From contig NZ_BJLR01000001.1 in NCBI RefSeq assembly GCF_006538745.1, forward strand, positions 62,001-126,000: DNA of 64,000 nt, written 5' to 3'. A program made the position numbers and the translations under genes. Below the pieces are notes generated by a model. That model made no database searches. It was not told the origin of the DNA and saw nothing but the letters and a program-made list of their open reading frames with translations. Positions 1 to 64,000 of this stretch are shown here, piece after piece. This DNA is from Cellulomonas cellasea (GTDB lineage Bacteria > Actinomycetota > Actinomycetes > Actinomycetales > Cellulomonadaceae). Each line of letters starts with the position of its first letter. Positions within the stretch are counted from its first letter, which is position 1.

Positions 1-1
1 C

Positions 2-886
2 CGGTTCGACGCGGTCGCGCGCGGGTCCGGCGCACGCCTCGTGCACGCGTGCGGCTACGACTCCGTGCCGTCGGACCTCAGCGTCCTGCTGCTGCACCGG
101 CGCAGCGCCGCCGACGATGCCGGGACCCTGACCGAGGCCCGGCTCGTGGCGACGGCGCGCGGCGGGTTCAGCGGCGGCACGGTCGAGTCGATGCGCGGCG
201 TGGTCGCGGAGGCGCTGCGCTCCCCCGACGCTCGGCGGGTCCTCGCCGACCCGTTCTCGCTCAGCCCCGACCGGGCCGCCGAGACGTCGCTGCCGCAGCC
301 GTCGGACGCGCCGCCGCCGCACCGCGGGCCGGACGGGGGCTGGACCGCGCCGTTCCTCATGGCGTCCTTCAACAGCCGCGTCGTGCGGCGCAGCAACGCG
401 CTGCAGGGTTGGGCGTACGGGCGCTCGCTGCGCTACGGCGAGGTCATGGGGGTCGGACGCGGCGCGCGCGGGGCCGCCGCCGCGCTCGGGGTGACCGCAG
501 CGCGCGGGCTGCTGCCTGCGGCGATGGCGTTCCCGCCGACGCGAGCCCTGCTCGACCGGGCGCTCCCCGCGCCGGGCACGGGCCCGTCCGAGGAGACGCG
601 CGCGCAGGGCTGGTTCCGGATGCAGACCGACGCGATCACCACGTCGGGCCGCCGCTACCGGGCCGTCGCGGCGGCGCAGGGCGACCCGGGGTACGCCGCG
701 ACCGCGGTCATGATCGGCGAGGCGGGCCTCGCGCTCGCGCTCGACGAGGACCGGCTGCCGGACCGGGCGGGCTCGCTGACCCCGGCGACCGGCCTCGGCG
801 ACGCCCTCGTCGACCGGCTGCGCGCCGCGGGCCACACCTACGGCGTCGTGGAGCTCCGGCCCGCGCCGGCCGGTCGGGGCCGCTGA
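2..886 (+). CDS. Saccharopine dehydrogenase-family / trans-acting enoyl reductase-like protein, 5' truncated
   Basis: The gene enters the window already open; the frame reads without a stop from base 2 to the TGA at 884-886 (294 residues visible). The segment HACGYDSVPSDL near the visible N-terminus matches the conserved block following the Rossmann half in the saccharopine dehydrogenase-like/trans-acting enoyl reductase family, which reduces acyl or polyketide-type substrates in mycobacteria and relatives. The NAD(P)-binding N-terminus lies outside the window. The C-terminal part (MIGEAGLALALDEDRL, then TPATGLGDALVDRLRAAG) agrees with the family, which usually ends in a motif of this type. 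Substrate unknown. A MOSC gene follows 17 bases later on the same strand. Confidence 0.8.
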   Translation, partial: RFDAVARGSGARLVHACGYDSVPSDLSVLLLHRRSAADDAGTLTEARLVATARGGFSGGTVESMRGVVAEALRSPDARRVLADPFSLSPDRAAETSLPQPSDAPPPHRGPDGGWTAPFLMASFNSRVVRRSNALQGWAYGRSLRYGEVMGVGRGARGAAAALGVTAARGLLPAAMAFPPTRALLDRALPAPGTGPSEETRAQGWFRMQTDAITTSGRRYRAVAAAQGDPGYAATAVMIGEAGLALALDEDRLPDRAGSLTPATGLGDALVDRLRAAGHTYGVVELRPAPAGRGR

Positions 887-903
887 CGGGGCAGACTCGT
901 CGG

Positions 904-1479
904 GTGAGCGCGGTCCACCGGTACGACGTCGAGATCGTGCACCTGCTCGTCTCACCGCGGCACGCCTATGCCGGCCGCCCGCGCGACGGGGCTGCGGACG
1001 TCCCCACGACCGATGCCGCGAGCGTCGAGGTCGTCGCGGGCAAGGGCATCGTGGGCGACCGGTTCTTCGGGCACGCCGCGCACGCCGACGCCGCGGTGAC
1101 CCTGCTGTCCGCCGAGGCGCTCGAGGCCATCGCCGCGGAGCTCGGCGCTCCCCCGTTCGACCCGCTGCGCGCGCGGCGCAACGTCGTCCTGCGCGGCGCC
1201 GAGCTGCCCCCGCTGCTCGGCGAGGAGCTCGTGCTGGAGCAGCCCGGCGGCGCGGTGCGCCTGCGGGCCGCGCGGCCTGCGGCGCCGTGCGCGTGGATGG
1301 ACCGCGTGCTCGCGCCGGGCGCGCACGCCGCGATGCGGGGCCGGGGCGGCCTGCGCTGCCGACCGCTCACGACCGGGACGCTGCGGCGCGGACCGGCCAC
1401 GCTCGTCAGCCCGGTCCCGCTCGACGTAGCCCGGGCGGGTGCTCCCGGGCCCGCGCGCCGCGCACCCCGGCCCGCCTGA
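904..1479 (+). CDS. MOSC domain-containing protein
   Basis: A 191-residue stand-alone MOSC domain. Visible hallmarks are GIVGDRFFG at residues 48-56, the RRNVV block at 91-95 and the conserved cysteine C129 in the context PCAWMD. That cysteine is the residue proposed to carry sulfur or ligate molybdenum in the MOSC superfamily (molybdenum cofactor sulfurase C-terminal, YiiM, mARC). No N-terminal beta-barrel or ferredoxin partner is seen, so a YiiM-like or uncharacterised role is likely. The GTG start at 904 is chosen because the MOSC fold begins a few residues later and a -10-like hexamer (CAGACT, 892-897) sits six bases upstream, consistent with a leaderless transcript. The C-terminus is Pro/Ala/Arg rich and probably disordered. 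Confidence 0.85.
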   Translation: MSAVHRYDVEIVHLLVSPRHAYAGRPRDGAADVPTTDAASVEVVAGKGIVGDRFFGHAAHADAAVTLLSAEALEAIAAELGAPPFDPLRARRNVVLRGAELPPLLGEELVLEQPGGAVRLRAARPAAPCAWMDRVLAPGAHAAMRGRGGLRCRPLTTGTLRRGPATLVSPVPLDVARAGAPGPARRAPRPA

Positions 1480-1569
1480 CCGGCGCCGGTCACCCGGCGT
1501 CCCCCGACGTCCACGTCGCCCGCACGAGATCTCCGCACGGACGCGCCTCGGCGCATACGTAGCAGCGCT

Positions 1570-1597
1570 AGGGTCGATACCCTGCAGATCTAGGTAT
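1570..1597. promoter_or_regulatory. Candidate PadR operator (two overlapping inverted repeats)
   Basis: Just upstream of the PadR gene lie AGGGT (1570-1574) with its inverse ACCCT (1579-1583), and ATACC (1577-1581) with GGTAT (1593-1597). PadR regulators usually repress their own operon by binding ATAC/GTAT-type dyads. The position directly before the GGAGG ribosome site supports autoregulation. Binding is inferred. Confidence 0.45.
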
Positions 1598-1606
1598 GGA
1601 GGCGAT

Positions 1607-1969
1607 GTGCGCATCGACAAGGACCTCGTGGCCGCCTCGGCCACACCGCTCGTGCTGGGGATCCTCTCCGACGGCGAGCAGTACGGCTACGCGATCCTCA
1701 AGCGCGTCGGCGAGCTCTCGGGCGGACGCATGCAGTGGACCGACGGGATGCTCTACCCGCTCCTGCACCGGCTCGAGCGCGTCGGCTACGTGTCGTCGTC
1801 GTGGAGCACGTCCGAGGCGGGGCGACGGCGCAAGCACTACGCGCTCACGCCCGCCGGCCGCGAGGCACTGACCGACCGCCAGGAGCAGTGGACGGTCGTC
1901 GCCGACGCGCTGCGGCAGGTCTGGCAGCAGGCCCAGCGCCCCGCGGGGCTCGTGGAGGGGTGGGCGTGA
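1607..1969 (+). CDS. PadR family transcriptional regulator
   Basis: A 120-residue winged-helix regulator. Residues about 10-90 carry the PadR signature: PLVLGILSDGEQYGYAILKRV, the recognition helix region DGMLYPLLHRLERVGYV, and the wing with RRKHYALTPAGREAL. The short C-terminal helix is the dimerisation arm. The GTG at 1607 is preceded by GGAGG at 1598-1602 with correct spacing; longer upstream readings have no ribosome site. The stop overlaps the start of the next gene by one base (TGATG), so the two are translationally coupled. The usual PadR arrangement is a repressor controlling its own small membrane-protein operon, here through the dyads at 1570-1597. The effector is unknown. Confidence 0.93.
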   Translation: MRIDKDLVAASATPLVLGILSDGEQYGYAILKRVGELSGGRMQWTDGMLYPLLHRLERVGYVSSSWSTSEAGRRRKHYALTPAGREALTDRQEQWTVVADALRQVWQQAQRPAGLVEGWA

Positions 1970-3318
1970 TGGAGCAGCACGCGGAGCTCGAGGCGCAGGT
2001 CGACCGCTGGCGCGGGTACGTCCAGCGTCGCCGCGCGATCTCCACCGCCGACGTCGAGGAGCTCGAGGACCACCTGCGCGGCCAGGTCGCCGACCTCCAG
2101 GCGACCGGGCTCGACGACGAGGAGTCGTTCCTCATCGCGATCAAGCGCCTCGGCAACCTCGACGCCGTGTCGCGCGAGTTCGCCCGCGAGCACTCCGAGC
2201 GGCTGTGGAAGCAGCTCGCGCTCGTGCCCGACGGCCCGGACGACACCGGGTCCCCGTCCTGGCGCGAGCTCGCGGTCGTGCTCGGGCTCGCCGTCGGCGC
2301 CGGCCTGGCCGTCAAGGCGGGCGCGGCCTGGATCACCGACGAGAACGCGCTCGCCCGGAACGTCGGCGTGCTCGTCGTGCCGTTCGTCGCCGCGTACTTC
2401 GCGTGGAAGCGCCGGCTCACCGTCCCGGTCGCGGCGGCGCTCGTCGCGGCGCTCGCCGCCGTCGCCGTCGTGGTCAACGTCTACCCGTTCGCGCGCGGCG
2501 GCTCGACCGAGGTGCTCACCGTCGTGCACACGCCGGTCGTCCTGTGGCTGCTGCTCGGCCTGGCGTACGTCGGCGGCCGGTGGCGGTCCGACCGCGGCCG
2601 GATGGACTTCGCCCGGTTCACCGGCGAGCTCGCGATCTACCTCACGCTCCTCGCGCTCGGCGGCGGCGTGCTCATCGGGCTGACGTTCGCCGTCCTGGCG
2701 GCCCTCGGCGTCGACCTCGAGCCCGTCATGGAGGACTGGATCCTGCCGTTCGCGGTGCCCGGCGCGCTCGTCGTCGCCGCCTGGCTCGTCGAGGCCAAGA
2801 AGAACGTCGTGGAGAACATCGCCCCGGTCCTCACGCGGGTGTTCACGCCGCTGACGATCGTCATGCTGCTCGCCGTGCTCGTCGTGCTGCTGTCCTCGGG
2901 CGGCCTCGCGGACGTCGACCGCGACCTGCTCATCCTCATGGACGCGATCCTCGTGCTCGTGCTGTGCCTGCTGCTGTACTCGATCTCGGCGCGCGACCCG
3001 CTCGCGCCGCCCGGGGTGTTCGACGCGCTCCAGCTCGTGCTCGTGGTCGCGGCGCTCGCCGTCGACGCCGTGATGCTGACGGCGATGCTGACCCGCATCG
3101 CGGAGCTCGGGTCGAGCCCCAACCGGGTCGCCGCGCTCGGCCTCAACGTCCTGCTGCTGGTCCACCTCGTCGGCTCCGCGTGGCTCACGGCGCGCTTCCT
3201 GCGCCGGCAGGCCGGGTTCGCGACGCTCGAGCGCTGGCAGACGCGGTATCTCCCGGTCTACGCCGCGTGGGCGGCCGTCGTCGTCGTCGCCTTCCCGCCG
3301 GTCTTCGGCTTCGTCTGA
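1969..3318 (+). CDS. Permease prefix domain / HAAS-type polytopic membrane protein
   Basis: A 449-residue protein. The N-terminal ~75 residues are soluble and helical (DVEELEDHLRGQVADL, then DEESFLIAIKRLGNLDAVSREF), the HAAS/permease-prefix module commonly encoded beside PadR regulators. The remainder holds about ten hydrophobic helices separated by very short charged loops (for example WKRRLTVP and EAKKN), with no transporter signature I recognise. The ATG at 1969 overlaps the padR stop by one base. By analogy with PadR-membrane pairs it may act in envelope-stress or export control, but the sequence does not show a substrate. A strong hairpin terminates the operon. Confidence 0.8.
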   Translation: MEQHAELEAQVDRWRGYVQRRRAISTADVEELEDHLRGQVADLQATGLDDEESFLIAIKRLGNLDAVSREFAREHSERLWKQLALVPDGPDDTGSPSWRELAVVLGLAVGAGLAVKAGAAWITDENALARNVGVLVVPFVAAYFAWKRRLTVPVAAALVAALAAVAVVVNVYPFARGGSTEVLTVVHTPVVLWLLLGLAYVGGRWRSDRGRMDFARFTGELAIYLTLLALGGGVLIGLTFAVLAALGVDLEPVMEDWILPFAVPGALVVAAWLVEAKKNVVENIAPVLTRVFTPLTIVMLLAVLVVLLSSGGLADVDRDLLILMDAILVLVLCLLLYSISARDPLAPPGVFDALQLVLVVAALAVDAVMLTAMLTRIAELGSSPNRVAALGLNVLLLVHLVGSAWLTARFLRRQAGFATLERWQTRYLPVYAAWAAVVVVAFPPVFGFV

Positions 3319-3324
3319 CCCGCA

Positions 3325-3362
3325 CCGCGGCGCGCCCGGGGCCGGAGCCGGGCGCGCCGCGG
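3325..3362 (+). terminator. Strong hairpin terminator after the PadR operon
   Basis: A perfect 15-bp inverted repeat (CCGCGGCGCGCCCGG at 3325-3339 with its complement at 3348-3362) around an 8-base loop begins six bases after the stop codon. There is no U-tract, as is common in high-GC actinobacteria. Confidence 0.75.
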
Positions 3363-3448
3363 GCGCGGGCGCGGGCGGAGGCTGCCTGCGCGCGAGGGTG
3401 TCGCAGCGATGGACGTCCGACCCCGCCCACGACATGCTCGTGAGCACC

Positions 3449-3487
3449 GTGCCGGCGTCGTGCCGGACCGTGCCGGCGCCGTGCCGG
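3449..3487. repeat. Four helically phased GTGCCGG direct repeats upstream of the GntP gene
   Basis: GTGCCGG occurs at 3449, 3460, 3470 and 3481, spaced 11, 10 and 11 bases, so all copies face the same side of the helix. The array ends 33 bases before the GTG start of the permease and overlaps the expected promoter zone. A cooperative regulator-binding site is an inference. Confidence 0.5.
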
Positions 3488-3519
3488 GACAGGGGGCACA
3501 CGGACGCGAGGAGCTCAGC

Positions 3520-4875
3520 GTGGTCGCTCTGCACACCGCCGTCGCGATCGTCCTGGCCATCGGCCTGATCATCCGGTTCAAGGTGAACCCGGTGATCTCG
3601 CTGATCCTCGCCTCGCTCTACCTCGGCCTGGCGTCGGGCGTGGGCTTCGCGGGGACCATCGAGGCGATCACGGTCGGCTTCGGCGAGATCATGACCGAGG
3701 TCGGGCTGCTCATCGGCTTCGGGGTGCTCATCGGGGCGCTGCTGCACTCCACCGGCGCGTTCCAGCGGATGGTGCGCGTGCTGGTCCGCGCGGTCGGTGC
3801 GACGCGGTTGCCGTACGCGATGGCGACCCTGCTCTCGACGATCCTCCCGTCGATCTACGTCGACGTGCAGGTCGTCCTCGCGTCGCCGGTCGCCCGCTCG
3901 GCGTCGCCGCACGTCGGCCGCAACGGGCTCCCGCTGATGGCCTCGGCGCTCGGCGCCGGGATCTTCGCGGGCTACGTGTTCGTGATCCCGGGCCTCGCGG
4001 CGATCTCCATCGCGGGGCTGCTCGACATCCCGCTCGGCCGGTGGCTGCTGTACGGGATCGTGATCGGCCCGCTCACGGCCGTCCTGACGAGCCTGGTCAT
4101 GCGGCTCGTCCTGCGCGGCGGGTTCTGGAAGCCGGAGTCCGACGAGGAGGTGGACGACGCGCTCGTCGAGCAGGAGGCGCACGCCGCCGCGGGTGCCGAG
4201 GAGCCGTCCGCGAACCGCCCGCTGCCGCTGTGGCTCATGCTGCTGCCGATCCTCGTGCCGCTCGTCATGATCGGGTTCGGCGCGTTCGCCGACCTGCTCG
4301 GCTTCGCCACCCCGCTCGTCGAGTTCGTCGGTGACGCGAACGTCGCGCTGTTCGTCGGCCTGCTCGGTGCCTACCTGCTCTCCCGCCGGACGGCGGGCCG
4401 GCAGCGCACGGACGACGCGCTCGACGACGGGTTCCACACGACCGGCGAGATCCTGCTCATCACCGGCGTGGGCGGCTCGCTCGGCGCGGTCATCACCCGG
4501 ACGGACCTCGACCAGGTCCTCGCCGGGCTGTTCCAGGCGGACGCCGGCGCACCCGTCCTGCTCAGCGTCCTGCTCGCGTGGTTCATCGCGGCGCTCCTGC
4601 ACCTCGCGATCGGGTCGGTCTCCGTCGCCGCGATCACGGCCGCGGGCATCATCGCCCCGGTGCTCACGTCGCTCGACGTCGCACCGATCGTCATCGGTCT
4701 CGCGATCGCCTCGGGCGCGATGTTCGCGCTCCAGGTCAACAGCAACTTCTTCTGGATGTTCAAGGCGCTGCTCGGGCTGTCGACGAAGGGCAGCCTCAAG
4801 ACCCTGACGCTGGGCACCTCGATCGCGTCGGCGGTGTCGCTGCCGATGGTGCTGGTCGTGTCGCTGTTCGCGTAG
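3520..4875 (+). CDS. GntP family gluconate/hydroxy-acid permease
   Basis: A 451-residue polytopic permease of the Ion Transporter superfamily, close to the usual GntP length. Recognisable family segments are the N-terminal FKVNPVISLILASLYLGLASG, GFGEIMTEVGLLIGFGVLIG, the DVQVVLASPVARSASP stretch between helices, and the C-terminal LAIGSVSVAAITAAGI followed by ALQVNSNFFWMFKALLGLS. About twelve membrane segments alternate with one long charged loop near residues 210-230. GntP members import gluconate, fructuronate or similar acids by proton symport; the exact substrate cannot be read. GTG 3520 has GAGGAG at 3508-3513. No gluconate kinase or GntR regulator lies beside it, so the phased repeats upstream are the only regulatory hint. 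Confidence 0.9.
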   Translation: MVALHTAVAIVLAIGLIIRFKVNPVISLILASLYLGLASGVGFAGTIEAITVGFGEIMTEVGLLIGFGVLIGALLHSTGAFQRMVRVLVRAVGATRLPYAMATLLSTILPSIYVDVQVVLASPVARSASPHVGRNGLPLMASALGAGIFAGYVFVIPGLAAISIAGLLDIPLGRWLLYGIVIGPLTAVLTSLVMRLVLRGGFWKPESDEEVDDALVEQEAHAAAGAEEPSANRPLPLWLMLLPILVPLVMIGFGAFADLLGFATPLVEFVGDANVALFVGLLGAYLLSRRTAGRQRTDDALDDGFHTTGEILLITGVGGSLGAVITRTDLDQVLAGLFQADAGAPVLLSVLLAWFIAALLHLAIGSVSVAAITAAGIIAPVLTSLDVAPIVIGLAIASGAMFALQVNSNFFWMFKALLGLSTKGSLKTLTLGTSIASAVSLPMVLVVSLFA

Positions 4876-4982
4876 GCGGCCGGGCGACCCCGAGCTGTCG
4901 GCAGTGCGCGACGACGTCCGGCGCGCGCCCCGTCAGCGAGCGCACCGGGCCAGGCCGGACCGGACCGGCGACGCGTCCTCGT

Positions 4983-5039
4983 CGCGCCCCTTCGCCTGAC
5001 GCAGCAAGGGGCGCGAGGACCGCCGTCCCCGCGCCCCTT
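4983..5039. terminator. Three-armed bidirectional terminator between convergent genes
   Basis: CGCGCCCCTT (4983-4992) can pair with AAGGGGCGCG (5006-5015). That middle arm can equally pair with a second CGCGCCCCTT (5030-5039). The two 10-bp hairpins are mutually exclusive and lie between the GntP gene and the oppositely oriented CBS gene. Confidence 0.7.
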
Positions 5040-5062
5040 GCGCCGCCCGGTGCTCCCCGGCG

Positions 5063-5479
5063 TCAGTCCTGCGGCGGCGCGGCCGAGATGTCCGCGAGCG
5101 CGGAGTCGGAGTCCAGCGCGACGGCGAGGTCGCCGATCGTCACGATGCCGACGGCCTGGTCCCCCTCGACCACCGGGACGCGCCGCAGGGCACGCTCGCG
5201 CATGAGGTGCACGACCTCGGCGACGTCGTCGTCCGGGCCGACCGTGACGAGCTCCTCGGACGCGAGCTGGCCCACCGGCGCGTCGAGGCCGATCCCGGCG
5301 GCGAGGCCGCGGACGACGAGGTCGCGGTCCGTGACGATGCCGACGACCGCGCCGTCCTCCGCCACGATCAGCGCGCCGACGTCCTGCTGGGCCATCGTCT
5401 GCGCGACGGCGTGCAGGGTGTCGGTCACCTCGACGACGGTGGGGTGCGGGGTCATGAGGCTCGAGACGGTGCGTGCCAT
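5063..5479 (-). CDS. Tandem CBS domain protein
   Basis: A 138-residue protein made almost only of two CBS motifs: residues about 8-60 (MTPHPTVVEVTDTLHAVAQTM then VGIVTDRDLVVRGLA) and about 70-125 (ELVTVGPDDDVAEVVHLM then VGIVTIGDLAVAL). Such proteins bind adenine nucleotides or S-adenosyl ligands in the Bateman cleft and act as energy or stress sensors; the hypoxic-response protein of mycobacteria has the same architecture. The ATG whose complement is 5477-5479 has AGGAGG just upstream; an upstream in-frame ATG lacks a ribosome site. It is monocistronic and convergent with the permease gene. Confidence 0.92.
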   Translation of the reverse strand: MARTVSSLMTPHPTVVEVTDTLHAVAQTMAQQDVGALIVAEDGAVVGIVTDRDLVVRGLAAGIGLDAPVGQLASEELVTVGPDDDVAEVVHLMRERALRRVPVVEGDQAVGIVTIGDLAVALDSDSALADISAAPPQD

Positions 5480-5581
5480 GTGTACCTCCTGGTGCGCGGT
5501 GCGGTTCGAGCGTGCGCTCGACATCGCCTCCACTGTTCAGCACGCCGCGGGGACCCGCATCCGCAGACCCTTCGGCGCGGA

Positions 5582-5772
5582 CCCGGTGCTCGGGCTGTGC
5601 GACGAGCACGATCTCGCGGTGTCCCAGGCGGGGCAGGTGGTCGACCATGACGCGGCCGGCCCCCGACATCGAGGTCGGAAAGGCCGACCCTGGTGCGGTC
5701 GCCGGGCAGCCCGACCAGGGCACCAGGCCGCGGCGCCTCCCGCAGGACGGGCAACCCGACAGGTCCATCCAT
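5582..5772 (-). pseudogene. LacI-family regulator fragment (frameshifted remnant)
   Basis: Two minus-strand frames join into a piece of a LacI effector-binding domain. The first gives PVLREAPRPGALVGLPGDR and then VGLSDLDVG; after a one-base shift the second gives RVMVDHLPRLGHREIVLVAQP. This is the region where LacI proteins have the GR...VDxDN..G...AVxHL..LGHRrI.lV sequence. The shift falls in a run of five C at 5660-5664. No helix-turn-helix, N-terminal lobe or C-terminal lobe is present, so it is a remnant whatever the cause of the shift. It abuts the 3' end of the MerR gene. Identification rests on a short segment. Confidence 0.5.
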
Positions 5773-5778
5773 GAGCCG

Positions 5779-6573
5779 TCATGTCACCCGGAAGACCGGC
5801 CATCCGATCTCCGTGCGCCAGGCGGCTGGGTCGCCGGTGTCGCGAGGCCCTACGCGGTAGACCTCCCGGACGGGCCCGGCCACCGACATCGCGTTCTCCA
5901 CGACCCAGGCACCGAGCTCGCCGTAGGTGACGTCGACCCCGTCGTGCTCGCCGACGTGGGTGGTCACCGCCAGCTCGGCGGCGGGCAGGGTCACGGCGTG
6001 CACCCGTCCGGTGCGCGGTGGGCGGGAGGTCGGCAGGTAGACCAGCACCCGGCCGCGGCCCTCCTCGAACAGGGCGTTGTCGTAGGCACCTCCCGGTGGC
6101 CCGGTCACGCCCGCGCCGACGGCCACCTCCAGCTCGGCCATCGCGCCGGCGAACCACGCCTCGACGTCGCCGTGGCCGATCACCGCCTCGACCGCCGCGA
6201 CCTCGCGGGCGGGTTCGGCGCGCAGCTCGACCTCGATCGGCGCGGGGTCGGGCTGGAGGAGGCGGCGCAGCGAGGTCACCGCGGCACGGGTGCGGTCGAG
6301 CTCGGCCTCCAGCCGCCGGAGGTGCCCCGCGACCAAGGTGGACCGGGCGCCGGGGTCCGGCGTCCGCAGGATCTGCTGCACGTCACCCAAGGGGACGTCG
6401 AGCTCGCGGAGGCGGTGGATGACCTGGGCGGTGGGGATCTGCTCGACGGTGTAGTAGCGGTAGCCGGTCGCCCCGTCCACGACGGCCGGCTCGAGCAGCT
6501 CGTCCTCGTGGTACCGGCGCAGCGTACGCACGCTCAGGTGGGTCAGACGCGAGAACTCCCCGATGGTCAGCAC
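5779..6573 (-). CDS. MerR family regulator with GyrI-like effector domain
   Basis: A 264-residue protein. Residues 1-70 are a MerR winged helix (LTIGEFSRLTHLSVRTLRRY, then TGYRYYTVEQIPTAQVIHRL), a linker coiled coil follows at about 75-105 (LRRLEAELDRTRAAVTSLRR), and residues about 115-262 resemble the GyrI/SOUL-type ligand-binding domain of BmrR-like activators, ending WRTEIGWPVFRV. GTG at 6573-6571 starts exactly at the HTH. It is divergent from the NTF2-like/SDR pair across 78 bases that include two dyads, so it probably regulates itself and the divergent operon on binding a small hydrophobic or cationic ligand. Confidence 0.9.
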   Translation of the reverse strand: MLTIGEFSRLTHLSVRTLRRYHEDELLEPAVVDGATGYRYYTVEQIPTAQVIHRLRELDVPLGDVQQILRTPDPGARSTLVAGHLRRLEAELDRTRAAVTSLRRLLQPDPAPIEVELRAEPAREVAAVEAVIGHGDVEAWFAGAMAELEVAVGAGVTGPPGGAYDNALFEEGRGRVLVYLPTSRPPRTGRVHAVTLPAAELAVTTHVGEHDGVDVTYGELGAWVVENAMSVAGPVREVYRVGPRDTGDPAAWRTEIGWPVFRVT

Positions 6574-6600
6574 GCGCCCAGTCTGGGGGCTCCCCCAGGG

Positions 6601-6624
6601 GGAGGGTCCCACGCTTGACCCTCC
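6601..6624. promoter_or_regulatory. MerR operator candidate in the divergent promoter
   Basis: GGAGGGTC (6601-6608) is repeated inverted as GACCCTCC (6617-6624) with an 8-base spacer; the right arm overlaps a TTGACC -35-like hexamer (6615-6620) for the rightward operon. A second dyad, CTGGGGG/CCCCCAG, lies directly upstream toward the merR start. Position and symmetry suit a MerR-type activator; binding is inferred. Confidence 0.45.
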
Positions 6625-6651
6625 TGCGCCGCGAGGCCGCACGGTGACGAC

Positions 6652-7011
6652 ATGACACACACCGACCTCAGCTCCGACATCCTCCCGACCACCGTCCGCG
6701 ACTTCCTCGCCGCCAGCACCGTGCACGACGCCGACACGGCCTCGTCGTTCCTCGTCGAGGACGTCGTGGTCGTCGACCAGGACGAGACCTTCCGAGGCCG
6801 CGACAAGGCGCACGCGTTCCTGCGCGACGCCGGCGCGCAGTTCGAGTACACCACCGAGCAGATCGGCGCCCGCCGCGTCGACGACGACCACTGGGTGGTG
6901 ACGCTGCGCCTCGAGGGCACCTTCCCGGGCGGCGTGGCCGACCTGGACTACCGCTTCACCCTGCGCGGCGACCTCGTGACCGAGCTCGTCATCGCCAACC
7001 ACGAGGCGTGA
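6652..7011 (+). CDS. NTF2/SnoaL-like small protein
   Basis: A 119-residue protein with the cone-shaped NTF2/SnoaL fold pattern: an N-terminal helix ([20 protein letters not shown]), [21 protein letters not shown] with the typical 'harm and ligand' GRDKA segment, and alternating strands ending in [20 protein letters not shown]. Members are enzymes (isomerases, cyclases, dehydratases) or ligand binders; no catalytic residue can be assigned. ATG 6652 is the first start after the divergent regulatory region. It is followed 41 bases later by an SDR gene, so the two are probably one operon controlled by the MerR protein. Confidence 0.8.
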
Positions 7012-7052
7012 GCCCCACCGCAACCACCGGACCGCCAGAGGAAAGAGACACG

Positions 7053-7841
7053 ATGTCCAGCAAGGAGCGTGACCGCCTCGACGGCCGCCGCGCGCTCGTC
7101 ACGGGCGGGTCCAAGGGTTCGGGCAAGGCCGTCGTCACCCGCCTGCGGGAGATGGGCGCCGACGTGTGGACGACGGCGCGGACGATGCCTGACGGGTACG
7201 ACCGTCCCGACAGGTTCATCGAGGCAGATACCTCGACCGTGGCCGGCGCGCAGCTCGTGACGGACCGCATCGCCGAGTCCGTCGGCGCGCTCGACATCCT
7301 GGTGCACGTCGTCGGGGGCGCCTCGACGCCGTCGGGTGGGTTCGCGGTCATCACCGAAGAGCAGTGGATGACCGAGCTGAACCTGAACCTCCTGGGTGCG
7401 GTGCGGCTCGACCGGTCCCTCCTGCCGGCGATGGTCGGGGCCGGGTCGGGTGTGGTGCTGCACTTCACGTCGATCCAGCGGGAGCTACCGCAGTACGACG
7501 CGTCGCTGGCCTACGCGGCGGCGAAGGCTGCGCTGCGCACGTACGGCAAGGGCCTCGCCAACGAGCTGGCACCCCGCGGCGTGCGGGTCAACGCGATCAG
7601 TCCCGGCGGCATCGAGACCGAGGCCTACGAGCGGTTCGTCGACCGGATCGCCGAGGGCAACGGGCTCTCCCGCGAGGCCGCCGAGCAGACGATCTACGAC
7701 TCCCTCGGCGGGGTTCCTCTGGGGCGCTTCGCCCAGCCCGAGGAGGTCGCCGACCTCGTCGGGTTCCTCGTGTCGGACCGCGCCTCGGCCATCGTCGGCG
7801 CCGAGTACGTCATCGACGGCGGCACAGTCCCGACCGTATGA
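7053..7841 (+). CDS. SDR family oxidoreductase
   Basis: A 262-residue classical short-chain dehydrogenase. The cofactor loop is TGGSKGSGK at residues 17-25. Catalytic Ser140 (HFTS), Tyr154 and Lys158 (YAAAK) are present, as is the NLN segment near 110. [12 protein letters not shown] and the C-terminal [19 protein letters not shown] are typical of NAD(P)H-dependent enzymes of this group. Substrate is unknown. The start ATG 7053 has GAGGAAAGAG upstream. It is the second gene after the NTF2-like gene; a 10-bp hairpin immediately follows the stop. Confidence 0.92.
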
Positions 7842-7847
7842 GCCGGC

Positions 7848-7880
7848 GGGGAGGGCCGCGAGGAGATCGTGGCCCTCCCC
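7848..7880 (+). terminator. Hairpin terminator after the SDR gene
   Basis: GGGGAGGGCC (7848-7857) pairs perfectly with GGCCCTCCCC (7871-7880) across a 13-base loop, starting six bases past the stop codon. Confidence 0.7.
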
Positions 7881-7934
7881 CGGTCCGGACCACCCGTGGA
7901 CGCACCCGATGAGTCACCGACGACGAGGAACCCC

Positions 7935-8105
7935 ATGACCACGCACAGCAGCACACCGGCCCTCGTCCGAAAGATCGCACCGCCGCCACTATTGGGCGAG
8001 GCGACGCCGACATCAGCATCAGCATCGGTTCAGTCGGCGCGCTCGGCGAGGCGTTTCGGCGCGCGTGAGCGCCACGCGGCGTGCACGAGGCCGTTCAAGG
8101 CCTGA
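7935..8105 (+). pseudogene. Orphan gene start, body missing
   Basis: ATG 7935 has a good ribosome site (GACGAGGAA) and opens with MTTHSSTPALVRKIAPPP, a plausible protein N-terminus. The frame then runs into sequence antisense to the next gene and ends at 8105 without any domain (56 residues). It looks like the surviving 5' end of a gene whose remainder was deleted. It could also be a very short real peptide; I do not recognise it. Confidence 0.35.
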
Positions 8106-8356
8106 CCGCCCACGTCGGCCAACGGCACGCGAATGCCGATCGGGCGGCCCATCCTGACGAGTCGCTCGGCCGTGGGATGAGCGGCTAGGCCGAGCTCGGC
8201 GTCCTGGTCGTCCATGTGGAGCTGGACGGCACCGTCCTCGGTGACCGCGGCGAACCCTCGGCCGCGTATCGAGAACGACACCATCCCGAAGTGCGTGCCT
8301 TCCTCGACCTCAGGCAGGTCCAGCGCGGCCTTCCGCAGTTGCGCCACCGTCGTCAC
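8030..8356 (-). CDS. MmcQ/YjbR family protein
   Basis: A 108-residue YjbR-like protein with the expected order: AALDLPEVEEGTHFGMVSFSI, then GRGFAAVTEDGAVQLHM, ending in a short helical tail (LNGLVHAAWRSRAPKRLAE). The family has a double-wing CyaY-like fold, is often annotated as DNA-binding, and has no established enzymatic role. Its GTG start overlaps the stop of the upstream gene by four bases (GTGA), so it is translationally coupled as the last gene of the sigma-factor operon. The start is fixed by that overlap and by the family's usual N-terminus. Confidence 0.88.
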   Translation of the reverse strand: MTTVAQLRKAALDLPEVEEGTHFGMVSFSIRGRGFAAVTEDGAVQLHMDDQDAELGLAAHPTAERLVRMGRPIGIRVPLADVGGQALNGLVHAAWRSRAPKRLAERAD

Positions 8357-8961
8357 GACGGTGCTCCTGCCTCGGTGAGCGCCACGCGTCCGGTGACGAC
8401 CAAGAGGATGTCCTTCGCCGGCATGGTGCGGATCTGAGTCGTTCCCTCGCCGACGCTGACGTCAGCGTCCGAGGCATCGAGGCGGACGCCTCGCAGGTCG
8501 ACGCCGAAGTACTTCAGGTGACGGGGCCTCGCGTGGTCGAGCACGTGAGCGATGCGGTGTGCCGGCGGGCCGGGGAGCCCCAGCGGCTCGGTGATGTCGA
8601 GGCCGTGGCTGACGTCGTGACTCAGTGCTCCGGCCGGGCCGCCGCCGGGGGGCTGCCACGGGTGTTCGATGTTCGCGCGGAACAGGTCGAGAAGCTCGGC
8701 GTCAGTCATCCGCAGTGTCGTCCTGCGAGCGTCCTGGTCGGCGTACCGGTCGAACGAGAACCTGGCCCGTACGAGCCCGGCGAGGAACCGCGGTGGGCTG
8801 GCGCGGTACGGCATGGTGAGGTGGGCGACGACCTCGCGCACGCGCCACCCCGCGCACAGGGACGCGGCAGTCCACTGCTCGCCATCGAGGGTGGCGAGCA
8901 GCGTGGCGAGCCGTTCCCGCTCGGCGAAGCTCTCGGCGGCCAGGTTCTCGAGCAGCATCAT
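8353..8961 (-). CDS. Maleylpyruvate isomerase/DinB-like metal-binding protein (MDMPI N-terminal)
   Basis: A 202-residue mycothiol-dependent maleylpyruvate-isomerase-type four-helix protein. Characteristic parts are the N-terminal ERERLATLLATLDGEQW, the segment SLCAGWRVREVVAHLTMPYR with the first putative metal histidine, and ALSHDVSHGLDI with further histidines, followed by a C-terminal strand-rich part. The family includes mycothiol S-transferases and isomerases, and many members of unknown substrate accompany ECF sigma factors. The start ATG 8961 is followed by a second ATG. It lies 55 bases downstream of the sigma-factor gene and overlaps the YjbR gene, forming a three-gene operon. Confidence 0.82.
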   Translation of the reverse strand: MMLLENLAAESFAERERLATLLATLDGEQWTAASLCAGWRVREVVAHLTMPYRASPPRFLAGLVRARFSFDRYADQDARRTTLRMTDAELLDLFRANIEHPWQPPGGGPAGALSHDVSHGLDITEPLGLPGPPAHRIAHVLDHARPRHLKYFGVDLRGVRLDASDADVSVGEGTTQIRTMPAKDILLVVTGRVALTEAGAPS

Positions 8962-9016
8962 GACCCTTTCGGTCGGGGACGGGGTTCGCTGCTTCTACGA
9001 CCGAACGGCCCAGGAT

Positions 9017-10018
9017 TCATCGGTCCGATGGCAGCGATGTGGGTAGCCCGAACTCGCTGAACCGAGCACCTGTACCGAGGAACGTCGTCGTCGCCGCTAC
9101 CTGGCCCCGCACGACGTCGACGAGCACCAGGGCGAACGGTCGGAGCACTCCGTCGGCGGCTGGGCGGTACTGACCGAAGCCGGGAGCGCCGTTGATCGCT
9201 GTGGGGAGGAGCCGGTCGCCCGCACACGCATCGCTCGTGGTCATGAGCTCGGCGATGAGCGCACCACCGCGCAGCCACCACGGGAACGGCGGCATGGACG
9301 TGATCGCGTCCTCGCGCAGGATCGCGGTCAGTGCTGCGACGTCGTGGGCCTCGAAGGCAGCGACGTACCGTCGTAGGAGGTCTCGCTGGGCTTCGTCATT
9401 CGGATCCAGCACGTCCACGGGCTCGGTGCGCGCCATGTCCAACGCGGCACGAGCACGCTGGAGCGCACTGTGGACGGCGGCCACCGAGGTATCGAGGATG
9501 TCCGCGCTCTCGTGGCCCGAGAAGCCCAGGACGTCGCGCAGGACCAGGACGGCCCGCTGCCGAGCAGGCAGCCGCTGCAGCAGCACGATGAAGGCGAACC
9601 GCACGCTCTCACGCTCGACGACTCGGTCGGCCGGGTCGGACGCCAGCAGCACCCGCGCGTCCGGCATCGGCTCCACCCACCGGTCAGCAGGCAAGGCAGG
9701 GCCGAGGTCGGCGTTCCCTGCGGCCGGGCCGAGGTCCATCGGCACAGCCCGGCGCCGCGAACCTCGCAGCATGTCGAGGCAGACGTTGGTCGCGATGCGG
9801 TGGACCCACGTGGTCAGCCGCGCGCGGTCGGGCTCATACCGGTCCGCTCGGGCGGCCGCCCGGATCAGGGTCTCCTGAACGGCGTCGTCGGCATCTGCGG
9901 CCGATCCCAGCAATCCATAGCAGTACCCCGTCAGCGGCGTACGGAGCGCTTCAAGCCGCTCCCCGAAAGGGATACCGGGGTCCACCGCTTGCGCCGCTCC
10001 AGGTGTGGTCGTTCCCAT
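9017..10018 (-). CDS. ECF-type RNA polymerase sigma factor with C-terminal NTF2-like domain (SigG-like)
   Basis: A 333-residue sigma-70 family factor. Region 2 spans about 20-95 (DADDAVQETLIRA, then LTTWVHRIATNVCLDMLRGS), and region 4 about 155-210 (RLPARQRAVLVLRDVLGFSG and the HTH STSVAAVHSALQRAR-type segment, here DTSVAAVHSALQRAR). From about 220 the protein continues with a SnoaL/NTF2-like domain (RRYVAAFEAHDVAALTAIL, SMPPFPWWLRGG) that in SigG/SigJ/ECF41-type factors replaces a separate anti-sigma factor and modulates activity. ATG 10018 follows GAGGG at proper distance; longer upstream readings are low-complexity. It probably directs its own operon, but no promoter motif was confirmed. 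Confidence 0.92.
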   Translation of the reverse strand: MGTTTPGAAQAVDPGIPFGERLEALRTPLTGYCYGLLGSAADADDAVQETLIRAAARADRYEPDRARLTTWVHRIATNVCLDMLRGSRRRAVPMDLGPAAGNADLGPALPADRWVEPMPDARVLLASDPADRVVERESVRFAFIVLLQRLPARQRAVLVLRDVLGFSGHESADILDTSVAAVHSALQRARAALDMARTEPVDVLDPNDEAQRDLLRRYVAAFEAHDVAALTAILREDAITSMPPFPWWLRGGALIAELMTTSDACAGDRLLPTAINGAPGFGQYRPAADGVLRPFALVLVDVVRGQVAATTTFLGTGARFSEFGLPTSLPSDR

Positions 10019-10278
10019 GCGGCCACCCTCGCACGACCTCAGGACCGCAGCTGGCGGCCCCGGGCGCCGTCGGGCAGCCGGGGGCGCCGTAGGTGTCGCA
10101 GTCAACGCCCGAGCTCGACCTGCGGGTTCTGCTGGACCTGAGGGCTCTGGCCGCCGAGTCGGAAGGCAGTGTCGCGTCCGCACCAGGCGCGGCAGCGCGC
10201 ACTCTGCTTCTCGGGTCGCTCCACGACCCCGGATTCGCGGCCTGGCGATCCCGAACGCTCAGAACATGAGGAGAAGCT

Positions 10279-10411
10279 ATGTCAGCGCGCGCCTGGGTGC
10301 GCACCGCAGCCGTGTGCGGCGTGCTCGGGCTCGCGACCACCATCGCGCTCGCGGCTCGTCGTCACGATATGAGTCCGCGCTGCGAGGGTGGGCTGCGTGG
10401 GGGGGTGGTCT
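10279..10411 (+). pseudogene. Orphan gene start encoding a hydrophobic N-terminus
   Basis: ATG 10279 has a near-perfect ribosome site (GAGGAGAAGCT) and opens MSARAWVRTAAVCGVLGLAT followed by TIALAARRHD, a positively charged and hydrophobic start like a signal or membrane segment. After about 32 residues the frame continues only as antisense of the convergent ATPase gene. This looks like the 5' end of a truncated exported or membrane protein. The 260 bases before it (10019-10278) hold the sigma-factor promoter region and nothing else I recognise. Confidence 0.4.
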
Positions 10412-10891
10412 CTACACAACCAGGCGGAACCACACGGTCTTGCCCGGGCGGGCTGGGCGCGGGTGGTGACCCCAGGACGCGGACATCATGTCGACGAGCG
10501 GCAGGCCCAGGCCGCCAGGGGTCTGCGGGTCGGGGTCCCGAATCTGTGGCGAGTCCTGGCTCGAGTCGGACACCGCGACGGTCAGTCCGGTGAGGGCGAG
10601 GCTCATCCGGACCTCGATCTCCCCGCCGAGGGCGTGGACGATCGCGTTCCCGACCAGCTCGCTGGTGAGCAGTGCCAGGACCGCCTGGATCTCCGAGCTG
10701 ATCCCCCAGTCCTCGGCACGGTCGCTCGTCCAGTGCCGGGCTACCCACACCGCACCGCGGTGGGCGGGCATCCGCAGCTCTTTCGCGACGACGAGCAGGC
10801 CCGCCGGGCCGATCTGCTCGTGGGTCCACTGCGCCCGGCCCGAGGGGACGTCGTGGAGCAGCACGTGCTCGTCCAACGAGTGGGTGGTCAT
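10412..10891 (-). CDS. RsbW/anti-sigma-type ATP-binding protein (HATPase_c_2)
   Basis: A 159-residue GHKL ATPase of the anti-sigma serine-kinase type. The N-box is LLTSELVGNAIVHA, the G1-like box is VSDSSQDSP (the usual D-x-G is degenerate), and the G2 box is GGLGLPLVDMM. The N-terminal ~40 residues are an extension common in actinobacterial members. Such proteins bind a sigma factor or an anti-anti-sigma STAS partner; neither partner gene is adjacent, but GAF-sensor genes lie just across the intergenic region in the divergent direction. ATG 10891 has GAGGAG upstream. Loss of the G1 glycine may mean weak nucleotide turnover. Confidence 0.85.
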   Translation of the reverse strand: MTTHSLDEHVLLHDVPSGRAQWTHEQIGPAGLLVVAKELRMPAHRGAVWVARHWTSDRAEDWGISSEIQAVLALLTSELVGNAIVHALGGEIEVRMSLALTGLTVAVSDSSQDSPQIRDPDPQTPGGLGLPLVDMMSASWGHHPRPARPGKTVWFRLVV

Positions 10892-11225
10892 GCGCTCTCC
10901 TCGGGTCCCGTCGCGTCCGGGCGTGTGTTCGCATTCGGGCGCGACCGTCGGGAGTCAAGGGAGGCTGACGACGGTGTCCGACCAGCATCACACGCCATCG
11001 GGGGAAGTGGCGGTCCGAGCGGGCTCTCGCGGTGGTCGCCCCTGGCGCTCCGAGCGGTCCCTGCCGGTCGCGGGGATCCGCTCAGAGCGCAGGAAGTGCG
11101 CGGCTCAGTTGGTGAGGGTGGGCGCCGCGGGGTGGGACAGTGAGGGGTCGTTGGTCGACCACCACCCAGCAGGGTGCCCGTCACCGGCCTTGGCGCCAGG
11201 CGCCGGAAACGAGTCGGTGGACCCC
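10892..11225. other. Divergent intergenic region with no recognised gene
   Basis: This separates the ATP-binding protein gene (leftward) from the first GAF gene (rightward). Open frames crossing it are Arg/Gly/Ser-rich and lack starts with ribosome sites. A GTG at 11217 offers a three-codon-longer start for the GAF gene. No clear dyad or promoter could be assigned. Confidence 0.4.
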
Positions 11226-11654
11226 ATGCAAGCGACCCTCGACCAGTTCGCCGCTCGAGCCGTGACCAGGCTCGGTGAGGGCTTCCGGTGCAGCGTGATG
11301 CTGCGCAGAGGCTCCCGTCTGGATCAGGTGGCGAGCAACGACCCGGGCGCCGCGGCGTGTGATCAGGTCGAGGTGCGCGAGGGTTCGGGGCCCTGCGTCA
11401 CCGCGATCGACCAGCTGCACGCCGTGGTCGTCGACGACCTCGACACCGACACCCGATGGCCGACCTGGAACCAGGCCGCCCGAGACCAGGGGTTCCGCTC
11501 CTTCCTGGCGCTTCCGGGATACGTCGACGAGACCACCACCGTGGCGCTCAACGCCTACAGTGCGCGCCCCGCCACATGGACCTCCCACGACGTCGTCCAG
11601 GTCGACCTCTACGTCCAGGAGCTCGCCGCCGCCCTGCACCACGCAAGCACCTGA
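11226..11654 (+). CDS. GAF domain sensor without ANTAR output
   Basis: A 142-residue single GAF domain. The pattern matches its three neighbours: CSVMLRRGSRLDQVASNDPGA, then ACDQVEVREGSGPCVTAIDQ, DTRWPTWNQAARDQGFRSFLALP and TTVALNAYSARPATW. The last ~25 residues (VVQVDLYVQELAAALHHAS) are the C-terminal GAF helix, after which the ANTAR helices of the paralogues are absent. It may hetero-oligomerise with a neighbouring GAF-ANTAR protein or feed the RsbW-like ATPase; that is inference. The start is ATG 11226 (alternative GTG 11217); no strong ribosome site is seen for either. Confidence 0.82.
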   Translation: MQATLDQFAARAVTRLGEGFRCSVMLRRGSRLDQVASNDPGAAACDQVEVREGSGPCVTAIDQLHAVVVDDLDTDTRWPTWNQAARDQGFRSFLALPGYVDETTTVALNAYSARPATWTSHDVVQVDLYVQELAAALHHAST

Positions 11655-12000
11655 CGCCCAGCCGCACTGCAGGCACACACCTGAGGGAACTCAGGTGAAC
11701 GCCGCGCCCTGCGGGCTGGCACGTGTGGTGGGGAGCGTTGCTCTGATGTCGCCGGCTCGGGCGGTCCAGCACGGCCCGACCGGCCAGGTGCGACGCGGAC
11801 CGTGTGTGGCGTGGGTGAGCGCCTCGACCGCCACGGCGTCCGAGGTGGACCGTTCCTGCCGACGGCGGCGGTCAGGTACCTGGACCGTCCCGAAGCTCGA
11901 TGTGAGACTGTAGAGGGGTCGATGGTTCTCATCGCGGCCTACCGAGTGTCGCGCGTCACCGGTGCACGGGCGGCGCAGCCGTCGGAAGGGCCGGCTCCTC
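11655..12000. other. Intergenic region between GAF genes, with a small hairpin
   Basis: Contains ACCTGAG (11679-11685) and CTCAGGT (11690-11696) around a GGAA loop, about 25 bases after the GAF stop, probably a weak terminator. The rest shows no convincing gene; a GTG at 11962 could extend the next gene by 13 codons. Confidence 0.4.
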
Positions 12001-12684
12001 GTGGGCGAGCTGTCCCCGTACCTGCACGAGCTGGCGGTGCAGGCCGCTACCCACTTCGGGCAGCACACCCAGACGAGCATCACCTTCACCTACCAGGGTG
12101 CCGTCGTGCGGGCGGCGAGCAGCGACGAGCCCGCGGCGCGTTGCGACCAGGTCGAGGCCCGCACCGGGACCGGTCCGTGCGTGCAGGCGATGGATCAGCT
12201 GCATGCGGTGCTCGTGCCGCGCATCCCTGACGACGGGGACGCGTGGGCGCAGTGGCGTGACCAGGCGCTGGCGGAGGGCTTCGTGTCCGCGGTGGCGATG
12301 CCGGCCCACGTCCGCCCCGGGGTCGCGGTCACGCTGAACCTGTACTCCGGCGAACCGGACCCGTGGGATGCCCAGGCGTTGCTGGACGCCGACGCGCACG
12401 TCCAGGCGGTGGCTGTCGCGCTCCGTGCCCGGCTGACCGAGCCGGTACCGACGCTCGACCGCGAGGTGCGCCGGGCGCTGGACGCCCGGGCGCTGCTCGA
12501 CCATGCCGTCGGAGTCCTCATGCACGCCAACGCCAGCACCCCGCAGGAGGTCTCCGAGGTGCTCTCGCGCATGAGCATCGAAGGCGACCTGAGCCTGGAG
12601 CAGGCCGCCGTCCTGGTGTTGCGCAGCCTCGAACCTTCTGCGGACGTCGACGCCCTTCCCACACCGAACCGCCCGAGTGACTGA
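12001..12684 (+). CDS. GAF-ANTAR protein
   Basis: A 227-residue protein. The GAF domain occupies about 5-140 (TSITFTYQGAVVRAASSDEP, RCDQVEARTGTGPCVQAMDQ, VAVTLNLYSGEPDPW). The ANTAR three-helix bundle is at about 150-210 (ALDARALLDHAVGVLMHANA, then VSEVLSRMSIEGDLSLEQAA). ANTAR domains bind paired stem-loops in nascent RNA and prevent transcription termination; the GAF part is the presumed redox, gas or ligand sensor. GTG 12001 is chosen because the fold starts here; GGAAGGG lies upstream at a slightly long spacing. It is the first of three consecutive GAF-ANTAR genes on this strand. Confidence 0.88.
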   Translation: MGELSPYLHELAVQAATHFGQHTQTSITFTYQGAVVRAASSDEPAARCDQVEARTGTGPCVQAMDQLHAVLVPRIPDDGDAWAQWRDQALAEGFVSAVAMPAHVRPGVAVTLNLYSGEPDPWDAQALLDADAHVQAVAVALRARLTEPVPTLDREVRRALDARALLDHAVGVLMHANASTPQEVSEVLSRMSIEGDLSLEQAAVLVLRSLEPSADVDALPTPNRPSD

Positions 12685-12833
12685 CCGACCCCACGAGGAG
12701 AACCCAGCGCTGGGGGTACGCCTCGACCGTGGACCTGACGGAGAGCAGGGCCTGGCTCGGACCCGGCCCTGGTCGCGCAAGCTCCGCGGGAGATGTTGAC
12801 GCCCCGCGGCTACACGACGAAGGGAATGGTCGA

Positions 12834-13619
12834 GTGGACCGGTTGGCTGAACGTGCCGAGGCCATCATCGAGCTGCAGGAGCTGGTCCTGGCGACGGCGA
12901 GCGTGGAGGAGTTCACGACCGCCGTCGCGCGAGCGGCCGAACATCACATCGCGGACGGGTCCCACGTCGGGATCACCCTGCGGCGCCGCGGGCACAGCAC
13001 CGGAGTCGCCAGCAGCGACGAACGAGCCGCACGGTGCGACGAGGTGGAGTACACCGCCGGCGAGGGCCCGTGCCTGGCCGCGATCGAGACCGGTGAGCGG
13101 ATCGTCGTCCACGAGATCACCACCGAGCAGCGTTGGCCGGCATGGCGCGAGGTGGCCGAGGAGGCCGGATTCAGGTCAGCTGCAGCCCTCCCCCGGAAGG
13201 TCGCCGACGATGTGGCCATCGCGCTGAACCTGTACTCCGAGGCACCGGCGGCGTGGGACGCCGAGGCGCTCGCCCGGGCCGAGACGTACGCCGACGAGCT
13301 CGCCCGTACCCTGCGCCTGCTGTTGCGCTCGGCGGCCCAGGCCCAGGTCAACGACGACCTCAAGGCGGCGCTGGCCTCTCGGGCCATCATCGACCAGGCG
13401 ATGGGCGTGATCATGGCCCAGAACCGCTGCTCCGCCGACGAGGCGTTCCAGATCCTTCGCGGGGCTTCCCAGAACCGCAACGTCAAGCTCCGCGACGTGG
13501 CCGCCGCTCTCATCGAGGGCATCACCGGCATCCCGGCCGTCGAGCCGGCCGAGTTCGCCCCGCGCTCGACGGCGCCTGACGCACGCCGAGCCCAGCCGAC
13601 CACCAGCCCTCCCCGCTGA
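12834..13619 (+). CDS. GAF-ANTAR protein
   Basis: A 261-residue paralogue of its neighbours. The N-terminus is a helix (RLAERAEAIIELQELVLATA). GAF spans about 25-160 with VGITLRRRGHSTGVASSDER, CDEVEYTAGEGPCLAAIETG and VAIALNLYSEAPAAWDAEAL. The ANTAR domain follows at about 175-235 and is the best conserved of the group: ALASRAIIDQAMGVIMAQNR, then SADEAFQILRGASQNRNVKL. The last ~25 residues are disordered. GTG 12834 is preceded by AAGGGAA; a GTG at 12729 would add 35 low-complexity residues. The next gene starts two bases after this stop, so they are co-transcribed. Confidence 0.9.
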   Translation: MDRLAERAEAIIELQELVLATASVEEFTTAVARAAEHHIADGSHVGITLRRRGHSTGVASSDERAARCDEVEYTAGEGPCLAAIETGERIVVHEITTEQRWPAWREVAEEAGFRSAAALPRKVADDVAIALNLYSEAPAAWDAEALARAETYADELARTLRLLLRSAAQAQVNDDLKAALASRAIIDQAMGVIMAQNRCSADEAFQILRGASQNRNVKLRDVAAALIEGITGIPAVEPAEFAPRSTAPDARRAQPTTSPPR

Positions 13620-13621
13620 CG

Positions 13622-14302
13622 ATGGAACCGGTACCCGAGACCGCCGAACTGCTGCGCGAGCTGCGTACCTCAGGCGGGACCGACCTCGAGGCGAAGCTGC
13701 GGCGGATGGCCGAGCACGTCGCGGAGGTCGTGCCCTCCTGCGTCGGGATCAGCCTGAGCATCGCTGACGCCAACCTGGTCTTCACCCTCGCGTCCACGTC
13801 CCCACAGGCCTCGGCCCTGGACGGCGTGCAGTACACGACCAGCGGACCCTGCGTCCAGACCGCGCTCGACGGCATCGAGCTCACCGTCGAGGACGTGCTC
13901 GACGAGGACCGCTGGCAGCAGTTCGCCGTGGCCGCCGCAGCCGAGAACGTCCGCAGCAGCTTGTCCCTGCCTGTGTCCGTCGCGGGCGGGCACGGGTCGA
14001 TCAACCTCTACGCCGCCGACCCCCATGCGTTCAACGGCAACCTCGAGTCCCTGCGCGAGGTGGTCGGACCCGGAATCGACGCCGCCGTGACGAACGGCGA
14101 CCTGCCGTTCCGCACGCGGGCATACGCCGCGGACGGCCCTCGATCTCTGCGCGAGTTCGACCTCGTCGAACAGGCCGTCGGCTACCTCACCGCCGAACAG
14201 GGCCTCGAGCCCGACCGCGCCCGCCAGCACCTTCACGAAGCCGCTCAGCGCGCTGGCATCGACCCCCTGACCCTCGCTCGCACACTTCTCAACACCACCT
14301 GA
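13622..14302 (+). CDS. GAF-ANTAR protein (divergent)
   Basis: A 226-residue protein. GAF spans about 20-150 (CVGISLSIADANLVFTLAST, GVQYTTSGPCVQTALDGIEL, HGSINLYAADPHAF); the GPC motif shared with its neighbours is kept. A C-terminal ANTAR-like helical bundle is at about 170-224 (LREFDLVEQAVGYLTAEQGL, then ARQHLHEAAQRAGIDPLTLA). It begins two bases after the preceding GAF-ANTAR stop and ends the array. The ANTAR part is less conserved than in the previous gene (AVGYL in place of AMGVIM), so RNA binding is less certain. Confidence 0.82.
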   Translation: MEPVPETAELLRELRTSGGTDLEAKLRRMAEHVAEVVPSCVGISLSIADANLVFTLASTSPQASALDGVQYTTSGPCVQTALDGIELTVEDVLDEDRWQQFAVAAAAENVRSSLSLPVSVAGGHGSINLYAADPHAFNGNLESLREVVGPGIDAAVTNGDLPFRTRAYAADGPRSLREFDLVEQAVGYLTAEQGLEPDRARQHLHEAAQRAGIDPLTLARTLLNTT

Positions 14303-14797
14303 CCGCTCAGGAGCCGCGGAGGGGGCGAGGCGCTGCTGCGCTCGAGGCTGCGCCCGACTGCCCCGCGGGAGGTCTCGAACAGGCTTTGGCACGCCACGTC
14401 CTGTGAGATGCGCCTGAAGGATCGTCTGAGTGCACGCAGGTGCCGACGGCGTCCTGAACGCACGATCTCGACCTGGTTGATCGGCCGACGACGACGCGAT
14501 CCGGCCCTCGGGAACCGAACCTGAGCACCTCGAGGCGGCCGGCTCGCTCCGTCCGCAGCATCGGCGCACTGGTGATGTCTGCCTCCGCATCCCGCCCGAG
14601 TGCCGCCGCCAGGCGCCGGACGGTCTGCAGCCAGCGCGGACTTCCCGGAGCCCCCTGGCCGGCACGATCGCAGCGCTGAGCGGCCACCTTGGGGTTGGGT
14701 CGCCCCGCCCGGCGCGAAGGGCGCGTGCGCCCCACCTCGCTCGCGTCCGCAGATGTCCGGCTGCGTCCGCTGCCCACATCCTGTCCGCATCAACGCC
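14303..14797. other. Gene-free stretch of about 500 bases
   Basis: Several overlapping frames are open on both strands, but all are Arg/Ser/Ala-rich, lack ribosome sites and match no family I recognise. Base and codon texture differ from the compact coding of the window, fitting degraded accessory DNA between the GAF-ANTAR array and the tRNA gene. Confidence 0.4.
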
Positions 14798-14833
14798 AGA
14801 GGCCCCCTCGATCCGAAGATCGAGAGGGCCTCT
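14798..14833 (-). terminator. Terminator of the initiator tRNA gene
   Basis: AGAGGCCCCCTCGAT (14798-14812) and ATCGAGAGGGCCTCT (14819-14833) form a 15-bp stem with a single mismatch and a 6-base loop. It lies about 20 bases beyond the tRNA 3' end on the minus strand. Confidence 0.75.
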
Positions 14834-14851
14834 GAACTGCTACTTCACATG

Positions 14852-14925
14852 TAGCGGGGGCAGGATTTGAACCTGCGACCTCTGGGTTATGAGCCCAGCG
14901 AGCTACCGAGCTGCTCCACCCCGCG
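14852..14925 (-). tRNA. tRNA-fMet (CAT anticodon), initiator
   Basis: A 74-base cloverleaf is readable on the minus strand: acceptor CGCGGGG, D-arm GAGC/GCTC with AGCTCGGTA, anticodon arm CTGGG-CTCATAA-CCCAG, 5-base variable loop, T-arm GCAGG-TTCAAAT-CCTGC. The first base pair is an unpaired C1/U72, and the anticodon stem contains three consecutive G:C pairs. Both are hallmarks of initiator tRNA as opposed to elongator Met. The CCA end is not encoded. The 3' end faces the accessory stretch to the left. Confidence 0.95.
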
Positions 14926-14976
14926 TCGGTGTCTCTAGAGTACGTCACCGCCGCGGAGGGACCAAATCGGTCCTGG

Positions 14977-15456
14977 TCACGTGCCCGAGTACGCCGCCTC
15001 GAGCGCCGCGACGTCGATCTTCTGCATCCCCATCAGGGCCGCCGTGGCGCGCGCGACACCAGCCGCGTCGGGCCGGGACATGACGTCGTCGAGCTGGCGC
15101 GGGACGACCTGCCACGAGACGCCGAACCGGTCGCGCAGCCACCCGCACTGGCTGGTGCGTCCACCGTCCGCGGAGAGCTCCTCCCAGTAGCGGTCGACCT
15201 CGGCCTGGTCCTCGCACGTGAGGTAGAACGAGAACGCCTCGTCGAGCGTGAACGCGGGGCCGGCGTTGAGGAACGTCGCGGGCATCCCGTCGATCACGAG
15301 CTCGACGATGAACGGCGCGCCCTCGGGCACGTCGGGGATCCCGGGCGGAGCCGTCACGACGCTCGTGATCGTCGTGTTCGGGATCGTCTTCGCGTAGAAC
15401 TCCGCGGCCTCCTCGGCGCGGTCGTGGAACCACAGGTGCGGTCGTACGGCGCCCAT
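14977..15456 (-). CDS. VOC family protein (PhnB / 3-demethylubiquinone methyltransferase-like fold)
   Basis: A 159-residue PhnB-type glyoxalase-fold protein. It opens with VRPHLWFHDRAEEAAEFY, then the fold-specific FIVELVIDGMPATFLNAGPA, SFYLTCEDQAEVDRYWEEL, CGWLRDRFGVSWQVVPRQL and ends with a dimerisation helix (ATAALMGMQKIDVAALEAAY). The family is widespread and mostly of unknown substrate; relatives bind metal, and some confer antibiotic or toxin resistance. ATG 15456 has AGGAGG upstream. It appears monocistronic, between the tRNA and the UPF0182 terminator. Confidence 0.9.
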   Translation of the reverse strand: MGAVRPHLWFHDRAEEAAEFYAKTIPNTTITSVVTAPPGIPDVPEGAPFIVELVIDGMPATFLNAGPAFTLDEAFSFYLTCEDQAEVDRYWEELSADGGRTSQCGWLRDRFGVSWQVVPRQLDDVMSRPDAAGVARATAALMGMQKIDVAALEAAYSGT

Positions 15457-15567
15457 CTCGGGTACCTCCTGGTCGGTGCGGGTCGGTGCAGGTGGGTGTG
15501 AGGCCTCCCCCGTGCAGACCCCGACGCGTCCCCGGACTCATCGGTCGACCTCGCCGCTGCCCGGCCA

Positions 15568-15608
15568 CGACGAAGGGCCCGGACCGCACCGGCCCGGGCC
15601 CCTCGTCG
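15568..15608 (-). terminator. Terminator of the UPF0182 gene
   Basis: Two 15-base arms (15568-15582 and 15594-15608) pair with one mismatch around an 11-base loop, starting 14 bases downstream of the UPF0182 stop on the minus strand. Confidence 0.75.
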
Positions 15609-15622
15609 CGTCGCTCAGGGCG

Positions 15623-18600
15623 TCAGTCGAGCTCTGCTTCCGCCGCGATGGCGTCCGCCAGGGCGGCGTCGAGGGCGTCCTGCGCCTCGCCGTACGCCGC
15701 GAAGTCGCCCGCAGCGAGCGCCGCCTCGCCCCGTTCGATCGCCTCGCGCGCCTCGGTCAGCGCGGTGTCGAGGCGTGTGCGGGCGTCGGCCGCGCCGCCC
15801 CCGGTGCCGCCCCCGGTGTCCGGCTCGGCGCCGGTGTCGGTGCCCGGGTCCGTCCCCGTGTCGGTGCCCGGGTCCGTCCCGGTGTCGGCGCCCGGGTCCG
15901 TCCCGGCGTCGCCGCCCTCGGCCCCGGCGTCCCCGTCGAAGACCTGGTCGAGCGCCTCGTCGAGCGTGTTCGCGAACCCGATCTCGTCACCGAACGCCAC
16001 GAGGACCTTCTGCAGCAGCGGGAACCGCGTCCCTGCGGACGACTGCACGTAGACCGGCTGCACGTACAGCAGGCCGCCGCCGACGGGCAGCGTCAGGAGG
16101 TTGCCGCGCACCACCGTGGAGTTCTGCTGCGCGAGCAGGTTGAGCTCCGTCGAGACCGTCGGGTTCGAGTCGAAGTTGTTGTTCACCTGACCCGGTCCGG
16201 GGACCGTCGAGTCGCGGGGCAGCTCGAGCAGCCGCAGCTGGCCATAGCCCTCCGCCGGCTCGCCCGCCTGGTCACCGGCCTCCGCGTCGACCGCGAGGAA
16301 GCCGCTGAGCACGTTGCGCGCGTTCGTCGTCCCACCTGAGGCCGGGATGAACGTCGACATGAGCGAGAAGGTCGCGCGCTCCTGGTCGGGCATCTTGAGC
16401 GTCAGGTAGTACGGCGGCTGCGGCACCTGGGCGTCACCAAGCGTCGGGTCGTTCGGGTTGGCCCAGAAGTCACCGCCCGAGAAGAACTCCTCGGCCTCGG
16501 TCACGTGGTACCGCGTGAGCAGGTTGCGCTGCACCTTGAACAGGTCCTCGGGGTAGCGCAGGTGGCTCATGAGGTCCCCGCTGATCTCCGAGACCGGCTT
16601 GAGGCTCGACGGGAACACGTCCTGCCACGCCTGCAGCACCGGGTCCTCGGTGTCCCACGCGTAGAGGTTCACCGTGCCGTCGTACGCGTCCACGGTCGCC
16701 TTGACCGAGTTGCGGATGTAGTTGACGGTCTGCGGCAGCAGCGCGTCGATGCTCTCGGAACGCTGCGTGACCGAGTCGATCGTCGCGTCGTCGAGCGCGC
16801 GCGACGCGGCGTAGGGGTAGCCGTCGCTCGTCGTGTACCCGTCGATGACCCACACGACCCGACCGTCCACGACCGCGGGGTACTGCCGGCCGTCGATCGT
16901 CAGGTACGGCGCGACCTTCTCGACGCGCGTGCGCGGGTCGCGGTCGTAGAGGATCTGCGACTCGGACGTCACGCGCTCCGAGAAGAGGATCTCCTGCGAG
17001 CCGAACTTGAGCGCGTAGAGCAGCTTGGTGAGCGGGTCGCCGATCTCGGGTCCCGCGGACACCTCGTCGGTCGGGAACGAGGTGTTGACCTGGCCGCCGG
17101 ACTCGTCGTCCGGGTAGTCCAGCTCCCAGTCGCGGGCACCGTCGGGCGCACCGACGATCGAGTACAGCGGCGACTCCGGGCTGAAGTAGATGCGCTCCTC
17201 GTACTCGCCCATCTGGCCGGAGGAGGGGATGCCCTGCTCCCAGAACGCGGGACGCCCACCGGCGGCCGTCGTGTTGCCGTACGCCGCGACGACCCCGAAC
17301 CCGTGCGTGTAGACGGTGTGGTCGTTGGTCCAGTTGCGCTGGCCCTCGCTCAGCCCGTCGAGCGCGAGCTCGCGGACGGCGATCACGGTGTCCTGGCTCT
17401 CGCCCTCGATCTCGTACCGGTCGACGGCGAGGGTGTCCGCGAAGCTGTAGTAGCCCTTGTTCTGCTGCAGCTGCCGGAACGACGGGCTGACGATCTGCGG
17501 GTCGAGCAGGCGGATCGACGCCGTCGTGTCGGTGTCCGCACGGAGCTGGCCCGCCTCGGCGGTGACGTTCGCCTCGTACGGCTGGACGGCGACGTCCTCG
17601 AGGTCGAACGCCTTGAGGGTCGCGTCGATGTTGCGCTGGATGTACGGAGCCTCCGCGTCCTGCTGGTTCGGCGTGACCTGGAAGCGCTGGACGACCGCGG
17701 GGTAGACACCGCCCACCGCGACCGCGGCGACGACCATGAGCCCGAGGCCGATGGCCGGCAACCGCCAGTTGCCGCGCACCGCGGTGATGACGAACAGGAT
17801 CGCGACGAACACCGCGACGCCGGCGAGGATCGCCTTCGACGGGATCACCGCGTTGACGTCGGTGTAGCTGGCGCCCTCGAACCGGCTGCCCTCGCGCGTC
17901 AGCACCGAGTAGCGGTCGAGCCAGTAGTTCGCCCCGATGAGGAGCATGAGCGCCGCGCCGAGGATCGACAGGTGGATGCGCGCGGACGGCGTGGTCCGGG
18001 GTGCGCCCGCCGGTCCGCCGACGCGGATCCCGCCGTACAGGTACTGGGTCGCGATGCCGCCGATCGCCGAGAGCACGACGACCGCCATGAGGAACGACAC
18101 GACGAACCGCAGGCCGGGCAGCGTGAACACGTAGAACCCGATGTCGAGCCCGTACTCGGGGTCCTTCTCGCCGAACGGGACGGCGTTCATCCAGAGCTGG
18201 ACCGTGCTCCACTGCTGCGACGCCGCGCCGCCGGCGAACAGCCCGAGCACCGCCGGGCCGGCGACCATGACGAGGCGGCGCAGCGGCTCGATGGCCTCGC
18301 GGTACTGGTCGAGGCTCGCCTGCTCCTGCGTCGACGGCGCGTAGATGGGCCGCGAGCGGTACGCGAAGCTCAGGCTCGCCGCGACGCCCCCGGCCATGAG
18401 CAGGAAGCCGAGCGCGAAGAGCACGGCGCGCGTGCCCCACTCGGTGCGCAGGACGCCGACGTAGCCGAGCTGGTCGAACCAGAGGACCTCGGTCCAGACC
18501 TGCGCGAGGATCAGGACGAGCACGACGATCACGCCGAGCACGACGAGGGTCGGTCCGAGCGGGCCGCGCCGTCGACCGGGTGGCCGCGGGCTGGGTCGGC

Positions 18601-18625
18601 GGGCGGTGGGGTTCGCGAAGGTCAC
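15623..18625 (-). CDS. UPF0182 family large membrane protein
   Basis: A 1000-residue member of the UPF0182 family, conserved in Actinobacteria and of unknown function. After a Pro/Arg-rich cytoplasmic start, seven hydrophobic segments occupy about residues 25-310 (first: LGPTLVVLGVIVVLVLILAQ). A large extracellular region runs from about 310 to 880 and includes AVVDGRVVWVIDGYTTSDGY and VNYIRNSVKATVDAYDGTVN, typical of the family. The C-terminal ~120 residues are acidic, carry a repeated GTDPGTDT segment and end in a helical Ala/Glu-rich coil. GTG 18625 starts immediately before the family's N-terminus with GACGAGGAC upstream. It is divergent from the PPA1309 gene and followed by a strong hairpin. 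Confidence 0.93.
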   Translation of the reverse strand: MTFANPTARRPSPRPPGRRRGPLGPTLVVLGVIVVLVLILAQVWTEVLWFDQLGYVGVLRTEWGTRAVLFALGFLLMAGGVAASLSFAYRSRPIYAPSTQEQASLDQYREAIEPLRRLVMVAGPAVLGLFAGGAASQQWSTVQLWMNAVPFGEKDPEYGLDIGFYVFTLPGLRFVVSFLMAVVVLSAIGGIATQYLYGGIRVGGPAGAPRTTPSARIHLSILGAALMLLIGANYWLDRYSVLTREGSRFEGASYTDVNAVIPSKAILAGVAVFVAILFVITAVRGNWRLPAIGLGLMVVAAVAVGGVYPAVVQRFQVTPNQQDAEAPYIQRNIDATLKAFDLEDVAVQPYEANVTAEAGQLRADTDTTASIRLLDPQIVSPSFRQLQQNKGYYSFADTLAVDRYEIEGESQDTVIAVRELALDGLSEGQRNWTNDHTVYTHGFGVVAAYGNTTAAGGRPAFWEQGIPSSGQMGEYEERIYFSPESPLYSIVGAPDGARDWELDYPDDESGGQVNTSFPTDEVSAGPEIGDPLTKLLYALKFGSQEILFSERVTSESQILYDRDPRTRVEKVAPYLTIDGRQYPAVVDGRVVWVIDGYTTSDGYPYAASRALDDATIDSVTQRSESIDALLPQTVNYIRNSVKATVDAYDGTVNLYAWDTEDPVLQAWQDVFPSSLKPVSEISGDLMSHLRYPEDLFKVQRNLLTRYHVTEAEEFFSGGDFWANPNDPTLGDAQVPQPPYYLTLKMPDQERATFSLMSTFIPASGGTTNARNVLSGFLAVDAEAGDQAGEPAEGYGQLRLLELPRDSTVPGPGQVNNNFDSNPTVSTELNLLAQQNSTVVRGNLLTLPVGGGLLYVQPVYVQSSAGTRFPLLQKVLVAFGDEIGFANTLDEALDQVFDGDAGAEGGDAGTDPGADTGTDPGTDTGTDPGTDTGAEPDTGGGTGGGAADARTRLDTALTEAREAIERGEAALAAGDFAAYGEAQDALDAALADAIAAEAELD
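15834..15905 (-). repeat. 24-bp tandem repeat, three copies, in the UPF0182 C-terminus
   Basis: Three adjoining 24-base units (15834-15857, 15858-15881, 15882-15905) each contain CCCGGGTCCGTCCC and encode GTDPGTDT-type octapeptides on the minus strand. Copies differ at only a few positions, so the number may vary between strains. Confidence 0.8.
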
Positions 18626-18722
18626 GGGGTCAGGGTCCTCGTCATCGGTGACAGCTGGGGCACAGTCCGTGAACGTCCCGCCGCTGCCCGGGGTTCCCGT
18701 GGGAGCGGGTACGGATGGGACG

Positions 18723-19295
18723 ATGTCGGACGTGGACGAGCCCATCCTGCCCCTGTCACCCCCGTCGGCGCGCGCGAGCCTGGCCGAGGCCGTCCGCGAG
18801 ATCGAGCGGCACGTCGCGACAGGCGGCTGGGACGGCCCGGTGCGGGTCTTCGCGCTGGTGCGCACCGCCGCGGCGCTCGCCGCCGAGCCCGGCCTCGCCG
18901 CGCAGCTGCCGCCCGCCGTCGTCGCGCTCGCCCGGCACGACGAGCACCACCTGACGTCGGTCGAGCAGGAGGACCTGCCGGGCGCGACGGACCTCGAGCA
19001 GCTCCTCGCCGGGATCGAGTGGCCCGCGGGGGTCGACGGCGCGGCGGTCACCGTCGAGCGCGTCGTGCTGCCGCCGGCCGCAGAGGAGGGCGTCCCGACC
19101 GACCCCGACGAGGCGCTCGCCTACCTCATGGCGCACCCCGACCGGCAGGACGTGCGGATCGCGGTGGGCGCGCTGCGCGACGGCACGAGCTGGTGCGCGG
19201 TCCGCAGCCGCAGCAACGACAGCGACGACTCCGTCGGCCAGGGGCCGGACCTCGTGCCCGGGCTCGTCGAGGCCGTGGTCGCGACCCTGCACTGA
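18723..19295 (+). CDS. PPA1309 family protein
   Basis: A 190-residue actinobacteria-specific protein of unknown function. It shows the family layout: SLAEAVREIERHVATGGWDG, FALVRTAAALAAEPGLAAQL, HHLTSVEQEDLPGATDLEQL and a C-terminal block with EEGVPTDPDEALAYLMAHPD followed by GALRDGTSWCAVR. No transmembrane or catalytic motif is evident. ATG 18723 is the first start after the divergent promoter region it shares with the UPF0182 gene. This pairing recurs in many actinobacteria (recalled), suggesting a functional link I cannot name. Confidence 0.85.
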   Translation: MSDVDEPILPLSPPSARASLAEAVREIERHVATGGWDGPVRVFALVRTAAALAAEPGLAAQLPPAVVALARHDEHHLTSVEQEDLPGATDLEQLLAGIEWPAGVDGAAVTVERVVLPPAAEEGVPTDPDEALAYLMAHPDRQDVRIAVGALRDGTSWCAVRSRSNDSDDSVGQGPDLVPGLVEAVVATLH

Positions 19296-19306
19296 GCCGC
19301 GCGCGT

Positions 19307-19320
19307 CCCGCCGCGGCGGG
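19307..19320. terminator. Palindrome between convergent genes
   Basis: A perfect 14-base palindrome CCCGCCGCGGCGGG follows the PPA1309 stop by 11 bases and precedes the stop of the convergent protease gene. It probably ends both transcripts, together with the flanking GC-rich repeats. Confidence 0.5.
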
Positions 19321-19356
19321 CCGCGCAGCAGCGGCGGCCCGGCGGCGCCGGTCCCG

Positions 19357-20634
19357 TCAGGAGCAGGCCGGCAGGTCGTCCGTCTCGCCGGCGCCGATCG
19401 CGACGACCGCCTCGCGCGCGTCGTGCAGCGTCGCCACGGACACCACGCGCAGCCCGTCCGGCACGTGCCCGACGACCTCGTCGCAGTTGCCCTCGGGCGC
19501 CAGGAACCAGGTGGCGCCGTCGCGCACCGCGCCGCCGAGCTTCTGCTGGATGCCGCCGATGGGCCCGACCTCGCCCGACGCGTCCATGGTGCCGGTCCCC
19601 GCGATCACGGCGCCCTGCGCCTCGTCCTCCGGGGTCAGCCGGTCGATGATCCCGAGCGCGAACATCGTGCCGGCGCTGGGCCCGCCGATGTCCTCGATCT
19701 GGATCGTGACCTCGACGGGCTCGCCGATCTCCGGGTCGATCACGGGCAGCTCGAACTGCGGGTCGACGAGCACGCCGAGCCGGCTCCCGCCGCCCTCGCG
19801 CTCCCCGGTCACGATCTCGAGCTCGCGGTCCTCGTCCGCGCGCACGACGCCGAGCCGCACGGTCGTGCCCGGCTCGATCTCCCGGAGCAGGTCGGTGAGC
19901 TGCGTGAACGACGTCAGCGTCGTCCCGTCGAGCGACGCCAGCACGTCGCCCTCCTCGACGACGCCGTCGGACCCGCTGCCCTCCTCGGCGCCGGCCACGC
20001 TCAGCGTCGCGGGGACCTCGTGCCCGAGCTCCTCGAGCGCGGCGACGGTCGCGTTCTCCTGCGACGAGACCATCGCGGCCTGGTTCTGCTCCTTGAGGCT
20101 GTCCTGCGAGACGTCGGGCGGGAAGACCTCCTCGACCGGGCGGACCGCGGTCAGCGGGTCCCACCAGCCGCGCAGCACGTCGACGACGTTCGACGGGTAG
20201 CCGGGGCCGCCGGTCGTGGAGACGGTGGTGAGCAGCAGCTCGCCCGTCGCGGGGAAGGTCTCCGCGCCCTCGATCGAGATGAGCGGCGTCCCGGACTGCT
20301 CGCCGAGCGTGTCCCGGGTCGGGCCGGGCGAGCTCACCGCGTAGGGCGCGGGCAGCACGACAAGGCCCCCGAGCAGCACGGCGGTCCCGAGCATCGCGAC
20401 GGAGAGCGTGACGTTGCGCGGCGAGACGGGCGTCGGGTCGTCGTCGGCGCCGGGCGCGCCCGGCGCGTCCACCGCGACGGGTCCCCCGGCGGCGGACGAC
20501 CCGTCGTGCTGGCCGGCGGCACGCGTCAGGTCATCGCCCGCCACGCCGCCGCGGGCCTCGGCGCCGTCGCTCGCGGCGGCACGGCTCGGGTACCCGGAGG
20601 TCCGGGCGTGGGCGGGGAGGTTCTCGTCGGGCAC
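19357..20634 (-). CDS. YlbL-like PDZ and Lon-type (S16) membrane protease
   Basis: A 425-residue protein. A disordered cytoplasmic N-terminus (1-72) is followed by one membrane helix at about 76-96 (LSVAMLGTAVLLGGLVVLPA), a PDZ domain at about 215-280 (VVEEGDVLASLDGTTL) and a C-terminal Lon-type protease domain. The S16 dyad is visible as Ser320 in IGGPSAGTMF and Lys365 in GGIQQK. The family (YlbL/Rv3194c type) is anchored with the protease outside the membrane; substrates are largely unknown. The GTG start lies seven bases after the stop of the upstream epimerase-like gene, so the two form an operon. Confidence 0.93.
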   Translation of the reverse strand: MPDENLPAHARTSGYPSRAAASDGAEARGGVAGDDLTRAAGQHDGSSAAGGPVAVDAPGAPGADDDPTPVSPRNVTLSVAMLGTAVLLGGLVVLPAPYAVSSPGPTRDTLGEQSGTPLISIEGAETFPATGELLLTTVSTTGGPGYPSNVVDVLRGWWDPLTAVRPVEEVFPPDVSQDSLKEQNQAAMVSSQENATVAALEELGHEVPATLSVAGAEEGSGSDGVVEEGDVLASLDGTTLTSFTQLTDLLREIEPGTTVRLGVVRADEDRELEIVTGEREGGGSRLGVLVDPQFELPVIDPEIGEPVEVTIQIEDIGGPSAGTMFALGIIDRLTPEDEAQGAVIAGTGTMDASGEVGPIGGIQQKLGGAVRDGATWFLAPEGNCDEVVGHVPDGLRVVSVATLHDAREAVVAIGAGETDDLPACS

Positions 20635-20641
20635 CCCCCGA

Positions 20642-21760
20642 TCATCCCCTACGCCGGCCGCGCGCCTGCTTCAGGACGGCGGCGGTCCCGATCAGCGCGA
20701 CCGCCGCACCCGCCGCGCCGAGGGCCGCCGCGTCGCGCGCGCCGAAGCGCCGGCCCGCGAGCGCGATGCGACCCTGCACCGCGACCAGCAGCACGTCGAG
20801 GCACTCCGCGGTGGTCCATCGCGCCTCCCAGCCGGCCGCGCGCAGCCCGTCGCTCGCGACCGACCACGGGTACACCGCATACGCGAGCTCGGCGCCGGGT
20901 GCGGGCAGGACGCCGACCCGGTGCAGGCGCTCCGCGGTGCCGAACGCCGTGGCGGCTGCGAGCTCGACGCGCCGCATCCCCGCCGCGGCCTCGACCTCGC
21001 GCGCGCTCAGCTCGTCGGCGGCGCCGACGGTCAGCGGGCCGGTGAGCCGCGCGTCGACGGCGGTCGCGACGGCCGACGCGAGGTCGTCGACGTGCACGAA
21101 CTGCCAGCACCGCTCCACGCCCCGGACCGTGAGCAGGCGCGGCGCCTCGAAGTGCCGGGTCAGGAGCGTGTCGAGCCCGGGCCCGACGAGCGCGGCCGGG
21201 CGCAGGACCGTCACGAGCGGCGACCGGCGCCGGGCCGCGCGCGCGAGCACCGCCTCGACCGCGAGCAGGTCGCCGACGACGCCGTCGCGCAGCCCGTCGT
21301 CCGGCGCCTCGCCCGTCCGGCGCAGCGAGCGCCCGGCCCCGCTGCCGTGCCCCAGGATCGGGTCGCCGTCGTGGATCGTCGGACGGTCCGGGGCAGCCCC
21401 GTGCACCATCGCCGACGACACCGCGACGAGGTGCCGCACGCCCGCCTCGCGCGCCGCCGAGACCACGCGCGCCGCGTGCGCGACCGCCTCGGCGCGCCGC
21501 TCCTCGGCGGGCACGGCCCACGCCGCCTGGAGGTCCCCGCCGTGCGCGACGAGCACCACGACCTCGGCGCCCGCGAGCGCCGCGTGCGGCTCCTGCTCGG
21601 GCACCGCGTCGAGCCGCCGGACCACCCGCGGGCCGTTCGCGGACAGCCAGCCGTCGAGCGCCGTCGCGACCGGTCCGACGCCCACGACGACGAGCTCGCC
21701 CGGCACCGCGTCCCCGCCGCGCGCACCACTGCGCCCTGAGCGAACCTCGCGCTGCACCAT
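20642..21760 (-). CDS. NAD-dependent epimerase/dehydratase-like protein, atypical
   Basis: A 372-residue extended-SDR-like protein. The N-terminal dinucleotide motif is altered (VVVGVGPVATAL in place of TGxxGxxG). AVSSAMVHGAAPDRPT matches the catalytic Ser strand, but the usual YxxxK helix is replaced by VVGDLLAVEAVL, so dehydrogenase activity is doubtful. VTVLRPAALVGPGLDTLL and WQFVHVDDLASAVATAVDA are well conserved. The C-terminus ends with a hydrophobic helix (AALGAAGAAVALIGTAAVLK). ATG 21760 has GAGGCGACGAG upstream. It is first in an operon with the membrane protease, hinting at an envelope role. Confidence 0.82.
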   Translation of the reverse strand: MVQREVRSGRSGARGGDAVPGELVVVGVGPVATALDGWLSANGPRVVRRLDAVPEQEPHAALAGAEVVVLVAHGGDLQAAWAVPAEERRAEAVAHAARVVSAAREAGVRHLVAVSSAMVHGAAPDRPTIHDGDPILGHGSGAGRSLRRTGEAPDDGLRDGVVGDLLAVEAVLARAARRRSPLVTVLRPAALVGPGLDTLLTRHFEAPRLLTVRGVERCWQFVHVDDLASAVATAVDARLTGPLTVGAADELSAREVEAAAGMRRVELAAATAFGTAERLHRVGVLPAPGAELAYAVYPWSVASDGLRAAGWEARWTTAECLDVLLVAVQGRIALAGRRFGARDAAALGAAGAAVALIGTAAVLKQARGRRRG

Positions 21761-21835
21761 CTCGTCGCCTCTGCTCTGTGGTTACCGTGGGACACCGCCT
21801 GCCTCCCGCCGGCACATCGTCCCAGGAGCACGCCG

Positions 21836-23257
21836 ATGAGCACCGACCGCCCCGCCGGATCGTCCCCCGACGGCGAGGACACCCCTGCGCCGTGGGACGA
21901 GATCCTGCGCCAGATGTTCGGACCGGACGCCGAGGAGGCGCTCGCCCAGCTCCGCGCGCAGGGCATGGACCCGGCGGCGATGGCGGCGGCCTCGGGGCTC
22001 CCCGACGACCCCCGGCTGCTCGGCCAGGTCCTCGACCAGGTCCGCCGCCTGCTCGCGTCCTCGGGCGAGGGGCCGGTCAACTGGGACATCGCGCACGACG
22101 TGGCCCGCCAGGCCGCGGTGACCGAGGGCGACCCGTCGCTGACCGCGCTCCAGGCGAAGCAGGTCAGCGACGCGCTGTCGGTCGCCGAGCTGTGGCTCGA
22201 CGCCGCGACCGACCTGCCCCCCGCGGGCGGTCCGGTCCGTGCGTGGAGCCGCTCCGAGTGGGTCGAGCAGACCCTGCCGACGTGGCGCACGCTCACCGAG
22301 CCCGTCGCGTCGTCGCTCACGACCGCGCTCGCCGGCGCCCTCGCCGAGCAGATGCCCGAGGACCTCGACGCGCAGGGGCTGCCCCCGGGGATGCTCGTGC
22401 CCGGCACCCCGACCGACCCCGCCCAGCTCGTGCGCACCCTCGGCGCCGCGGTGTTCGGGATGCAGGTCGGCCAGGCCGCCGGGACGCTCTCGCGCGAGGT
22501 CTTCGGGATCACCGACATCGGCCTGCCGCTCGTCCGGGAACCCTCGACCGCGCTCGTCCCCTCGAACGTCGAGGCGTTCGCCGCCGGGCTCGACGCACCG
22601 CTCGAGGAGGTCCGCCTCTACCTCGCGCTCCGCGAGGCCGCGCACGCCCGGCTGTTCACGCACGTCGCCTGGCTGCGCGCGCACCTGCTCGGCGCCGTCG
22701 AGGCGTACGCCCGCGGCATCACGGTCGACCTCGACCAGCTCGAGGAGGCCGTCGCCTCGATCGACCCGACCGACATGTCGGCGCTGCAGTCCGCGCTCTC
22801 GGGCGGTGTCTTCAACCCGCACACGACGGACGAGCAGAAGGCCGTGCTCGGCCGGCTCGAGACCGCCCTCGCGCTCGTCGAGGGCTGGGTCGACGAGGTC
22901 ACGTCCGTCGCGGCCCTCCCCCACCTGCCGCACGCCGTTGCGCTGCGCGAGATGATCCGCCGGCGCCGCGCCGCGGGCGGACCCGCCGAGCAGACGTTCG
23001 CGACGCTCGTCGGCCTCGAGCTGCGCCCCCGCCGGTCGCGCGACGCCGCGGCGCTGTGGGCCCGCATCACGGCCGACGGCGGACCCGAGGCGCGCGACGC
23101 CGTGTGGGACCACCCCGACCTGCTGCCGACCGACGAGGACCTCGACGACCCGAACGGGTACGCGGCGCGGCGCCAGACGGCCAGCGACGCGGCGGCGGAC
23201 GTCGACCGCGCGCTCGCGGAGATCCTCGGCGAGGAGCCGGAGAAGCCGCAGGGCTGA
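21836..23257 (+). CDS. Zinc-dependent metalloprotease, DUF2342 family
   Basis: A 473-residue DUF2342/coenzyme F420 biosynthesis-associated family protein, common across Actinobacteria. The signature helix LREAAHARLFTHVAWLRAHL (E266, H269) is the presumed zinc motif in place of a classical HExxH. Other family segments are GAAVFGMQVGQAAGTLSREV, EVTSVAALPHLPHAVALREM and the C-terminal FATLVGLELRPRRSRDAAAL. No experimental function is known to me. ATG 21836 has CAGGAGCACGCCG upstream. It is divergent from the epimerase/protease operon. Confidence 0.9.
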   Translation: MSTDRPAGSSPDGEDTPAPWDEILRQMFGPDAEEALAQLRAQGMDPAAMAAASGLPDDPRLLGQVLDQVRRLLASSGEGPVNWDIAHDVARQAAVTEGDPSLTALQAKQVSDALSVAELWLDAATDLPPAGGPVRAWSRSEWVEQTLPTWRTLTEPVASSLTTALAGALAEQMPEDLDAQGLPPGMLVPGTPTDPAQLVRTLGAAVFGMQVGQAAGTLSREVFGITDIGLPLVREPSTALVPSNVEAFAAGLDAPLEEVRLYLALREAAHARLFTHVAWLRAHLLGAVEAYARGITVDLDQLEEAVASIDPTDMSALQSALSGGVFNPHTTDEQKAVLGRLETALALVEGWVDEVTSVAALPHLPHAVALREMIRRRRAAGGPAEQTFATLVGLELRPRRSRDAAALWARITADGGPEARDAVWDHPDLLPTDEDLDDPNGYAARRQTASDAAADVDRALAEILGEEPEKPQG

Positions 23258-23354
23258 CCGCAGGGAGCGCCCGGCACCCAAGCCGCGGGTACGTGGGCGC
23301 GGTCGGCCGGGCACCCGGCGCGTCACCCCTCCGGGCGGTCCGCGGGTCGCGACG

Positions 23355-24188
23355 TCACCGCTCCGGGCGGTCCGCCGCGACCTCGTCGACCTCGTCGAGC
23401 CCGGTGCCGTCGAGCCCCGCGTCGTCGTCCCCGCCGGTCGGGTCGTCCTCCGACTCGTCGTCCACGTCCCCGCCGAGCGTCGGCTGCTGGCCCGTGCGCG
23501 CGCGCTCGTGCCCGTACGCGACGCCCTCGAGGAAGCCCCGCGCGCGGTCCGTGCGCGGGTACGCGTCGAGCTCGGCCCAGAAGTCCGGCCCGTGACCGGC
23601 GTGCAGGAGGTGCACCAGCTCGTGCAGCAGCACGTAGTCGAGCACCCAGCCGGGCATGCCCTGCAGCCGGTCGGAGATCCGGATGGTCCCGTCGAGCGGC
23701 GTGCACGAGCCCCATCGCCGGCCCTGGTTGCTCGACCACGTGACGCTCGCCGGACGCGCCCGTCCGGCGAGGTAGCGCGCCGAGAGCCCGGCGGCACGCT
23801 CGGCGAGCTGCACGTCCGACGGCCGCCGCCGGCGCTCCTGCCGCTCCAGCCGGGTCACCATGCGCTGGACCCACTCGCGCTCCTGCGCACGCGTGAAGCG
23901 CGCGGGGATCGCGATGATCGTGCGGTCGCCGTCGCGGTAGGCGGTCACCGTGCGCACACGGTTGCGCGAGCGGCGCACCTCGACGGGGCCGACGGGCGTG
24001 TGCTCGGGCGGCGCGTCGGCGGTGCGCGGCGCGGCCGAGCGGGCGCGCGAGGAGGGTGTGCGGCTGGCACGCGACCCCGGCTCGGCGGACGTGCCGGCGG
24101 CGGGCTCGGACCTCGTCCGGCGGGCGGCCCCGGCCGGCGCAGCCCGACGCGGCCGGGCCGACTGCCCCGGCCCGGTTCCTGCGGGCAT
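23355..24188 (-). CDS. YgjP/WLM-type M48-like metallopeptidase
   Basis: A 277-residue protein. The first ~70 residues are disordered and basic. The YgjP-like domain follows with VRTVTAYRDGDRTIIAIP, NQGRRWGSCTPLDGTIRIS, and the zinc site HELVH at 189-193 with H199 in the GHGPDFW motif as third ligand. The tail from about 235 is acidic (DDESEDDPTGGDDD). Family members are thought to be SprT/Wss1-like metal proteases acting on protein or protein-DNA substrates; this one is untested. ATG 24188 follows GAGGGCGCC at a fair distance; the 44-codon-longer reading lacks a ribosome site. Confidence 0.88.
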   Translation of the reverse strand: MPAGTGPGQSARPRRAAPAGAARRTRSEPAAGTSAEPGSRASRTPSSRARSAAPRTADAPPEHTPVGPVEVRRSRNRVRTVTAYRDGDRTIIAIPARFTRAQEREWVQRMVTRLERQERRRRPSDVQLAERAAGLSARYLAGRARPASVTWSSNQGRRWGSCTPLDGTIRISDRLQGMPGWVLDYVLLHELVHLLHAGHGPDFWAELDAYPRTDRARGFLEGVAYGHERARTGQQPTLGGDVDDESEDDPTGGDDDAGLDGTGLDEVDEVAADRPER

Positions 24189-24561
24189 GGCGGAGGCGCC
24201 CTCGGCCGGGTGCTCGCGGCGCCGCTCCACGCCGTGCACGCTATCGGCTCGGGCCCACGGGATGCGCCCACCTCGCCGTGGCGCGTGCGACGCCGTCTGG
24301 CCGGCGCGCCGACGCACCACGAGGCCGGCGCGCCGAGTCCCCGCCCGCCGGCGACCGCCCGCCGGCGCCGCACGTCCCCCGAACGGGGGGGCACGGTTCC
24401 CTTCCGGGCCTCCATTACGGCGAGTCGAGCCCGTCGCCGCCCCCCGCAGGGCCGCCGCGATTACTGTGGGGCTCGCTCAGGTCGGGGCGGCTCCCCTCAT
24501 CTCGACCGGGCCGCCGGGCCGACGGACGCGCCCGATGTCCGCAGACGCGAGGAGACCTGTC
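24189..24561. other. Divergent promoter region
   Basis: No gene is supported here. TACTGT (24472-24477) is a reasonable -10 hexamer for the DUF5679 gene, giving an untranslated leader of about 80 bases. Leftward promoters for the metallopeptidase gene were not resolved. Confidence 0.4.
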
Positions 24562-24720
24562 ATGGCCGAGACCTACAAGGGCGAGTTCTACTGCGTGAAG
24601 TGCAAGGAGAAGCGCCAGGCCGAGGGCGACGTCGTCGTCTCGGAGTCCGGCCGCAAGATGGCCAAGGGCGTGTGCCCCGTGTGCGGCACCAAGCTCAACC
24701 GCATCCTCGGCAAGGCCTGA
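24562..24720 (+). CDS. DUF5679 zinc-ribbon protein
   Basis: A 52-residue protein with two CxxC knuckles, C11-VK-C14 and C38-PV-C41, forming a predicted zinc ribbon around a charged centre (KEKRQAEGDVVVSESGRKMA). The family is conserved in Actinobacteria and has no known function; the fold suggests nucleic-acid or ribosome contact. ATG 24562 has a strong GAGGAG ribosome site. A perfect hairpin follows the stop, so it is monocistronic and probably well expressed. Confidence 0.93.
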   Translation: MAETYKGEFYCVKCKEKRQAEGDVVVSESGRKMAKGVCPVCGTKLNRILGKA

Positions 24721-24744
24721 GCCCCACCCAGGCACCGCACGCCT

Positions 24745-24774
24745 CGAGGCGCCGTCCGGTCGGACGGCGCCTCG
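24745..24774 (+). terminator. Hairpin terminator after DUF5679
   Basis: CGAGGCGCCGTCCG (24745-24758) is followed after two bases by its exact complement (24761-24774), 24 bases beyond the stop codon. Confidence 0.8.
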
Positions 24775-24885
24775 CGCGCGTCCGGGCCTGTGGACAGCCG
24801 CGGAACGGCGGCGGCCGGTGCCACGCTGTGCGGCATCGGGTCGTCGGCGTCGGGCCGGCGCACGCACGGCCGAGAGGGGTCGCTC

Positions 24886-26019
24886 ATGCGGTTGCGCCCA
24901 CACCTGCGCGTCCTGCGGCGGGGCCCGGACGAGCTGCAGGTTGGGACCGACCCGCGGTGGGCTGTCCGCCTCACGGGGCTCGCCGCCGGGGAGGTCGAGC
25001 TGCTGCAGGAGCTCGAGTCCGTGCCCGAGCTCGACCGCTGGGCCACCTGGGCCCTCGACCGGGGACTCGACCGCGCGCGTGCCGAGCAGCTCGTGGCTCT
25101 CCTGGTCGACGCCCAGGTCACGAGCACGTCGGCTGGCCGCAGCCCGACGGTGCGGGCCGGCGCGGGCGCGGACGTCGCGGCGTGGACGCTGCTGCGGCCC
25201 GACGGGGACGGTGCCGCGCAGGTCGACGCGCGCCGCTCGGCGGTGGTCGGCGTGCACGGGCTCGGGCGCCTCGGGCTCGGCGTGGCGACGACGCTCGCGG
25301 CCGCGGGCGTCGGGACGGTCCTGCTCGACGACGACGGGGTCGTGCGGTCGTCGGACGTCGGCCCGGGCGGGTACCGGATGGGGGACGTGGGGTCCGCGCG
25401 GCTCGGGACGGCGACGCGCGTGCTGCGGGACGTCTCCCCGGAGATCCGCTGCGACGCGGCCCCGGGGACGGCACCGGACGTCGTGGTGCTCGTCGAGCAC
25501 GGGGCGGCGAGCCCCGAGACGGCGCTGCGGCTCGTGACCGCGGGCCTGCCGCACCTGTCGGTCGTCGTCCGGGAGGGCGACGCGCTCGTCGGCCCCCTGG
25601 TGGTGCCCGTGGGCGCGGGCGACGGACGCCGCGGGGGTGCCGCCGCGACGGCCGACCACGGCACGGGACCGGCCGGCCCGCCGGGCGGTGGCTCGGCGTG
25701 CCTGCGCTGCCTCGACCTGCACCGAGGTGACGTCGACCCGGCCTGGCCGCTCGTCGCCGCCCAGCTCGTGTGCCGACCGCCGACCTCGAGCGGTCCGCCG
25801 GGCGAGCCCGTCGCGCTCGCGGGGCTGGGCGCCGCACTGGCCGCCGCCGAGACGCTCACCCACCTCGACGGAGGGACGCCGCGCACCCGCGGCGCGGCCT
25901 ACGAGATCGCGATGCCGGACCTCATGCCGCGCCTGAGGCCCTGGGCGGTGCACCCCGACTGCGGGTGCACCGCCCTCCCCCCGACTCCCGTCCCGACCCT
26001 CGCCCGCGCGGGGCGCTGA
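24886..26019 (+). CDS. ThiF/E1-like protein related to TOMM cyclodehydratase partner domain
   Basis: A 377-residue protein. Residues about 1-90 form a winged-helix-like peptide-clamp region (RPHLRVLRRGPDELQVGTDP, then LTGLAAGEVELLQELESVPE). The middle holds a ThiF Rossmann motif (VVGVHGLGRLGLGVATTLAA) and VLLDDDGVVRSSDVGPGGYR. C-terminally there is a CLRCLDLHRGD zinc motif with a further CGC near the end. This is the arrangement of the SagC/cyclodehydratase C-domain class that hands peptides to YcaO enzymes. No YcaO or precursor peptide is nearby, and adenylation residues are not evident. ATG 24886 has GAGAGGGG upstream. It is convergent with whiB7. Confidence 0.8.
   Translation: MRLRPHLRVLRRGPDELQVGTDPRWAVRLTGLAAGEVELLQELESVPELDRWATWALDRGLDRARAEQLVALLVDAQVTSTSAGRSPTVRAGAGADVAAWTLLRPDGDGAAQVDARRSAVVGVHGLGRLGLGVATTLAAAGVGTVLLDDDGVVRSSDVGPGGYRMGDVGSARLGTATRVLRDVSPEIRCDAAPGTAPDVVVLVEHGAASPETALRLVTAGLPHLSVVVREGDALVGPLVVPVGAGDGRRGGAAATADHGTGPAGPPGGGSACLRCLDLHRGDVDPAWPLVAAQLVCRPPTSSGPPGEPVALAGLGAALAAAETLTHLDGGTPRTRGAAYEIAMPDLMPRLRPWAVHPDCGCTALPPTPVPTLARAGR
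25945..25973 (-). terminator. Inverted repeat inside the ThiF-like 3' end, likely whiB7 terminator
   Basis: GCGGTGCACCC (25945-25955) and GGGTGCACCGC (25963-25973) are a perfect 11-bp dyad with a 7-base loop. It lies about 70 bases past the whiB7 stop on the minus strand and within the coding end of the convergent gene. Confidence 0.5.
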
Positions 26020-26041
26020 TCGTCACGGGCCCGGCGAGCCG

Positions 26042-26396
26042 TCATGCCGCCGGAGCGGCAGACTTCCGGGGCCGACCCCGGCCCCGCTTCGTCGCGACGA
26101 CCACGCCGCCGACGAAGACCTCTCCACCCCAGACCCCCCCACGGCTCGGCCCGCTCGACCGCGCCCGCGAGGCACCCCTCGACGAGGGGGCACTCCCGGC
26201 ACAGGGCCTTGGCGAGCTCGACCTGGGCGGTCTGCTCCGCGAACCAGAGCTCGGGGTCGTTCGAGCGGCACGGGATGAGGCCCGCGACCATCTGGTCGAA
26301 CTGCTGGTTGTTCTCGTCCGTCGTGATGACCGGGCTCGGGGGCCACGGGCCGGATCCGCCCTGGTTCACCGTGTCGAGCAGCGTCGTGAGCCGCAC
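26042..26396 (-). pseudogene. whiB7: WhiB7-type Fe-S transcriptional regulator with +1 homopolymer frameshift
   Basis: From GTG 26396 (ribosome site AGGAGG) the frame encodes a WhiB protein with its four cluster cysteines: CRSNDPELWF, LCRECPLVEGC, then ERAEPWG. In a run of seven C (26134-26140) the frame shifts. If one base of that run is skipped, translation resumes as VWGGEVFVGGVVVATKRGRG then RPRKSAAPAA and stops at 26042, giving a normal 117-residue product with the WhiB turn (GVWGGE) and an RGRPRK AT-hook typical of WhiB7. As written, the product loses both and runs on antisense to the ThiF-like gene. WhiB7 with SigA activates intrinsic antibiotic-resistance genes. A sequencing error, phase variation or true inactivation are all possible. 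Confidence 0.85.
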
Positions 26397-26475
26397 GATG
26401 TCCTCCTGATGTCCTTGCTGGTGAGCGTGTGCTGGTTTCCGGATCACCGGTGCCTGCGCCGCTCCCCCGACATCG

Positions 26476-26518
26476 GGAGAAAAGACGAGGGCCGCGGATC
26501 CGAGTGGACTCCGCGGCC
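26476..26518 (-). terminator. Attenuator hairpin in the whiB7 leader
   Basis: GGCCGCGGA (26490-26498) pairs perfectly with TCCGCGGCC (26510-26518) around 11 bases. On the minus strand the stem is followed by CTCGTCTTTTCTC, a real U-rich tail, unusual in this GC-rich window. It lies between the leader reading frame and the whiB7 start, so it can stop transcription before the gene. Confidence 0.8.
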
Positions 26519-26539
26519 TGGAAGACGGTCGTCAGACCA

Positions 26540-26734
26540 TCAAGTTCCTGGTGCGAAGTCGGGGTGGTTCAGCGGGCGACGGCGGTACGTGCGCTTGTGA
26601 TCGCCGCCGATTCCCTGGGAGCCGGCCATGGGCACAGCTGTCCCCTCGAGCCATGCGGAGATGGGCGCGAGGGTGCGCGGGACGAAGGTGATCGCGAACG
26701 TCGACTGCCGATTCACGACGGTTGTGCTCTCCAT
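26540..26734 (-). CDS. whiB7 leader reading frame (64 codons)
   Basis: ATG 26734 with GGGAG seven bases upstream opens MESTTVVNRQSTFAITFVPR and ends at 26540, some 20 bases before the attenuator stem. Third positions are mostly G/C, as expected for translated sequence. In mycobacteria and Streptomyces the whiB7 mRNA leader carries a short uORF whose translation controls a terminator; the same layout here suggests that slow or stalled ribosomes on this frame permit read-through. The peptide has no domain I recognise. It could instead be an independent small protein; an upstream in-frame ATG at 26749 would add five codons. Confidence 0.6.
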   Translation of the reverse strand: MESTTVVNRQSTFAITFVPRTLAPISAWLEGTAVPMAGSQGIGGDHKRTYRRRPLNHPDFAPGT

Positions 26735-26803
26735 CAGATCTCCCACCACCTCTCATCACCGGCCGGGCCTCTTCGGCGCAGCCCTCCTACAAGGACGTGT
26801 CTC

Positions 26804-26843
26804 ACCCTAGGGGTGCCCGTCAGAGGCACACAACCGAATATTC
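26804..26843 (-). promoter_or_regulatory. Autoregulated whiB7-type promoter
   Basis: On the minus strand TTGTGT (-35, plus coordinates 26828-26833) and TAGGGT (-10, 26804-26809) are separated by 18 bases. The AT-rich palindrome GAATATTC (26836-26843) lies two bases upstream of the -35. WhiB7-activated promoters have a short AT-rich element directly next to the -35, bound by the AT-hook, so this fits autoregulation. The leader would be about 400 bases. Confidence 0.65.
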
Positions 26844-27024
26844 CAGGTGATTTCGAGAAGTTTCTTCCGGCCTCCGGACGGCCGTCGCGAGAACCGGGGC
26901 GAGACCCCGCGAACCGGTCCGACCAGCCGCTCCGGCGCACGCGCGCGGACCTCCTCCGGGCACCAGGGAGGGAGCCTTCTGCGGCCACGTCCCACCCGGC
27001 ACCGGCGGCCGGTAGCGTGCCGGC

Positions 27025-28008
27025 ATGGCGCCCCGCACCGCGCTCCTCGACTGGCTGCTCGACTCCGACCCGGCGCTGCGCTGGCAGGTCGAGCGCGACC
27101 TCGCCGGCGCACCGCCCGAGGTGTGGCAGGCGACGCGCGCCCGCGTCGCGACCGAGGGGTTCGGGGCCCGGCTGCTCGCGCTGCAGGACCCCGACGGCCA
27201 GTGGGCCGGTGGCGCCTACTTCCCCGCACCCGTCGAGGGCATCGACCCCTCGGCCGAGGAGGGGCAGCCGTGGGTCGCGACGACGTGGTCGCTCACCGCG
27301 CTGCGCGAGTGGGGGGTCGACGCGGCAGCGCTGGACGGCACCGCGGAGCTGCTCGAGCGCCACTGCCGCTGGGAGTACGACGACCTGCCGTACTGGGACG
27401 GCGAGGTCGACTGCTGCATCAACGGCCAGACGCTCGCGAACGGCGCCTGGCTGGGCGTCGACGTGTCCCGCCTCGCGGCGTGGTTCGTCGAGCACCGCCA
27501 GCCCGACGGGGGCTGGAACTGCGCGTGGGTCGAAGGCTCGATGCGGTCCTCGTTCCACTCGACGCTCAGCTCGCTGCGCGGGCTGCTCGCGTACGAGGTC
27601 GCGACCGGGGGGACCGACGCGCTGCGGGCCGCGCGGCACGCGGGCGAGGAGTACCTGCTCGAGCGCCGGCTGCTGTACACCGCGTCGACCGGGGAGCTCG
27701 TCGGGCCGTGGGCGACGCGGTTCGCGTACCCGTTCCGGTGGGCGTACAGCGCGCTGCGGGCGCTCGACCACGTCCGGGCCGCCGCGCTGCACGACGGCGT
27801 CCCGCCCGACCCCCGGCTCGCCGACGCCGTCGATCTGGTCCGGGTCGCCCGGCAGGCCGACGGGACGTGGCTCCAGGGGGTCGTGCAGCCCGGGCGGGTG
27901 TGGTTCGACGTCGACGTGCCGACCGGCGAGCCGTCGCGGTGGCTGACGTTCTACGGCTCGCGGGTGCTGGCGTGGTGGGACGAGGCTCGGGTGGACGAGT
28001 CCGGCTGA
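27025..28008 (+). CDS. Squalene-cyclase/prenyltransferase-like alpha-alpha barrel protein
   Basis: A 327-residue helical-repeat protein. Three Q-W-like motifs are visible: LQDPDGQWAGG, RQPDGGWNCAW and ARQADGTWLQG, as in terpene cyclase and prenyltransferase barrels. The segment DDLPYWDGEVDCCINGQTLA with two adjacent cysteines is distinctive. It is about half the length of squalene-hopene cyclase and lacks a DXDD motif, so a true cyclase is unlikely; a single-barrel binding or glycan-related role is possible. ATG 27025 is preceded by TAGCGT (27013-27018) at six bases, indicating a leaderless message. It is divergent from whiB7. Confidence 0.7.
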   Translation: MAPRTALLDWLLDSDPALRWQVERDLAGAPPEVWQATRARVATEGFGARLLALQDPDGQWAGGAYFPAPVEGIDPSAEEGQPWVATTWSLTALREWGVDAAALDGTAELLERHCRWEYDDLPYWDGEVDCCINGQTLANGAWLGVDVSRLAAWFVEHRQPDGGWNCAWVEGSMRSSFHSTLSSLRGLLAYEVATGGTDALRAARHAGEEYLLERRLLYTASTGELVGPWATRFAYPFRWAYSALRALDHVRAAALHDGVPPDPRLADAVDLVRVARQADGTWLQGVVQPGRVWFDVDVPTGEPSRWLTFYGSRVLAWWDEARVDESG

Positions 28009-28053
28009 GCCGGCCGACCGGCCGAGCGCTGTCGGGCTCTGCCCCGCGCGCGC

Positions 28054-28101
28054 GTCGTCTGGCGCGCTCGTCGTCTGGCGCGCTCGTCGCCCGGCGCGCG
28101 G
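28054..28101. repeat. 16-bp tandem repeat between convergent genes
   Basis: GTCGTCTGGCGCGCTC occurs twice in direct succession (28054-28069, 28070-28085), followed by a diverged third copy (28086-28101). It fills the space between the cyclase-like gene and the uvrD2 stop and may serve as a structured terminator. Confidence 0.6.
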
Positions 28102-28132
28102 CGCTCCCTTCGCCCGGCGCGCGCGTGTCGGT

Positions 28133-30199
28133 CTACGCGCTCGTGGCGCGTGACGAGCCGGACGCGACGATCGACAGGAGCGTCGCGCCGTACCGGTCGA
28201 TCTTCGCCGGGCCGATCCCGTTGATGCGCGCGAGCTCCGCGATCGAGGCCGGGCGCAGCTCGGCGATCGACTCGAGCGTCGTGTCGACGAGCACGGTGTA
28301 CGCCGGGCGGGATGTCTCGAGGGCCACGGACGCGCGCCACTCGCGCAGGCGCGCGTAGATCTCGCCGTCGACGTCCCCGGAGATCGTCCGGCGCGGACCG
28401 GGCTCGGGTGCGCGGTACCGGTCCGGCGTCCGCGGACCTCCGCCGCGCCGCTCCTCCTGCGGCCACAGGCCGTCGAGGAACCGGGTCCGGCGGCGGGAGG
28501 CGCGGCCGCCGGGATTGCGGGCGCGCGCGTACGAGAGAGCGAGGTGCTCGCGGGCGCGCGTGATGCCGACGTAGAGCAGCCGCCGCTCCTCCGCGATCGA
28601 CGCGTCGGTCTCCGCGAGGGAGATCGGCATGAGCCCCTCGCTGAGCCCGGCGAGGAACACCGCATCCCACTCCAGGCCCTTGGCCGCGTGCAGCGACGCG
28701 AGCGTGACGCCCTCGACGGTCGGCGCGTGCTGGGCCGCGGCGCGCTCGTCGAGCTCGGCCACGAGGTCCGCGAGCGTCGCGTGGCCCTCCTTCTCCTGCG
28801 CCGCGGCCTCGAGGTCGTCCGCGAGCGCGACGAGCGCCTGCATCGACTCCCAACGCTCCCGGGCGGCGCCGCGCGTCGCGGGGGGCTCGGGGGCCCAGCC
28901 GGCGGAGAGCAGCACGTCGCGCACGACGTCGGGCATCGCGGCGTCGGCGTCGACCGCGCGACCCGCGCCGCGCAGCAGGACGAGCGCGTCCCGGACCTCG
29001 CGGCGGGCGAAGAACCGCTCGCCACCGCGCACGAGGTAGCCGATGCCGGCGGCGGCGAACGCCTGCTCGAACGCCTCCGACTGCGCGTTCGTCCGGTACA
29101 GCACCGCGATCTCGCTGGGGCGGGTGCCCGCGGCGACGAGCCGCCCGGCGCGCTCGGCGATCCCCGCGGCCTCCGCCTCGTCGTCGTCGTACGCGGTGTA
29201 GGTCACCGGCGGACCCGGCGGGCGCTGCGCGATCAGCTCGAGCGGCGCGGCCGGGCCCCGGCGACGGGCCGCCGAGCCGGGCGCGTGCTTGGGCGCGAGC
29301 AGGCGATTCGCGAGCGTGACGACCTGAGGCGTCGAGCGGTAGTCGCGCACGAGCCGGACGACCTGCGCCTTGGGGTGCGACGCGGTGAACGTGAGCAGGT
29401 GGTGCGGGGTCGCGCCGGTGAACGAGTAGATGGTCTGGCTCGGGTCGCCGACGACGCACAGCTCCTGGCGGCCCCCGAGCCACTGGTCGAGCAGGAACTG
29501 CTGGAGCGGGGACACGTCCTGGTACTCGTCGACCACGAAGTGCCGATACTGCATGCGCACCTGCTCGGCCACGTCGTCGCGCCCCGCGAGCATGTCCGCG
29601 AGCATGAGCAGGACGTCCTCGAAGTCGATGACCCCGCGCTCGGTCTTCGCGTCCTCGTACGCGGCGATGAGGCGCGCGACGGCCTGACGGTCGTAGCCGG
29701 CGGGCGCCGGGCGGTCGATCGCGGCGGTGGCGCGCACGTAGTCGTCGGCGGTCACGAGCGAGACCTTGGCCCACTCGACCTCCGAGGACAGGTCGCGGAT
29801 CGCCACCCGGTCGACCGACAGGCCCAGGCGGTGCGCCGCGTCGGCGACGGCCGGGGCCTTGTGCTCGAGGATCCGCGGGGGCGCTCCCCCGACGACCTTG
29901 GGCCAGAAGTACCCGAGCTGGCGCAGCGCCGCGGCGTGGAACGTGCGGGCCTGGACCCCCGCGACGCCGAGCTCGCGCAGCCGCGTGCGCATCTCGCCCG
30001 CCGCGCGCGCGGTGAACGTGACCGCGAGGACGGTCGTCGGGCGGTAGACGCCGGTCCGCACGCCGTACGCGATGCGGTGCGTGATCGCGCGCGTCTTGCC
30101 CGTGCCGGCGCCCGCGAGCACGCACACCGGCCCGGTGAGCGCGAGGGCGACGGCGCGCTGGTCGGGGTCGAGGGCATCGAGGAGGGAGTCGGCGGACAT
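28133..30199 (-). CDS. uvrD2: ATP-dependent DNA helicase UvrD2 (SF1A) with HRDC domain
   Basis: A 688-residue UvrD/Rep-type 3'-5' helicase. It has the Q-motif region LDALDPDQRAVALALTG, Walker A AGAGTGKTRA, motif Ia FTARAAGEM, motif II DEYQDVSPLQ, motif III GDPSQTIYSFTGA, motif IV region VRDYRSTPQVV, motif V TLASLHAAKGLEWDAVF and motif VI YVGITRAREHLALSYAR. The C-terminal ~70 residues form an HRDC module (ASIAELARINGIGPAKIDRY), the feature separating UvrD2 from UvrD1. It unwinds DNA in repair; UvrD2 is essential in M. tuberculosis. The ATG at 30199-30197 has no strong ribosome site. It is divergent from the mycoredoxin gene. Confidence 0.93.
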   Translation of the reverse strand: MSADSLLDALDPDQRAVALALTGPVCVLAGAGTGKTRAITHRIAYGVRTGVYRPTTVLAVTFTARAAGEMRTRLRELGVAGVQARTFHAAALRQLGYFWPKVVGGAPPRILEHKAPAVADAAHRLGLSVDRVAIRDLSSEVEWAKVSLVTADDYVRATAAIDRPAPAGYDRQAVARLIAAYEDAKTERGVIDFEDVLLMLADMLAGRDDVAEQVRMQYRHFVVDEYQDVSPLQQFLLDQWLGGRQELCVVGDPSQTIYSFTGATPHHLLTFTASHPKAQVVRLVRDYRSTPQVVTLANRLLAPKHAPGSAARRRGPAAPLELIAQRPPGPPVTYTAYDDDEAEAAGIAERAGRLVAAGTRPSEIAVLYRTNAQSEAFEQAFAAAGIGYLVRGGERFFARREVRDALVLLRGAGRAVDADAAMPDVVRDVLLSAGWAPEPPATRGAARERWESMQALVALADDLEAAAQEKEGHATLADLVAELDERAAAQHAPTVEGVTLASLHAAKGLEWDAVFLAGLSEGLMPISLAETDASIAEERRLLYVGITRAREHLALSYARARNPGGRASRRRTRFLDGLWPQEERRGGGPRTPDRYRAPEPGPRRTISGDVDGEIYARLREWRASVALETSRPAYTVLVDTTLESIAELRPASIAELARINGIGPAKIDRYGATLLSIVASGSSRATSA

Positions 30200-30511
30200 C
30201 GTGGTCGATTGTCTCAGCCCGCGCCGACAGGCGACGCGGCCCGGTCCACCGGTCGTCCGGCGGCAGCACGACCCGGCCTCCCGATCGCCCGGCGGCGCGG
30301 GCGCCCAGCGGACCCGGCCCACCGGTCGCCGCCCACCGGTCGCCCGGCGGTGCTGCCAACCCGGTCCGCCCTCGCGCCACGGCCGCGTTTGCGACCCGGC
30401 GACGACGGCGGAAGAGTTCGGCCGTCCCGGGCGTTGGACCCGGCGACGACGCACGTCAGACCTCGCCCGCGGCCCACCCGGTCGCCGCGACACCGCACGA
30501 GAGAAGGACGC
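30200..30511. other. Divergent promoter region with CCACCGGTCG repeats
   Basis: About 310 bases without a gene. CCACCGGTCG occurs at 30246, 30319 and 30333, and GGCAGCAC/GTGCTGCC form a distant inverted pair within the same segment. The central location between uvrD2 and the mycoredoxin gene would suit a shared regulator, but none is identified. Confidence 0.4.
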
Positions 30512-30775
30512 ATGAGCACCCAGACGCTTCCCGACGCCGGCTCGATCACGATGTACTCGACGACGTGGTGCGGCTACTGCCGCCGGCTCAAGACGCAGCT
30601 GGACTCGGCGGGCATCGGCTACACCGAGGTCAACATCGAGGAGCAGCCCGACGCCGCGGCGTTCGTCGAGCAGGTCAACGGCGGCAACCAGACCGTCCCC
30701 ACCGTCGTGTTCCCCGACGGCTCCGCCGCGACCAACCCGTCGCTCGCCGACGTCAAGGCCCGCCTGGGGGCCTGA
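30512..30775 (+). CDS. mrx1: Mycoredoxin (Mrx1-type glutaredoxin-like protein)
   Basis: An 87-residue thioredoxin-fold oxidoreductase with the active site C20-GY-C23 after TMYSTTW, the cis-proline segment TVPTVVFPDGS and the C-terminal NPSLADVKARLG. The CGYC motif and its position beside uvrD2 and nudC identify it as mycoredoxin-1, which reduces mycothiol-mixed disulfides with electrons from mycothiol. ATG 30512 has GAGAGAAGGA upstream. It is monocistronic, ended by a strong hairpin shared with the convergent nudC. Confidence 0.93.
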   Translation: MSTQTLPDAGSITMYSTTWCGYCRRLKTQLDSAGIGYTEVNIEEQPDAAAFVEQVNGGNQTVPTVVFPDGSAATNPSLADVKARLGA

Positions 30776-30791
30776 GCACCGGCGGGACCCT

Positions 30792-30818
30792 GCGGCCCCG
30801 GTGACGCACCGGGGCCGC
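30792..30818. terminator. Bidirectional terminator between mrx1 and nudC
   Basis: GCGGCCCCGGTG (30792-30803) and CACCGGGGCCGC (30807-30818) form a perfect 12-bp stem with an ACG loop between convergent genes. Confidence 0.8.
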
Positions 30819-30860
30819 GGACCCGGCACCCGGCGCGGCGGGCACCAGCCCGCCGCGGCC

Positions 30861-31817
30861 TCAGATCGCGTCCGGGAGCTCGGACCCGTACCACTCCTCG
30901 ATCAGCATGCGTGCGATCGAGGTGCTGCTGGGCAGCAGGACCGAGCCCGAGCGCACCGCGGCCCGCAGCTCCGTGCGCTCGAACCAGCGCGCCTGCGTGA
31001 CCTCCTCGCCGTCGACCGTGATGTCCTCGCTGAGCGCGCGGGCCCGGAAGCCGAGCATGAGCGACGCCGGGAACGGCCACGGCTGGCTCCCGCGGTACTC
31101 GACCCCGCCGACCGTGACGCCGACCTCCTCGAGCACCTCGCGGCGGATCGCCGACTCGACGGACTCTCCCGGCTCGACGAAGCCCGCGAGCGTCGAGAAG
31201 CGGTTCTCCGGCCAGTGCGCCGAGTGCCCGAGCAGCAGGCGGTCCCGCCCGTCGACGACGGCCATGATGACCGCCGGGTCGGTGCGGGGGTAGTGGTCGG
31301 AGCCGTCGGCGGTGCAGCGCCGCACCCAGCCGGCGCTGTGCGAGACGGTGACCTCCCCGCAGCGCGGGCACCGCGGGTGGCGCACGTGCCACGCCTCGAG
31401 CGCGACCGCCGCGGTCGCGAGGCCCGCGTCGCGCGCGGAGAGCTGGCCGCCGACCTCGCGCAGCGGGGACCACCGGTCGCCCGGCACGAGCACGGCGGAC
31501 GCGACGTCCGGCACGAGCCGCGCGAGGTAGGCCGTGCCCCGGCCCCCGCCCGGCGCGTCGTCGTGCCCGAGGAACGCCCAGCCCTCGGGCAGCTTCCCGC
31601 CCGGCGAGAGCAGCGCCGCCTCCCCCGGGTCGAGCAGCGCGAGCTCCTGCCCGCCCTGCCCCCCGTCGCGGGTCACGACCGCGCCGGCGTGCACGAGCAG
31701 CACCCGCGTCGCTGCATCGGTCAGCAGGGACGGGACCAGGTCCGGCCGCACACGGGCGTCGGCGGCACGGTCGGTCCGCGTGCGGGACAGCGGCGGCTCG
31801 GCGATCACGCCCGCCAC
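30861..31817 (-). CDS. nudC: NAD(+) diphosphatase / deNADding Nudix enzyme NudC
   Basis: A 318-residue NudC. Zinc-ribbon cysteines C150, C153 and C168 are visible (HPRCPRCGEVTVSHSAGW), followed by HYPRTDPAVIMAV, the Nudix box at about 212-233 (GFVEPGESVESAIRREVLEE) and the NudC-specific SQPWPFPAS. It hydrolyses NAD(H) to NMN(H) and AMP and removes NAD caps from RNA. The fourth zinc ligand is not obvious. GTG 31817 is the longest sensible start; a GTG three codons later (GTG ATC) is an alternative. Confidence 0.92.
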   Translation of the reverse strand: MAGVIAEPPLSRTRTDRAADARVRPDLVPSLLTDAATRVLLVHAGAVVTRDGGQGGQELALLDPGEAALLSPGGKLPEGWAFLGHDDAPGGGRGTAYLARLVPDVASAVLVPGDRWSPLREVGGQLSARDAGLATAAVALEAWHVRHPRCPRCGEVTVSHSAGWVRRCTADGSDHYPRTDPAVIMAVVDGRDRLLLGHSAHWPENRFSTLAGFVEPGESVESAIRREVLEEVGVTVGGVEYRGSQPWPFPASLMLGFRARALSEDITVDGEEVTQARWFERTELRAAVRSGSVLLPSSTSIARMLIEEWYGSELPDAI

Positions 31818-31896
31818 CGTACGCGGGGAATCCCGACATCGCAGACACGCGCGGACGCACGGGCGGCCGAGCGGGCGACGCGCTTAGGCTGAGCGG

Positions 31897-32841
31897 GTGT
31901 CACGTTCACCTCTCGCGCTCGCTGCCCTGGCGACCGTCGCCGTGCCCGGGCTCGACGCGTACGACGTCCGCCGCCCCGAGGTCTCGGGCGGCGACTTCGA
32001 CATCGCGGTCGTGATCGACGCCGCGCGACGGCGGTGGGTCGTCCGGTCCCCCACGAGCGCTCGCTCCGGCGCGCTGCTCGAGGCCGAGGTCGAGCTCGTC
32101 GAGGCGCTCGCCGGGCAGGTCGACGCCGGTCACCTGCCGTTCGACGTGCCCCGCACCGCCGGGTTCGCGCACCTGCCCGAGGGCGGACGCGCCGTCGTCT
32201 ACCCCCAGGTTCCCGGCCGGCCGCTGCGGCTCGAGGCGCTGCGCCCGGGGCCGGGTCTCGCGGCGTCGCTCGGGCGCGCGCTCGGGGCGCTGCACGAGCT
32301 GCCGACCGCGCTGGTCGAGAACGCCGGGCTGCCCGTGTACGACGCGACCACCTACCGCGACCGGCGTCAGGCCGAGGTCGACGAGGCCGCGCGGACCGGC
32401 AAGGTCCCGACGACGCTGCTCCGGCGCTGGGAGGAGCGGCTCGAGGACGTCGCGCTGTGGCGGTTCCAGCCGACCGTTGTGCACGGCGGGCTCACCACCG
32501 AGCACGTGCTCGTCGACGACCGGACCGTGACCGGGATCCTCGACTGGGGCGACGCGATGGTTGCCGACCCCGCCGACGACCTCTCGTGGCTGCTCGTCGC
32601 CGCGCCGCAGGAGGCCGTCGACTCGATCATGGAGGCCTACCAGCTCCGCCGGACCGAGCTCACCGACAGCCACCTGACCGAGCGCGCGCTGCTCGCCGGG
32701 GAGCTCGCGCTCGCGCGCTGGCTGCTCTACGGCGTGCGGACCGGGAGCGCCGACGTGGTCGACGACGCGGTGCAGATGCTGCACGAGCTCGACGAGAGCA
32801 CGCGCGAGGCCGACGCGGTCGCGGGTCGCTCGATCGGCTGA
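31897..32841 (+). CDS. Aminoglycoside/macrolide phosphotransferase-like (APH) protein
   Basis: A 314-residue APH-family kinase-like protein. The catalytic loop VVHGGLTTEHVLVDD occupies the place of HGDxxxxN, with Gly for the usual Asp, followed by GILDWGDAMVADPADDLSWL, where Asp of DWGD is the metal-binding residue. The N-lobe has DFDIAVVIDAARRRWVVRSP. The degenerate catalytic loop makes activity uncertain. Members of this family phosphorylate antibiotics, choline or sugars. GTG 31897 lies six bases after a TAGGCT hexamer (31885-31890), so the mRNA is probably leaderless. It sits between nudC and adnB, convergent with the latter. Confidence 0.82.
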   Translation: MSRSPLALAALATVAVPGLDAYDVRRPEVSGGDFDIAVVIDAARRRWVVRSPTSARSGALLEAEVELVEALAGQVDAGHLPFDVPRTAGFAHLPEGGRAVVYPQVPGRPLRLEALRPGPGLAASLGRALGALHELPTALVENAGLPVYDATTYRDRRQAEVDEAARTGKVPTTLLRRWEERLEDVALWRFQPTVVHGGLTTEHVLVDDRTVTGILDWGDAMVADPADDLSWLLVAAPQEAVDSIMEAYQLRRTELTDSHLTERALLAGELALARWLLYGVRTGSADVVDDAVQMLHELDESTREADAVAGRSIG

Positions 32842-32896
32842 CCCGCTCGCCGCGGCCCGCCGGAGGCGTCGCCGCCGCGCGCCGGCCGTGCGCGTC

Positions 32897-35800
32897 TCAC
32901 CGGGTCGCGCGCGGCGACGGCGCCGCGGCGGCGTGCAGCAGCGCCGTGATCTCCGCCTCGTCGAGCAGCCGCTCCGGGCGGACCGTGCGTCCGCCGCCGA
33001 CGTAGCAGAACGCCGCGCTGACGCGCTCGAGCGGCGTGCCCTTCCAGCGTGACCACGCGAGCCGGTACACCGCGAGCTGCAGCTCGCGGGCCTGCACCGC
33101 CGCGGGGTCGGTCGGCGGGGCGCCCGTCTTCCAGTCGACGACGACGACCGCGCCGGGCACGTCGGGGCGGTCGGGGTCGGCGAAGACCGCGTCGATGCGC
33201 GAGCGCAGCACGTACCCGGCGACCGGCGTCTCGATGTCGACCTCGACGGCGAGCGGCACCCGGTGCGCCCACGGCGTCGCGAGGAACGCCTCGCGCAGTG
33301 CGACGAGGTCGGCGTCGACGCGCACGGAGTCGTCGTCGGCGCCGGGCAGGTCGTCGACGTCCACGAGCGAGGCCGAACCGAACCAGCCCTCGACCCACGC
33401 GTGGAACGCCGTGCCGCGCCGGGCCTGCGGCGAGGGCTCGAGCGGCACGGGCCGGCGCAGGGCTCGCGCGAACTCCTGCGGGTCGGAGGCGAGCCGGACG
33501 ACCGCGGACGCCGACAGGTGCGGCGGGAGCTCGACGTCGGTCGACGGGGACGCGGCGAGGGCCCGCTCGGCGAGCAGGAGGTCGGCGGTGCGGTCCCACG
33601 GCGTCGGCACCGCGGGGTCGGGCGGCGGGCCGTGCCCCTCCCCGGAGGACGCCGCGGCGATCGCCTCACGCACCGCCTGCGCGGACGCCTCGACCGCGGC
33701 ACGCCGCGTGCCCGACGACCGCCCACCCGGCCCGGTGAACGGGTCAGCCGGCCAGACCGGCGCGACGTCGTCCCCGCCGCGCGGGCTCGTCGCGCCGTCG
33801 TCCGGCTCCTCGGCCCACGCCTCGGGGTGGACGAGGCCCGCCTCGGCGAGCTCGGTGAGGAACAGCGACGGCGGTCGGGGCTGCGACGCCTCGCCCCACC
33901 ACGCGCCCGTGAGCAGCAGGGCCGACCGGGCCCGCGTGAGCGCGACGTAGGCGAGCCGGCGCTCCTCGGCGACGGCGTGCTGCCCGGCGTCCTCGACGAA
34001 CCGCCGGCGGCGCTCCTCGAGGTCCTTCGGGTCGGCCGCACCGGCGTAGGCGAGCTGAGGCAGGTCGTGCCGGTCGCCGCGCAGCGGGTAGGGCAGCGTG
34101 CCGAGCCCGCTGAGCCACGCCTTGTCCGTCGGACCGTCCTTGCCGGACGTGCGGATGGCGGGGAGCCCGCCGTCGACCATCCCGGCGACCGCGACGACGT
34201 CCCACTCGAGGCCCTTCGCGGCGTGGATCGTGACGATCTGCACGGCGTCCGGGTCCGGCTCCGCGACCGGCATGTCCAGACCGCGCTCGCGCGTGTCGGC
34301 GGCGGCGAGCCAGGCGAGGAACGCGCCCAGCGTGGGGCTGTCCGCGCCGTCGGAGAACTGCACGGCCACGTCGCGGAACGCGTCGAGGTGCGCGCGTGCC
34401 CGGCCGGCCGAGACGCCCGCGCGCGCCGCGACCTCGATGTCGAGGCCGAGCAGGCGCTCCGCCTCGCCGACGAGCTCGGGCAGGGACAGGTAGGTGTGCG
34501 AGCGCAGCACCCGCAGGAGCTGCGCGAGGTCGGTCAGGCGCGCGCGGGCGGTGTCGCTGAGCGTGCGCCCGGTGCGGCTGCGCCAGCCGGGGGGCGGCAG
34601 CTCGTCGATCGCGTCCACGATGCTGCGCTCGTCGACGACGTCGGCCGCGACCGGCTCCGGCGCCGAGCCGGGAGCCCCCTGTGCCCGGTCACCGGCGTCC
34701 GCCGCTCGGGCGGAGGGGGCCACCGCGCGGTCGGAGGCGCCCAGCACCACGTCGCCGGCACCGGGCGGTGTGCCGTCGGTCCCGGCCGTGCCTGTCCCGT
34801 CGCGCTCGGCGTCCCGGCGCTCCGCCGCCCGGCGCGCGTGCCCCAGACCCGCCGCGAGCTCGGCCGACCAGGCGGCGAGCGCGTGCAGGTCGGCCGCACC
34901 GAGCCGCGTGCGTGCACCGGTCAGGAGGCGCATGAGCGCGTCGCCGCGCGACGGGTCGTGCGCAGCCTGGAGCATCGCCACGAGGTCGACGACCTCGGGC
35001 GTCGCGAGCAGGCCCCCGAGACCCACGACCTCGACGGGCAGCCCCGCGTCGCGCAGCGCCCGCCGCAGGACCGTGAACTGGGCACGCTTGCGGCACAGCA
35101 CCGCGGCCGTGACCCGCGCGACCCCCGGCCCGGCGGGTCGCCAGCGCTCGGCGACGAAGCGGGCGACCGCCGCCGCCTCCTCCTCGAGCGTCGCCGCGAC
35201 GTGCGCCTGGACGAGCCCGGGGCCGGCGCCGGGGCGGGCGGCGAGCTCGGGGACCTCGACGCGCGTGCTCGCGCGCCGCAGCGGCAGGGCCGCGTGGTTC
35301 GCGGCCTCGAGGATCGCCTCGTCGTTGCGCCACGACGTCGAGAGCAGGTGCACGTCGGCCGGGCGCCGCGTCGCGCCGTCCTCGTCGAGCTCGACGACCG
35401 GGAACGTCGACGGGAAGCGCTCGAGGCCGCCCGCGCTCGCTCCGCGCCAGCCGTAGATCGACTGGTGCGGGTCGCCGACGGCGGTGACCGGGTGCCCGTC
35501 GCCGAACAGCGCCCCGAGCAGCGCGAGCTGCGCGTAGGAGGTGTCCTGGTACTCGTCGAGCAGCACGACGCGGTACCGGGCCCGCTCCCCCGAGCCCACC
35601 TCGGGGACCTCGCGCGCGAGCCGGGCCGCGAGCGCGACCTGGTCGCCGAAGTCGAGGGCGTCGGCGGCACGCTTGCGGGCGCGGTAGTCGGCGACGAGCT
35701 CGAGCAGGCGGGTGCGCTCGCCGAGCAGCCCGAGCAGCTTCGTGATCGGCGCGTACGGCGCGCGCGGCGGCGTGCCCGGGGGCGTCGCCTGGATCGCCTC

Positions 35801-36454
35801 GATGATGCCCTCGATGCCCGCCCGCGCCTCGTCGGGCGTCAGGAGGTGCTCGTCGAGCGCGCCCGAGAGCTCGAGCAGCGCCTCGACGACCGTGGAGACG
35901 GCGGCCTCCGTATCGAGGTCCCCGGTCCACGACTCGACGACCTGGCTCGCGAGCTGCCACTGCGCGGCCTCGCCGAGGAGCCGGGACGTCGGCTCGACGC
36001 CGAGGCGCATCGCGTGGTCGGTCACGAGCGACGCCGCGTAGGCGTTGTAGGTCGCGATCGTCGGGCGCGCGAGGTCGAGCAGCCCGGGGTCCAAGCCCGA
36101 CGCGGCGAGCGGCAGGCCGGGCAGCACGAGGCCCTGGGCGGTCGCCGCGCGCGCGAGGTGCCGCAGCCGCTGGCGCACACGGTCCCCGAGCTCGCCCGCG
36201 GCCTTGCGCGTGAACGTCAGCCCGAGGACCTGCTCGGGCGCGACGAGCCCGTTCGCGAGCAGCCACACGACGCGCGCCGCCATGGTCTCGGTCTTGCCGG
36301 ACCCGGCGCCGGCCACGACCAGGGACGGTCGCAGGGGCGACTCGATGACCTCGACCTGCTCGGGGGTCGGCGAGGGTCGCTCGAGCAGCTCCGCGATCCG
36401 GGCGGCCGAGAGCACGGGCCGCCGCACGGGCGCCGCGGCGTCGTCCGGGGTCAC
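32897..36454 (-). CDS. adnB: AdnB-type helicase-nuclease subunit
   Basis: A 1185-residue UvrD-like motor plus RecB-type nuclease. Walker A is VVAGAGSGKTETMAARV (about 46-62). Motif II is VLLDEYQDTSYAQL, motif III AVGDPHQSIYGWRGAS, motif V VTIHAAKGLEWDVVAVAG and motif VI YVALTRARSALLLTGAW. The C-terminal nuclease has RRGTAFHAWVEGWF and the metal/lysine motif VVVDWKTGAPPT. With AdnA it forms the actinobacterial double-strand-break resection machine. The GTG start overlaps the AdnA stop by four bases (GTGA), ensuring balanced synthesis. A low-complexity Asp/Gly/Ala insert lies at about 560-600. Confidence 0.92.
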   Translation of the reverse strand: MTPDDAAAPVRRPVLSAARIAELLERPSPTPEQVEVIESPLRPSLVVAGAGSGKTETMAARVVWLLANGLVAPEQVLGLTFTRKAAGELGDRVRQRLRHLARAATAQGLVLPGLPLAASGLDPGLLDLARPTIATYNAYAASLVTDHAMRLGVEPTSRLLGEAAQWQLASQVVESWTGDLDTEAAVSTVVEALLELSGALDEHLLTPDEARAGIEGIIEAIQATPPGTPPRAPYAPITKLLGLLGERTRLLELVADYRARKRAADALDFGDQVALAARLAREVPEVGSGERARYRVVLLDEYQDTSYAQLALLGALFGDGHPVTAVGDPHQSIYGWRGASAGGLERFPSTFPVVELDEDGATRRPADVHLLSTSWRNDEAILEAANHAALPLRRASTRVEVPELAARPGAGPGLVQAHVAATLEEEAAAVARFVAERWRPAGPGVARVTAAVLCRKRAQFTVLRRALRDAGLPVEVVGLGGLLATPEVVDLVAMLQAAHDPSRGDALMRLLTGARTRLGAADLHALAAWSAELAAGLGHARRAAERRDAERDGTGTAGTDGTPPGAGDVVLGASDRAVAPSARAADAGDRAQGAPGSAPEPVAADVVDERSIVDAIDELPPPGWRSRTGRTLSDTARARLTDLAQLLRVLRSHTYLSLPELVGEAERLLGLDIEVAARAGVSAGRARAHLDAFRDVAVQFSDGADSPTLGAFLAWLAAADTRERGLDMPVAEPDPDAVQIVTIHAAKGLEWDVVAVAGMVDGGLPAIRTSGKDGPTDKAWLSGLGTLPYPLRGDRHDLPQLAYAGAADPKDLEERRRRFVEDAGQHAVAEERRLAYVALTRARSALLLTGAWWGEASQPRPPSLFLTELAEAGLVHPEAWAEEPDDGATSPRGGDDVAPVWPADPFTGPGGRSSGTRRAAVEASAQAVREAIAAASSGEGHGPPPDPAVPTPWDRTADLLLAERALAASPSTDVELPPHLSASAVVRLASDPQEFARALRRPVPLEPSPQARRGTAFHAWVEGWFGSASLVDVDDLPGADDDSVRVDADLVALREAFLATPWAHRVPLAVEVDIETPVAGYVLRSRIDAVFADPDRPDVPGAVVVVDWKTGAPPTDPAAVQARELQLAVYRLAWSRWKGTPLERVSAAFCYVGGGRTVRPERLLDEAEITALLHAAAAPSPRATR

Positions 36455-39400
36455 TCGACCACCTGCGCGCCCTCGTCGCGGGCCGGGCAGCTGCGCCGCA
36501 CCGGGCAGCGCGAGCACATCTCGTTCTCCGACGCCGCGAACGTCGCCGCCGACATGTGGCCCGCGACCTCCTCGATCCGGCGCCGCGCCCAGCTCGTGCC
36601 GTCGCCGTCGTCCTCGAGCGGTGCCTGGGTCCGCAGCGCGGCGGCGCTCCTGTTGACGTCCGAGACGAAGACGAGCTGCGCCCCGGCGCTGCGGGCACCG
36701 GGCGGCAGGCCCTCGACGGCCCCCGCGTCGACCGCGAGCTGGTACGCGCCGAGCTGCGGGTTCTCGAGCGCCTGCGCGGCGGTCGGGGCGGTGCGCCCGG
36801 TCTTGAGGTCGCTCACGGTCACGCGCTCGGTGCCGTCGTCCCCGTCGGCGCCGTCCCCCGTGGGCCGCGCGCGCTCGATCCGGTCGATCGACCCCCGCAC
36901 CACGGCACGGTCGAGCTCGAGCGTGAACGGGGCCTCGACGAGCAGCGGCTCCCCCGCGCTGCGCACGTACTGCGCGAGCCGGCGCACCATCGACTCGGCG
37001 CGGCGGCGCTGCACGGTGGTCGGCCACCCGTCGGGCAGGCCGAGCTCGGGCCAGCGCCGGTCGAGCTCGGCGAGCAGCTCGTCGTGCGTCCCGGTCGGGT
37101 ACGTCTGGGCGATCGCGTGGACGAGCGTGCCGAGCGACTGCCCCGAGCTCTCCGCGGCCGTCCCGCCGGCGGCCTCGAGCGCCCACCGCAGCGCGCACGT
37201 CGCGGCCGTCTCGATCTTCGACGGCGACACCGTGACCTTCTCGCCCTCGGGCCACAGCGGCGCGTCGCTCGACGGCTCCGCGAGGCCGTGCCACGCGCCG
37301 GGGTCGGCGCCCTCGACGCCCGCGCGCGCGAGCCGGGCGAGCATCGCGACGGCCGCCGCGTCGGGCCGCCCCCGCAGCACGCTCGACTCGAGCCGCGAGC
37401 GCACCTGGGCGACGAGCCCGCGCAGGTCGAGCGGGGACGGCGTCGTGACCTTGCGCGGGTCGACGTCGTCGTCGCACGGGTCGACAAGCTCGAGGAACGG
37501 CGAGGGCTGGGAGTCGGTGTCGGCGACCGCGGTGACGAGGACGCGCTCGCGCGCCCGGGACACGGCCACGTGGAAGGACCGGAGCTCGTCGGACAGGACC
37601 GCCGCCCGCGCGCCCGCACCGAGCTGCCCCGCGTCGGGCTCGCGGCCCGCGAGCAGCTCGACGAGCGTCTGCGCACCGAGCAGCGAGTCGCGCAGGCGCA
37701 GGTCCGGCCACACGCCCTCCTGGACCCCGGCGACCACGACGATGTCCCACTCGCGGCCCGCCGCACCGGCGGGCGTGAGCACGGCGACCGCGTCCCGGTC
37801 GGCCCGCGCCGCGATCGTGTCGGCGGGCAGGTCCTGGCCGAGCACCCAGTCGACGAACGCGCCCGCGGGGGCCTGCGGCATCCGGTCGACGAACGTCTCC
37901 GCGGCGCGGAACAGCGCGAGCACCGCGTCGAGGTCCCGGTCGGCACGGGCGCCGGCGGTGCCGCCCGCGAGCGAGGCCCGGCGCCATGGCTCCGCGAGCG
38001 CCGCGGCGTCCCACAGCGCCCAGAGCACCGTCTGCGGGTCCGCCGTCGCGGCCAGCGCCGCCGTCCGCCCCGTCGCCAGGACGCGTGCCAGGCGCTCGAC
38101 CTGACGGCGCACCCCCGGCGGCAGCCCCGCGGTGCGGCCGGGCTCGGTGAGCGCCTCGACGAGCAGCGCGTCGCTGCCCCGGCCTCCCCCGCCCGCGAGC
38201 TCCTCGGCGCGCAGGGCGCGGCGGACGCGGCGCAGCCCCACGGTGTCGAGCCCGCCGAGGGGCGAGCACAGCAGCCGGGCGGCGGTCTCGGCGTCGAGCG
38301 CCGCGGACCCGACCGTCCCGTCGGGGAGCACGCAGCGCACGGCGTCGAGCAGCGGGCGGACCGCAGGCTCCTCGCGCAGCGGGACGTCGCTGCCGAGCAC
38401 CGCGACGGGGACGCTCGCGCTCGCGAGGGCCCGGCGCAGCGCGGTCACCTGGGCGCCCGAGCGCGCGACGACGGCCATGCGCTCCCACCGCGTGCCGTGC
38501 TCGAGGTGCGCGAACCGCAGCGCGTGCGCCACGTACGCGGACTCCTGCGCGGCGCTCGGCAGGATCGCGACGCGCACGTGCCCCGGCGCGCCGTCGCGGG
38601 CCGGGGCCCGGCGGTGCACGACCGCGCCCTGGGTGCCCACCCGGCCCGCGACGGCGGACGCGACCTCGCGCAGGCGCGCGCCGTGCCGCCACACCGTCCC
38701 GAGCACGAGGCGCTGCGCACCGAGCTCGCCCGGGCCGCCGCCGTCGACCGTCGCGCGCGCGACGAGCGCGGGGCTCGCCCCGCGGAATGTCTGCACGGCG
38801 CTGTCCGGGTCCGCGAACAGCGCGAGCCGCGCCCCGCCGTCCGCGAGCACGCGCAGCAGCCGGGCCGTCGCCGCGGTGCTCTCGTGATGGTCGTCCACGA
38901 CGACGAGCCGCCAGCCAGGGCGCGGCGCCGCGGCCACCTCGTCGTCCCACGCGAGCAGCGCCTCGGCGGCCTCCTCGACGACGACCGCCGGGTCGTAGCG
39001 CGAGCCCAGGTCGGGCGTCGCGGTCCGCAGCAGCGTGACGTCGAGGTACTCCTGGTAGACCGCCGCCGCCGCGACCCATGCGGGGCGCGCGTGGCGCTCG
39101 CCGAGCTCGGCGAGGTCGACCGGCGCGAGCCCCCGCTCGGCGGCGCGCATCAGCAGGTCGCGCAGCTCGTCGCGGAACGCGCGCAGGCCGAGCGCCTCGG
39201 GCGGCACGGACGGCGGCCAGTCGAGCGGGACGCCGTCCCCGGCCGCGTGCCCGGCGAGGAGCTCGCTGAGCAGCATGTCCTGCTCGGGCCCCGAGATGAG
39301 GGTCGGCGGCGGCTCGCCCAGCAGCGAGGCGCGCGCGCGCAGCACCGCGAACGCCGCGGAGGCGGCCGTGCGGACCATCGCCTGCCCCGACGTGCGCTGG

Positions 39401-39744
39401 AGCCGGGCCGAGAGCCGGTCGCGGAGCTCGGCGGCGGCGCGCCGGCTCGCCGCGACCACGAGCACGTCCTCGGGCGCGAGGTCGCCGTCCGCGAGGGCCG
39501 CGACGACCGCCTCGACCACGACGCTCGTCTTGCCGGTGCCCGGCGCGCCGAGCACGAGCAGCGCGGGGTCCGCACCCGCCGCGACGCGCTCGACGACCTC
39601 GCGCTGCTGCGGGTCGAGCGCGAGCCCGGCCTCGAACGCCCCGCCGGCGCCGGCCGCGCCCCCGGCGAGCACCGCGCCGTGCTGCTCGACGATCGCCGGG
39701 CGCACGAGCCGCAGGGGCGCGGCGCGCGACGGTCCGGGGTTCAC
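36451..39744 (-). CDS. adnA: AdnA-type helicase-nuclease subunit with Fe-S nuclease domain
   Basis: A 1097-residue partner of AdnB. Walker A is LVLGAPGTGKTSVVVEAV (about 62-80), the DExx segment reads LVVVDDHHESTAATARLLRV (degenerate), and EWDIVVVAGVQEGVWPDLRL is the motif V/VI region. The C-terminal nuclease has TVSDLKTGRTAPT, flanked by a lone cysteine (ATCALRW) and a final CSRCPVRRSCPA cluster, the four-cysteine iron staple of AddB/Cas4-type nucleases. The altered motif II fits AdnA being the weaker motor. GTG 39744 is preferred; the six-codon-longer GTG 39762 has no better ribosome site. Confidence 0.9.
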   Translation of the reverse strand: MNPGPSRAAPLRLVRPAIVEQHGAVLAGGAAGAGGAFEAGLALDPQQREVVERVAAGADPALLVLGAPGTGKTSVVVEAVVAALADGDLAPEDVLVVAASRRAAAELRDRLSARLQRTSGQAMVRTAASAAFAVLRARASLLGEPPPTLISGPEQDMLLSELLAGHAAGDGVPLDWPPSVPPEALGLRAFRDELRDLLMRAAERGLAPVDLAELGERHARPAWVAAAAVYQEYLDVTLLRTATPDLGSRYDPAVVVEEAAEALLAWDDEVAAAPRPGWRLVVVDDHHESTAATARLLRVLADGGARLALFADPDSAVQTFRGASPALVARATVDGGGPGELGAQRLVLGTVWRHGARLREVASAVAGRVGTQGAVVHRRAPARDGAPGHVRVAILPSAAQESAYVAHALRFAHLEHGTRWERMAVVARSGAQVTALRRALASASVPVAVLGSDVPLREEPAVRPLLDAVRCVLPDGTVGSAALDAETAARLLCSPLGGLDTVGLRRVRRALRAEELAGGGGRGSDALLVEALTEPGRTAGLPPGVRRQVERLARVLATGRTAALAATADPQTVLWALWDAAALAEPWRRASLAGGTAGARADRDLDAVLALFRAAETFVDRMPQAPAGAFVDWVLGQDLPADTIAARADRDAVAVLTPAGAAGREWDIVVVAGVQEGVWPDLRLRDSLLGAQTLVELLAGREPDAGQLGAGARAAVLSDELRSFHVAVSRARERVLVTAVADTDSQPSPFLELVDPCDDDVDPRKVTTPSPLDLRGLVAQVRSRLESSVLRGRPDAAAVAMLARLARAGVEGADPGAWHGLAEPSSDAPLWPEGEKVTVSPSKIETAATCALRWALEAAGGTAAESSGQSLGTLVHAIAQTYPTGTHDELLAELDRRWPELGLPDGWPTTVQRRRAESMVRRLAQYVRSAGEPLLVEAPFTLELDRAVVRGSIDRIERARPTGDGADGDDGTERVTVSDLKTGRTAPTAAQALENPQLGAYQLAVDAGAVEGLPPGARSAGAQLVFVSDVNRSAAALRTQAPLEDDGDGTSWARRRIEEVAGHMSAATFAASENEMCSRCPVRRSCPARDEGAQVVE

Positions 39745-39807
39745 GGGCAGATCACACCACACGCCACCGACAGTCCCGTGGCGCCCACGCGAGGCGACCG
39801 CGCACCC

Positions 39808-40788
39808 TCAGGAACCGGGGAACGGCCACGGGTTGGGGGTGCAGGGCGCCATCGGGCCGGTCTGCTGCTGCATGAGCGGCGCGACCTCGCCGGGCCCGCC
39901 GCAGTACTCGTGCCGGTGACCGATGATGTGGCCCACCTCGTGGTTCACGAGGTAGTGCCGGTACGCGACCTTGTCCCCGTCCCACGAGCTCGAGGCGTCC
40001 ACCCAGCGCAGGTAGTTGAGCACCGCGCTGCCCTCGATCCCGCACGAGAGCTTGCCGACGGTCTCGAGCGGCGCGCACATCCGGTCGACGAGCGCCGGGG
40101 ACGCGAGCACCACGCGCAGCTCGGCGTCGCCGTCGGTGCGCGCGAAGACCATCGACCCGTCGGCGCCCCAGCCGCGCGGGTCGTTGAGCGTCGCCATGAC
40201 CGTGTACGCGAACAGCCCCGCGTCCACGTCGAGGCCCGCCTCGACCTCGATGCGCACCGTCCGCACGTCGGGCGCCGTGCCGGCCGCGGGCGACGGAGCC
40301 GCCTGGGACCCGGGGACGACGACGAGGTCGCCCGACGCGGACCGGGGGACGTCGAGCGAGAGCAGGCCCGCCGCGAGGTCGGACGCCGTCGGTCCGCCGC
40401 CGCGCTCGAGGCTCGTGGACCCGCCACCGAGCTGCGGCACGAGCACCTGGTCGGAGACCTCCGTGGCGTCGGTGCCGACGGGCTCCTCGGGGAGCGAGTC
40501 GAGCTCGCCCACGAGCTCCGGGGTCGGCGTCGCGGTCGGGCGGACCTCGTCACGCCCCGCGGGCTCGTCGCCGCGCGCCCCGGTCACGGTGCCCCACGCC
40601 TGCAGGACGGCGCCCCGCGGGCCGGGGTCGGGCAGCGCGCCGACCGCCGTGGCGCCCCCCGCGCAGAACGCCGCGACCGCGACGGCGAGCGCCGTGAGCC
40701 GGACCCGTCTGCGCGGCCGGGGCCGCCCGATCGAGGACGCGCCGGACCCCGTGCTGGACCGTCCGGGGGACGGGAGGGGGGCCGACAT
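39808..40788 (-). CDS. DUF3152 secreted or membrane-anchored metalloprotease-like protein
   Basis: A 326-residue protein. A basic N-terminus and one hydrophobic helix at about 32-52 (VRLTALAVAVAAFCAGGATA) indicate a signal anchor. A Pro/Thr/Asp-rich linker precedes the DUF3152 domain, which contains HYLVNHEVGHIIGHRHEYCG, an extended HExxHxxxHxx zinc motif of metzincin type, and C-terminal PLMQQQTGPMAPCTPNPWPF with a conserved cysteine. Family function is unknown; extracellular proteolysis is plausible. ATG 40788 is chosen; an in-frame ATG at 40815 would add nine residues. It is divergent from the TetR gene. Confidence 0.85.
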   Translation of the reverse strand: MSAPLPSPGRSSTGSGASSIGRPRPRRRVRLTALAVAVAAFCAGGATAVGALPDPGPRGAVLQAWGTVTGARGDEPAGRDEVRPTATPTPELVGELDSLPEEPVGTDATEVSDQVLVPQLGGGSTSLERGGGPTASDLAAGLLSLDVPRSASGDLVVVPGSQAAPSPAAGTAPDVRTVRIEVEAGLDVDAGLFAYTVMATLNDPRGWGADGSMVFARTDGDAELRVVLASPALVDRMCAPLETVGKLSCGIEGSAVLNYLRWVDASSSWDGDKVAYRHYLVNHEVGHIIGHRHEYCGGPGEVAPLMQQQTGPMAPCTPNPWPFPGS

Positions 40789-40835
40789 CCGAATATCGTC
40801 GCATCCCGGACACATGCCGTGGCTACCATCGCCGG

Positions 40836-41498
40836 GTGAGCGAGCTGGGGGCGGGACGCGCGAGGAGCCCGCGCATGGCGAAGCATGCGCGGCGCGCGCA
40901 GGTGCTCCGCGTCGCCCAGGAGCTCTTCGCCGGCGACGGCTTCCACCACGTCTCGATGGACGACATCGCGGACCGCGCCGAGGTCAGCAAGCCCGTCCTC
41001 TACCGCCACTTCCCCTCGAAGCTCGACCTGTACCTCGCGGTCATCGACCAGCGCGGCCAGGCCCTCGTCGACGCGATCGAGACCGCGGTCGAGCCCATCG
41101 AGCGCGGCCCCGTCCAGCCCGGCGACGGGCGGGACGTCGTCATGGCGATCGTGCGCGCGTACGTCGAGTTCGTCGACGGCGCCGGGGAGTCCTCGACGCT
41201 GCTCTTCGAGTCCGACGTGACCCACGACGCCGACGTGCGCACCCGCGTCGAGCACGCCACCACCGAGGCCGCGCGCCGCATCGCCGTCGTCCTCGAGGAC
41301 GTGACCGGCCTGCCGCCCGCGAGCACCGCGATGCTCGCCACGTCCCTCACCGCGATGGCCCAGGTCGCCGCGACGCACCGGCTGCGGGTCGCGGACGCGC
41401 CCTCGGCCGACGAGACTGCGGAGCTGGTCGGGCGGCTCGCCTGGGGCGGGGTGGCGGGGCTCATCCGCGCGGACTTCGAGTACGACGGATCTGCCTAG
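40836..41498 (+). CDS. TetR/AcrR family transcriptional regulator
   Basis: A 220-residue regulator. The HTH is clear: AQVLRVAQELFAGDGFHHVS, then MDDIADRAEVSKPVLYRHFPSKLDLYLAVID. The ligand domain is all-helical and ends DETAELVGRLAWGGVAGLIR. Start choice: GTG 40836 sits six bases after TACCAT (40824-40829), matching the leaderless pattern of this window; ATG 40875 with GAGGAG upstream is a good alternative giving a 13-residue shorter protein. It is divergent from DUF3152 and next to the DUF3107 gene, the same order recalled for Rv3207c-Rv3208-Rv3208A. The effector is unknown. Confidence 0.9.
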   Translation: MSELGAGRARSPRMAKHARRAQVLRVAQELFAGDGFHHVSMDDIADRAEVSKPVLYRHFPSKLDLYLAVIDQRGQALVDAIETAVEPIERGPVQPGDGRDVVMAIVRAYVEFVDGAGESSTLLFESDVTHDADVRTRVEHATTEAARRIAVVLEDVTGLPPASTAMLATSLTAMAQVAATHRLRVADAPSADETAELVGRLAWGGVAGLIRADFEYDGSA

Positions 41499-41585
41499 GA
41501 TGACGGAGCGGTCCGCGCGACGAGCGCGGGCCGTACGTCCCGCGCGTCGGTGCGGGACGAGGAGAGCTGCGAGGAGACGGTTTCA

Positions 41586-41810
41586 GTGGACATCACGATC
41601 GGCGTGCAGAACCTCCCGCGCGAGCTGATGCTCGAGTCCGACCAGACGGCGGAGCAGGTCGCCGCAGCCGTGGCCGCCGCGCTCGAGAGCAAGACGGTGC
41701 TCGAGCTCGTCGACACGAAGGGCCGGCGCGTCATCGTCCCGGTCGCGACGCTCGGCTACGTCGAGATCGGCGCGGAGACCAAGGGTCGCGTGGGCTTCGG
41801 CAACCTCTGA
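41586..41810 (+). CDS. DUF3107 small protein
   Basis: A 74-residue protein of the actinobacterial DUF3107 family (TB9.4 type). The whole family pattern is present: VDITIGVQNLPRELMLESD, QVAAAVAAALESKTVLELVD, and VPVATLGYVEIGAETKGRVG. A compact alpha/beta fold is expected; function is unknown. GTG 41586 has GAGGAG about ten bases upstream; TAGGAT upstream may be its -10. It follows the TetR gene by 87 bases and is terminated by a strong hairpin. Confidence 0.92.
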   Translation: MDITIGVQNLPRELMLESDQTAEQVAAAVAAALESKTVLELVDTKGRRVIVPVATLGYVEIGAETKGRVGFGNL

Positions 41811-41873
41811 CCCACCACGGACGAGCACGCACCAGCACGGAGCACGACGGGCCGGCACGGACGAGCACGACGA

Positions 41874-41906
41874 GGACCCGGCGCGGCGGCTGACCGCGCC
41901 GGGTCC
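41874..41906. terminator. Bidirectional terminator after DUF3107
   Basis: GGACCCGGCGCGG (41874-41886) pairs perfectly with CCGCGCCGGGTCC (41894-41906) around seven bases, between the convergent DUF3107 and ferritin-like genes. The preceding 50 bases carry AGCACG/GGCACG at 41824, 41834, 41841, 41854 and 41864. Confidence 0.8.
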
Positions 41907-41947
41907 CGTGCTGTCCGAGGCACTCGGCGCGTCAGGCGGTGAGCCGG

Positions 41948-42628
41948 TCAGGCCGTGAGCCCGAGGCGGCCCATCCGGCGCGTGTGCTGGGCGGTGAGCT
42001 CGCCGAAGAGCCGGGCCGTGCCGTCGCCGCCCTGCGCGCCGTCCGCCGCGGCGGCCAGCCGGGCGAGCCCGGGGCGCGTCGCGAGCAGGTTCTGCACGAC
42101 GCCGAGCGCCTCCCCCACGAGCCGGCGGCCCCACAGCGCGAGCCGCGAGACGAGCACCTCGTCGTCGGCGCGCGCGACGTCGAGCTCGGCGACCGCGAGG
42201 TCGGTGTGCCCGACGTCGCCCAGCACGTCGAGCACGAGCACGCGCGACTGCTCGTCGAGCGACGTCGCGGCGTGCCGGCAGAAGTCGTCCGCGACGCCGT
42301 AGCCGACGTACGCGGTGAGCAGGCGCTCCCACCACGTGCTCGGGGCGGTCCGCGCGTCGAAGTCGTCGAGCACGTGCGCGAACGAGCCGAGGACCGCCTC
42401 GGGGTCGCCGCCGAGCTCCGCGACGCGGGCGAGGACCCGGTCCCGACGCTCGACGCTCGTCGCCGCGAACCGGGTCAGCTCGAGGCGCTGCGCGAGCGTG
42501 GGGGCGAGGGCGGCGTCCGACGCGAGCCGCGCGAACGCGACCAGCTCGAGCTGCGCGACCAGGCCCAGGAGCTCGAGGGTGTCGGCGCTCTGGGCGGTCT
42601 GCGTGCCGGTCGGAAGCGTCTCGGTCAT
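41948..42628 (-). CDS. Ferritin-like fold-containing protein
   Basis: A 226-residue helical protein of the actinobacterial ferritin-like family found next to rhlE-type helicases (Rv3210c type, recalled). Helices are LELLGLVAQLELVAFARLAS, ELTRFAATSVERRDRVLARV, WWERLLTAYVGYGVADDFCR and LDVLGDVGHTDLAVAELDVA. Carboxylate and histidine ligands of a di-iron site (E near 36, E near 67, H in VGHTD) are suggestive but incomplete. ATG 42628 lies six bases downstream of TACGAT (minus strand; plus coordinates 42635-42640), so the message is probably leaderless. Confidence 0.8.
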   Translation of the reverse strand: MTETLPTGTQTAQSADTLELLGLVAQLELVAFARLASDAALAPTLAQRLELTRFAATSVERRDRVLARVAELGGDPEAVLGSFAHVLDDFDARTAPSTWWERLLTAYVGYGVADDFCRHAATSLDEQSRVLVLDVLGDVGHTDLAVAELDVARADDEVLVSRLALWGRRLVGEALGVVQNLLATRPGLARLAAAADGAQGGDGTARLFGELTAQHTRRMGRLGLTA

Positions 42629-42899
42629 CCGAGGATCGTAGCGCCGCGGCGCTCCCGGGTGACCGGCCTCACAGCCGCCCGGACGGGCGTCCGGTAGCAT
42701 CGAACCCGTACATCGGTTGCCCGGTCGTCTCGACCGCCTCGTGCCTCCACCGCCCTCGCCGCTCGCGAGCGCCGCGTCGTCACGAACTGACATTCACGAT
42801 CGGCTGCCGGCCAACCACGTGGCGATGCCCGTCTCCTGACCCGGCCCGTGCGCCGGAGGGACTCGTGCGGCTCGCCACCACACGAGTGAAGAGTCGCCT
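42629..42899 (+). promoter_or_regulatory. Divergent region and long leader of the DEAD-box helicase gene
   Basis: TAGCAT (42695-42700) is the best -10 for the helicase gene and would give a leader of about 190 bases. DEAD-box helicase mRNAs in bacteria often carry long, structured, temperature-responsive leaders. No intrinsic terminator was seen inside. Confidence 0.4.
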
Positions 42900-44768
42900 G
42901 TGACCACCATCGATCCCGCTCTCCCCGCCGACGACACCACCGTCGAGGGCCTGCCCCTGCTGGACGAGGCCACCGCCACCTCCAGCAGCGTGCAGGCGAG
43001 CAACCCGTCGTTCGCGGACTTCGAGGTCCGCCCGGAGATCGTCGCGGCGCTCGCCGCGGCCGGCATCACGCACCCGTTCCCGATCCAGGCGATGACCCTC
43101 CCGGTCGCGCTCTCGGGCCACGACATCATCGGCCAGGCCAAGACGGGCACCGGCAAGACGCTCGGCTTCGGCGTCCCGCTGCTGCACCGCGTCGTCGCGC
43201 CGGGTGAGCGCGGGTTCGACGAGCTGCCCGCGCCCGGCAAGCCGCAGGCGCTCGTCGTCGTCCCGACCCGCGAGCTCGCGGTCCAGGTCGCCGGCGACCT
43301 CATGACCGCGTCGGCGAAGCGCTCGGTGCGCATCGTGCAGCTCTACGGCGGCCGCGCGTACGAGCCGCAGGTCGACGCGCTCAAGACCGGCGTCGAGGTC
43401 GTCGTCGGGACCCCCGGGCGCATGATCGACCTGCTCAACCAGGGCTACCTCGACCTGTCGCGCGTGCGGTGCGTCGTGCTCGACGAGGCCGACGAGATGC
43501 TCGACCTGGGCTTCCTGCCCGACGTCGAGAAGCTGCTCTCGCGCACGCCCGCGTCGCGCCACACGATGCTGTTCTCCGCGACGATGCCGGGTGCGGTCGT
43601 CGCGATGGCGCGCCGGTACATGACGCAGCCGACGCACATCCGGGCGAACGACCCCGACGACGGCGGCCAGACCGTCAAGAACATCAAGCAGGTCGTCTAC
43701 CGCGCGCACGCGCTCGACAAGGTCGAGGTGCTCGCGCGGCTCCTGCAGTCCGAGGGCCGCGGCCTGACGATCGTCTTCGCGCGGACCAAGCGGACCGCCG
43801 CGAAGGTCGCCGACGACCTCATCGAGCGCGGGTTCGCCGCGGGCGCGATCCACGGCGACCTCGGCCAGGGCGCCCGTGAGCAGGCGCTGCGTGCGTTCCG
43901 CAACGGCAAGGTCGACGTGCTCGTCGCCACGGACGTCGCGGCGCGCGGGATCGACGTCGACGACGTCACGCACGTCGTGAACTACCAGTGCCCCGAGGAC
44001 GAGAAGACGTACCTGCACCGCACGGGCCGCACCGGCCGCGCGGGCAACAAGGGCACCGCCGTGACGTTCGTCGACTGGGACGACGTGCCGCGCTGGGGCC
44101 TGATCAACAAGGCGCTCGAGCTCGGCATCCCCGAGCCCGTCGAGACGTACTCGAGCTCGCCGCACCTGTTCACCGACCTGAACATCCCCGCGGGGACCAA
44201 GGGCCGGCTGCCGAAGTCGGCACAGACGCGCGCGGGGCTCGACGCGGAGAAGCTCGAGGACCTCGGCGAGACCGGCAAGCGCCACGCCTCCGCGGGCGGG
44301 CGCTCCGGCGGTCGCGAGGGCGCGCGTGACGGCGGCGGGCGTGACGCCGGTCGTGACGGCGGCGGGCGTGACGCCGGTCGTGACGGCGGCGGGCGCGACG
44401 GCGGCCGTGGGCGCGGTGCCCGCGACGGCGCACCCCGCGAGGCCGGCGCGCGTGAGGGCGGTCAGCGTGAGGGCGGTGCGCGTGACGGCGGGTCCCCCGA
44501 CGGCGGCGCGCGTGAGGGCGGTCCCCGCGAGGGTGGCCGGACGCGCAGCCGGAGCCGGAGCGGACGCGACTCCGCCGTGGCGGTCGAGGGGTCGGCGGCC
44601 GCGCCGGCGAACCCCCAGGAGCCGGTGACGGCCGCCGCGGGCGGCGACGCCCCGGCCGGCGACCGCCCGCGCCGCAACCGCAACCGTCGCCGCACCCGCG
44701 GCGGCAGCACGGACGCACCGGGCCAGGAGACGGCCGCCCCCGCGCAGGAGACCTCCGCGCAGGGCTGA
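42900..44768 (+). CDS. DEAD/DEAH-box RNA helicase (RhlE/CsdA-like)
   Basis: A 622-residue RNA helicase. The Q motif is FADFEVRPEIVAAL...PFPIQ, Walker A AKTGTGKT is at 80-87, then PTRELAVQV, GTPGRMIDLL, DEAD at 195-198 and SATMPGAV. The helicase C domain has IVFARTKRTA, VLVATDVAARGIDVDDVTHV and HRTGRTGRAG. Residues about 460-560 are an Arg/Gly/Asp repeat tail, and the end is basic (RPRRNRNRRRTRGG), both likely RNA-binding. It remodels structured RNA in ribosome assembly or cold adaptation. GTG 42900 has a weak ribosome site. A 16-bp hairpin follows. Confidence 0.93.
   Translation: MTTIDPALPADDTTVEGLPLLDEATATSSSVQASNPSFADFEVRPEIVAALAAAGITHPFPIQAMTLPVALSGHDIIGQAKTGTGKTLGFGVPLLHRVVAPGERGFDELPAPGKPQALVVVPTRELAVQVAGDLMTASAKRSVRIVQLYGGRAYEPQVDALKTGVEVVVGTPGRMIDLLNQGYLDLSRVRCVVLDEADEMLDLGFLPDVEKLLSRTPASRHTMLFSATMPGAVVAMARRYMTQPTHIRANDPDDGGQTVKNIKQVVYRAHALDKVEVLARLLQSEGRGLTIVFARTKRTAAKVADDLIERGFAAGAIHGDLGQGAREQALRAFRNGKVDVLVATDVAARGIDVDDVTHVVNYQCPEDEKTYLHRTGRTGRAGNKGTAVTFVDWDDVPRWGLINKALELGIPEPVETYSSSPHLFTDLNIPAGTKGRLPKSAQTRAGLDAEKLEDLGETGKRHASAGGRSGGREGARDGGGRDAGRDGGGRDAGRDGGGRDGGRGRGARDGAPREAGAREGGQREGGARDGGSPDGGAREGGPREGGRTRSRSRSGRDSAVAVEGSAAAPANPQEPVTAAAGGDAPAGDRPRRNRNRRRTRGGSTDAPGQETAAPAQETSAQG
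44329..44400 (+). repeat. 27-bp tandem repeat in the helicase tail
   Basis: Units at 44329-44355 and 44356-44382 are identical 27-mers starting GACGGCGGCGGGCGTGACG, followed by a partial third. They encode DGGGRDAGR nonapeptides in the disordered RGG-like tail. Confidence 0.8.
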
Positions 44769-44782
44769 CCCGCACCACCACC

Positions 44783-44818
44783 GAGGGGCCGTCCGCTCAG
44801 CCGAGCGGGCGGCCCCTC
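44783..44818 (+). terminator. Terminator after the DEAD-box gene
   Basis: Two 16-base arms (44783-44798, 44803-44818) pair with a single G-U wobble around the loop AGCC. Confidence 0.8.
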
Positions 44819-44854
44819 GTGCGTCCGGCCTCGTGAGCGGGCGGCTCGTCGCGG

Positions 44855-44930
44855 GTCCCGCCTCCCGAGCGGCCGGCTCGCGTCCCGCCTCCCGAGCGGC
44901 CTGCCCGTCCTGCGTCCGCCTCCCGACGGT
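44855..44930. repeat. 27-bp imperfect tandem repeat
   Basis: GTCCCGCCTCCCGAGCGGCC occurs at 44855 and again at 44882, with a decayed third copy near 44914. It lies in the intergenic DNA before the next gene and has no evident coding. Confidence 0.6.
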
Positions 44931-44994
44931 CGAGCCCGCGCCCGTCCGGCCGGACGCCGCGCGACGCCGGGTCGGGCACGCCAGGATGTCCGGC

Positions 44995-45612
44995 GTGGCC
45001 CTCTACGCGCAGAACCCGTGGCGACGCACGCGCCAGCTCGTCGGCGACCTGCTCGTCGTCTTGTGGGTGGCGGCATGGGTCCGCGCCGGGCTGTGGGTGC
45101 ACGACTCCGTCGCCCGGCTCGCCGCTCCCGGGCGCACGCTCGAGGACGCGGGCTCGTCCCTCTCGGACAGCCTCGGGTCGGCGGGCGACACGGTCGCGCG
45201 CGTCCCGCTCGTGGGCGACGACGCCCGCAGCCCGTTCGACGCGGCCGGCGGCGCCGCCGACTCGATCGCCCGCGCCGGGGTCCAGGTCCAGGAGGGTGCC
45301 GCACAGCTCGCGCTGCTGCTGGGGATCCTCGTCGCGGCGGTCCCGGTGCTGCTCGTCGTGGGCGCCTGGCTGCGCGCGCGCGTGCGGTTCGCGAGCCGGT
45401 CCCGCGCCGCGAGGCGCATCCTCGACTCGGCCGCCGACCTCGACCTGTTCGCGCTGCGCGCGCTCGCGACGCAGCCCGTCCGCGCGCTCGCACGGGTGAG
45501 CGACGACCCGGCGGACGCGTGGCGCCGGCGCGACCCCGACGTCCTGCGCGCGCTCGCGTCGCTCGAGCTGCGGTCCCTCGGCCTGCGCGCGCCGGCCCCG
45601 CCGCGCGGCTGA
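44995..45612 (+). CDS. Small membrane protein with two transmembrane segments
   Basis: A 205-residue protein I do not recognise as a named family. The N-terminus (VALYAQNPWRRTRQLVGDLL) leads into a first membrane helix at about 18-38 (LVVLWVAAWVRAGLWV). A periplasmic helix-rich segment (SSLSDSLGSAGDTVARVPLV) and a second membrane helix at about 102-123 (ALLLGILVAAVPVLLVVGAW) follow, then an Arg-rich cytoplasmic tail. GTG 44995 is preferred because CAGGAT (44982-44987) is seven bases upstream, as in other leaderless genes here; ATG 44986 would add three residues. It is convergent with marC. Confidence 0.7.
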   Translation: MALYAQNPWRRTRQLVGDLLVVLWVAAWVRAGLWVHDSVARLAAPGRTLEDAGSSLSDSLGSAGDTVARVPLVGDDARSPFDAAGGAADSIARAGVQVQEGAAQLALLLGILVAAVPVLLVVGAWLRARVRFASRSRAARRILDSAADLDLFALRALATQPVRALARVSDDPADAWRRRDPDVLRALASLELRSLGLRAPAPPRG

Positions 45613-45634
45613 ACCGGACCCGACGGCCCGCCGG

Positions 45635-46258
45635 TCAGCCCTGCAGCACGAACGCCCGGACGGCGTCCGCGACGAGCTGCACCGCGATCGCCGCGAGCAG
45701 GAGCCCGGCGATGCGCGTCACGAGGATGACGCCCGAGTCCCCGAGGACGCGGTGGATCACGTTGGCGAACCGCATCGCGAGGTAGAGGCACAGGTGCACC
45801 GCGAGCACGCCGAGGCCGATCGCGACCCAGTCGGCGGTCGACCCGTCGGTGGCCTGGACGAAGACCATCGTCGCGACGATCGCGCCCGGCCCGGCGAGCA
45901 GCGGCGTGCCGAGCGGCACGAGCGCGACGTTGACGTTGCCGTTGCCGGACGGCTCGGGCTCCTCCATCTTGCCGGTCAGCAGCTCCATGGCCACGAGCAG
46001 CAGCAGGAGCCCGCCCGACGCCTGGAGCGCGGGCAGCGAGATGTGCATGTACGCGAGGAGCTGCTGGCCGAACACCGCGAACGACACGATCACGCCGAAC
46101 GCGACGAGGATCGCCTGGCGCGCCGCACGGTTGCGCTGCTGGCGGGTCATCGTGCTGGTCAGCCCGAGAAAGATCGGCACGGTCCCGGGCGGGTCCATGA
46201 TGACGAACAGGGTGATGAAGACCTCGCTCAGGAGGCGCAGGTCGACGACGTCGTTCAC
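45635..46258 (-). CDS. MarC family integral membrane protein
   Basis: A 207-residue MarC/UPF0056 protein with six hydrophobic helices. The family signature is clear: FVIMDPPGTVPIFLGLTSTM, ASGGLLLLLVAMELLTGKM, VALVPLGTPLLAGPGAIVAT and GVILVTRIAGLLLAAIAVQL. The family is widespread and of unknown function; it is no longer believed to cause multiple antibiotic resistance. Its GTG start overlaps the stop of the PHP gene by four bases, so it is the downstream gene of a two-gene operon. Confidence 0.92.
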   Translation of the reverse strand: MNDVVDLRLLSEVFITLFVIMDPPGTVPIFLGLTSTMTRQQRNRAARQAILVAFGVIVSFAVFGQQLLAYMHISLPALQASGGLLLLLVAMELLTGKMEEPEPSGNGNVNVALVPLGTPLLAGPGAIVATMVFVQATDGSTADWVAIGLGVLAVHLCLYLAMRFANVIHRVLGDSGVILVTRIAGLLLAAIAVQLVADAVRAFVLQG

Positions 46259-47097
46259 GGGCGCACCACCGGCACGGTCCCTTCCTTCTCGATGTCCGCC
46301 AGCACGGACGGCTGGGTCAGGTTCTCGCCGAGGAGGTTGGCCTTGCCGGCGCCGTGGTAGTCGCTCGACCCGGTCATGAGCAGCCCGAGGCGCTCGGCGA
46401 TCCGCGTCAGGCGCTCGCGCTGCGCGGGCGTGTGGTCGCGGTGGTGGACCTCGAGGCCCGCGAGCCCCGCGTCGGCGAGCTCGTCGAACACGTCGTCGGA
46501 CACGACGCGACCGCGCCCGTCGGCGCCGGGGTGCGCGAAGACCGGCACGCCGCCGGCCGCCCGGACCGCGCGCACCGCGGCGACGGCCGAGGGTGCGTAG
46601 TGCGGCACGTGGTAGGGCCCGTCGCTGCGCAGGAGCTCGACGAAGGCGGCGTCCCGGCTCGCGACGACGCCGAGGCGCACGAGCGCGTCGGCGATGTGCG
46701 GGCGGCCGACGACCGTGCCGGGGCTCGTGTGCTCGAGCACGTCCTCCCAGGTCAGCGGATGGTCGGCCGCGATGAGGTCGACCATCGCGCGGGCGCGGCC
46801 GTCGCGGGCGGCGCGGGTCCGCTCGAGCTCGGCGACCAGCGCGGGGTGCGTGGGGTCCTGCAGGTAGGCGAGCAGGTGGACGCTCACGCCGCGCGCACGC
46901 GCCGACACCTCGGTCCCGCGCACGAGCGCGACGCCGTGCTCGTGCGCCGCCTGCTCCGCCGCGGCCCACCCCGCGGTCGTGTCGTGGTCGGTGAGCGCGA
47001 CGACGTCGAGGCCCGCACGGGCGGCCGACGCGACGACCTCGGCGGGCGGCTCGGTGCCGTCGGAGGCCGTCGAGTGGGTGTGGAGGTCGATGCGCAC
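46255..47097 (-). CDS. PHP-domain phosphoesterase
   Basis: A 280-residue stand-alone PHP protein of the RNase AM/YciV (nucleotide 3',5'-bisphosphatase) type. Metal-binding motifs are in order: DLHTHSTASDG, VVALTDHDTT, RGTEVSA, FAHPGADGRGR, LEVHHRDHTPAQRERL and the terminal MTGSSDYHG. This set fits a tri-metal phosphodiesterase that trims 5' RNA ends or hydrolyses 3',5'-bisphosphonucleotides. GTG 47097 sits seven bases after TAGGGT on the minus strand (plus 47105-47110), again leaderless. It is first in the operon with marC. Confidence 0.9.
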   Translation of the reverse strand: MRIDLHTHSTASDGTEPPAEVVASAARAGLDVVALTDHDTTAGWAAAEQAAHEHGVALVRGTEVSARARGVSVHLLAYLQDPTHPALVAELERTRAARDGRARAMVDLIAADHPLTWEDVLEHTSPGTVVGRPHIADALVRLGVVASRDAAFVELLRSDGPYHVPHYAPSAVAAVRAVRAAGGVPVFAHPGADGRGRVVSDDVFDELADAGLAGLEVHHRDHTPAQRERLTRIAERLGLLMTGSSDYHGAGKANLLGENLTQPSVLADIEKEGTVPVVRP

Positions 47098-47268
47098 GGG
47101 CTCAACCCTAGGGGCGCTCGTCCACGGGCTGAGACCGTGGGGGCGGCGCGGCCGCGGGTTCACCTCCTCGCCGACCGCCGCGCGTCCGGCGTGCGCCCGC
47201 GCCGCCCGCCGCGCGCGGACGTCGCCTCGCGAGGGTCGTGGTGGGCGTGCGGTGGGAGGATGGACGTC

Positions 47269-48849
47269 ATGACCGACGGCCAGACCCCCGAGACGTCCGC
47301 GCCCGCGCAGCCCGCTCCGCAGCCGGGCGACCAGCCCCTCGAGTCGCGCGGCTCCAACCGCTCGCAGCGCCCGGACTCGCGCGCGTTCACCGAGTTCATC
47401 ACCTCCGGCTGGGGTCCCCGCCCGGCCACGACCGCGGCCCCGTCGCCGGCCGCGCCGTACACCGCGGTCCGCCGCGCGCGGCTCGGCGCGCAGTTCCCCG
47501 GCGCCCGCGTCGTCGTCCCCGCGGGCTCGTTCAAGGTCCGCTCGAACGACACCGACTACCGCTTCCGTCCGCACTCCGCGTTCGCGCACCTGACGGGGCT
47601 CGGCGCGGAGCAGGAGCCCGACGCGGTGCTCGTCCTGCACCCCGTGGACGACGCGCACGGGGACGCCCCCGGTGGCGAGGACGGCGAGGCCGTCACGTCG
47701 GCGACGCACCGGGCGGTGCTCTACGTGCGCCCGCTCGCCGGCCGGGACACCGAGGAGTTCTTCTCCGACTCGCGCTACGGCGAGTTCTGGGTCGGCGCGC
47801 GCCCGACGCTCGACGACCTCGCAAGCGTCACCGGCATCGAGACCGCGCACCTCGACGGCCTGCGTGACGCGCTCGCGAAGGACGTCGGCGAGGGCGGCGT
47901 GCAGCTGCTCGTGGTGCCCGACGCCGACGAGACGGTCGAGGCCGTCGTCGAGGAGATCCGCGCGGCCGAGGACGCGGGCCTGACCGACGCCCGCCTCGCG
48001 GAGGCGCTCTCGGAGCTGCGCCTGCTCAAGGACGAGCACGAGGTCGCCCAGATGCGCGAGGCCGTCGACGCGACGATCGCGGGGTTCGCCGAGGTGGTCC
48101 GCGCGCTCCCCCGGGCGACGGCGCACCGGCGCGGCGAGCGGGTCATCGAGAGCACCTTCGGCGCGCACGCCCGGGAGGAGGGCAACGCCGTCGGCTACGA
48201 GACGATCGCCGCCTCGGGCGAGCACGCGACGACGCTGCACTGGACGGACAACGACGGGCAGGTCCGCGCAGGCGAGCTCGTGCTCGTCGACGCGGGCGTC
48301 GAGGTCGACTCGCTCTACACCGCGGACGTCACGCGCACGCTCCCGGTCGACGGGACGTTCACGGACGTGCAGCGCCGCGTCTACCAGGCGGTCCTCGACG
48401 CGGCCGACGCCGCGTTCGCCGTCGCGGTGCCCGGCAACCGCTTCCGGGACGTGCACGCGGCGGCGATGGAGGTCATCGCCGCGCGGCTCGGCGAGTGGGG
48501 CCTGCTGCCCGTGCCGGTCGAGGAGGCGCTCAGCCCCGAGGGCCAGCAGCACCGGCGCTGGATGGTGCACGGCACGAGCCACCACCTCGGCCTCGACGTG
48601 CACGACTGCGCCCTCGCGCGCCGCGAGCTGTACCTCGACGCGGTGATCGAGCCCGGCATGGTCTTCACGATCGAGCCCGGGCTGTACTTCAAGAGCGACG
48701 ACCTGCTCGTCCCCGAGGAGTACCGCGGCATCGGGGTGCGCATCGAGGACGACGTGCTGATCACGGCCGACGGGAACGAGAACCTCTCGGCGGCGCTCCC
48801 CCGGCGGCCGGACGACGTGGAGGCGTGGATGGCGGGCCTGCTGGGCTGA
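47269..48849 (+). CDS. Aminopeptidase P family (Xaa-Pro) metallopeptidase
   Basis: A 526-residue aminopeptidase P. The N-terminal creatinase-like domain has FPGARVVVPAGSFKVRSNDT and YRFRPHSAFAHLTGLGAEQE. The pita-bread catalytic domain shows all five metal ligands: VLVDAGVEVDSLY and TADVTRTLP (Asp), HGTSHHLGLDVHD (His), FTIEPGLYF and GVRIEDDVLIT (Glu). It removes N-terminal residues preceding proline. ATG 47269 has GGAGG nine bases upstream; the ATG at 47260 overlaps that site. Only three bases separate its stop from the convergent ROK stop, leaving no room for an intergenic terminator. Confidence 0.94.
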   Translation: MTDGQTPETSAPAQPAPQPGDQPLESRGSNRSQRPDSRAFTEFITSGWGPRPATTAAPSPAAPYTAVRRARLGAQFPGARVVVPAGSFKVRSNDTDYRFRPHSAFAHLTGLGAEQEPDAVLVLHPVDDAHGDAPGGEDGEAVTSATHRAVLYVRPLAGRDTEEFFSDSRYGEFWVGARPTLDDLASVTGIETAHLDGLRDALAKDVGEGGVQLLVVPDADETVEAVVEEIRAAEDAGLTDARLAEALSELRLLKDEHEVAQMREAVDATIAGFAEVVRALPRATAHRRGERVIESTFGAHAREEGNAVGYETIAASGEHATTLHWTDNDGQVRAGELVLVDAGVEVDSLYTADVTRTLPVDGTFTDVQRRVYQAVLDAADAAFAVAVPGNRFRDVHAAAMEVIAARLGEWGLLPVPVEEALSPEGQQHRRWMVHGTSHHLGLDVHDCALARRELYLDAVIEPGMVFTIEPGLYFKSDDLLVPEEYRGIGVRIEDDVLITADGNENLSAALPRRPDDVEAWMAGLLG

Positions 48850-48852
48850 GCC

Positions 48853-50157
48853 TCAGGCGGACGCCGTCGCCGGGGTGCCCGCCGCGCGGTCGGGCTGCCC
48901 GACGGCGGCCCCGCGGTCGCGCGCGGCCGGCTGCTCCGGCTCGGCCGGCTCGGCCGGCTCCGAGGTGGGCACCTCACGGAGCGTGAGCGCGAGCGGGTCC
49001 GCACGGACGAGCGCGAGTGCCCGGCGCACGGCGCCGAGGTGCACGCCGTCCGCCCCGAGCGTCGACGCCACGACCTCGGGCACGGGCAGGTGCATGTAGG
49101 ACGCGAGGCTCGCGGTCGTGCGCTCGAGCACCGGCCCGGCGGAGCCCGCCACGGCGCCGCCCACGATCACGCGCTCGACGTCGAGCAGCCCGCCGAGCAC
49201 CGCGCAGACCCGCGCGAGCCGGTCGCCGAGCCGGTCGACGACGCGCTGGGCGTCGGGGTCACCCGCGAGCGCGGCGGTGGTGACGTCGGCGAACTCCGGC
49301 TCGGCGGGCAGCCGGCGCCTCAGCCGCGCGAGACCGGCGTCCTCGGTGAGCCACTGCCGCACGGTCGCCGCGAGCCCGGACGCGGAGCCGACGCCGTCCA
49401 CGAGGTCGAGCACGTGCATCTCGCCCGCGCCGCCGTGGCGTCCGCGCAGCAGCACCCCGTCCACCATGAGCCCGGCCCCGAAGCGCTCGCCCGAGAGCAG
49501 GGTCACGAACGAGCGGGCGCCGACCCCGGCCCCGACGGCGCCCTCGGCGATCGCGGCGAGGTTGGCGTCGTTGTCGACGACGACGTGCTGCCCCGGCCGG
49601 GCGAGCGCCGCGAGGAGGTCGGGGTTCATCCGCGCCCAGAACCTGTCCGCGGAGGCCGGCGGACGCCCGAGACCGTCGGTCGGCGCCGGGACGCCGACGA
49701 CCGTGACGAGCACGGAACCCGCGTGCGCGCCGGCCCTGCCGAGCGCGTCGACGACGGCGTCGCGCACGCCGCCGACCCGCGTCGCCCGGTCCTCGCCGCC
49801 GGCCTCGAGCACGCGGGTGGCTCGGGCGAGGACCGCGCCGGCGAGGTCGGCGACGGATGCCGTGACGCGGTGCTGGCCGGCGTCGACGCCCACGACGTGC
49901 CCGGCGCGGCGGTCGAACGCGTAGCGGCGCGCGGGCCGGCCCTTGGCGCGGTCGCCGGGGAGCCGCTCGGGGCTCAGCTCGCGGAGCCAGCCGAGGCCCA
50001 CGAGGTCGTCGCAGAGCCCGAGGACCGTCGTGCGGGTCAGGCCGGTCGCGTCGATGGCGTCGGTCGCGGTGAACGGGCCGGCGTCCCAGGCGAAGTCGAG
50101 CACCGCCGCGAGGTTGGCGCGGCGGAGCTGCTGGGGGGACCCCGAGATCGCGGACAC
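48853..50157 (-). CDS. ROK family transcriptional regulator lacking the zinc motif
   Basis: A 434-residue ROK repressor. An N-terminal winged helix (LRRANLAAVLDFAWDAGPFT, DATGLTRTTVLGLCDDLVGL) precedes the sugar-kinase-like fold with VVGVDAGQHRVTASVADLAG, VVVDNDANLAAIAEGAVGAG and LLDVERVIVGGAVAGSAGPV. The CxCGxxGCxE zinc site of classical ROK proteins is replaced by GGAGEMHVLDLVDGVGSASG, so it is a regulator without the usual metal. The effector is probably the sugar carried by the divergent transporter. GTG 50157 has AAGG upstream. The tail after about 395 is low-complexity (EPAEPAEPEQPAARDR). Confidence 0.92.
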   Translation of the reverse strand: MSAISGSPQQLRRANLAAVLDFAWDAGPFTATDAIDATGLTRTTVLGLCDDLVGLGWLRELSPERLPGDRAKGRPARRYAFDRRAGHVVGVDAGQHRVTASVADLAGAVLARATRVLEAGGEDRATRVGGVRDAVVDALGRAGAHAGSVLVTVVGVPAPTDGLGRPPASADRFWARMNPDLLAALARPGQHVVVDNDANLAAIAEGAVGAGVGARSFVTLLSGERFGAGLMVDGVLLRGRHGGAGEMHVLDLVDGVGSASGLAATVRQWLTEDAGLARLRRRLPAEPEFADVTTAALAGDPDAQRVVDRLGDRLARVCAVLGGLLDVERVIVGGAVAGSAGPVLERTTASLASYMHLPVPEVVASTLGADGVHLGAVRRALALVRADPLALTLREVPTSEPAEPAEPEQPAARDRGAAVGQPDRAAGTPATASA

Positions 50158-50196
50158 GTCTTGACCTTACGGGCGGAGTGGGCTCATGCTCGATAT

Positions 50197-50224
50197 ATCC
50201 AGCACTTAGATTTACCGTCTGGAT
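50197..50224. promoter_or_regulatory. ROK/sugar operon divergent control region
   Basis: ATCCAG (50197-50202) and CTGGAT (50219-50224) are inverted arms either side of an AT-rich core (CACTTAGATTTACCGT), beside the palindrome GATATATC. This is the most AT-rich spot in the region and lies between the divergent ROK and binding-protein genes, so it is the likely operator and promoter. The exact -10/-35 are unresolved. Confidence 0.5.
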
Positions 50225-50282
50225 CAACCAAGGGCCACGCGCGCACCCGGCACCGCCGGGCCACCGACGAGGAGACGACGAC

Positions 50283-51593
50283 GTGCCTTCCCTGCCTCCA
50301 CCGCCGCCCGGCGCTCCCGGCGGCCCGCCCCGGGACCTGTCCCGGCGCACCTTCCTGCGCGGACTCGGGGCCGCGGCCACCGGCCTCGCGCTGACCGGCT
50401 GCGCACGCGGCTCGGGCGCCGGCTCCGGCGTCACCGAGATCACGTTCTTCCAGTCGAAGCCCGAGGTCATCGGTTACTTCGACGGGCTCATCGAGCAGTT
50501 CCACGAAACCCAGTCCCGGGTGCGCGTGCGCCACGACGCGACGTCGAACCTGGCCGGCTCGTTCGTGCGCGAGTCGCCACCCGACATCGGGCTGCTCAAC
50601 TACAACTTCGAGATCTCCCGCTACGTCGAGCGCGGCGCGCTGAGCGACCTCGGCGACCTGCCGGAGGCGGACCGGGTCAAGGACGAGCTCCTGCCGCTCA
50701 TCGAGGTCACCGCGACCTACCCGGGGCGCACGAGCGTCCTGCCGTACTCGCTCATGGCCGCCGCCGTGCTGTACAACCGGGACCTCTTCGAGCAGCAGGG
50801 CCTCACCGCGCCGACGACCTGGTCCGAGCTCACCGCCGTGTGCGAGGCGCTCTCGGCGGCCGGTATCACGCCGATCTACAGCACCTACCGCGACCCGTGG
50901 ACGATCGCGCAGGGCCACTTCGACTACGCCGTCGGAGGCATGCTCGACACGACCGACTTCTTCACCGAGCTCAAGGCCCAGGGCGCCGACGTCGGCCCGT
51001 CCTCCCCCGTCTCGTTCGAGGAGCAGCTGCTCGACCCCGTGCAGCGGATGCTCCAGCTCACGGCGTGGGACAACGCCGACGCCCCGAGCCGCGGGTACGG
51101 CGACGGCAACCTCGCGTTCGCCCGGGGCGAGGCCGCGATGTACCTCCAGGGGCCGTGGGCGCTCACCGAGATCGCCAAGACGAACCCCGACATGAACGTC
51201 GGTGCGTTCCCGCTGCCGATGACCGAGGACCCTGCCGACCGCAAGGTGCGGGTCAACGTCGACCTCGCGCTGTGGATCCCCGAGGCCTCGCCCCGCAAGG
51301 AGGCCGCGCGGGAGTTCCTCCAGTTCCTCATGCAGCCCGAGATCATCGACGCCTACAACGCGGACAACCTGGGGTTCGGCGTCACGAAGGACGCCGCCGA
51401 GGTCACGGACCCGACGCTCGTCGAGCTGCAGGAGTACTACGAGCGCGCGGACTTCTACATCGGGCCCTCGCAGCTCGTCCCGCAGTCCATCCCGCTGCAG
51501 AACTACGCGCAGTCCCTCGTCACCGGCGCCGAGCCCCGGTCGGTGCTACGCACGATCGACGCCGACTGGTCGCGCCTGGCCTTCCGGTCCTGA
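50283..51593 (+). CDS. Sugar ABC transporter substrate-binding lipoprotein (Tat-type)
   Basis: A 436-residue family-1 solute-binding protein. The signal is a Tat lipoprotein type: Arg21-Arg22 in SRRTFLRGLG, a hydrophobic stretch, then lipobox LTGC with C40. The mature protein has EITFFQSKPEVIGYFDGLIE, LPYSLMAAAVLYNRDLFEQQ, the family motif AFARGEAAMYLQGPWALTEI and VDLALWIPEASPRKEAAREF. It captures an oligosaccharide, likely an alpha-glucoside given the downstream enzyme. GTG 50283 has GAGGAG upstream. It is the first gene of the operon, divergent from the ROK regulator. Confidence 0.93.
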   Translation: MPSLPPPPPGAPGGPPRDLSRRTFLRGLGAAATGLALTGCARGSGAGSGVTEITFFQSKPEVIGYFDGLIEQFHETQSRVRVRHDATSNLAGSFVRESPPDIGLLNYNFEISRYVERGALSDLGDLPEADRVKDELLPLIEVTATYPGRTSVLPYSLMAAAVLYNRDLFEQQGLTAPTTWSELTAVCEALSAAGITPIYSTYRDPWTIAQGHFDYAVGGMLDTTDFFTELKAQGADVGPSSPVSFEEQLLDPVQRMLQLTAWDNADAPSRGYGDGNLAFARGEAAMYLQGPWALTEIAKTNPDMNVGAFPLPMTEDPADRKVRVNVDLALWIPEASPRKEAAREFLQFLMQPEIIDAYNADNLGFGVTKDAAEVTDPTLVELQEYYERADFYIGPSQLVPQSIPLQNYAQSLVTGAEPRSVLRTIDADWSRLAFRS

Positions 51594-51712
51594 CGGGGAC
51601 GCCCGCCCCGCCCGCGCGAGCACCGCGCCCGAGCACCGCTCCCGCGCAGACCGTCCCCGCGACGACCCGCACGACCTCCCGCCCGGCTCCCGATCGAAAC
51701 CGGAGACCCACC

Positions 51713-52639
51713 ATGGCGACCACCACAACGACGCAGGCCGTGCGCCGCGACGACGCGGCACCGGCGCCGCGCCGCGGCCGGCGCCCCGGCGTCGGCCGCA
51801 CGTCCTACCTGTTCCTCGTGCCCTCGCTCGTGCTGTTCACGCTCGCGATCACCGTCCCCGCGATCATGGGCATCACGCTCAGCTTCACCGACTCCGTGGG
51901 CTTCGGGGAGTTCGACTTCACCGGGCTGACCAACTACGTCGCACTCTTCTCGGACCCCGCGATCCTCAGCTCCTACGGGTTCACGATCGGCTTCGCGCTC
52001 GTGACCGTGCTCGTGGTCAACGTCGTCGCGTTCCTGCTCGCGGTCGGACTCACGTCGAAGATCCGCGGCAAGGTGCCGCTCCGTGCGGTGTTCGTGCTGC
52101 CCATGGTCATCTCGGGCATCGTGATCGCCTACGTCTTCAACTTCCTGTTCTCGAACTCGCTGCCGCGGTGGGCCGGCGCGGTCGGCTTCACGCCGCTCGA
52201 GCAGAGCATGCTCGCCGACCCCGACCTCGCGTGGATCACCATCGTGATCGTCACGGCGTGGCAGGCGATCCCGTCGGCGCTGCTGATCTACGTCGCGGGC
52301 ATCCTGTCGATCCCCGGCGAGGTCTACGAGGCCGCGTCGCTCGACGGAGCGAGCGCGGGCCGACGGCTGCGGTCCATCACGCTGCCGCTCGTCGCGGGGT
52401 ATGTGCTGATCAACATCGTCATCGGCTTCAAGAACTTCCTGAACGCCTACGACATCATCGTCGGCCTGACGAACGGCGGCCCGGGCACCGCGACCCGCAG
52501 CGTCGCGATGACGATCTTCTCCGGCTTCACGGGCGGCGACTACGCCTACCAGATGGCGAACGCGACGATCTTCTTCCTCATCGCCGTGGTGCTCGCTCTC
52601 CTCCAGATCCGACTGACCCGCGGGAAGGCGGCCCTCTGA
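51713..52639 (+). CDS. Sugar ABC transporter permease (MalF/UgpA type)
   Basis: A 308-residue permease with six membrane segments (first: YLFLVPSLVLFTLAITVPAI). The EAA loop for ATPase docking reads VYEAASLDGASAGRRLRSIT. NGGPGTATRSVAMTIF near the C-terminus is typical of MalF-type sugar permeases. ATG 51713 has GGAGA upstream. Its stop overlaps the start of the second permease by one base (TGATG). The operon has no ATPase gene, so a shared MsiK/MalK-type ATPase encoded elsewhere probably energises it. Confidence 0.94.
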   Translation: MATTTTTQAVRRDDAAPAPRRGRRPGVGRTSYLFLVPSLVLFTLAITVPAIMGITLSFTDSVGFGEFDFTGLTNYVALFSDPAILSSYGFTIGFALVTVLVVNVVAFLLAVGLTSKIRGKVPLRAVFVLPMVISGIVIAYVFNFLFSNSLPRWAGAVGFTPLEQSMLADPDLAWITIVIVTAWQAIPSALLIYVAGILSIPGEVYEAASLDGASAGRRLRSITLPLVAGYVLINIVIGFKNFLNAYDIIVGLTNGGPGTATRSVAMTIFSGFTGGDYAYQMANATIFFLIAVVLALLQIRLTRGKAAL

Positions 52640-53538
52640 TGACCGACCAGACTCTCCGCACGACGGCGCCCGCACAGGTGCCGGTCGCTCCCGTCCGCAG
52701 CCTGCGCGCCCGCGACCGCGACGACCGCACGAACCGGCCCGGCATGGTGGTCCTGCTCCTGTGCTCGGTCGCGGTCCTCCTGCCGCTCTACGCCACGGTC
52801 ACGATGGCGTTCAAGACGACGCGCCAGTCGGTCGACGGCAACGCGTTCTCGCTGCCCTCGCCGCTGAGCGTCGACGGCTTCGTCGAGGCGTGGCGGCTCA
52901 CGAACTTCCCGCGCGGGTTCACCATCTCGGTGCTCGTCACGCTCGTGACGGTCGTCGGCACGGTGGTCCTGAGCTCGCTCGCGGCGTACGCGATCTCCCG
53001 GAACTGGGACCACCGCTTCTTCCGCTGGTCCTTCTTCTACCTGCTCGCGGCGATGTTCCTGCCGTTCCCGGTGCTCGCGCTCTCGCAGGTCAAGCTCACC
53101 GGCATGGTCGGGCTCGCGAACCCGGGCGGTGTCGCGCTCCTGCACGTGATGTTCCAGCTGTCGTTCAGCGTCATGCTGTTCACCGCGTTCCTGCGCTCGG
53201 TCCCCGAGGAGCTCGAGGAGAGCGCGCGGCTCGACGGCGCCTCGACGTGGCAGGTGTTCCGGCGGATCGTGTTCCCGCTGCTGGCCCCGATGAGCGCGAC
53301 CGTCGCGATCTTCGCGTTCCTGGCCTCGTGGAACGACTTCATGATGCCGTCGCTGATCATCGCCGACGCCACGCAGCAGACCCTGCCGGTGCTGCAGAGC
53401 GTGTTCCAGACCCAGTTCAGCAGCAACTACAACGTCGCGTTCGCCTCCTACCTCATGGCGATGGCGCCCGCGATCGTCGTCTACCTGTTCACGCAGCGCT
53501 GGGTCATGGCGGGCGTGACGCAGGGCGCCATCAAGTAG
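52639..53538 (+). CDS. Sugar ABC transporter permease (MalG/UgpE type)
   Basis: A 299-residue partner permease. Six hydrophobic helices (first: MVVLLLCSVAVLLPLYATVT) and the EAA loop ELEESARLDGASTWQVFRRI are visible, followed by SWNDFMMPSLIIAD, which matches the conserved SWNEF segment of MalG-type proteins. The C-terminus is VMAGVTQGAIK, the usual ending of this class. It is translationally coupled to the first permease through a one-base overlap. Confidence 0.94.
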   Translation: MTDQTLRTTAPAQVPVAPVRSLRARDRDDRTNRPGMVVLLLCSVAVLLPLYATVTMAFKTTRQSVDGNAFSLPSPLSVDGFVEAWRLTNFPRGFTISVLVTLVTVVGTVVLSSLAAYAISRNWDHRFFRWSFFYLLAAMFLPFPVLALSQVKLTGMVGLANPGGVALLHVMFQLSFSVMLFTAFLRSVPEELEESARLDGASTWQVFRRIVFPLLAPMSATVAIFAFLASWNDFMMPSLIIADATQQTLPVLQSVFQTQFSSNYNVAFASYLMAMAPAIVVYLFTQRWVMAGVTQGAIK

Positions 53539-53653
53539 CGCCCGGCGCCGACCGCGCCGACGCTGGTGAGAGCGCGTCGCCGGCCGGCCGTGCCCGCACC
53601 GACCGCCCGGACCCACCATCCCGACCGACCCCGAGAGAGACGAGAGCCCTTTC

Positions 53654-55339
53654 ATGACCGACGTGACCGACGTCCTCGACGCCCGCGCGACGCCCGACCT
53701 GGGCCGTGACGAGGCCGCCTGGTGGCGCCAGGCCGCCGTCTACCAGATCTACCCCCGGTCGTTCGCGGACTCCGGGGCAGACGGCATCGGCGACCTGCCC
53801 GGCATCACCCAGCGCGTGCCGTACCTGTCGCGGCTCGGGGTCGACGCGGTCTGGCTCAGCCCGTTCTACCCCTCGGCGCTCGCCGACGGCGGCTACGACG
53901 TCGACGACTACCGCGCCGTCGACCCGCGCCTGGGCACGCTCGAGGACTTCGACGAGCTCGTCGCCGCGCTGCACGGCGCCGGCATCAAGGTCGTCGTCGA
54001 CCTCGTCCCGAACCACACGTCCGACCGGCACGTGTGGTTCCGGGAGGCGCTCGCGTCCCCGAAGGGCTCCCCCGCCCGCGACCGGTACGTCTTCCGCGAC
54101 GGCACGGGCCCCGACGGCTCGCTGCCGCCCGCCGACTGGACCTCGACGTTCGGCGGCCCCGCGTGGGAGCCCGTGGGCGACGGCCAGTGGTACCTGCACT
54201 ACTTCGCCAAGGAGCAGCCCGACCTCAACTGGAAGAACCGCGAGGTGCGCGACGACTTCCTGACCACGCTGCGGTTCTGGTCCGACCGGGGGGTCGACGG
54301 CTTCCGCGTGGACGTCGCGCACGGGCTGGCGAAGAACCTGCCCGACGCGCTGCCGACCCAGGCCGAGCTCGACGCGCACCCCAAGGACGGCACGCACCCG
54401 CTGTGGGACCGCGACGACGTGCACGAGATCTACGCCGAGTGGCGCGAGGTCTTCGACTCCTACGACCCGCCGCGCACCGCGGTCGCCGAGGCGTGGGTCG
54501 AGGCGTCGCGCCGCGCCCGGTACGCGAGCGCCGAGGGCCTCGGCCAGGCGTTCAACTTCGACCTGCTCGAGGCCGACTTCGACGCGGCGCAGTTCGGGGA
54601 GATCATCACGTTCAACCTCGAGCTCGCCGCGGAGTCGGGCTCGTCGACCACGTGGGTGCTGTCGAACCACGACGTCGTGCGCCACGCGACGCGGTACGGG
54701 CTCCCCGCCCGCGGCGCGAGCACCGACAAGCAGGGCAGCGCCTGGCTGCTCGCGCGCGGCGCCGAGCCGTCGCTCGACCACGAGCTCGGGCTGCGGCGCG
54801 CGCGGGCCGCGACGCTCCTGCAGCTCGCGCTGCCGGGCTCGTCCTACCTCTACCAGGGCGAGGAGCTCGGGCTGCACGAGGTGCCCGACCTCCCGGACGA
54901 GGCGCGCCAGGACCCGTCGTTCTTCCGCAACCCCGGCGTCGACGCGGGGCGGGACGGCTGCCGCGTCCCGCTGCCGTGGACGCGCGACGGCGTCGCGTTC
55001 GGGTTCAGCACCGCCGCGCCGTTCCTGCCGCAGCCGGGGTGGTTCGGCGAGCGCTCGGTCGAGGCCCAGGAGGACGACCCGGCGTCGACGCTGACCCTCT
55101 ACCGCGACGCGCTCGCGCTGCGGCACGAGCTGCAGGGCGACGAGAGCCTGACGTGGGTCACGACGAGCCGGTCCGCGGTACTCGCGTTCCGGCGCTCGGG
55201 GGGCTGGCTGTGCGTGACGAACTTCGGGGACCGGCCGGCGCCGCTGCCCGCCGGGGAGGTGCTGCTCAGCAGCGCCCCGCTCGAGGGGGGCGCGCTGCCG
55301 GGGGCCACGACCGCGTGGCTGCGGGAGCCGGCGGCCTGA
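53654..55339 (+). CDS. GH13 alpha-glucosidase (oligo-1,6-glucosidase-like)
   Basis: A 561-residue intracellular GH13 enzyme. It shows AAVYQIYPRSFADSGADGIG, DLVPNHTSDRHVWF, nucleophile Asp220 in DGFRVDVAH, acid/base Glu279 in AVAEAWVE, and the transition-state Asp340 in VLSNHD. The layout fits the GH13_23/30 alpha-glucosidases that release glucose from maltose, isomaltose or sucrose-like sugars. No signal peptide is present, so it would cleave what the upstream ABC transporter imports. ATG 53654 follows AGAGACGAGAGCCC. The operon ends at a 26-base perfect palindrome. Confidence 0.94.
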   Translation: MTDVTDVLDARATPDLGRDEAAWWRQAAVYQIYPRSFADSGADGIGDLPGITQRVPYLSRLGVDAVWLSPFYPSALADGGYDVDDYRAVDPRLGTLEDFDELVAALHGAGIKVVVDLVPNHTSDRHVWFREALASPKGSPARDRYVFRDGTGPDGSLPPADWTSTFGGPAWEPVGDGQWYLHYFAKEQPDLNWKNREVRDDFLTTLRFWSDRGVDGFRVDVAHGLAKNLPDALPTQAELDAHPKDGTHPLWDRDDVHEIYAEWREVFDSYDPPRTAVAEAWVEASRRARYASAEGLGQAFNFDLLEADFDAAQFGEIITFNLELAAESGSSTTWVLSNHDVVRHATRYGLPARGASTDKQGSAWLLARGAEPSLDHELGLRRARAATLLQLALPGSSYLYQGEELGLHEVPDLPDEARQDPSFFRNPGVDAGRDGCRVPLPWTRDGVAFGFSTAAPFLPQPGWFGERSVEAQEDDPASTLTLYRDALALRHELQGDESLTWVTTSRSAVLAFRRSGGWLCVTNFGDRPAPLPAGEVLLSSAPLEGGALPGATTAWLREPAA

Positions 55340-55362
55340 CGGCAGCGGGGACGAGCCGCGGG

Positions 55363-55388
55363 GCCGGCACCGGGGCCCCGGTGCCGGC
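55363..55388 (+). terminator. Perfect 26-base palindrome ending the sugar operon
   Basis: GCCGGCACCGGGG (55363-55375) is followed directly by its complement CCCCGGTGCCGGC (55376-55388), 23 bases after the alpha-glucosidase stop. Confidence 0.8.
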
Positions 55389-55404
55389 GCTGCGGACGTC
55401 GCGA

Positions 55405-55472
55405 CGCCTCGGCGTCAGCGCGGGTCGGTCGGCGGTGGCGCCTCGGCGTCAGCGGGGCTCGGTCGGCGGTGC
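55405..55472. repeat. 34-bp tandem duplication spanning a stop codon
   Basis: Copies at 55405-55438 and 55439-55472 share CGCCTCGGCGTCAGCG and TCGGTCGGCGGTG with three differences. The right copy contains the stop and last codons of the stress-protein gene; the left copy lies just beyond it. Confidence 0.8.
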
Positions 55473-56108
55473 GGGCGGGGCCGACGGCGGGGTCACGCCC
55501 GGCGACGTGACCGGCGGGACCGTCGGCGAGCCGCTCGCGGGCTGCTGCGGGCCCGGTGCCGGGTAGGCGGCCGACGGGTCCGACGGCGGCGTCACGCCGG
55601 TCGCCGGGCGGGCGGGCCAGCCCGACTGCACGCCGCCGATCTCCTGGAGCAGGTTGCGCGCCTTGTGCGCCTGCTCGGCCGCGCACAGCACCGCGTACTG
55701 CGAGGCGACGATCTGGCTCGACGACGTGAAGTCGCGCTTGCCGCCCGTGAGCGAGTACGTGATGACCGAGAACAGCAGCCCGAACCCGCCGCCGATGAGG
55801 ATCGCGGCGACGAACGTCGAGGAGCCCTCCTCGGAGAACAGCGAGAGCAGCAGGCCCACGAAGAGCCCGAACCACGCGCCCGACGCGAAGCCCGCGAGCG
55901 CGACGCGGGGGTAGGACAGCCGCCCGGTGACCCGCTCGACCATCCGCAGGTCGGTCCCCACGATCGTCACGAGCTGCACCGCGAACTGCTTGTCGGCGAG
56001 GTGGTCGACCGCGCGCTGGGCCTCGAGGTAGGTGCTGTAGGAGGCGACGAGCTCGCCCTGGGGGAGGGTCGGGGCCGTCGGGACGCGGGAGGCCTTGTTC
56101 ATCGACAT
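55449..56108 (-). CDS. General stress protein 17M/YflT-domain membrane protein
   Basis: A 219-residue protein. The N-terminal domain (LVASYSTYLEAQRAVDHLAD, then VQLVTIVGTDLRMVERVTGR) is the GSP17M/YflT module. Two membrane helices follow at about 68-92 (FASGAWFGLFVGLLLSLF) and 97-118 (FVAAILIGGGFGLLFSVITY). The tail from about 165 is Pro/Ser/Thr-rich. Such proteins accompany mgtE-like and mrp genes in actinobacteria; function is unknown. ATG 56108 has GGAGG eight bases upstream. The extreme 3' end lies in a tandem duplication. Confidence 0.88.
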   Translation of the reverse strand: MSMNKASRVPTAPTLPQGELVASYSTYLEAQRAVDHLADKQFAVQLVTIVGTDLRMVERVTGRLSYPRVALAGFASGAWFGLFVGLLLSLFSEEGSSTFVAAILIGGGFGLLFSVITYSLTGGKRDFTSSSQIVASQYAVLCAAEQAHKARNLLQEIGGVQSGWPARPATGVTPPSDPSAAYPAPGPQQPASGSPTVPPVTSPGVTPPSAPPAPPTEPR

Positions 56109-56248
56109 GCGACGATCCTCCCCCGCCGCCCGGTCCCACGCCAGGGGCGTCGCCGCACCTCACGGGCACCCCGGCGCCACCCGGCCGACACCTGACCGGC
56201 ACCCGGCCGGACCGGCCGGACCGGGGTCGCCGGTCTAGGCTGACGCCC

Positions 56249-57553
56249 GTGAGCAGCGCAGGGACCCGGGTCTTCGTCGCGCGCCTCGCCGGGACCACGG
56301 TGTTCGACCCCATCGGGGACCAGGTCGGGCGGGTGCGCGACGTCGTCGTGCTCGTGCGCCCGACGGGTGCGCCGCGGGCGGTCGGCCTCGTCGTCGAGGT
56401 CCCGGGCCGGCGGCGCGTCTTCCTCCCCCTGACCCGCGTCACGTCGATCGACGCGGGCCAGGTCATCTCGACGGGCCTGGTCAACATGCGCCGGTTCGAG
56501 CAGCGCACGTCGGAGACGCTCGTCGTCGGCGAGCTGCTCGACCGCACGGTCGAGCTCAGCGACGGCAGCGGCAGCGCCTCGGTCGAGGACGTCGCGATCG
56601 AGCGCCAGCGCAGCGGCGACTGGGTCGTCGCGAAGCTCTTCGTGCGGCGCCTGGTGCCCGGCAAGTCGGCGCTGCTGCGCCGCCGCGGCGAGACGCTGCT
56701 CGTCGACGTCGGCGCGGTCACCGGCCTCGGCGTCTCGGCGGCCGCGCAGGGTGCGGCGCTCATGCTCGCGAGCTACGAGGACCTCAAGCCCGCCGACCTC
56801 GCGGACGTGCTGCACGACCTCGGGAGCACGCGGCGCAACGAGGTCGCGCACGCGCTCGACAACGAGCGGCTCGCGGACGTGCTCGAGGAGCTCCCCGAGG
56901 ACGACCAGGTCGCGATCCTCTCGGGCCTCGAGCGCACGCGCGCCGCCGACGTGCTCGAGGCCATGCAGCCCGACGACGCGGCCGACCTGCTCGGCGAGCT
57001 CTCCGACGAGCAGGCCGCCGAGCTGCTCGAGCTCATGGAGCCCGAGGAGGCGCGCGACGTGCGGCGCCTGCTCGCGTACGAGGACAACACCGCGGGCGGC
57101 CTCATGACGACCGAGCCCGTGATCCTCGGCCCGGAGACCTCGATCGCCGCGGCGCTCGCGCACGTGCGCCGCCAGGACCTCGCCCCGGCGCTCGCGTCCA
57201 TGGTGTTCGTCTCGCGCCCGCCGCTCGAGACGCCGACCGGGCGGTTCATCGGCGTCGTCCACCTCCAGCGGATGCTGCGCGAGGCGCCGCACGAGTCGAT
57301 CGGCTCGCTCGTCGACACCGACATCGACGCGGTCCCCGCCGACGCGCCCCTGCTGCAGGTCACGCGCCTGCTCGCGACGTACAACCTGCTCGCCCTGCCC
57401 GTGGTCGACGAGGAGCGCCGCCTGCTCGGCGCGGTCAGCGTCGACGACGTCCTCGACCACCTCCTGCCGCAGGACTGGCGCGAGCAGCACGACGACACCC
57501 CGCTGCCGGCGACCGGCGCGCGCACGGTCCGGGGGCGGGTGCGTCGTGGCTGA
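56249..57553 (+). CDS. MgtE N-terminal/PRC-barrel/CBS domain protein
   Basis: A 434-residue soluble protein without the MgtE channel domain. Residues about 8-85 and 90-160 resemble PRC-barrels (FDPIGDQVGRVRDVVVLVRP). Residues about 170-290 form the MgtE_N superhelix (LKPADLADVLHDLGSTRRNE, RAADVLEAMQPDDAADLLGE), followed by a CBS pair (AGGLMTTEPVILGPETSIAA, NLLALPVVDEERRLLGAVSV). It is probably a nucleotide- or magnesium-responsive regulator. GTG 56249 is seven bases after TAGGCT (56236-56241), a leaderless start. Its end overlaps the DUF1003 gene by eight bases. Confidence 0.92.
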   Translation: MSSAGTRVFVARLAGTTVFDPIGDQVGRVRDVVVLVRPTGAPRAVGLVVEVPGRRRVFLPLTRVTSIDAGQVISTGLVNMRRFEQRTSETLVVGELLDRTVELSDGSGSASVEDVAIERQRSGDWVVAKLFVRRLVPGKSALLRRRGETLLVDVGAVTGLGVSAAAQGAALMLASYEDLKPADLADVLHDLGSTRRNEVAHALDNERLADVLEELPEDDQVAILSGLERTRAADVLEAMQPDDAADLLGELSDEQAAELLELMEPEEARDVRRLLAYEDNTAGGLMTTEPVILGPETSIAAALAHVRRQDLAPALASMVFVSRPPLETPTGRFIGVVHLQRMLREAPHESIGSLVDTDIDAVPADAPLLQVTRLLATYNLLALPVVDEERRLLGAVSVDDVLDHLLPQDWREQHDDTPLPATGARTVRGRVRRG

Positions 57554-58079
57554 GCGGCTCGACACCCCCAAGGAGTCGCGCCGCACGTGGGTCCCGCGGT
57601 TCCAGCGCGACCCCGACGCGGTCGGCCGGGTCGCCGAGGCGTTCGCCCGGTTCATGGGCACCGGGCGCTTCCTCATGTACATGACCGGCTTCGTGATCGT
57701 CTGGGTCACGATCAACGCGGTCGGGCTGTTCGGGCTGCGCTGGGACCCGTACCCGTTCATCCTGCTCAACCTGTTCTTCTCGGTGCAGGCCTCCTACGCC
57801 GCGCCGCTGATCCTGCTCGCGCAGAACCGGCAGGACGACCGTGACCGCGTGAGCCTCGAGCAGGACCGGCAGCGCGCCGAGCGGAACCTCGCCGACACCG
57901 AGTTCCTCGCCCGGGAGATCGCGGCGCTGCGGATCGGGCTGAGCGAGGTCGCGACGCGCGACTTCGTGCGCTCCGAGCTGCGCAACCTGCTGGAGGACCT
58001 CACCGCGGACCGCGAGGACGCCCGCGGCGAGCACGACAGCGCCACGGCGGACGGCCCCGCCGACACCGGGCGGCGCTGA
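57546..58079 (+). CDS. DUF1003 membrane protein
   Basis: A 177-residue protein with two membrane helices, FLMYMTGFVIVWVTINAVGL and YPFILLNLFFSVQASYAAPL, typical of DUF1003. A cytoplasmic coiled coil follows (NRQDDRDRVSLEQDRQRAER) and then an acidic tail. The family is of unknown function and often sits beside MgtE-like proteins. GTG 57546 begins inside the previous gene; the eight-base overlap shows translational coupling. Confidence 0.92.
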   Translation: MAERLDTPKESRRTWVPRFQRDPDAVGRVAEAFARFMGTGRFLMYMTGFVIVWVTINAVGLFGLRWDPYPFILLNLFFSVQASYAAPLILLAQNRQDDRDRVSLEQDRQRAERNLADTEFLAREIAALRIGLSEVATRDFVRSELRNLLEDLTADREDARGEHDSATADGPADTGRR

Positions 58080-58185
58080 CGACGGGTGCCCGGCGCGGCG
58101 GATCGGCGAGCGCACCCCCGGGCGCCGGCCGCCGGTGGGACGTGCGGCGCACGGGCCCCCGAGGCGCCGCGCCTACGATGGGCGC

Positions 58186-59346
58186 ATGCCCCTGACGACC
58201 GACCCGACCGCGCTCGCCGAAGCGGTGCGCACCGCGCTCGAGGGCGTCCTCGACCCCGAGATCCGCCGCCCGATCACCGAGCTCGGCATGGTCCGGTCCG
58301 TCGAGGTCGACACGACGACGCTGCCGGGCGGCGCGCGCGTCACCGTCGGGATCGACCTCACGACCGCGGGCTGCCCGCTCAAGGACACGATCACCAAGGA
58401 CGTCACGGCGGCGGTCCAGCCCCTCGACGGCGTCGCCGAGGTCCGCCTTGCGATGGGCGTGATGTCGGCCGACCAGCGCGCCGGGCTCCGGGAGCGGCTG
58501 CGCGGCACCGCCGAGCCCACGATCCCGTTCGCGCAGCCGGGCTCGCTGACGAAGGTCTACGCGATCGCCTCCGGAAAGGGCGGCGTCGGCAAGTCGTCGG
58601 TCACGGCGAACCTCGCGGTCGCGATGGCGGCGGACGGTCTGCGGGTCGGTGTCGTCGACGCGGACATCTACGGGTTCTCCATCCCGCGGATGCTGGGCGT
58701 CACGCAGCCGCCGACGAAGCTCGACGACATGCTGCTGCCGCCCGTCGCGCACGACGTCAAGGTCATCTCGATCGGCATGTTCGTGCCGCCCGGGCAGCCG
58801 GTCGTGTGGCGCGGGCCGATGCTGCACCGCGCGCTCCAGCAGTTCCTCGCGGACGTGTTCTGGGCCGACCTCGACGTGCTGCTGCTCGACCTGCCGCCCG
58901 GCACCGGCGACATCGCGATCTCCGTCGCACAGCTGCTCCCGACGTCCGAGGTCCTGGTCGTCACGACGCCGCAGGACGCCGCGGCCGAGGTCGCCGAGCG
59001 CGCCGGGTCGGTCGCACTGCAGACCCGTCAGCACGTCGTGGGCGTCGTGGAGAACATGTCGTGGCTCGAGCAGCCCGACGGCTCGCGGCTCGAGATCTTC
59101 GGCGCGGGCGGCGGCGCGCGCGTCGCGGAGAACCTGTCCCGGGCGACCGGCTCGGCGGTGCCGCTGCTCGGGCAGATCCCGCTCGACGTCGCACTGCGGC
59201 AGGACGGTGACGACGGCACGCCGGTCGTGCTGGCGCACCCCGACTCCCCCGCGGCGCTCGCGCTGCGGGACGTGGCACGGGCGCTGGCGACGCGGTCACG
59301 CGGCCTCGCGGGCAAGCCGCTGGGCCTCTCGCCGGTCGGCCGCTGA
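58186..59346 (+). CDS. mrp: Mrp/ApbC-type P-loop ATPase with N-terminal DUF59
   Basis: A 386-residue protein. Residues 1-105 are a DUF59/MIP18 domain with the conserved Cys63 in TTAGCPLKD. The deviant Walker A is GKGGVGKS at 130-137, then VVDADIYGFSIPRMLG and DLPPGTGDIAIS. Mrp proteins carry or insert Fe-S clusters. The CxxC motif normally after ENMS is absent here (ENMSWLEQPDGSRLEIFGAG), so the bridging cluster cannot form in the standard way. ATG 58186 lies six bases after TACGAT (58174-58179), a leaderless start. It follows the DUF1003 gene by 106 bases. Confidence 0.93.
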   Translation: MPLTTDPTALAEAVRTALEGVLDPEIRRPITELGMVRSVEVDTTTLPGGARVTVGIDLTTAGCPLKDTITKDVTAAVQPLDGVAEVRLAMGVMSADQRAGLRERLRGTAEPTIPFAQPGSLTKVYAIASGKGGVGKSSVTANLAVAMAADGLRVGVVDADIYGFSIPRMLGVTQPPTKLDDMLLPPVAHDVKVISIGMFVPPGQPVVWRGPMLHRALQQFLADVFWADLDVLLLDLPPGTGDIAISVAQLLPTSEVLVVTTPQDAAAEVAERAGSVALQTRQHVVGVVENMSWLEQPDGSRLEIFGAGGGARVAENLSRATGSAVPLLGQIPLDVALRQDGDDGTPVVLAHPDSPAALALRDVARALATRSRGLAGKPLGLSPVGR

Positions 59347-59504
59347 CCGCCTGACCGCGGCGGTCACCTGCCCGCCGCTCCTCCCGGCCCGCGCGCCCGT
59401 GGCCCGCCCACCGCGCGCCGGGGCCCGACGCTGCGCACACTGGCAGGACGCCCGTCCGCCCGACCGACGCGCGCCCGGACGCCGGACCCGCGCCCACCGC
59501 GCCG

Positions 59505-59533
59505 TTGGTTCCTGTTCGATCCTGGTGGATACT
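59505..59533 (+). promoter_or_regulatory. Promoter of the deoR-galT-galK operon
   Basis: TTGGTT (59505-59510) and GATACT (59528-59533) are separated by exactly 17 bases and end six bases before the GTG at 59540. Transcription would start at or next to that GTG. Confidence 0.65.
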
Positions 59534-59539
59534 GTGCAG

Positions 59540-60361
59540 GTGCTCGCGTCTCAGCGTCAGGACCGCATCCTCGCCGAGGCGCGCCTGCACGGGGCCGTGC
59601 GGGTCGCGGACCTCGTGCAGACGCTCGACGTCTCGGACATGACCGTCCGCCGCGACATCGCCGAGCTCGCGCGCGCGGGCCTCGTCCGCCGGGTGCACGG
59701 CGGCGCGCTCGCGATCGACCCGGCGGGGCACTCGGCCGTCGAGCCCGCGTTCGCCACGAAGCAGGGCTGGGCCACAGCCGAGAAGACCGCGATCGCCCGC
59801 GAGGCCCTCACCCTGCTCGAGCCCGGCCAGTCCCTCGCGCTGTCGGCCGGCACCACGACCCACCTGCTGGCCGGGCTGCTCGCCGCCGACACCGCGCTGC
59901 GCCCGTTGACGGTCGTGACGAACTCCCTGCACGTCGCCGACGCGCTGCACGCCGCCCCGCCGTCGCGGAGCGGCGGGACGCTCGAGGTCATCCTGACCGG
60001 CGGCGTGCGCACCCCGTCGGACGCGCTCGTCGGACCCGTCGCCGACGCCGCGCTCGCGAGCCTGCGCGTCGACCACGCGCTGCTCGGCGTGCACGGGCTC
60101 GATGCGGGCGGTGCGACGACGCCCAACGTGCTCGAGGCCGCGACGGACCGGGCGCTCGTGCGCTGCGCCGCGCACGTGACCGTGCTGGCCGACCACTCCA
60201 AGTGGGGTGTCGCGGGGCTGGCCCGCATCGTCCCGCTCGACGACGTCGACGTGCTCGTGACCGACACCGGGCTCGGCGCGCACGCCCGCGCCACGCTCGA
60301 GACCGCGGTGGGCGAGCTCCGCCTCGTCGCCCCCGACCCCCTCCCCGAGGAGCAGCGATGA
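59540..60361 (+). CDS. DeoR/GlpR family transcriptional regulator of the gal operon
   Basis: A 273-residue regulator. The HTH is LASQRQDRILAEARLHGAVR, VADLVQTLDVSDMTVRRDIA, RRVHGGA. The sugar-phosphate-sensing domain has SLALSAGTTTHLLAGLL, LTVVTNSLHVADAL, VILTGGVRTPSDALVGPVAD and VTVLADHSKWG, all classic DeoR features. It likely represses galT-galK until a galactose phosphate ester binds. GTG 59540 matches the family N-terminus and the promoter position; earlier GTGs at 59525 and 59534 overlap the -10. Its stop overlaps galT by four bases. Confidence 0.92.
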   Translation: MLASQRQDRILAEARLHGAVRVADLVQTLDVSDMTVRRDIAELARAGLVRRVHGGALAIDPAGHSAVEPAFATKQGWATAEKTAIAREALTLLEPGQSLALSAGTTTHLLAGLLAADTALRPLTVVTNSLHVADALHAAPPSRSGGTLEVILTGGVRTPSDALVGPVADAALASLRVDHALLGVHGLDAGGATTPNVLEAATDRALVRCAAHVTVLADHSKWGVAGLARIVPLDDVDVLVTDTGLGAHARATLETAVGELRLVAPDPLPEEQR

Positions 60362-61584
60362 CCGACCCCGCACCAACCCCGGGCGCACCGCGCGTGCGCC
60401 GGACCGCGACGACCATGGCCGACGGCCGCGAGCTCGTCTACTTCGACGACTCCGAGCCGTACGTCTCGGGTGCCGCGACGCGTCGCCTCGACGACCCCCG
60501 CCCGCTGGGCGACCGCTTCACGCCCGTGTCCCCGTCCCCGGGCGCCCCGGCCCCGGCGACGTTCGCCGGCCCCGAGATGCGCCGCGACCCGCTGACGGGC
60601 GACTGGATCCCGATGGCGTCGCACCGCATGAACCGCACGTTCCTGCCCGCAGCCGACTCGTGCCCGCTGTGCCCGGCCCGGCCCGCGACCGCGGGGACGA
60701 CGTACTCCGACGGCGAGATCCCCGACACCGACTACGATGTCGCGGTCTTCGAGAACCGGTTCCCGGCGCTCATGCAGGTCCCGGGCGTGACCCTCGAGGA
60801 CGGCTGGCAGGTCGACGGCGAGGAGCTGTGGGCCGCACGCCCGGCCGCCGGCCGCTGCGAGGTCGTGTGCTTCAGCTCGGACCACACGAGCTCGTTCGCC
60901 GAGCTCGCGCCCTCGCGCGTGCGGACGATCATCGAGGCATGGGCGGACCGCACGGCCGCGCTCCAGGAGCTGCCGGGCATCGAGCAGGTCTTCGCCTTCG
61001 AGAACCGGGGCAAGGAGATCGGCGTCACCCTCCCGCACCCGCACGGGCAGATCTACGCGTTCCCGTACGTGACCCCGCGCACCCAGGCGATGCTCACGCA
61101 GGCCGCCGCGCACCGCGAGCGCACGGGCCGCAACCTGCACGCCGACGTCCTCGCCGCGGAGCGTCGGGCCGGGACCCGCGTCGTGCTCGAGTCGGAGCAC
61201 TGGACGGCGTACGTGCCCGCCGCGGCGCGGTGGCCCGTCGAGGTGCACCTGGCCCCGAACCGCGACGTCCTGGACCTCCCGGGCCTCACCGACGCCGAGC
61301 GCGACGACCTCGCGGTCACCTACCTCGAGCTCCTGCGCCGCCTCGACCGGTTCTTCGTCGAGCAGGACGGCACGGCGGTCCCGCTTCCCTACATCGCGGG
61401 CTGGCACCAGGCGGTGGTCGGCGAGGGCCGCGACCTGGGCCGGCTGCACCTGCAGGTGTTCTCGGTGCTGCGCGCCGCGAACAAGCTCAAGTACCTCGCG
61501 GGCGTCGAGTCCGGGATGGCGGCATGGATCAGCGACACGACGCCCGAGCGGATCGCGGCGCGACTTCAGGAGGTGGCCCTGTGA
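60358..61584 (+). CDS. galT: Galactose-1-phosphate uridylyltransferase
   Basis: A 408-residue GalT. Family hallmarks are RRDPLTGDWIPMASHRMNR, zinc cysteines C102 and C105 (CPLC), FENRFPAL and the active-site HPHGQ at 227-231, where H229 is the UMP-accepting nucleophile, followed by IYAFPY. It converts UDP-glucose and galactose-1-phosphate to glucose-1-phosphate and UDP-galactose in the Leloir pathway. ATG 60358 overlaps the deoR stop by four bases, and its own stop overlaps galK by four bases. No galE or galM lies in the window. Confidence 0.96.
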   Translation: MTDPAPTPGAPRVRRTATTMADGRELVYFDDSEPYVSGAATRRLDDPRPLGDRFTPVSPSPGAPAPATFAGPEMRRDPLTGDWIPMASHRMNRTFLPAADSCPLCPARPATAGTTYSDGEIPDTDYDVAVFENRFPALMQVPGVTLEDGWQVDGEELWAARPAAGRCEVVCFSSDHTSSFAELAPSRVRTIIEAWADRTAALQELPGIEQVFAFENRGKEIGVTLPHPHGQIYAFPYVTPRTQAMLTQAAAHRERTGRNLHADVLAAERRAGTRVVLESEHWTAYVPAAARWPVEVHLAPNRDVLDLPGLTDAERDDLAVTYLELLRRLDRFFVEQDGTAVPLPYIAGWHQAVVGEGRDLGRLHLQVFSVLRAANKLKYLAGVESGMAAWISDTTPERIAARLQEVAL

Positions 61585-62852
61585 CGGTCGAGCGCGTCGA
61601 GGCGTGGACGCAGGACAAGGGCTCCGCGCGGGCCCGGGCGCTGTTCGTCGAGCGGTTCGGCGAGGAGCCCGACGGCGTGTGGTCGGCTCCGGGGCGCGTC
61701 AACCTCATCGGCGAGCACACGGACTACAACGGCGGGCTGTGCCTGCCCATCGCGCTCCCGCACCGCACGTACGTCGCGGTGCGCCGCACGCCCGTGCCCG
61801 AGGAGCGGGCGTCGGGGGTCGTGCGGCTCGCGTCGGCGCAGGCGCCCGCGGGCGAGGTCCGCGAGGTCGCGCTGGCCGACGTCGCACCGGGCACGGTCGA
61901 CGGCTGGCCCGCGTACGTCGTGGGCGTCGCGTGGGCCCTCCAGCAGGCGGGCGACCTGGACGAGGGCGCGGGCGGCTTCGACGTCGCGGTCGACTCGTGC
62001 GTCCCGTTCGGCGCCGGCCTGTCCTCCTCCGCGGCGCTCGAGTGCTCGGTCGCGGTCGCGCTCGACCACCTGTTCGGCCTCGGGCTCGCGGGCACCCCCG
62101 GCGACCCCGGCTCGCCCGACGACGCCGGCCAGGCCCGCCTCGCCGCCGCGTGCGTGCGCGCCGAGAACGAGATCGCCGGGGCCCCGACGGGCGGCATGGA
62201 CCAGTCGGTGTCGCTGCGCGCGACGCCGGGGCACGCGCTCGAGCTCGACTGCCGCGACCTGTCGGTCCGCCAGGTCCCCTTCGACCTCGCGGCGCACGAC
62301 CTCGCACTGCTCGTGATCGACACCCGCGCCGAGCACGCGCTCGTCGACGGCCAGTACGCGGCGCGCCGGGCGACCTGCGAGGCGGCCGCCCGGCGGCTGG
62401 GCGTCCCGACGCTGCGCGAGATCGACGCCGCCGGGCTCGACGCGACGCTCGCGGCGCTGACCGCGGACCCGCCCGAGGGCGAGGACGCCGACGTGGCCGT
62501 CCGCCGCGTGCGGCACGTCGTCACCGAGATCGCGCGCGTCGAGTCCTTCGTCGACCTGCTCGACGCGGGCCGGGTGCGCGAGGTCGGCCCGCTCATGGAC
62601 GCCTCGCACGCCTCGCTGCGCGACGACTACGAGGTCTCGGCCCGCGAGCTCGACGTCGCGGTCGCCGCGGCGCGCGAGGCCGGCGCGCTCGGCGCGCGCA
62701 TGACGGGCGGCGGGTTCGGCGGCTCGGCGATCGCGCTCGTCGAGGCCGGCGCGGTCGACGACGTCGCCCGTGCGGTCGGGGCCGCGTTCGAGGGCGAAGG
62801 GCTGAGGGCGCCGGCGTTCCTCGTCGCGACGCCGTCGGCACCGGCCGCCTGA
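61581..62852 (+). CDS. galK: Galactokinase
   Basis: A 423-residue GHMP-family galactokinase. The signature PGRVNLIGEHTDYNGG is at about 37-52, the ATP loop is VPFGAGLSSSAALE, EIAGAPTGGMDQSVS lies in the substrate region, and the third GHMP motif is ARMTGGGFGGSAIAL. It phosphorylates galactose at C1, feeding GalT. GTG 61581 has AGGAGG upstream and overlaps the galT stop by four bases. An elaborate nested hairpin follows and ends the operon. Confidence 0.96.
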   Translation: MTVERVEAWTQDKGSARARALFVERFGEEPDGVWSAPGRVNLIGEHTDYNGGLCLPIALPHRTYVAVRRTPVPEERASGVVRLASAQAPAGEVREVALADVAPGTVDGWPAYVVGVAWALQQAGDLDEGAGGFDVAVDSCVPFGAGLSSSAALECSVAVALDHLFGLGLAGTPGDPGSPDDAGQARLAAACVRAENEIAGAPTGGMDQSVSLRATPGHALELDCRDLSVRQVPFDLAAHDLALLVIDTRAEHALVDGQYAARRATCEAAARRLGVPTLREIDAAGLDATLAALTADPPEGEDADVAVRRVRHVVTEIARVESFVDLLDAGRVREVGPLMDASHASLRDDYEVSARELDVAVAAAREAGALGARMTGGGFGGSAIALVEAGAVDDVARAVGAAFEGEGLRAPAFLVATPSAPAA

Positions 62853-62876
62853 CCGGCCTCCTCCCCCGGCCGTGCA

Positions 62877-62918
62877 CCGGCCCCGGCGTCGACCCCGCGA
62901 GGGTCGGGCCGGGGCCGG
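62877..62918 (+). terminator. Nested hairpin terminator after galK
   Basis: An outer stem CCGGCCCCGGC (62877-62887) with GCCGGGGCCGG (62908-62918) encloses an inner CGACCC/GGGTCG stem (62890-62895, 62901-62906). It starts 24 bases after the stop codon. Confidence 0.8.
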
Positions 62919-63208
62919 CACCACGCCCGGGCCACGGCTGTGTCCGCCGGCGCCCTCCGCACGCACGCCCGTCGCACGACGAAGCGGCCGCGGAACGCCC
63001 CTGACCTGCGCGAGCGCGCCGGGAGGCACGCCGACGCACGAGTGCGCCTCCGGGCGGACAACCTCTGGGCGCTCGTCGCAGGGGAGGACCAGGGCCGCGC
63101 GTCGGAGTCATCCCCCAGGCGGAGGCGAGCCCCGCGAGCGCGTCGCTAGGTTCGGCGTGCGGGGGCGGCCCACGTCGCTCCCGTCCACGTCGACAGAGGA
63201 GCAGGACC
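62919..63208. other. Intergenic region before the efflux adaptor gene
   Basis: No gene is supported. TAGGTT (63147-63152) is a likely -10 for the following gene, giving a leader of about 50 bases. Nothing else was recognised. Confidence 0.4.
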
Positions 63209-64000
63209 GTGGGGGTCACCCGCAGGATCATCTTCCCGACCGTCCGGATCGTCCTGTGGGCGGTGATCGCGGTGGCGCTCGTCAAGCTCGCGTTCGCCGG
63301 CTCGGAGGTCACGACCACGTCCGACGCGCTCGTGCCGTCCGGGCAGATCACCGAGCAGTACGTCGAGGTCGGCACCGGGACCATCACGAACGCCGTGACC
63401 GTGCAGGGCGCCGTCGTCGCCGACCCCGCGACCGCGGTCAAGGCCACGATGGCCGGCACGGTCACCAAGCTGCTCGCCACGAACGGCCAGGCCGTCGCCG
63501 CCGACACCCCGGTGCTCGAGGTCACCCTCGAGACGCCCGTCGAGCCGACCACGACGACGAACGCCGAGACGGGCGAGCAGACGGTCAAGCAGAACAAGCC
63601 GAAGATCAAGCGCGAGACGGTCAAGGCCGGGACCGCCGGGACGCTCACGCTCACGGCGCTCAAGGACCAGGTCGTCGCGGTCGGCGACCCGATCGGCTCG
63701 GTCTCCCCCGGGACGCTCTCCGTCTCCGGCACGCTCACCCCCGAGCAGCAGTACCGCCTGCTCGGCGCACCCCCCGAGGCGCAGGTCACGCTCAAGGGCG
63801 GGCCGGCACCGTTCACGTGCACGGGCCTGCGGCTCGGCGCCGCCGCGCAGCCGCCGGCGACGGCTCCGGACGCGACCACCGTCGGTGCCCCGGGCGCACC
63901 CGCCGAGCCCGTCTCCGGGACCGTCACGTGCGCCGTCCCCGCCGGCGTGACCGCATTCGCGGGCCTCGGCGCCGACATCGCCATCACCAACGGCACGGCC
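63209..64000 (+). CDS. Efflux/ABC exporter periplasmic-adaptor-like protein, 3' truncated by window end
   Basis: The first 264 residues of an HlyD/MacA-like adaptor. GTG 63209 with GAGGAG upstream opens a short basic start and one signal-anchor helix (IVLWAVIAVALVKLAFA). A split biotin-lipoyl-like segment follows (VVADPATAVKATMAGTVTKL, NGQAVAADTPVLEVTLE), interrupted by a Lys/Thr-rich insertion (QTVKQNKPKIKRETVKAG), with the second half near GTAGTLTLTALKDQVVAVGD. Partner ABC ATPase and permease genes are expected beyond the window. Substrate unknown. Confidence 0.75.
   Translation, partial: MGVTRRIIFPTVRIVLWAVIAVALVKLAFAGSEVTTTSDALVPSGQITEQYVEVGTGTITNAVTVQGAVVADPATAVKATMAGTVTKLLATNGQAVAADTPVLEVTLETPVEPTTTTNAETGEQTVKQNKPKIKRETVKAGTAGTLTLTALKDQVVAVGDPIGSVSPGTLSVSGTLTPEQQYRLLGAPPEAQVTLKGGPAPFTCTGLRLGAAAQPPATAPDATTVGAPGAPAEPVSGTVTCAVPAGVTAFAGLGADIAITNGTA

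What the first reader, a model, noticed from the sequence alone, without database searches (positions are those of the whole stretch)
26042..26396. whiB7 carries a +1 shift in a seven-base homopolymer that removes its AT-hook
Seen: the coding frame is intact through all four Fe-S cysteines and EPWG, then shifts at seven consecutive C (26134-26140, plus strand). Counting six restores the WhiB turn GVWGGE, the RGRPRK AT-hook and a stop at 26042. Known: WhiB7 needs the AT-hook to bind next to the -35 of resistance promoters. Inference: this is either a sequencing error, a phase-variable switch for intrinsic antibiotic resistance, or a fixed loss. A switchable master resistance regulator would be new.
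Basis: partly seen in the sequence, partly recalled or inferred. Interest (0 to 1): 0.75.

Follow-up and report, generated by a model that had tools for sequence, protein, structure and literature searches.

The report
Antibiotic-response regulator gene broken by slippage
In this actinobacterium the gene for WhiB7, a master switch of natural antibiotic resistance, has lost its reading frame in a run of identical bases, most likely a recent chance loss of the kind already described in tuberculosis bacteria, although a sequencing error cannot be ruled out.

Summary
The window (a Cellulomonas-like draft genome) holds a whiB7 orthologue whose frame is intact from GTG 26396 through four cysteines and EPW. 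It is then lost in a seven-base G run (26134-26140, minus strand), leaving the AT-hook in another frame. Of 99 distinct whiB7 sequences compared, 97 are in frame; the exceptions are the window and one Cellulosimicrobium broken elsewhere in the gene. A sister species (about 91% identical where aligned) has an intact copy that differs, in the pieces beside the run, by 7 silent and 0 replacement codons, so any break is very recent. Among 159 genes compared with that sister, whiB7 was the only clear uncompensated frame break inside a gene, which argues against an error-prone assembly. The host has NucS and no MutS, and NucS does not repair small indels (PMC11551767). Best reading: a recent slippage null allele. 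Indels at the same GVWGG codons of M. tuberculosis whiB7 are published. Nothing here supports an evolved switch: the 23 relatives found with a similar long run are in frame. A single assembly error stays possible.

The parts
26142..26396 (-). whiB7 5' part: GTG start, four Fe-S cysteines, EP of EPW; frame intact
   Evidence: protein identical to the sister-species piece
26134..26140 (-). seven-G run (C on the plus strand) in which the frame is lost
26042..26131 (-). displaced 3' part of whiB7: rest of the turn, RGRPRK AT-hook and stop, now in another frame
25899..26133 (-). out-of-frame tail that would be translated instead; overlaps the convergent ThiF-like gene on the other strand
   Evidence: ORF 25899..26447; ThiF match
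26540..26734 (-). upstream ORF of the whiB7 leader (64 aa)
   Evidence: inside ORF 26540..26749; kept open in the aligned sister leader by eye; not shown in more distant leaders
26490..26518 (-). leader hairpin followed by a T-rich stretch (attenuator-like terminator)
   Evidence: -23.8 kcal/mol for 26475-26530, z -3.51; stem sequence largely conserved among 13 aligned leaders
26804..26842 (-). putative autoregulated promoter: AT-rich stretch 26837-26842, -35 TTGTGT 26828-26833, -10 TAGGGT 26804-26809
   Evidence: GTTGT of the -35 region and TA of the -10 invariant in 13 aligned leaders; assignment as a WhiB7 promoter is inference by analogy with PMC3905903

Best explanation
The window carries a genuine, very recent loss-of-function allele of whiB7. 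A replication slip changed the length of a G run in the codons of the EPW-GVWGG turn, in a host whose mismatch repair (NucS, no MutS) is not expected to correct such slips. The expected product keeps the Fe-S domain and EPW but loses the rest of the turn and the AT-hook, so it should not activate its own promoter or a resistance regulon. The strain should then be unusually sensitive to WhiB7-controlled antibiotics such as macrolides. Promoter and attenuator leader look intact, so the defect lies in the protein. Shown: frame break, intact relatives, silent-only divergence on both sides, repair-gene content. Inferred: that the reads support the assembly, the slippage mechanism, and the phenotype. 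Such an allele could slip back at an ordinary low rate; nothing suggests it evolved as a switch.
For: Frame break confirmed. 97 of 99 distinct sequences in frame. In two pieces (85 + 30 codons) window and sister differ by 7 silent and 0 replacement codons. Of 61 G/C runs of six or more in the window's genome within about 243 kb aligned, 16 are identical in the sister, 40 have the same length with substitutions, 4 lie at gapped diverged places, and only whiB7 is a pure length change. Of 159 compared genes it is the only clear uncompensated in-gene break. MutS_I: no match, while 11 of 14 control genomes match. NucS_C: one match, 7 of 14 controls match. NucS does not repair 1-2 bp indels in M. 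smegmatis (PMC11551767, passages). Removing the C-terminus with the AT-hook prevented WhiB7-dependent resistance (PMC3905903, passages). Same-site loss alleles exist in M. tuberculosis. No second hook-bearing WhiB found (next own match E 0.85; one other weak WhiB match, E 5.6e-4).
Against: No reads are available and the genome is a 50-contig draft of unknown technology, so one assembly error would look the same; silent-only divergence fits an error perfectly. No second isolate of the species is held. Counted from the sister's side (65 runs) two more pure one-base length differences appear, both shorter in the window's genome: one in no called gene, one inside a gene but offset by a gap 13 bases away. 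The 3' piece has 5 changes in 90 bases against 2 in 255 for the 5' piece, unexplained, though all are silent.
Confidence: 0.6

Rival explanations
1. Assembly or sequencing error in a GC-rich seven-base run; the living strain has an intact whiB7.
For: A long run is a likely place for an error; the break is isolated, with silent-only change around it; draft of 50 contigs, technology unknown; two other one-base run differences from the sister exist outside genes or offset nearby.
Against: No other pure length change among 60 further window-side G/C runs of six or more, and no other clear uncompensated in-gene break among 159 genes.
Confidence: 0.28
2. A phase-variable switch: the run lengthens and shortens often enough that populations hold cells with and without active WhiB7, as a bet on antibiotic exposure.
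For: Run in the coding sequence, no MutS found, precedent of a reversible 7C run in M. tuberculosis glpK (PMC9346131 and PMC8701281, passages; PMC8701281 calls its role in tolerance debatable).
Against: 23 of 23 other whiB7 genes found with a similar long run are in frame, and 93 of 99 distinct sequences have only a run of four, in frame. In M. tuberculosis L1.2.1, 101 of 101 sequenced clarithromycin-resistant isolates kept the broken allele (PMC9159947). In M. smegmatis, reporters needing a +1 slip in a 5-base run gave 10-74 resistant colonies per 10^8 (PMC9346131), which I judge low for a dedicated switch.
Confidence: 0.07
3. Programmed ribosomal or transcriptional slippage on the G run still makes some full WhiB7, so the break is regulatory.
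For: G runs can allow slippage in principle (general knowledge, recalled).
Against: The out-of-phase run is seen in none of the other 98 distinct sequences, so no such arrangement is conserved.
Confidence: 0.03

Closest known systems
M. tuberculosis whiB7 Gly64delG / c.191delG (lineage named L1.2.1 in PMC9159947, L1.2.2 in PMC10432532) and c.192dupC
   Same: Single-base indels in the same GVWGG codons that shift the frame and remove the AT-hook; Gly64delG was shown to be loss of function
   Different: There a pathogen lineage carries the allele and the phenotype was tested; here one non-mycobacterial draft genome, a seven-base G run, no phenotype
M. tuberculosis glpK 7C homopolymer phase variation
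   Same: Seven-base run in a coding sequence, host without MutS
   Different: Reversibility was reported there; here there is no evidence for it
WhiB7/WblC autoregulated activator with attenuated leader
   Same: Four cysteines, EPW, AT-hook sequence, leader ORF, terminator-like hairpin, conserved promoter block
   Different: The hook is out of frame in this window

Membership tests
WhiB7 (Wbl family) | four conserved Fe-S cysteines and Whib domain | tested here: met
WhiB7 (Wbl family) | EPW motif followed by the GVWGG turn | tested here: not met
   EPWG present, turn disrupted in the frame as written
WhiB7 (Wbl family) | C-terminal RGRP AT-hook in frame | tested here: not met
   hook encoded in a different frame
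WhiB7 (Wbl family) | leader with terminator and AT-rich stretch before the -35 | tested here: met
   by sequence only; upstream ORF compared only with the sister
Phase-variable contingency locus | repeat tract in coding sequence whose length sets the frame | tested here: met
Phase-variable contingency locus | in- and out-of-phase tract lengths among relatives | tested here: not met
   23 of 23 other long-run carriers found are in frame
Phase-variable contingency locus | reversible switching within a clone | not testable with these tools
   no reads or second isolate
Loss-of-function whiB7 alleles | frameshift upstream of the AT-hook | tested here: met
Loss-of-function whiB7 alleles | hypersusceptibility to macrolides | not testable with these tools
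   needs the strain

The most novel reading that the evidence does not exclude
The G run in the turn codons is a reversible on/off switch for the whole WhiB7 resistance programme in a clade whose repair ignores indels, so colonies of one strain differ in intrinsic antibiotic resistance.
Probability: 0.07. Interest if true: 0.75.

Novelty: new member of a known kind. Interest (0 to 1): 0.27.

Why it matters
If real, it shows that loss of WhiB7 at the same turn codons also happens outside mycobacteria. That would make these codons a recurrent weak spot of the resistance regulator in hosts without MutS. If the run proved to switch within clones, intrinsic resistance itself would be a bet-hedged trait.

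Tried and rejected
Second whiB7 copy compensating: rejected. One other weak WhiB match, and no other hook-piece match in the genome better than E 0.85.

Old pseudogene: rejected by 7 silent and 0 replacement codon differences from the sister.

Error-prone assembly as a general property: not supported. One search (129.5 kb) found 376 non-triplet gaps, 18 of them isolated; of the 18, only the whiB7 one was taken as lying in a long run within a gene. One search flagged 35 of 159 genes by a crude rule, largely through over-long or run-on ORFs. with a modal-phase rule flagged 29. All 29 were looked at by codon position of mismatches (18, whiB7 among them; 11). The others were judged run-on ORFs over two genes, over-long starts, or short compensated or diverged stretches. 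g116 (5' region), g67 (3' end) and g55 stay less than certain. For g55 the shift lies beside a C run at 21801, upstream of ATG 21836 and its ribosome-site-like AGGAG, so I place it outside the gene; its Zincin_2 domain is complete.

Conserved programmed frameshift: rejected. Rfam gathering search found only a tRNA. NCBIfam gave no family for the 85-aa piece or the intact relative.

Literature: whiB7 + frameshift + homopolymer gave 2 papers (PMC8701281 passages, PMC5760664 listing only). whiB7 + phase variation 10 (listing; PMC7591249 passages). whiB7 + phase-variable 4 (listing). Cellulomonas + whiB7 1 (listing). wblC + frameshift + homopolymeric 0. Searches were listings used to find the papers quoted. 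None that I saw describes a switchable whiB7; the library holds open-licence papers only.

Full report
Observation. The minus strand of the window has a run of seven G at 26140-26134. From GTG 26396 the frame is open through four cysteines to ...AVERAEP at 26142, and this piece matches Pfam Whib above its cut-off. After the run the same frame reads a basic, unrelated tail to a stop at 25899. The piece 26042-26131, read by itself, encodes the end of the WhiB turn, the RGRPRK AT-hook and a stop.

Where it is. The window lies in a 4.73 Mb, 50-contig genome, 99.98% complete. The best protein relatives are in Cellulomonas and neighbouring genera. whiB7 lies near a UvrD-type helicase with an HRDC domain (28133-30520) and a NudC-like NAD diphosphatase (30861-31817), the neighbourhood I recall for M. 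tuberculosis whiB7 (uvrD2, nudC; recalled, not tested).

Relatives. One search kept the best 80 of 148 named loci; one search gave loci for the best 30 of the 54 matching genomes (59 searched), own copy included. These 110 loci collapse to 99 distinct sequences, of which 97 are in frame with turn and hook. One exception is the window. The other is L068, Cellulosimicrobium sp. CUA-896, whose frame breaks between the last cysteine and EPW. A pattern search for long G runs at this place found 15 matching genomes among 396 drawn from the order and 13 among 221 of the family; the two sets overlap. Read out, one match is not whiB7 (L160), the window is out of phase, and the other 23 distinct genomes are in frame with the hook. 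The pattern demands exact flanks, so it misses some variants. The 85-aa piece is found in 209 of 221 family genomes and the hook piece in 210 of 221; a same-genus genome, G001, has neither at those thresholds.

Age of the break. The nearest relative, G003, is a one-contig genome, 91.3% identical over 244,509 alignment columns, counting only aligned blocks of 900 columns or more at 80% or better. Its whiB7 is in frame (L083). In the 85-codon and 30-codon pieces there are 2 and 5 silent and no replacement differences. The gene was therefore under selection as whiB7 almost until the present, so the break is either very recent or an error.

Error test. In about 243 kb of the window's genome aligned to G003, 61 G/C runs of six or more were scored: 16 identical, 40 of equal length with substitutions, 4 at gapped diverged places, and whiB7, the only pure length change. 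Scored from the sister's side there are 65 such runs: 15 identical, 36 with substitutions, 14 with gaps. Three of the 14 are pure one-base changes: whiB7, and two that are shorter in the window's genome. Of these two, one lies in no called gene and the other is offset by a gap 13 bases away. Of 159 G003 genes compared over 192,732 bases, 29 were flagged by the modal-phase rule and all 29 were inspected by mismatch codon position. whiB7 was the only one I judged a clear uncompensated break inside a gene; g116, g67 and g55 are the least certain of the rest. This makes a generally error-prone assembly unlikely but cannot exclude a single error.

Mechanism. The genome has one NucS_C match and no MutS_I match (11 of 14 controls match). 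NucS of M. smegmatis does not repair 1-2 bp indels (PMC11551767, passages). Mycobacteria are described as having a higher frequency of frameshifts in runs, explained by the lack of MutS/L (PMC9346131, passages). A slip in the G run is thus the natural origin. For mycobacterial WhiB7, removing the C-terminus with the AT-hook prevented WhiB7-specific resistance in vivo, the hook is placed at the AT-rich stretch upstream of the -35, and SigA binding does not need it (PMC3905903, passages). The product here also loses the second half of the turn, so it is expected to be inactive (inference). The leader is kept: a 64-aa upstream ORF (compared only with the sister), a stable hairpin followed by T (z -3.51), and a promoter block partly invariant in 13 aligned leaders.

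Known precedents. M. tuberculosis whiB7 Gly64delG is present in all isolates of one sublineage, truncates the AT-hook and fails to complement; 101 of 101 clarithromycin-resistant isolates kept it (PMC9159947, passages). A survey of 40,520 isolates found c.191delG in 1098, with two isolates of L1.2.2.1 lacking it, and c.192dupC arising in more than one lineage (PMC10432532, passages). So the event is a new member of a known kind.

Switch or not. The reversible glpK 7C run (passages) shows that a seven-base run can switch in such hosts. Against a whiB7 switch: the other long-run carriers found are in frame, and 93 of 99 distinct sequences have only a run of four. I give it 7%.

Verdict. Real observation; most likely a recent loss allele (0.6), next an assembly error (0.28). 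A switch is unsupported but testable by reads.

Noticed in passing
L068 (Cellulosimicrobium sp. CUA-896): A second whiB7 with a broken frame, between the last cysteine and EPW and not at the G run.
   Followed up: partly
G001 (same genus): No whiB7 piece at E<=1e-12 and no hook piece at E<=0.01 in a 220-contig, 97% complete genome; gene loss or a gap.
   Followed up: no
window 26142-26860: The 5' part of whiB7 (2 changes in 255 bases) and, by eye, much of the leader are closer to the sister species than the roughly 91% average of aligned blocks; strong constraint or recent exchange.
   Followed up: no
window 26042-26131: The 3' piece has 5 silent changes in 90 bases against 2 in 255 for the 5' piece.
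   Followed up: no
family genomes of genera g7 and g15: Two hook-piece matches in 12 of 13 listed g7 genomes and 4 of 4 g15 genomes, perhaps a second AT-hook WhiB paralogue.
   Followed up: no
window 21801: A C run of seven in the sister is shorter and interrupted in the window, just upstream of the zincin-like gene's ATG 21836.
   Followed up: partly
window 14852-14925: tRNA gene on the minus strand.
   Followed up: no
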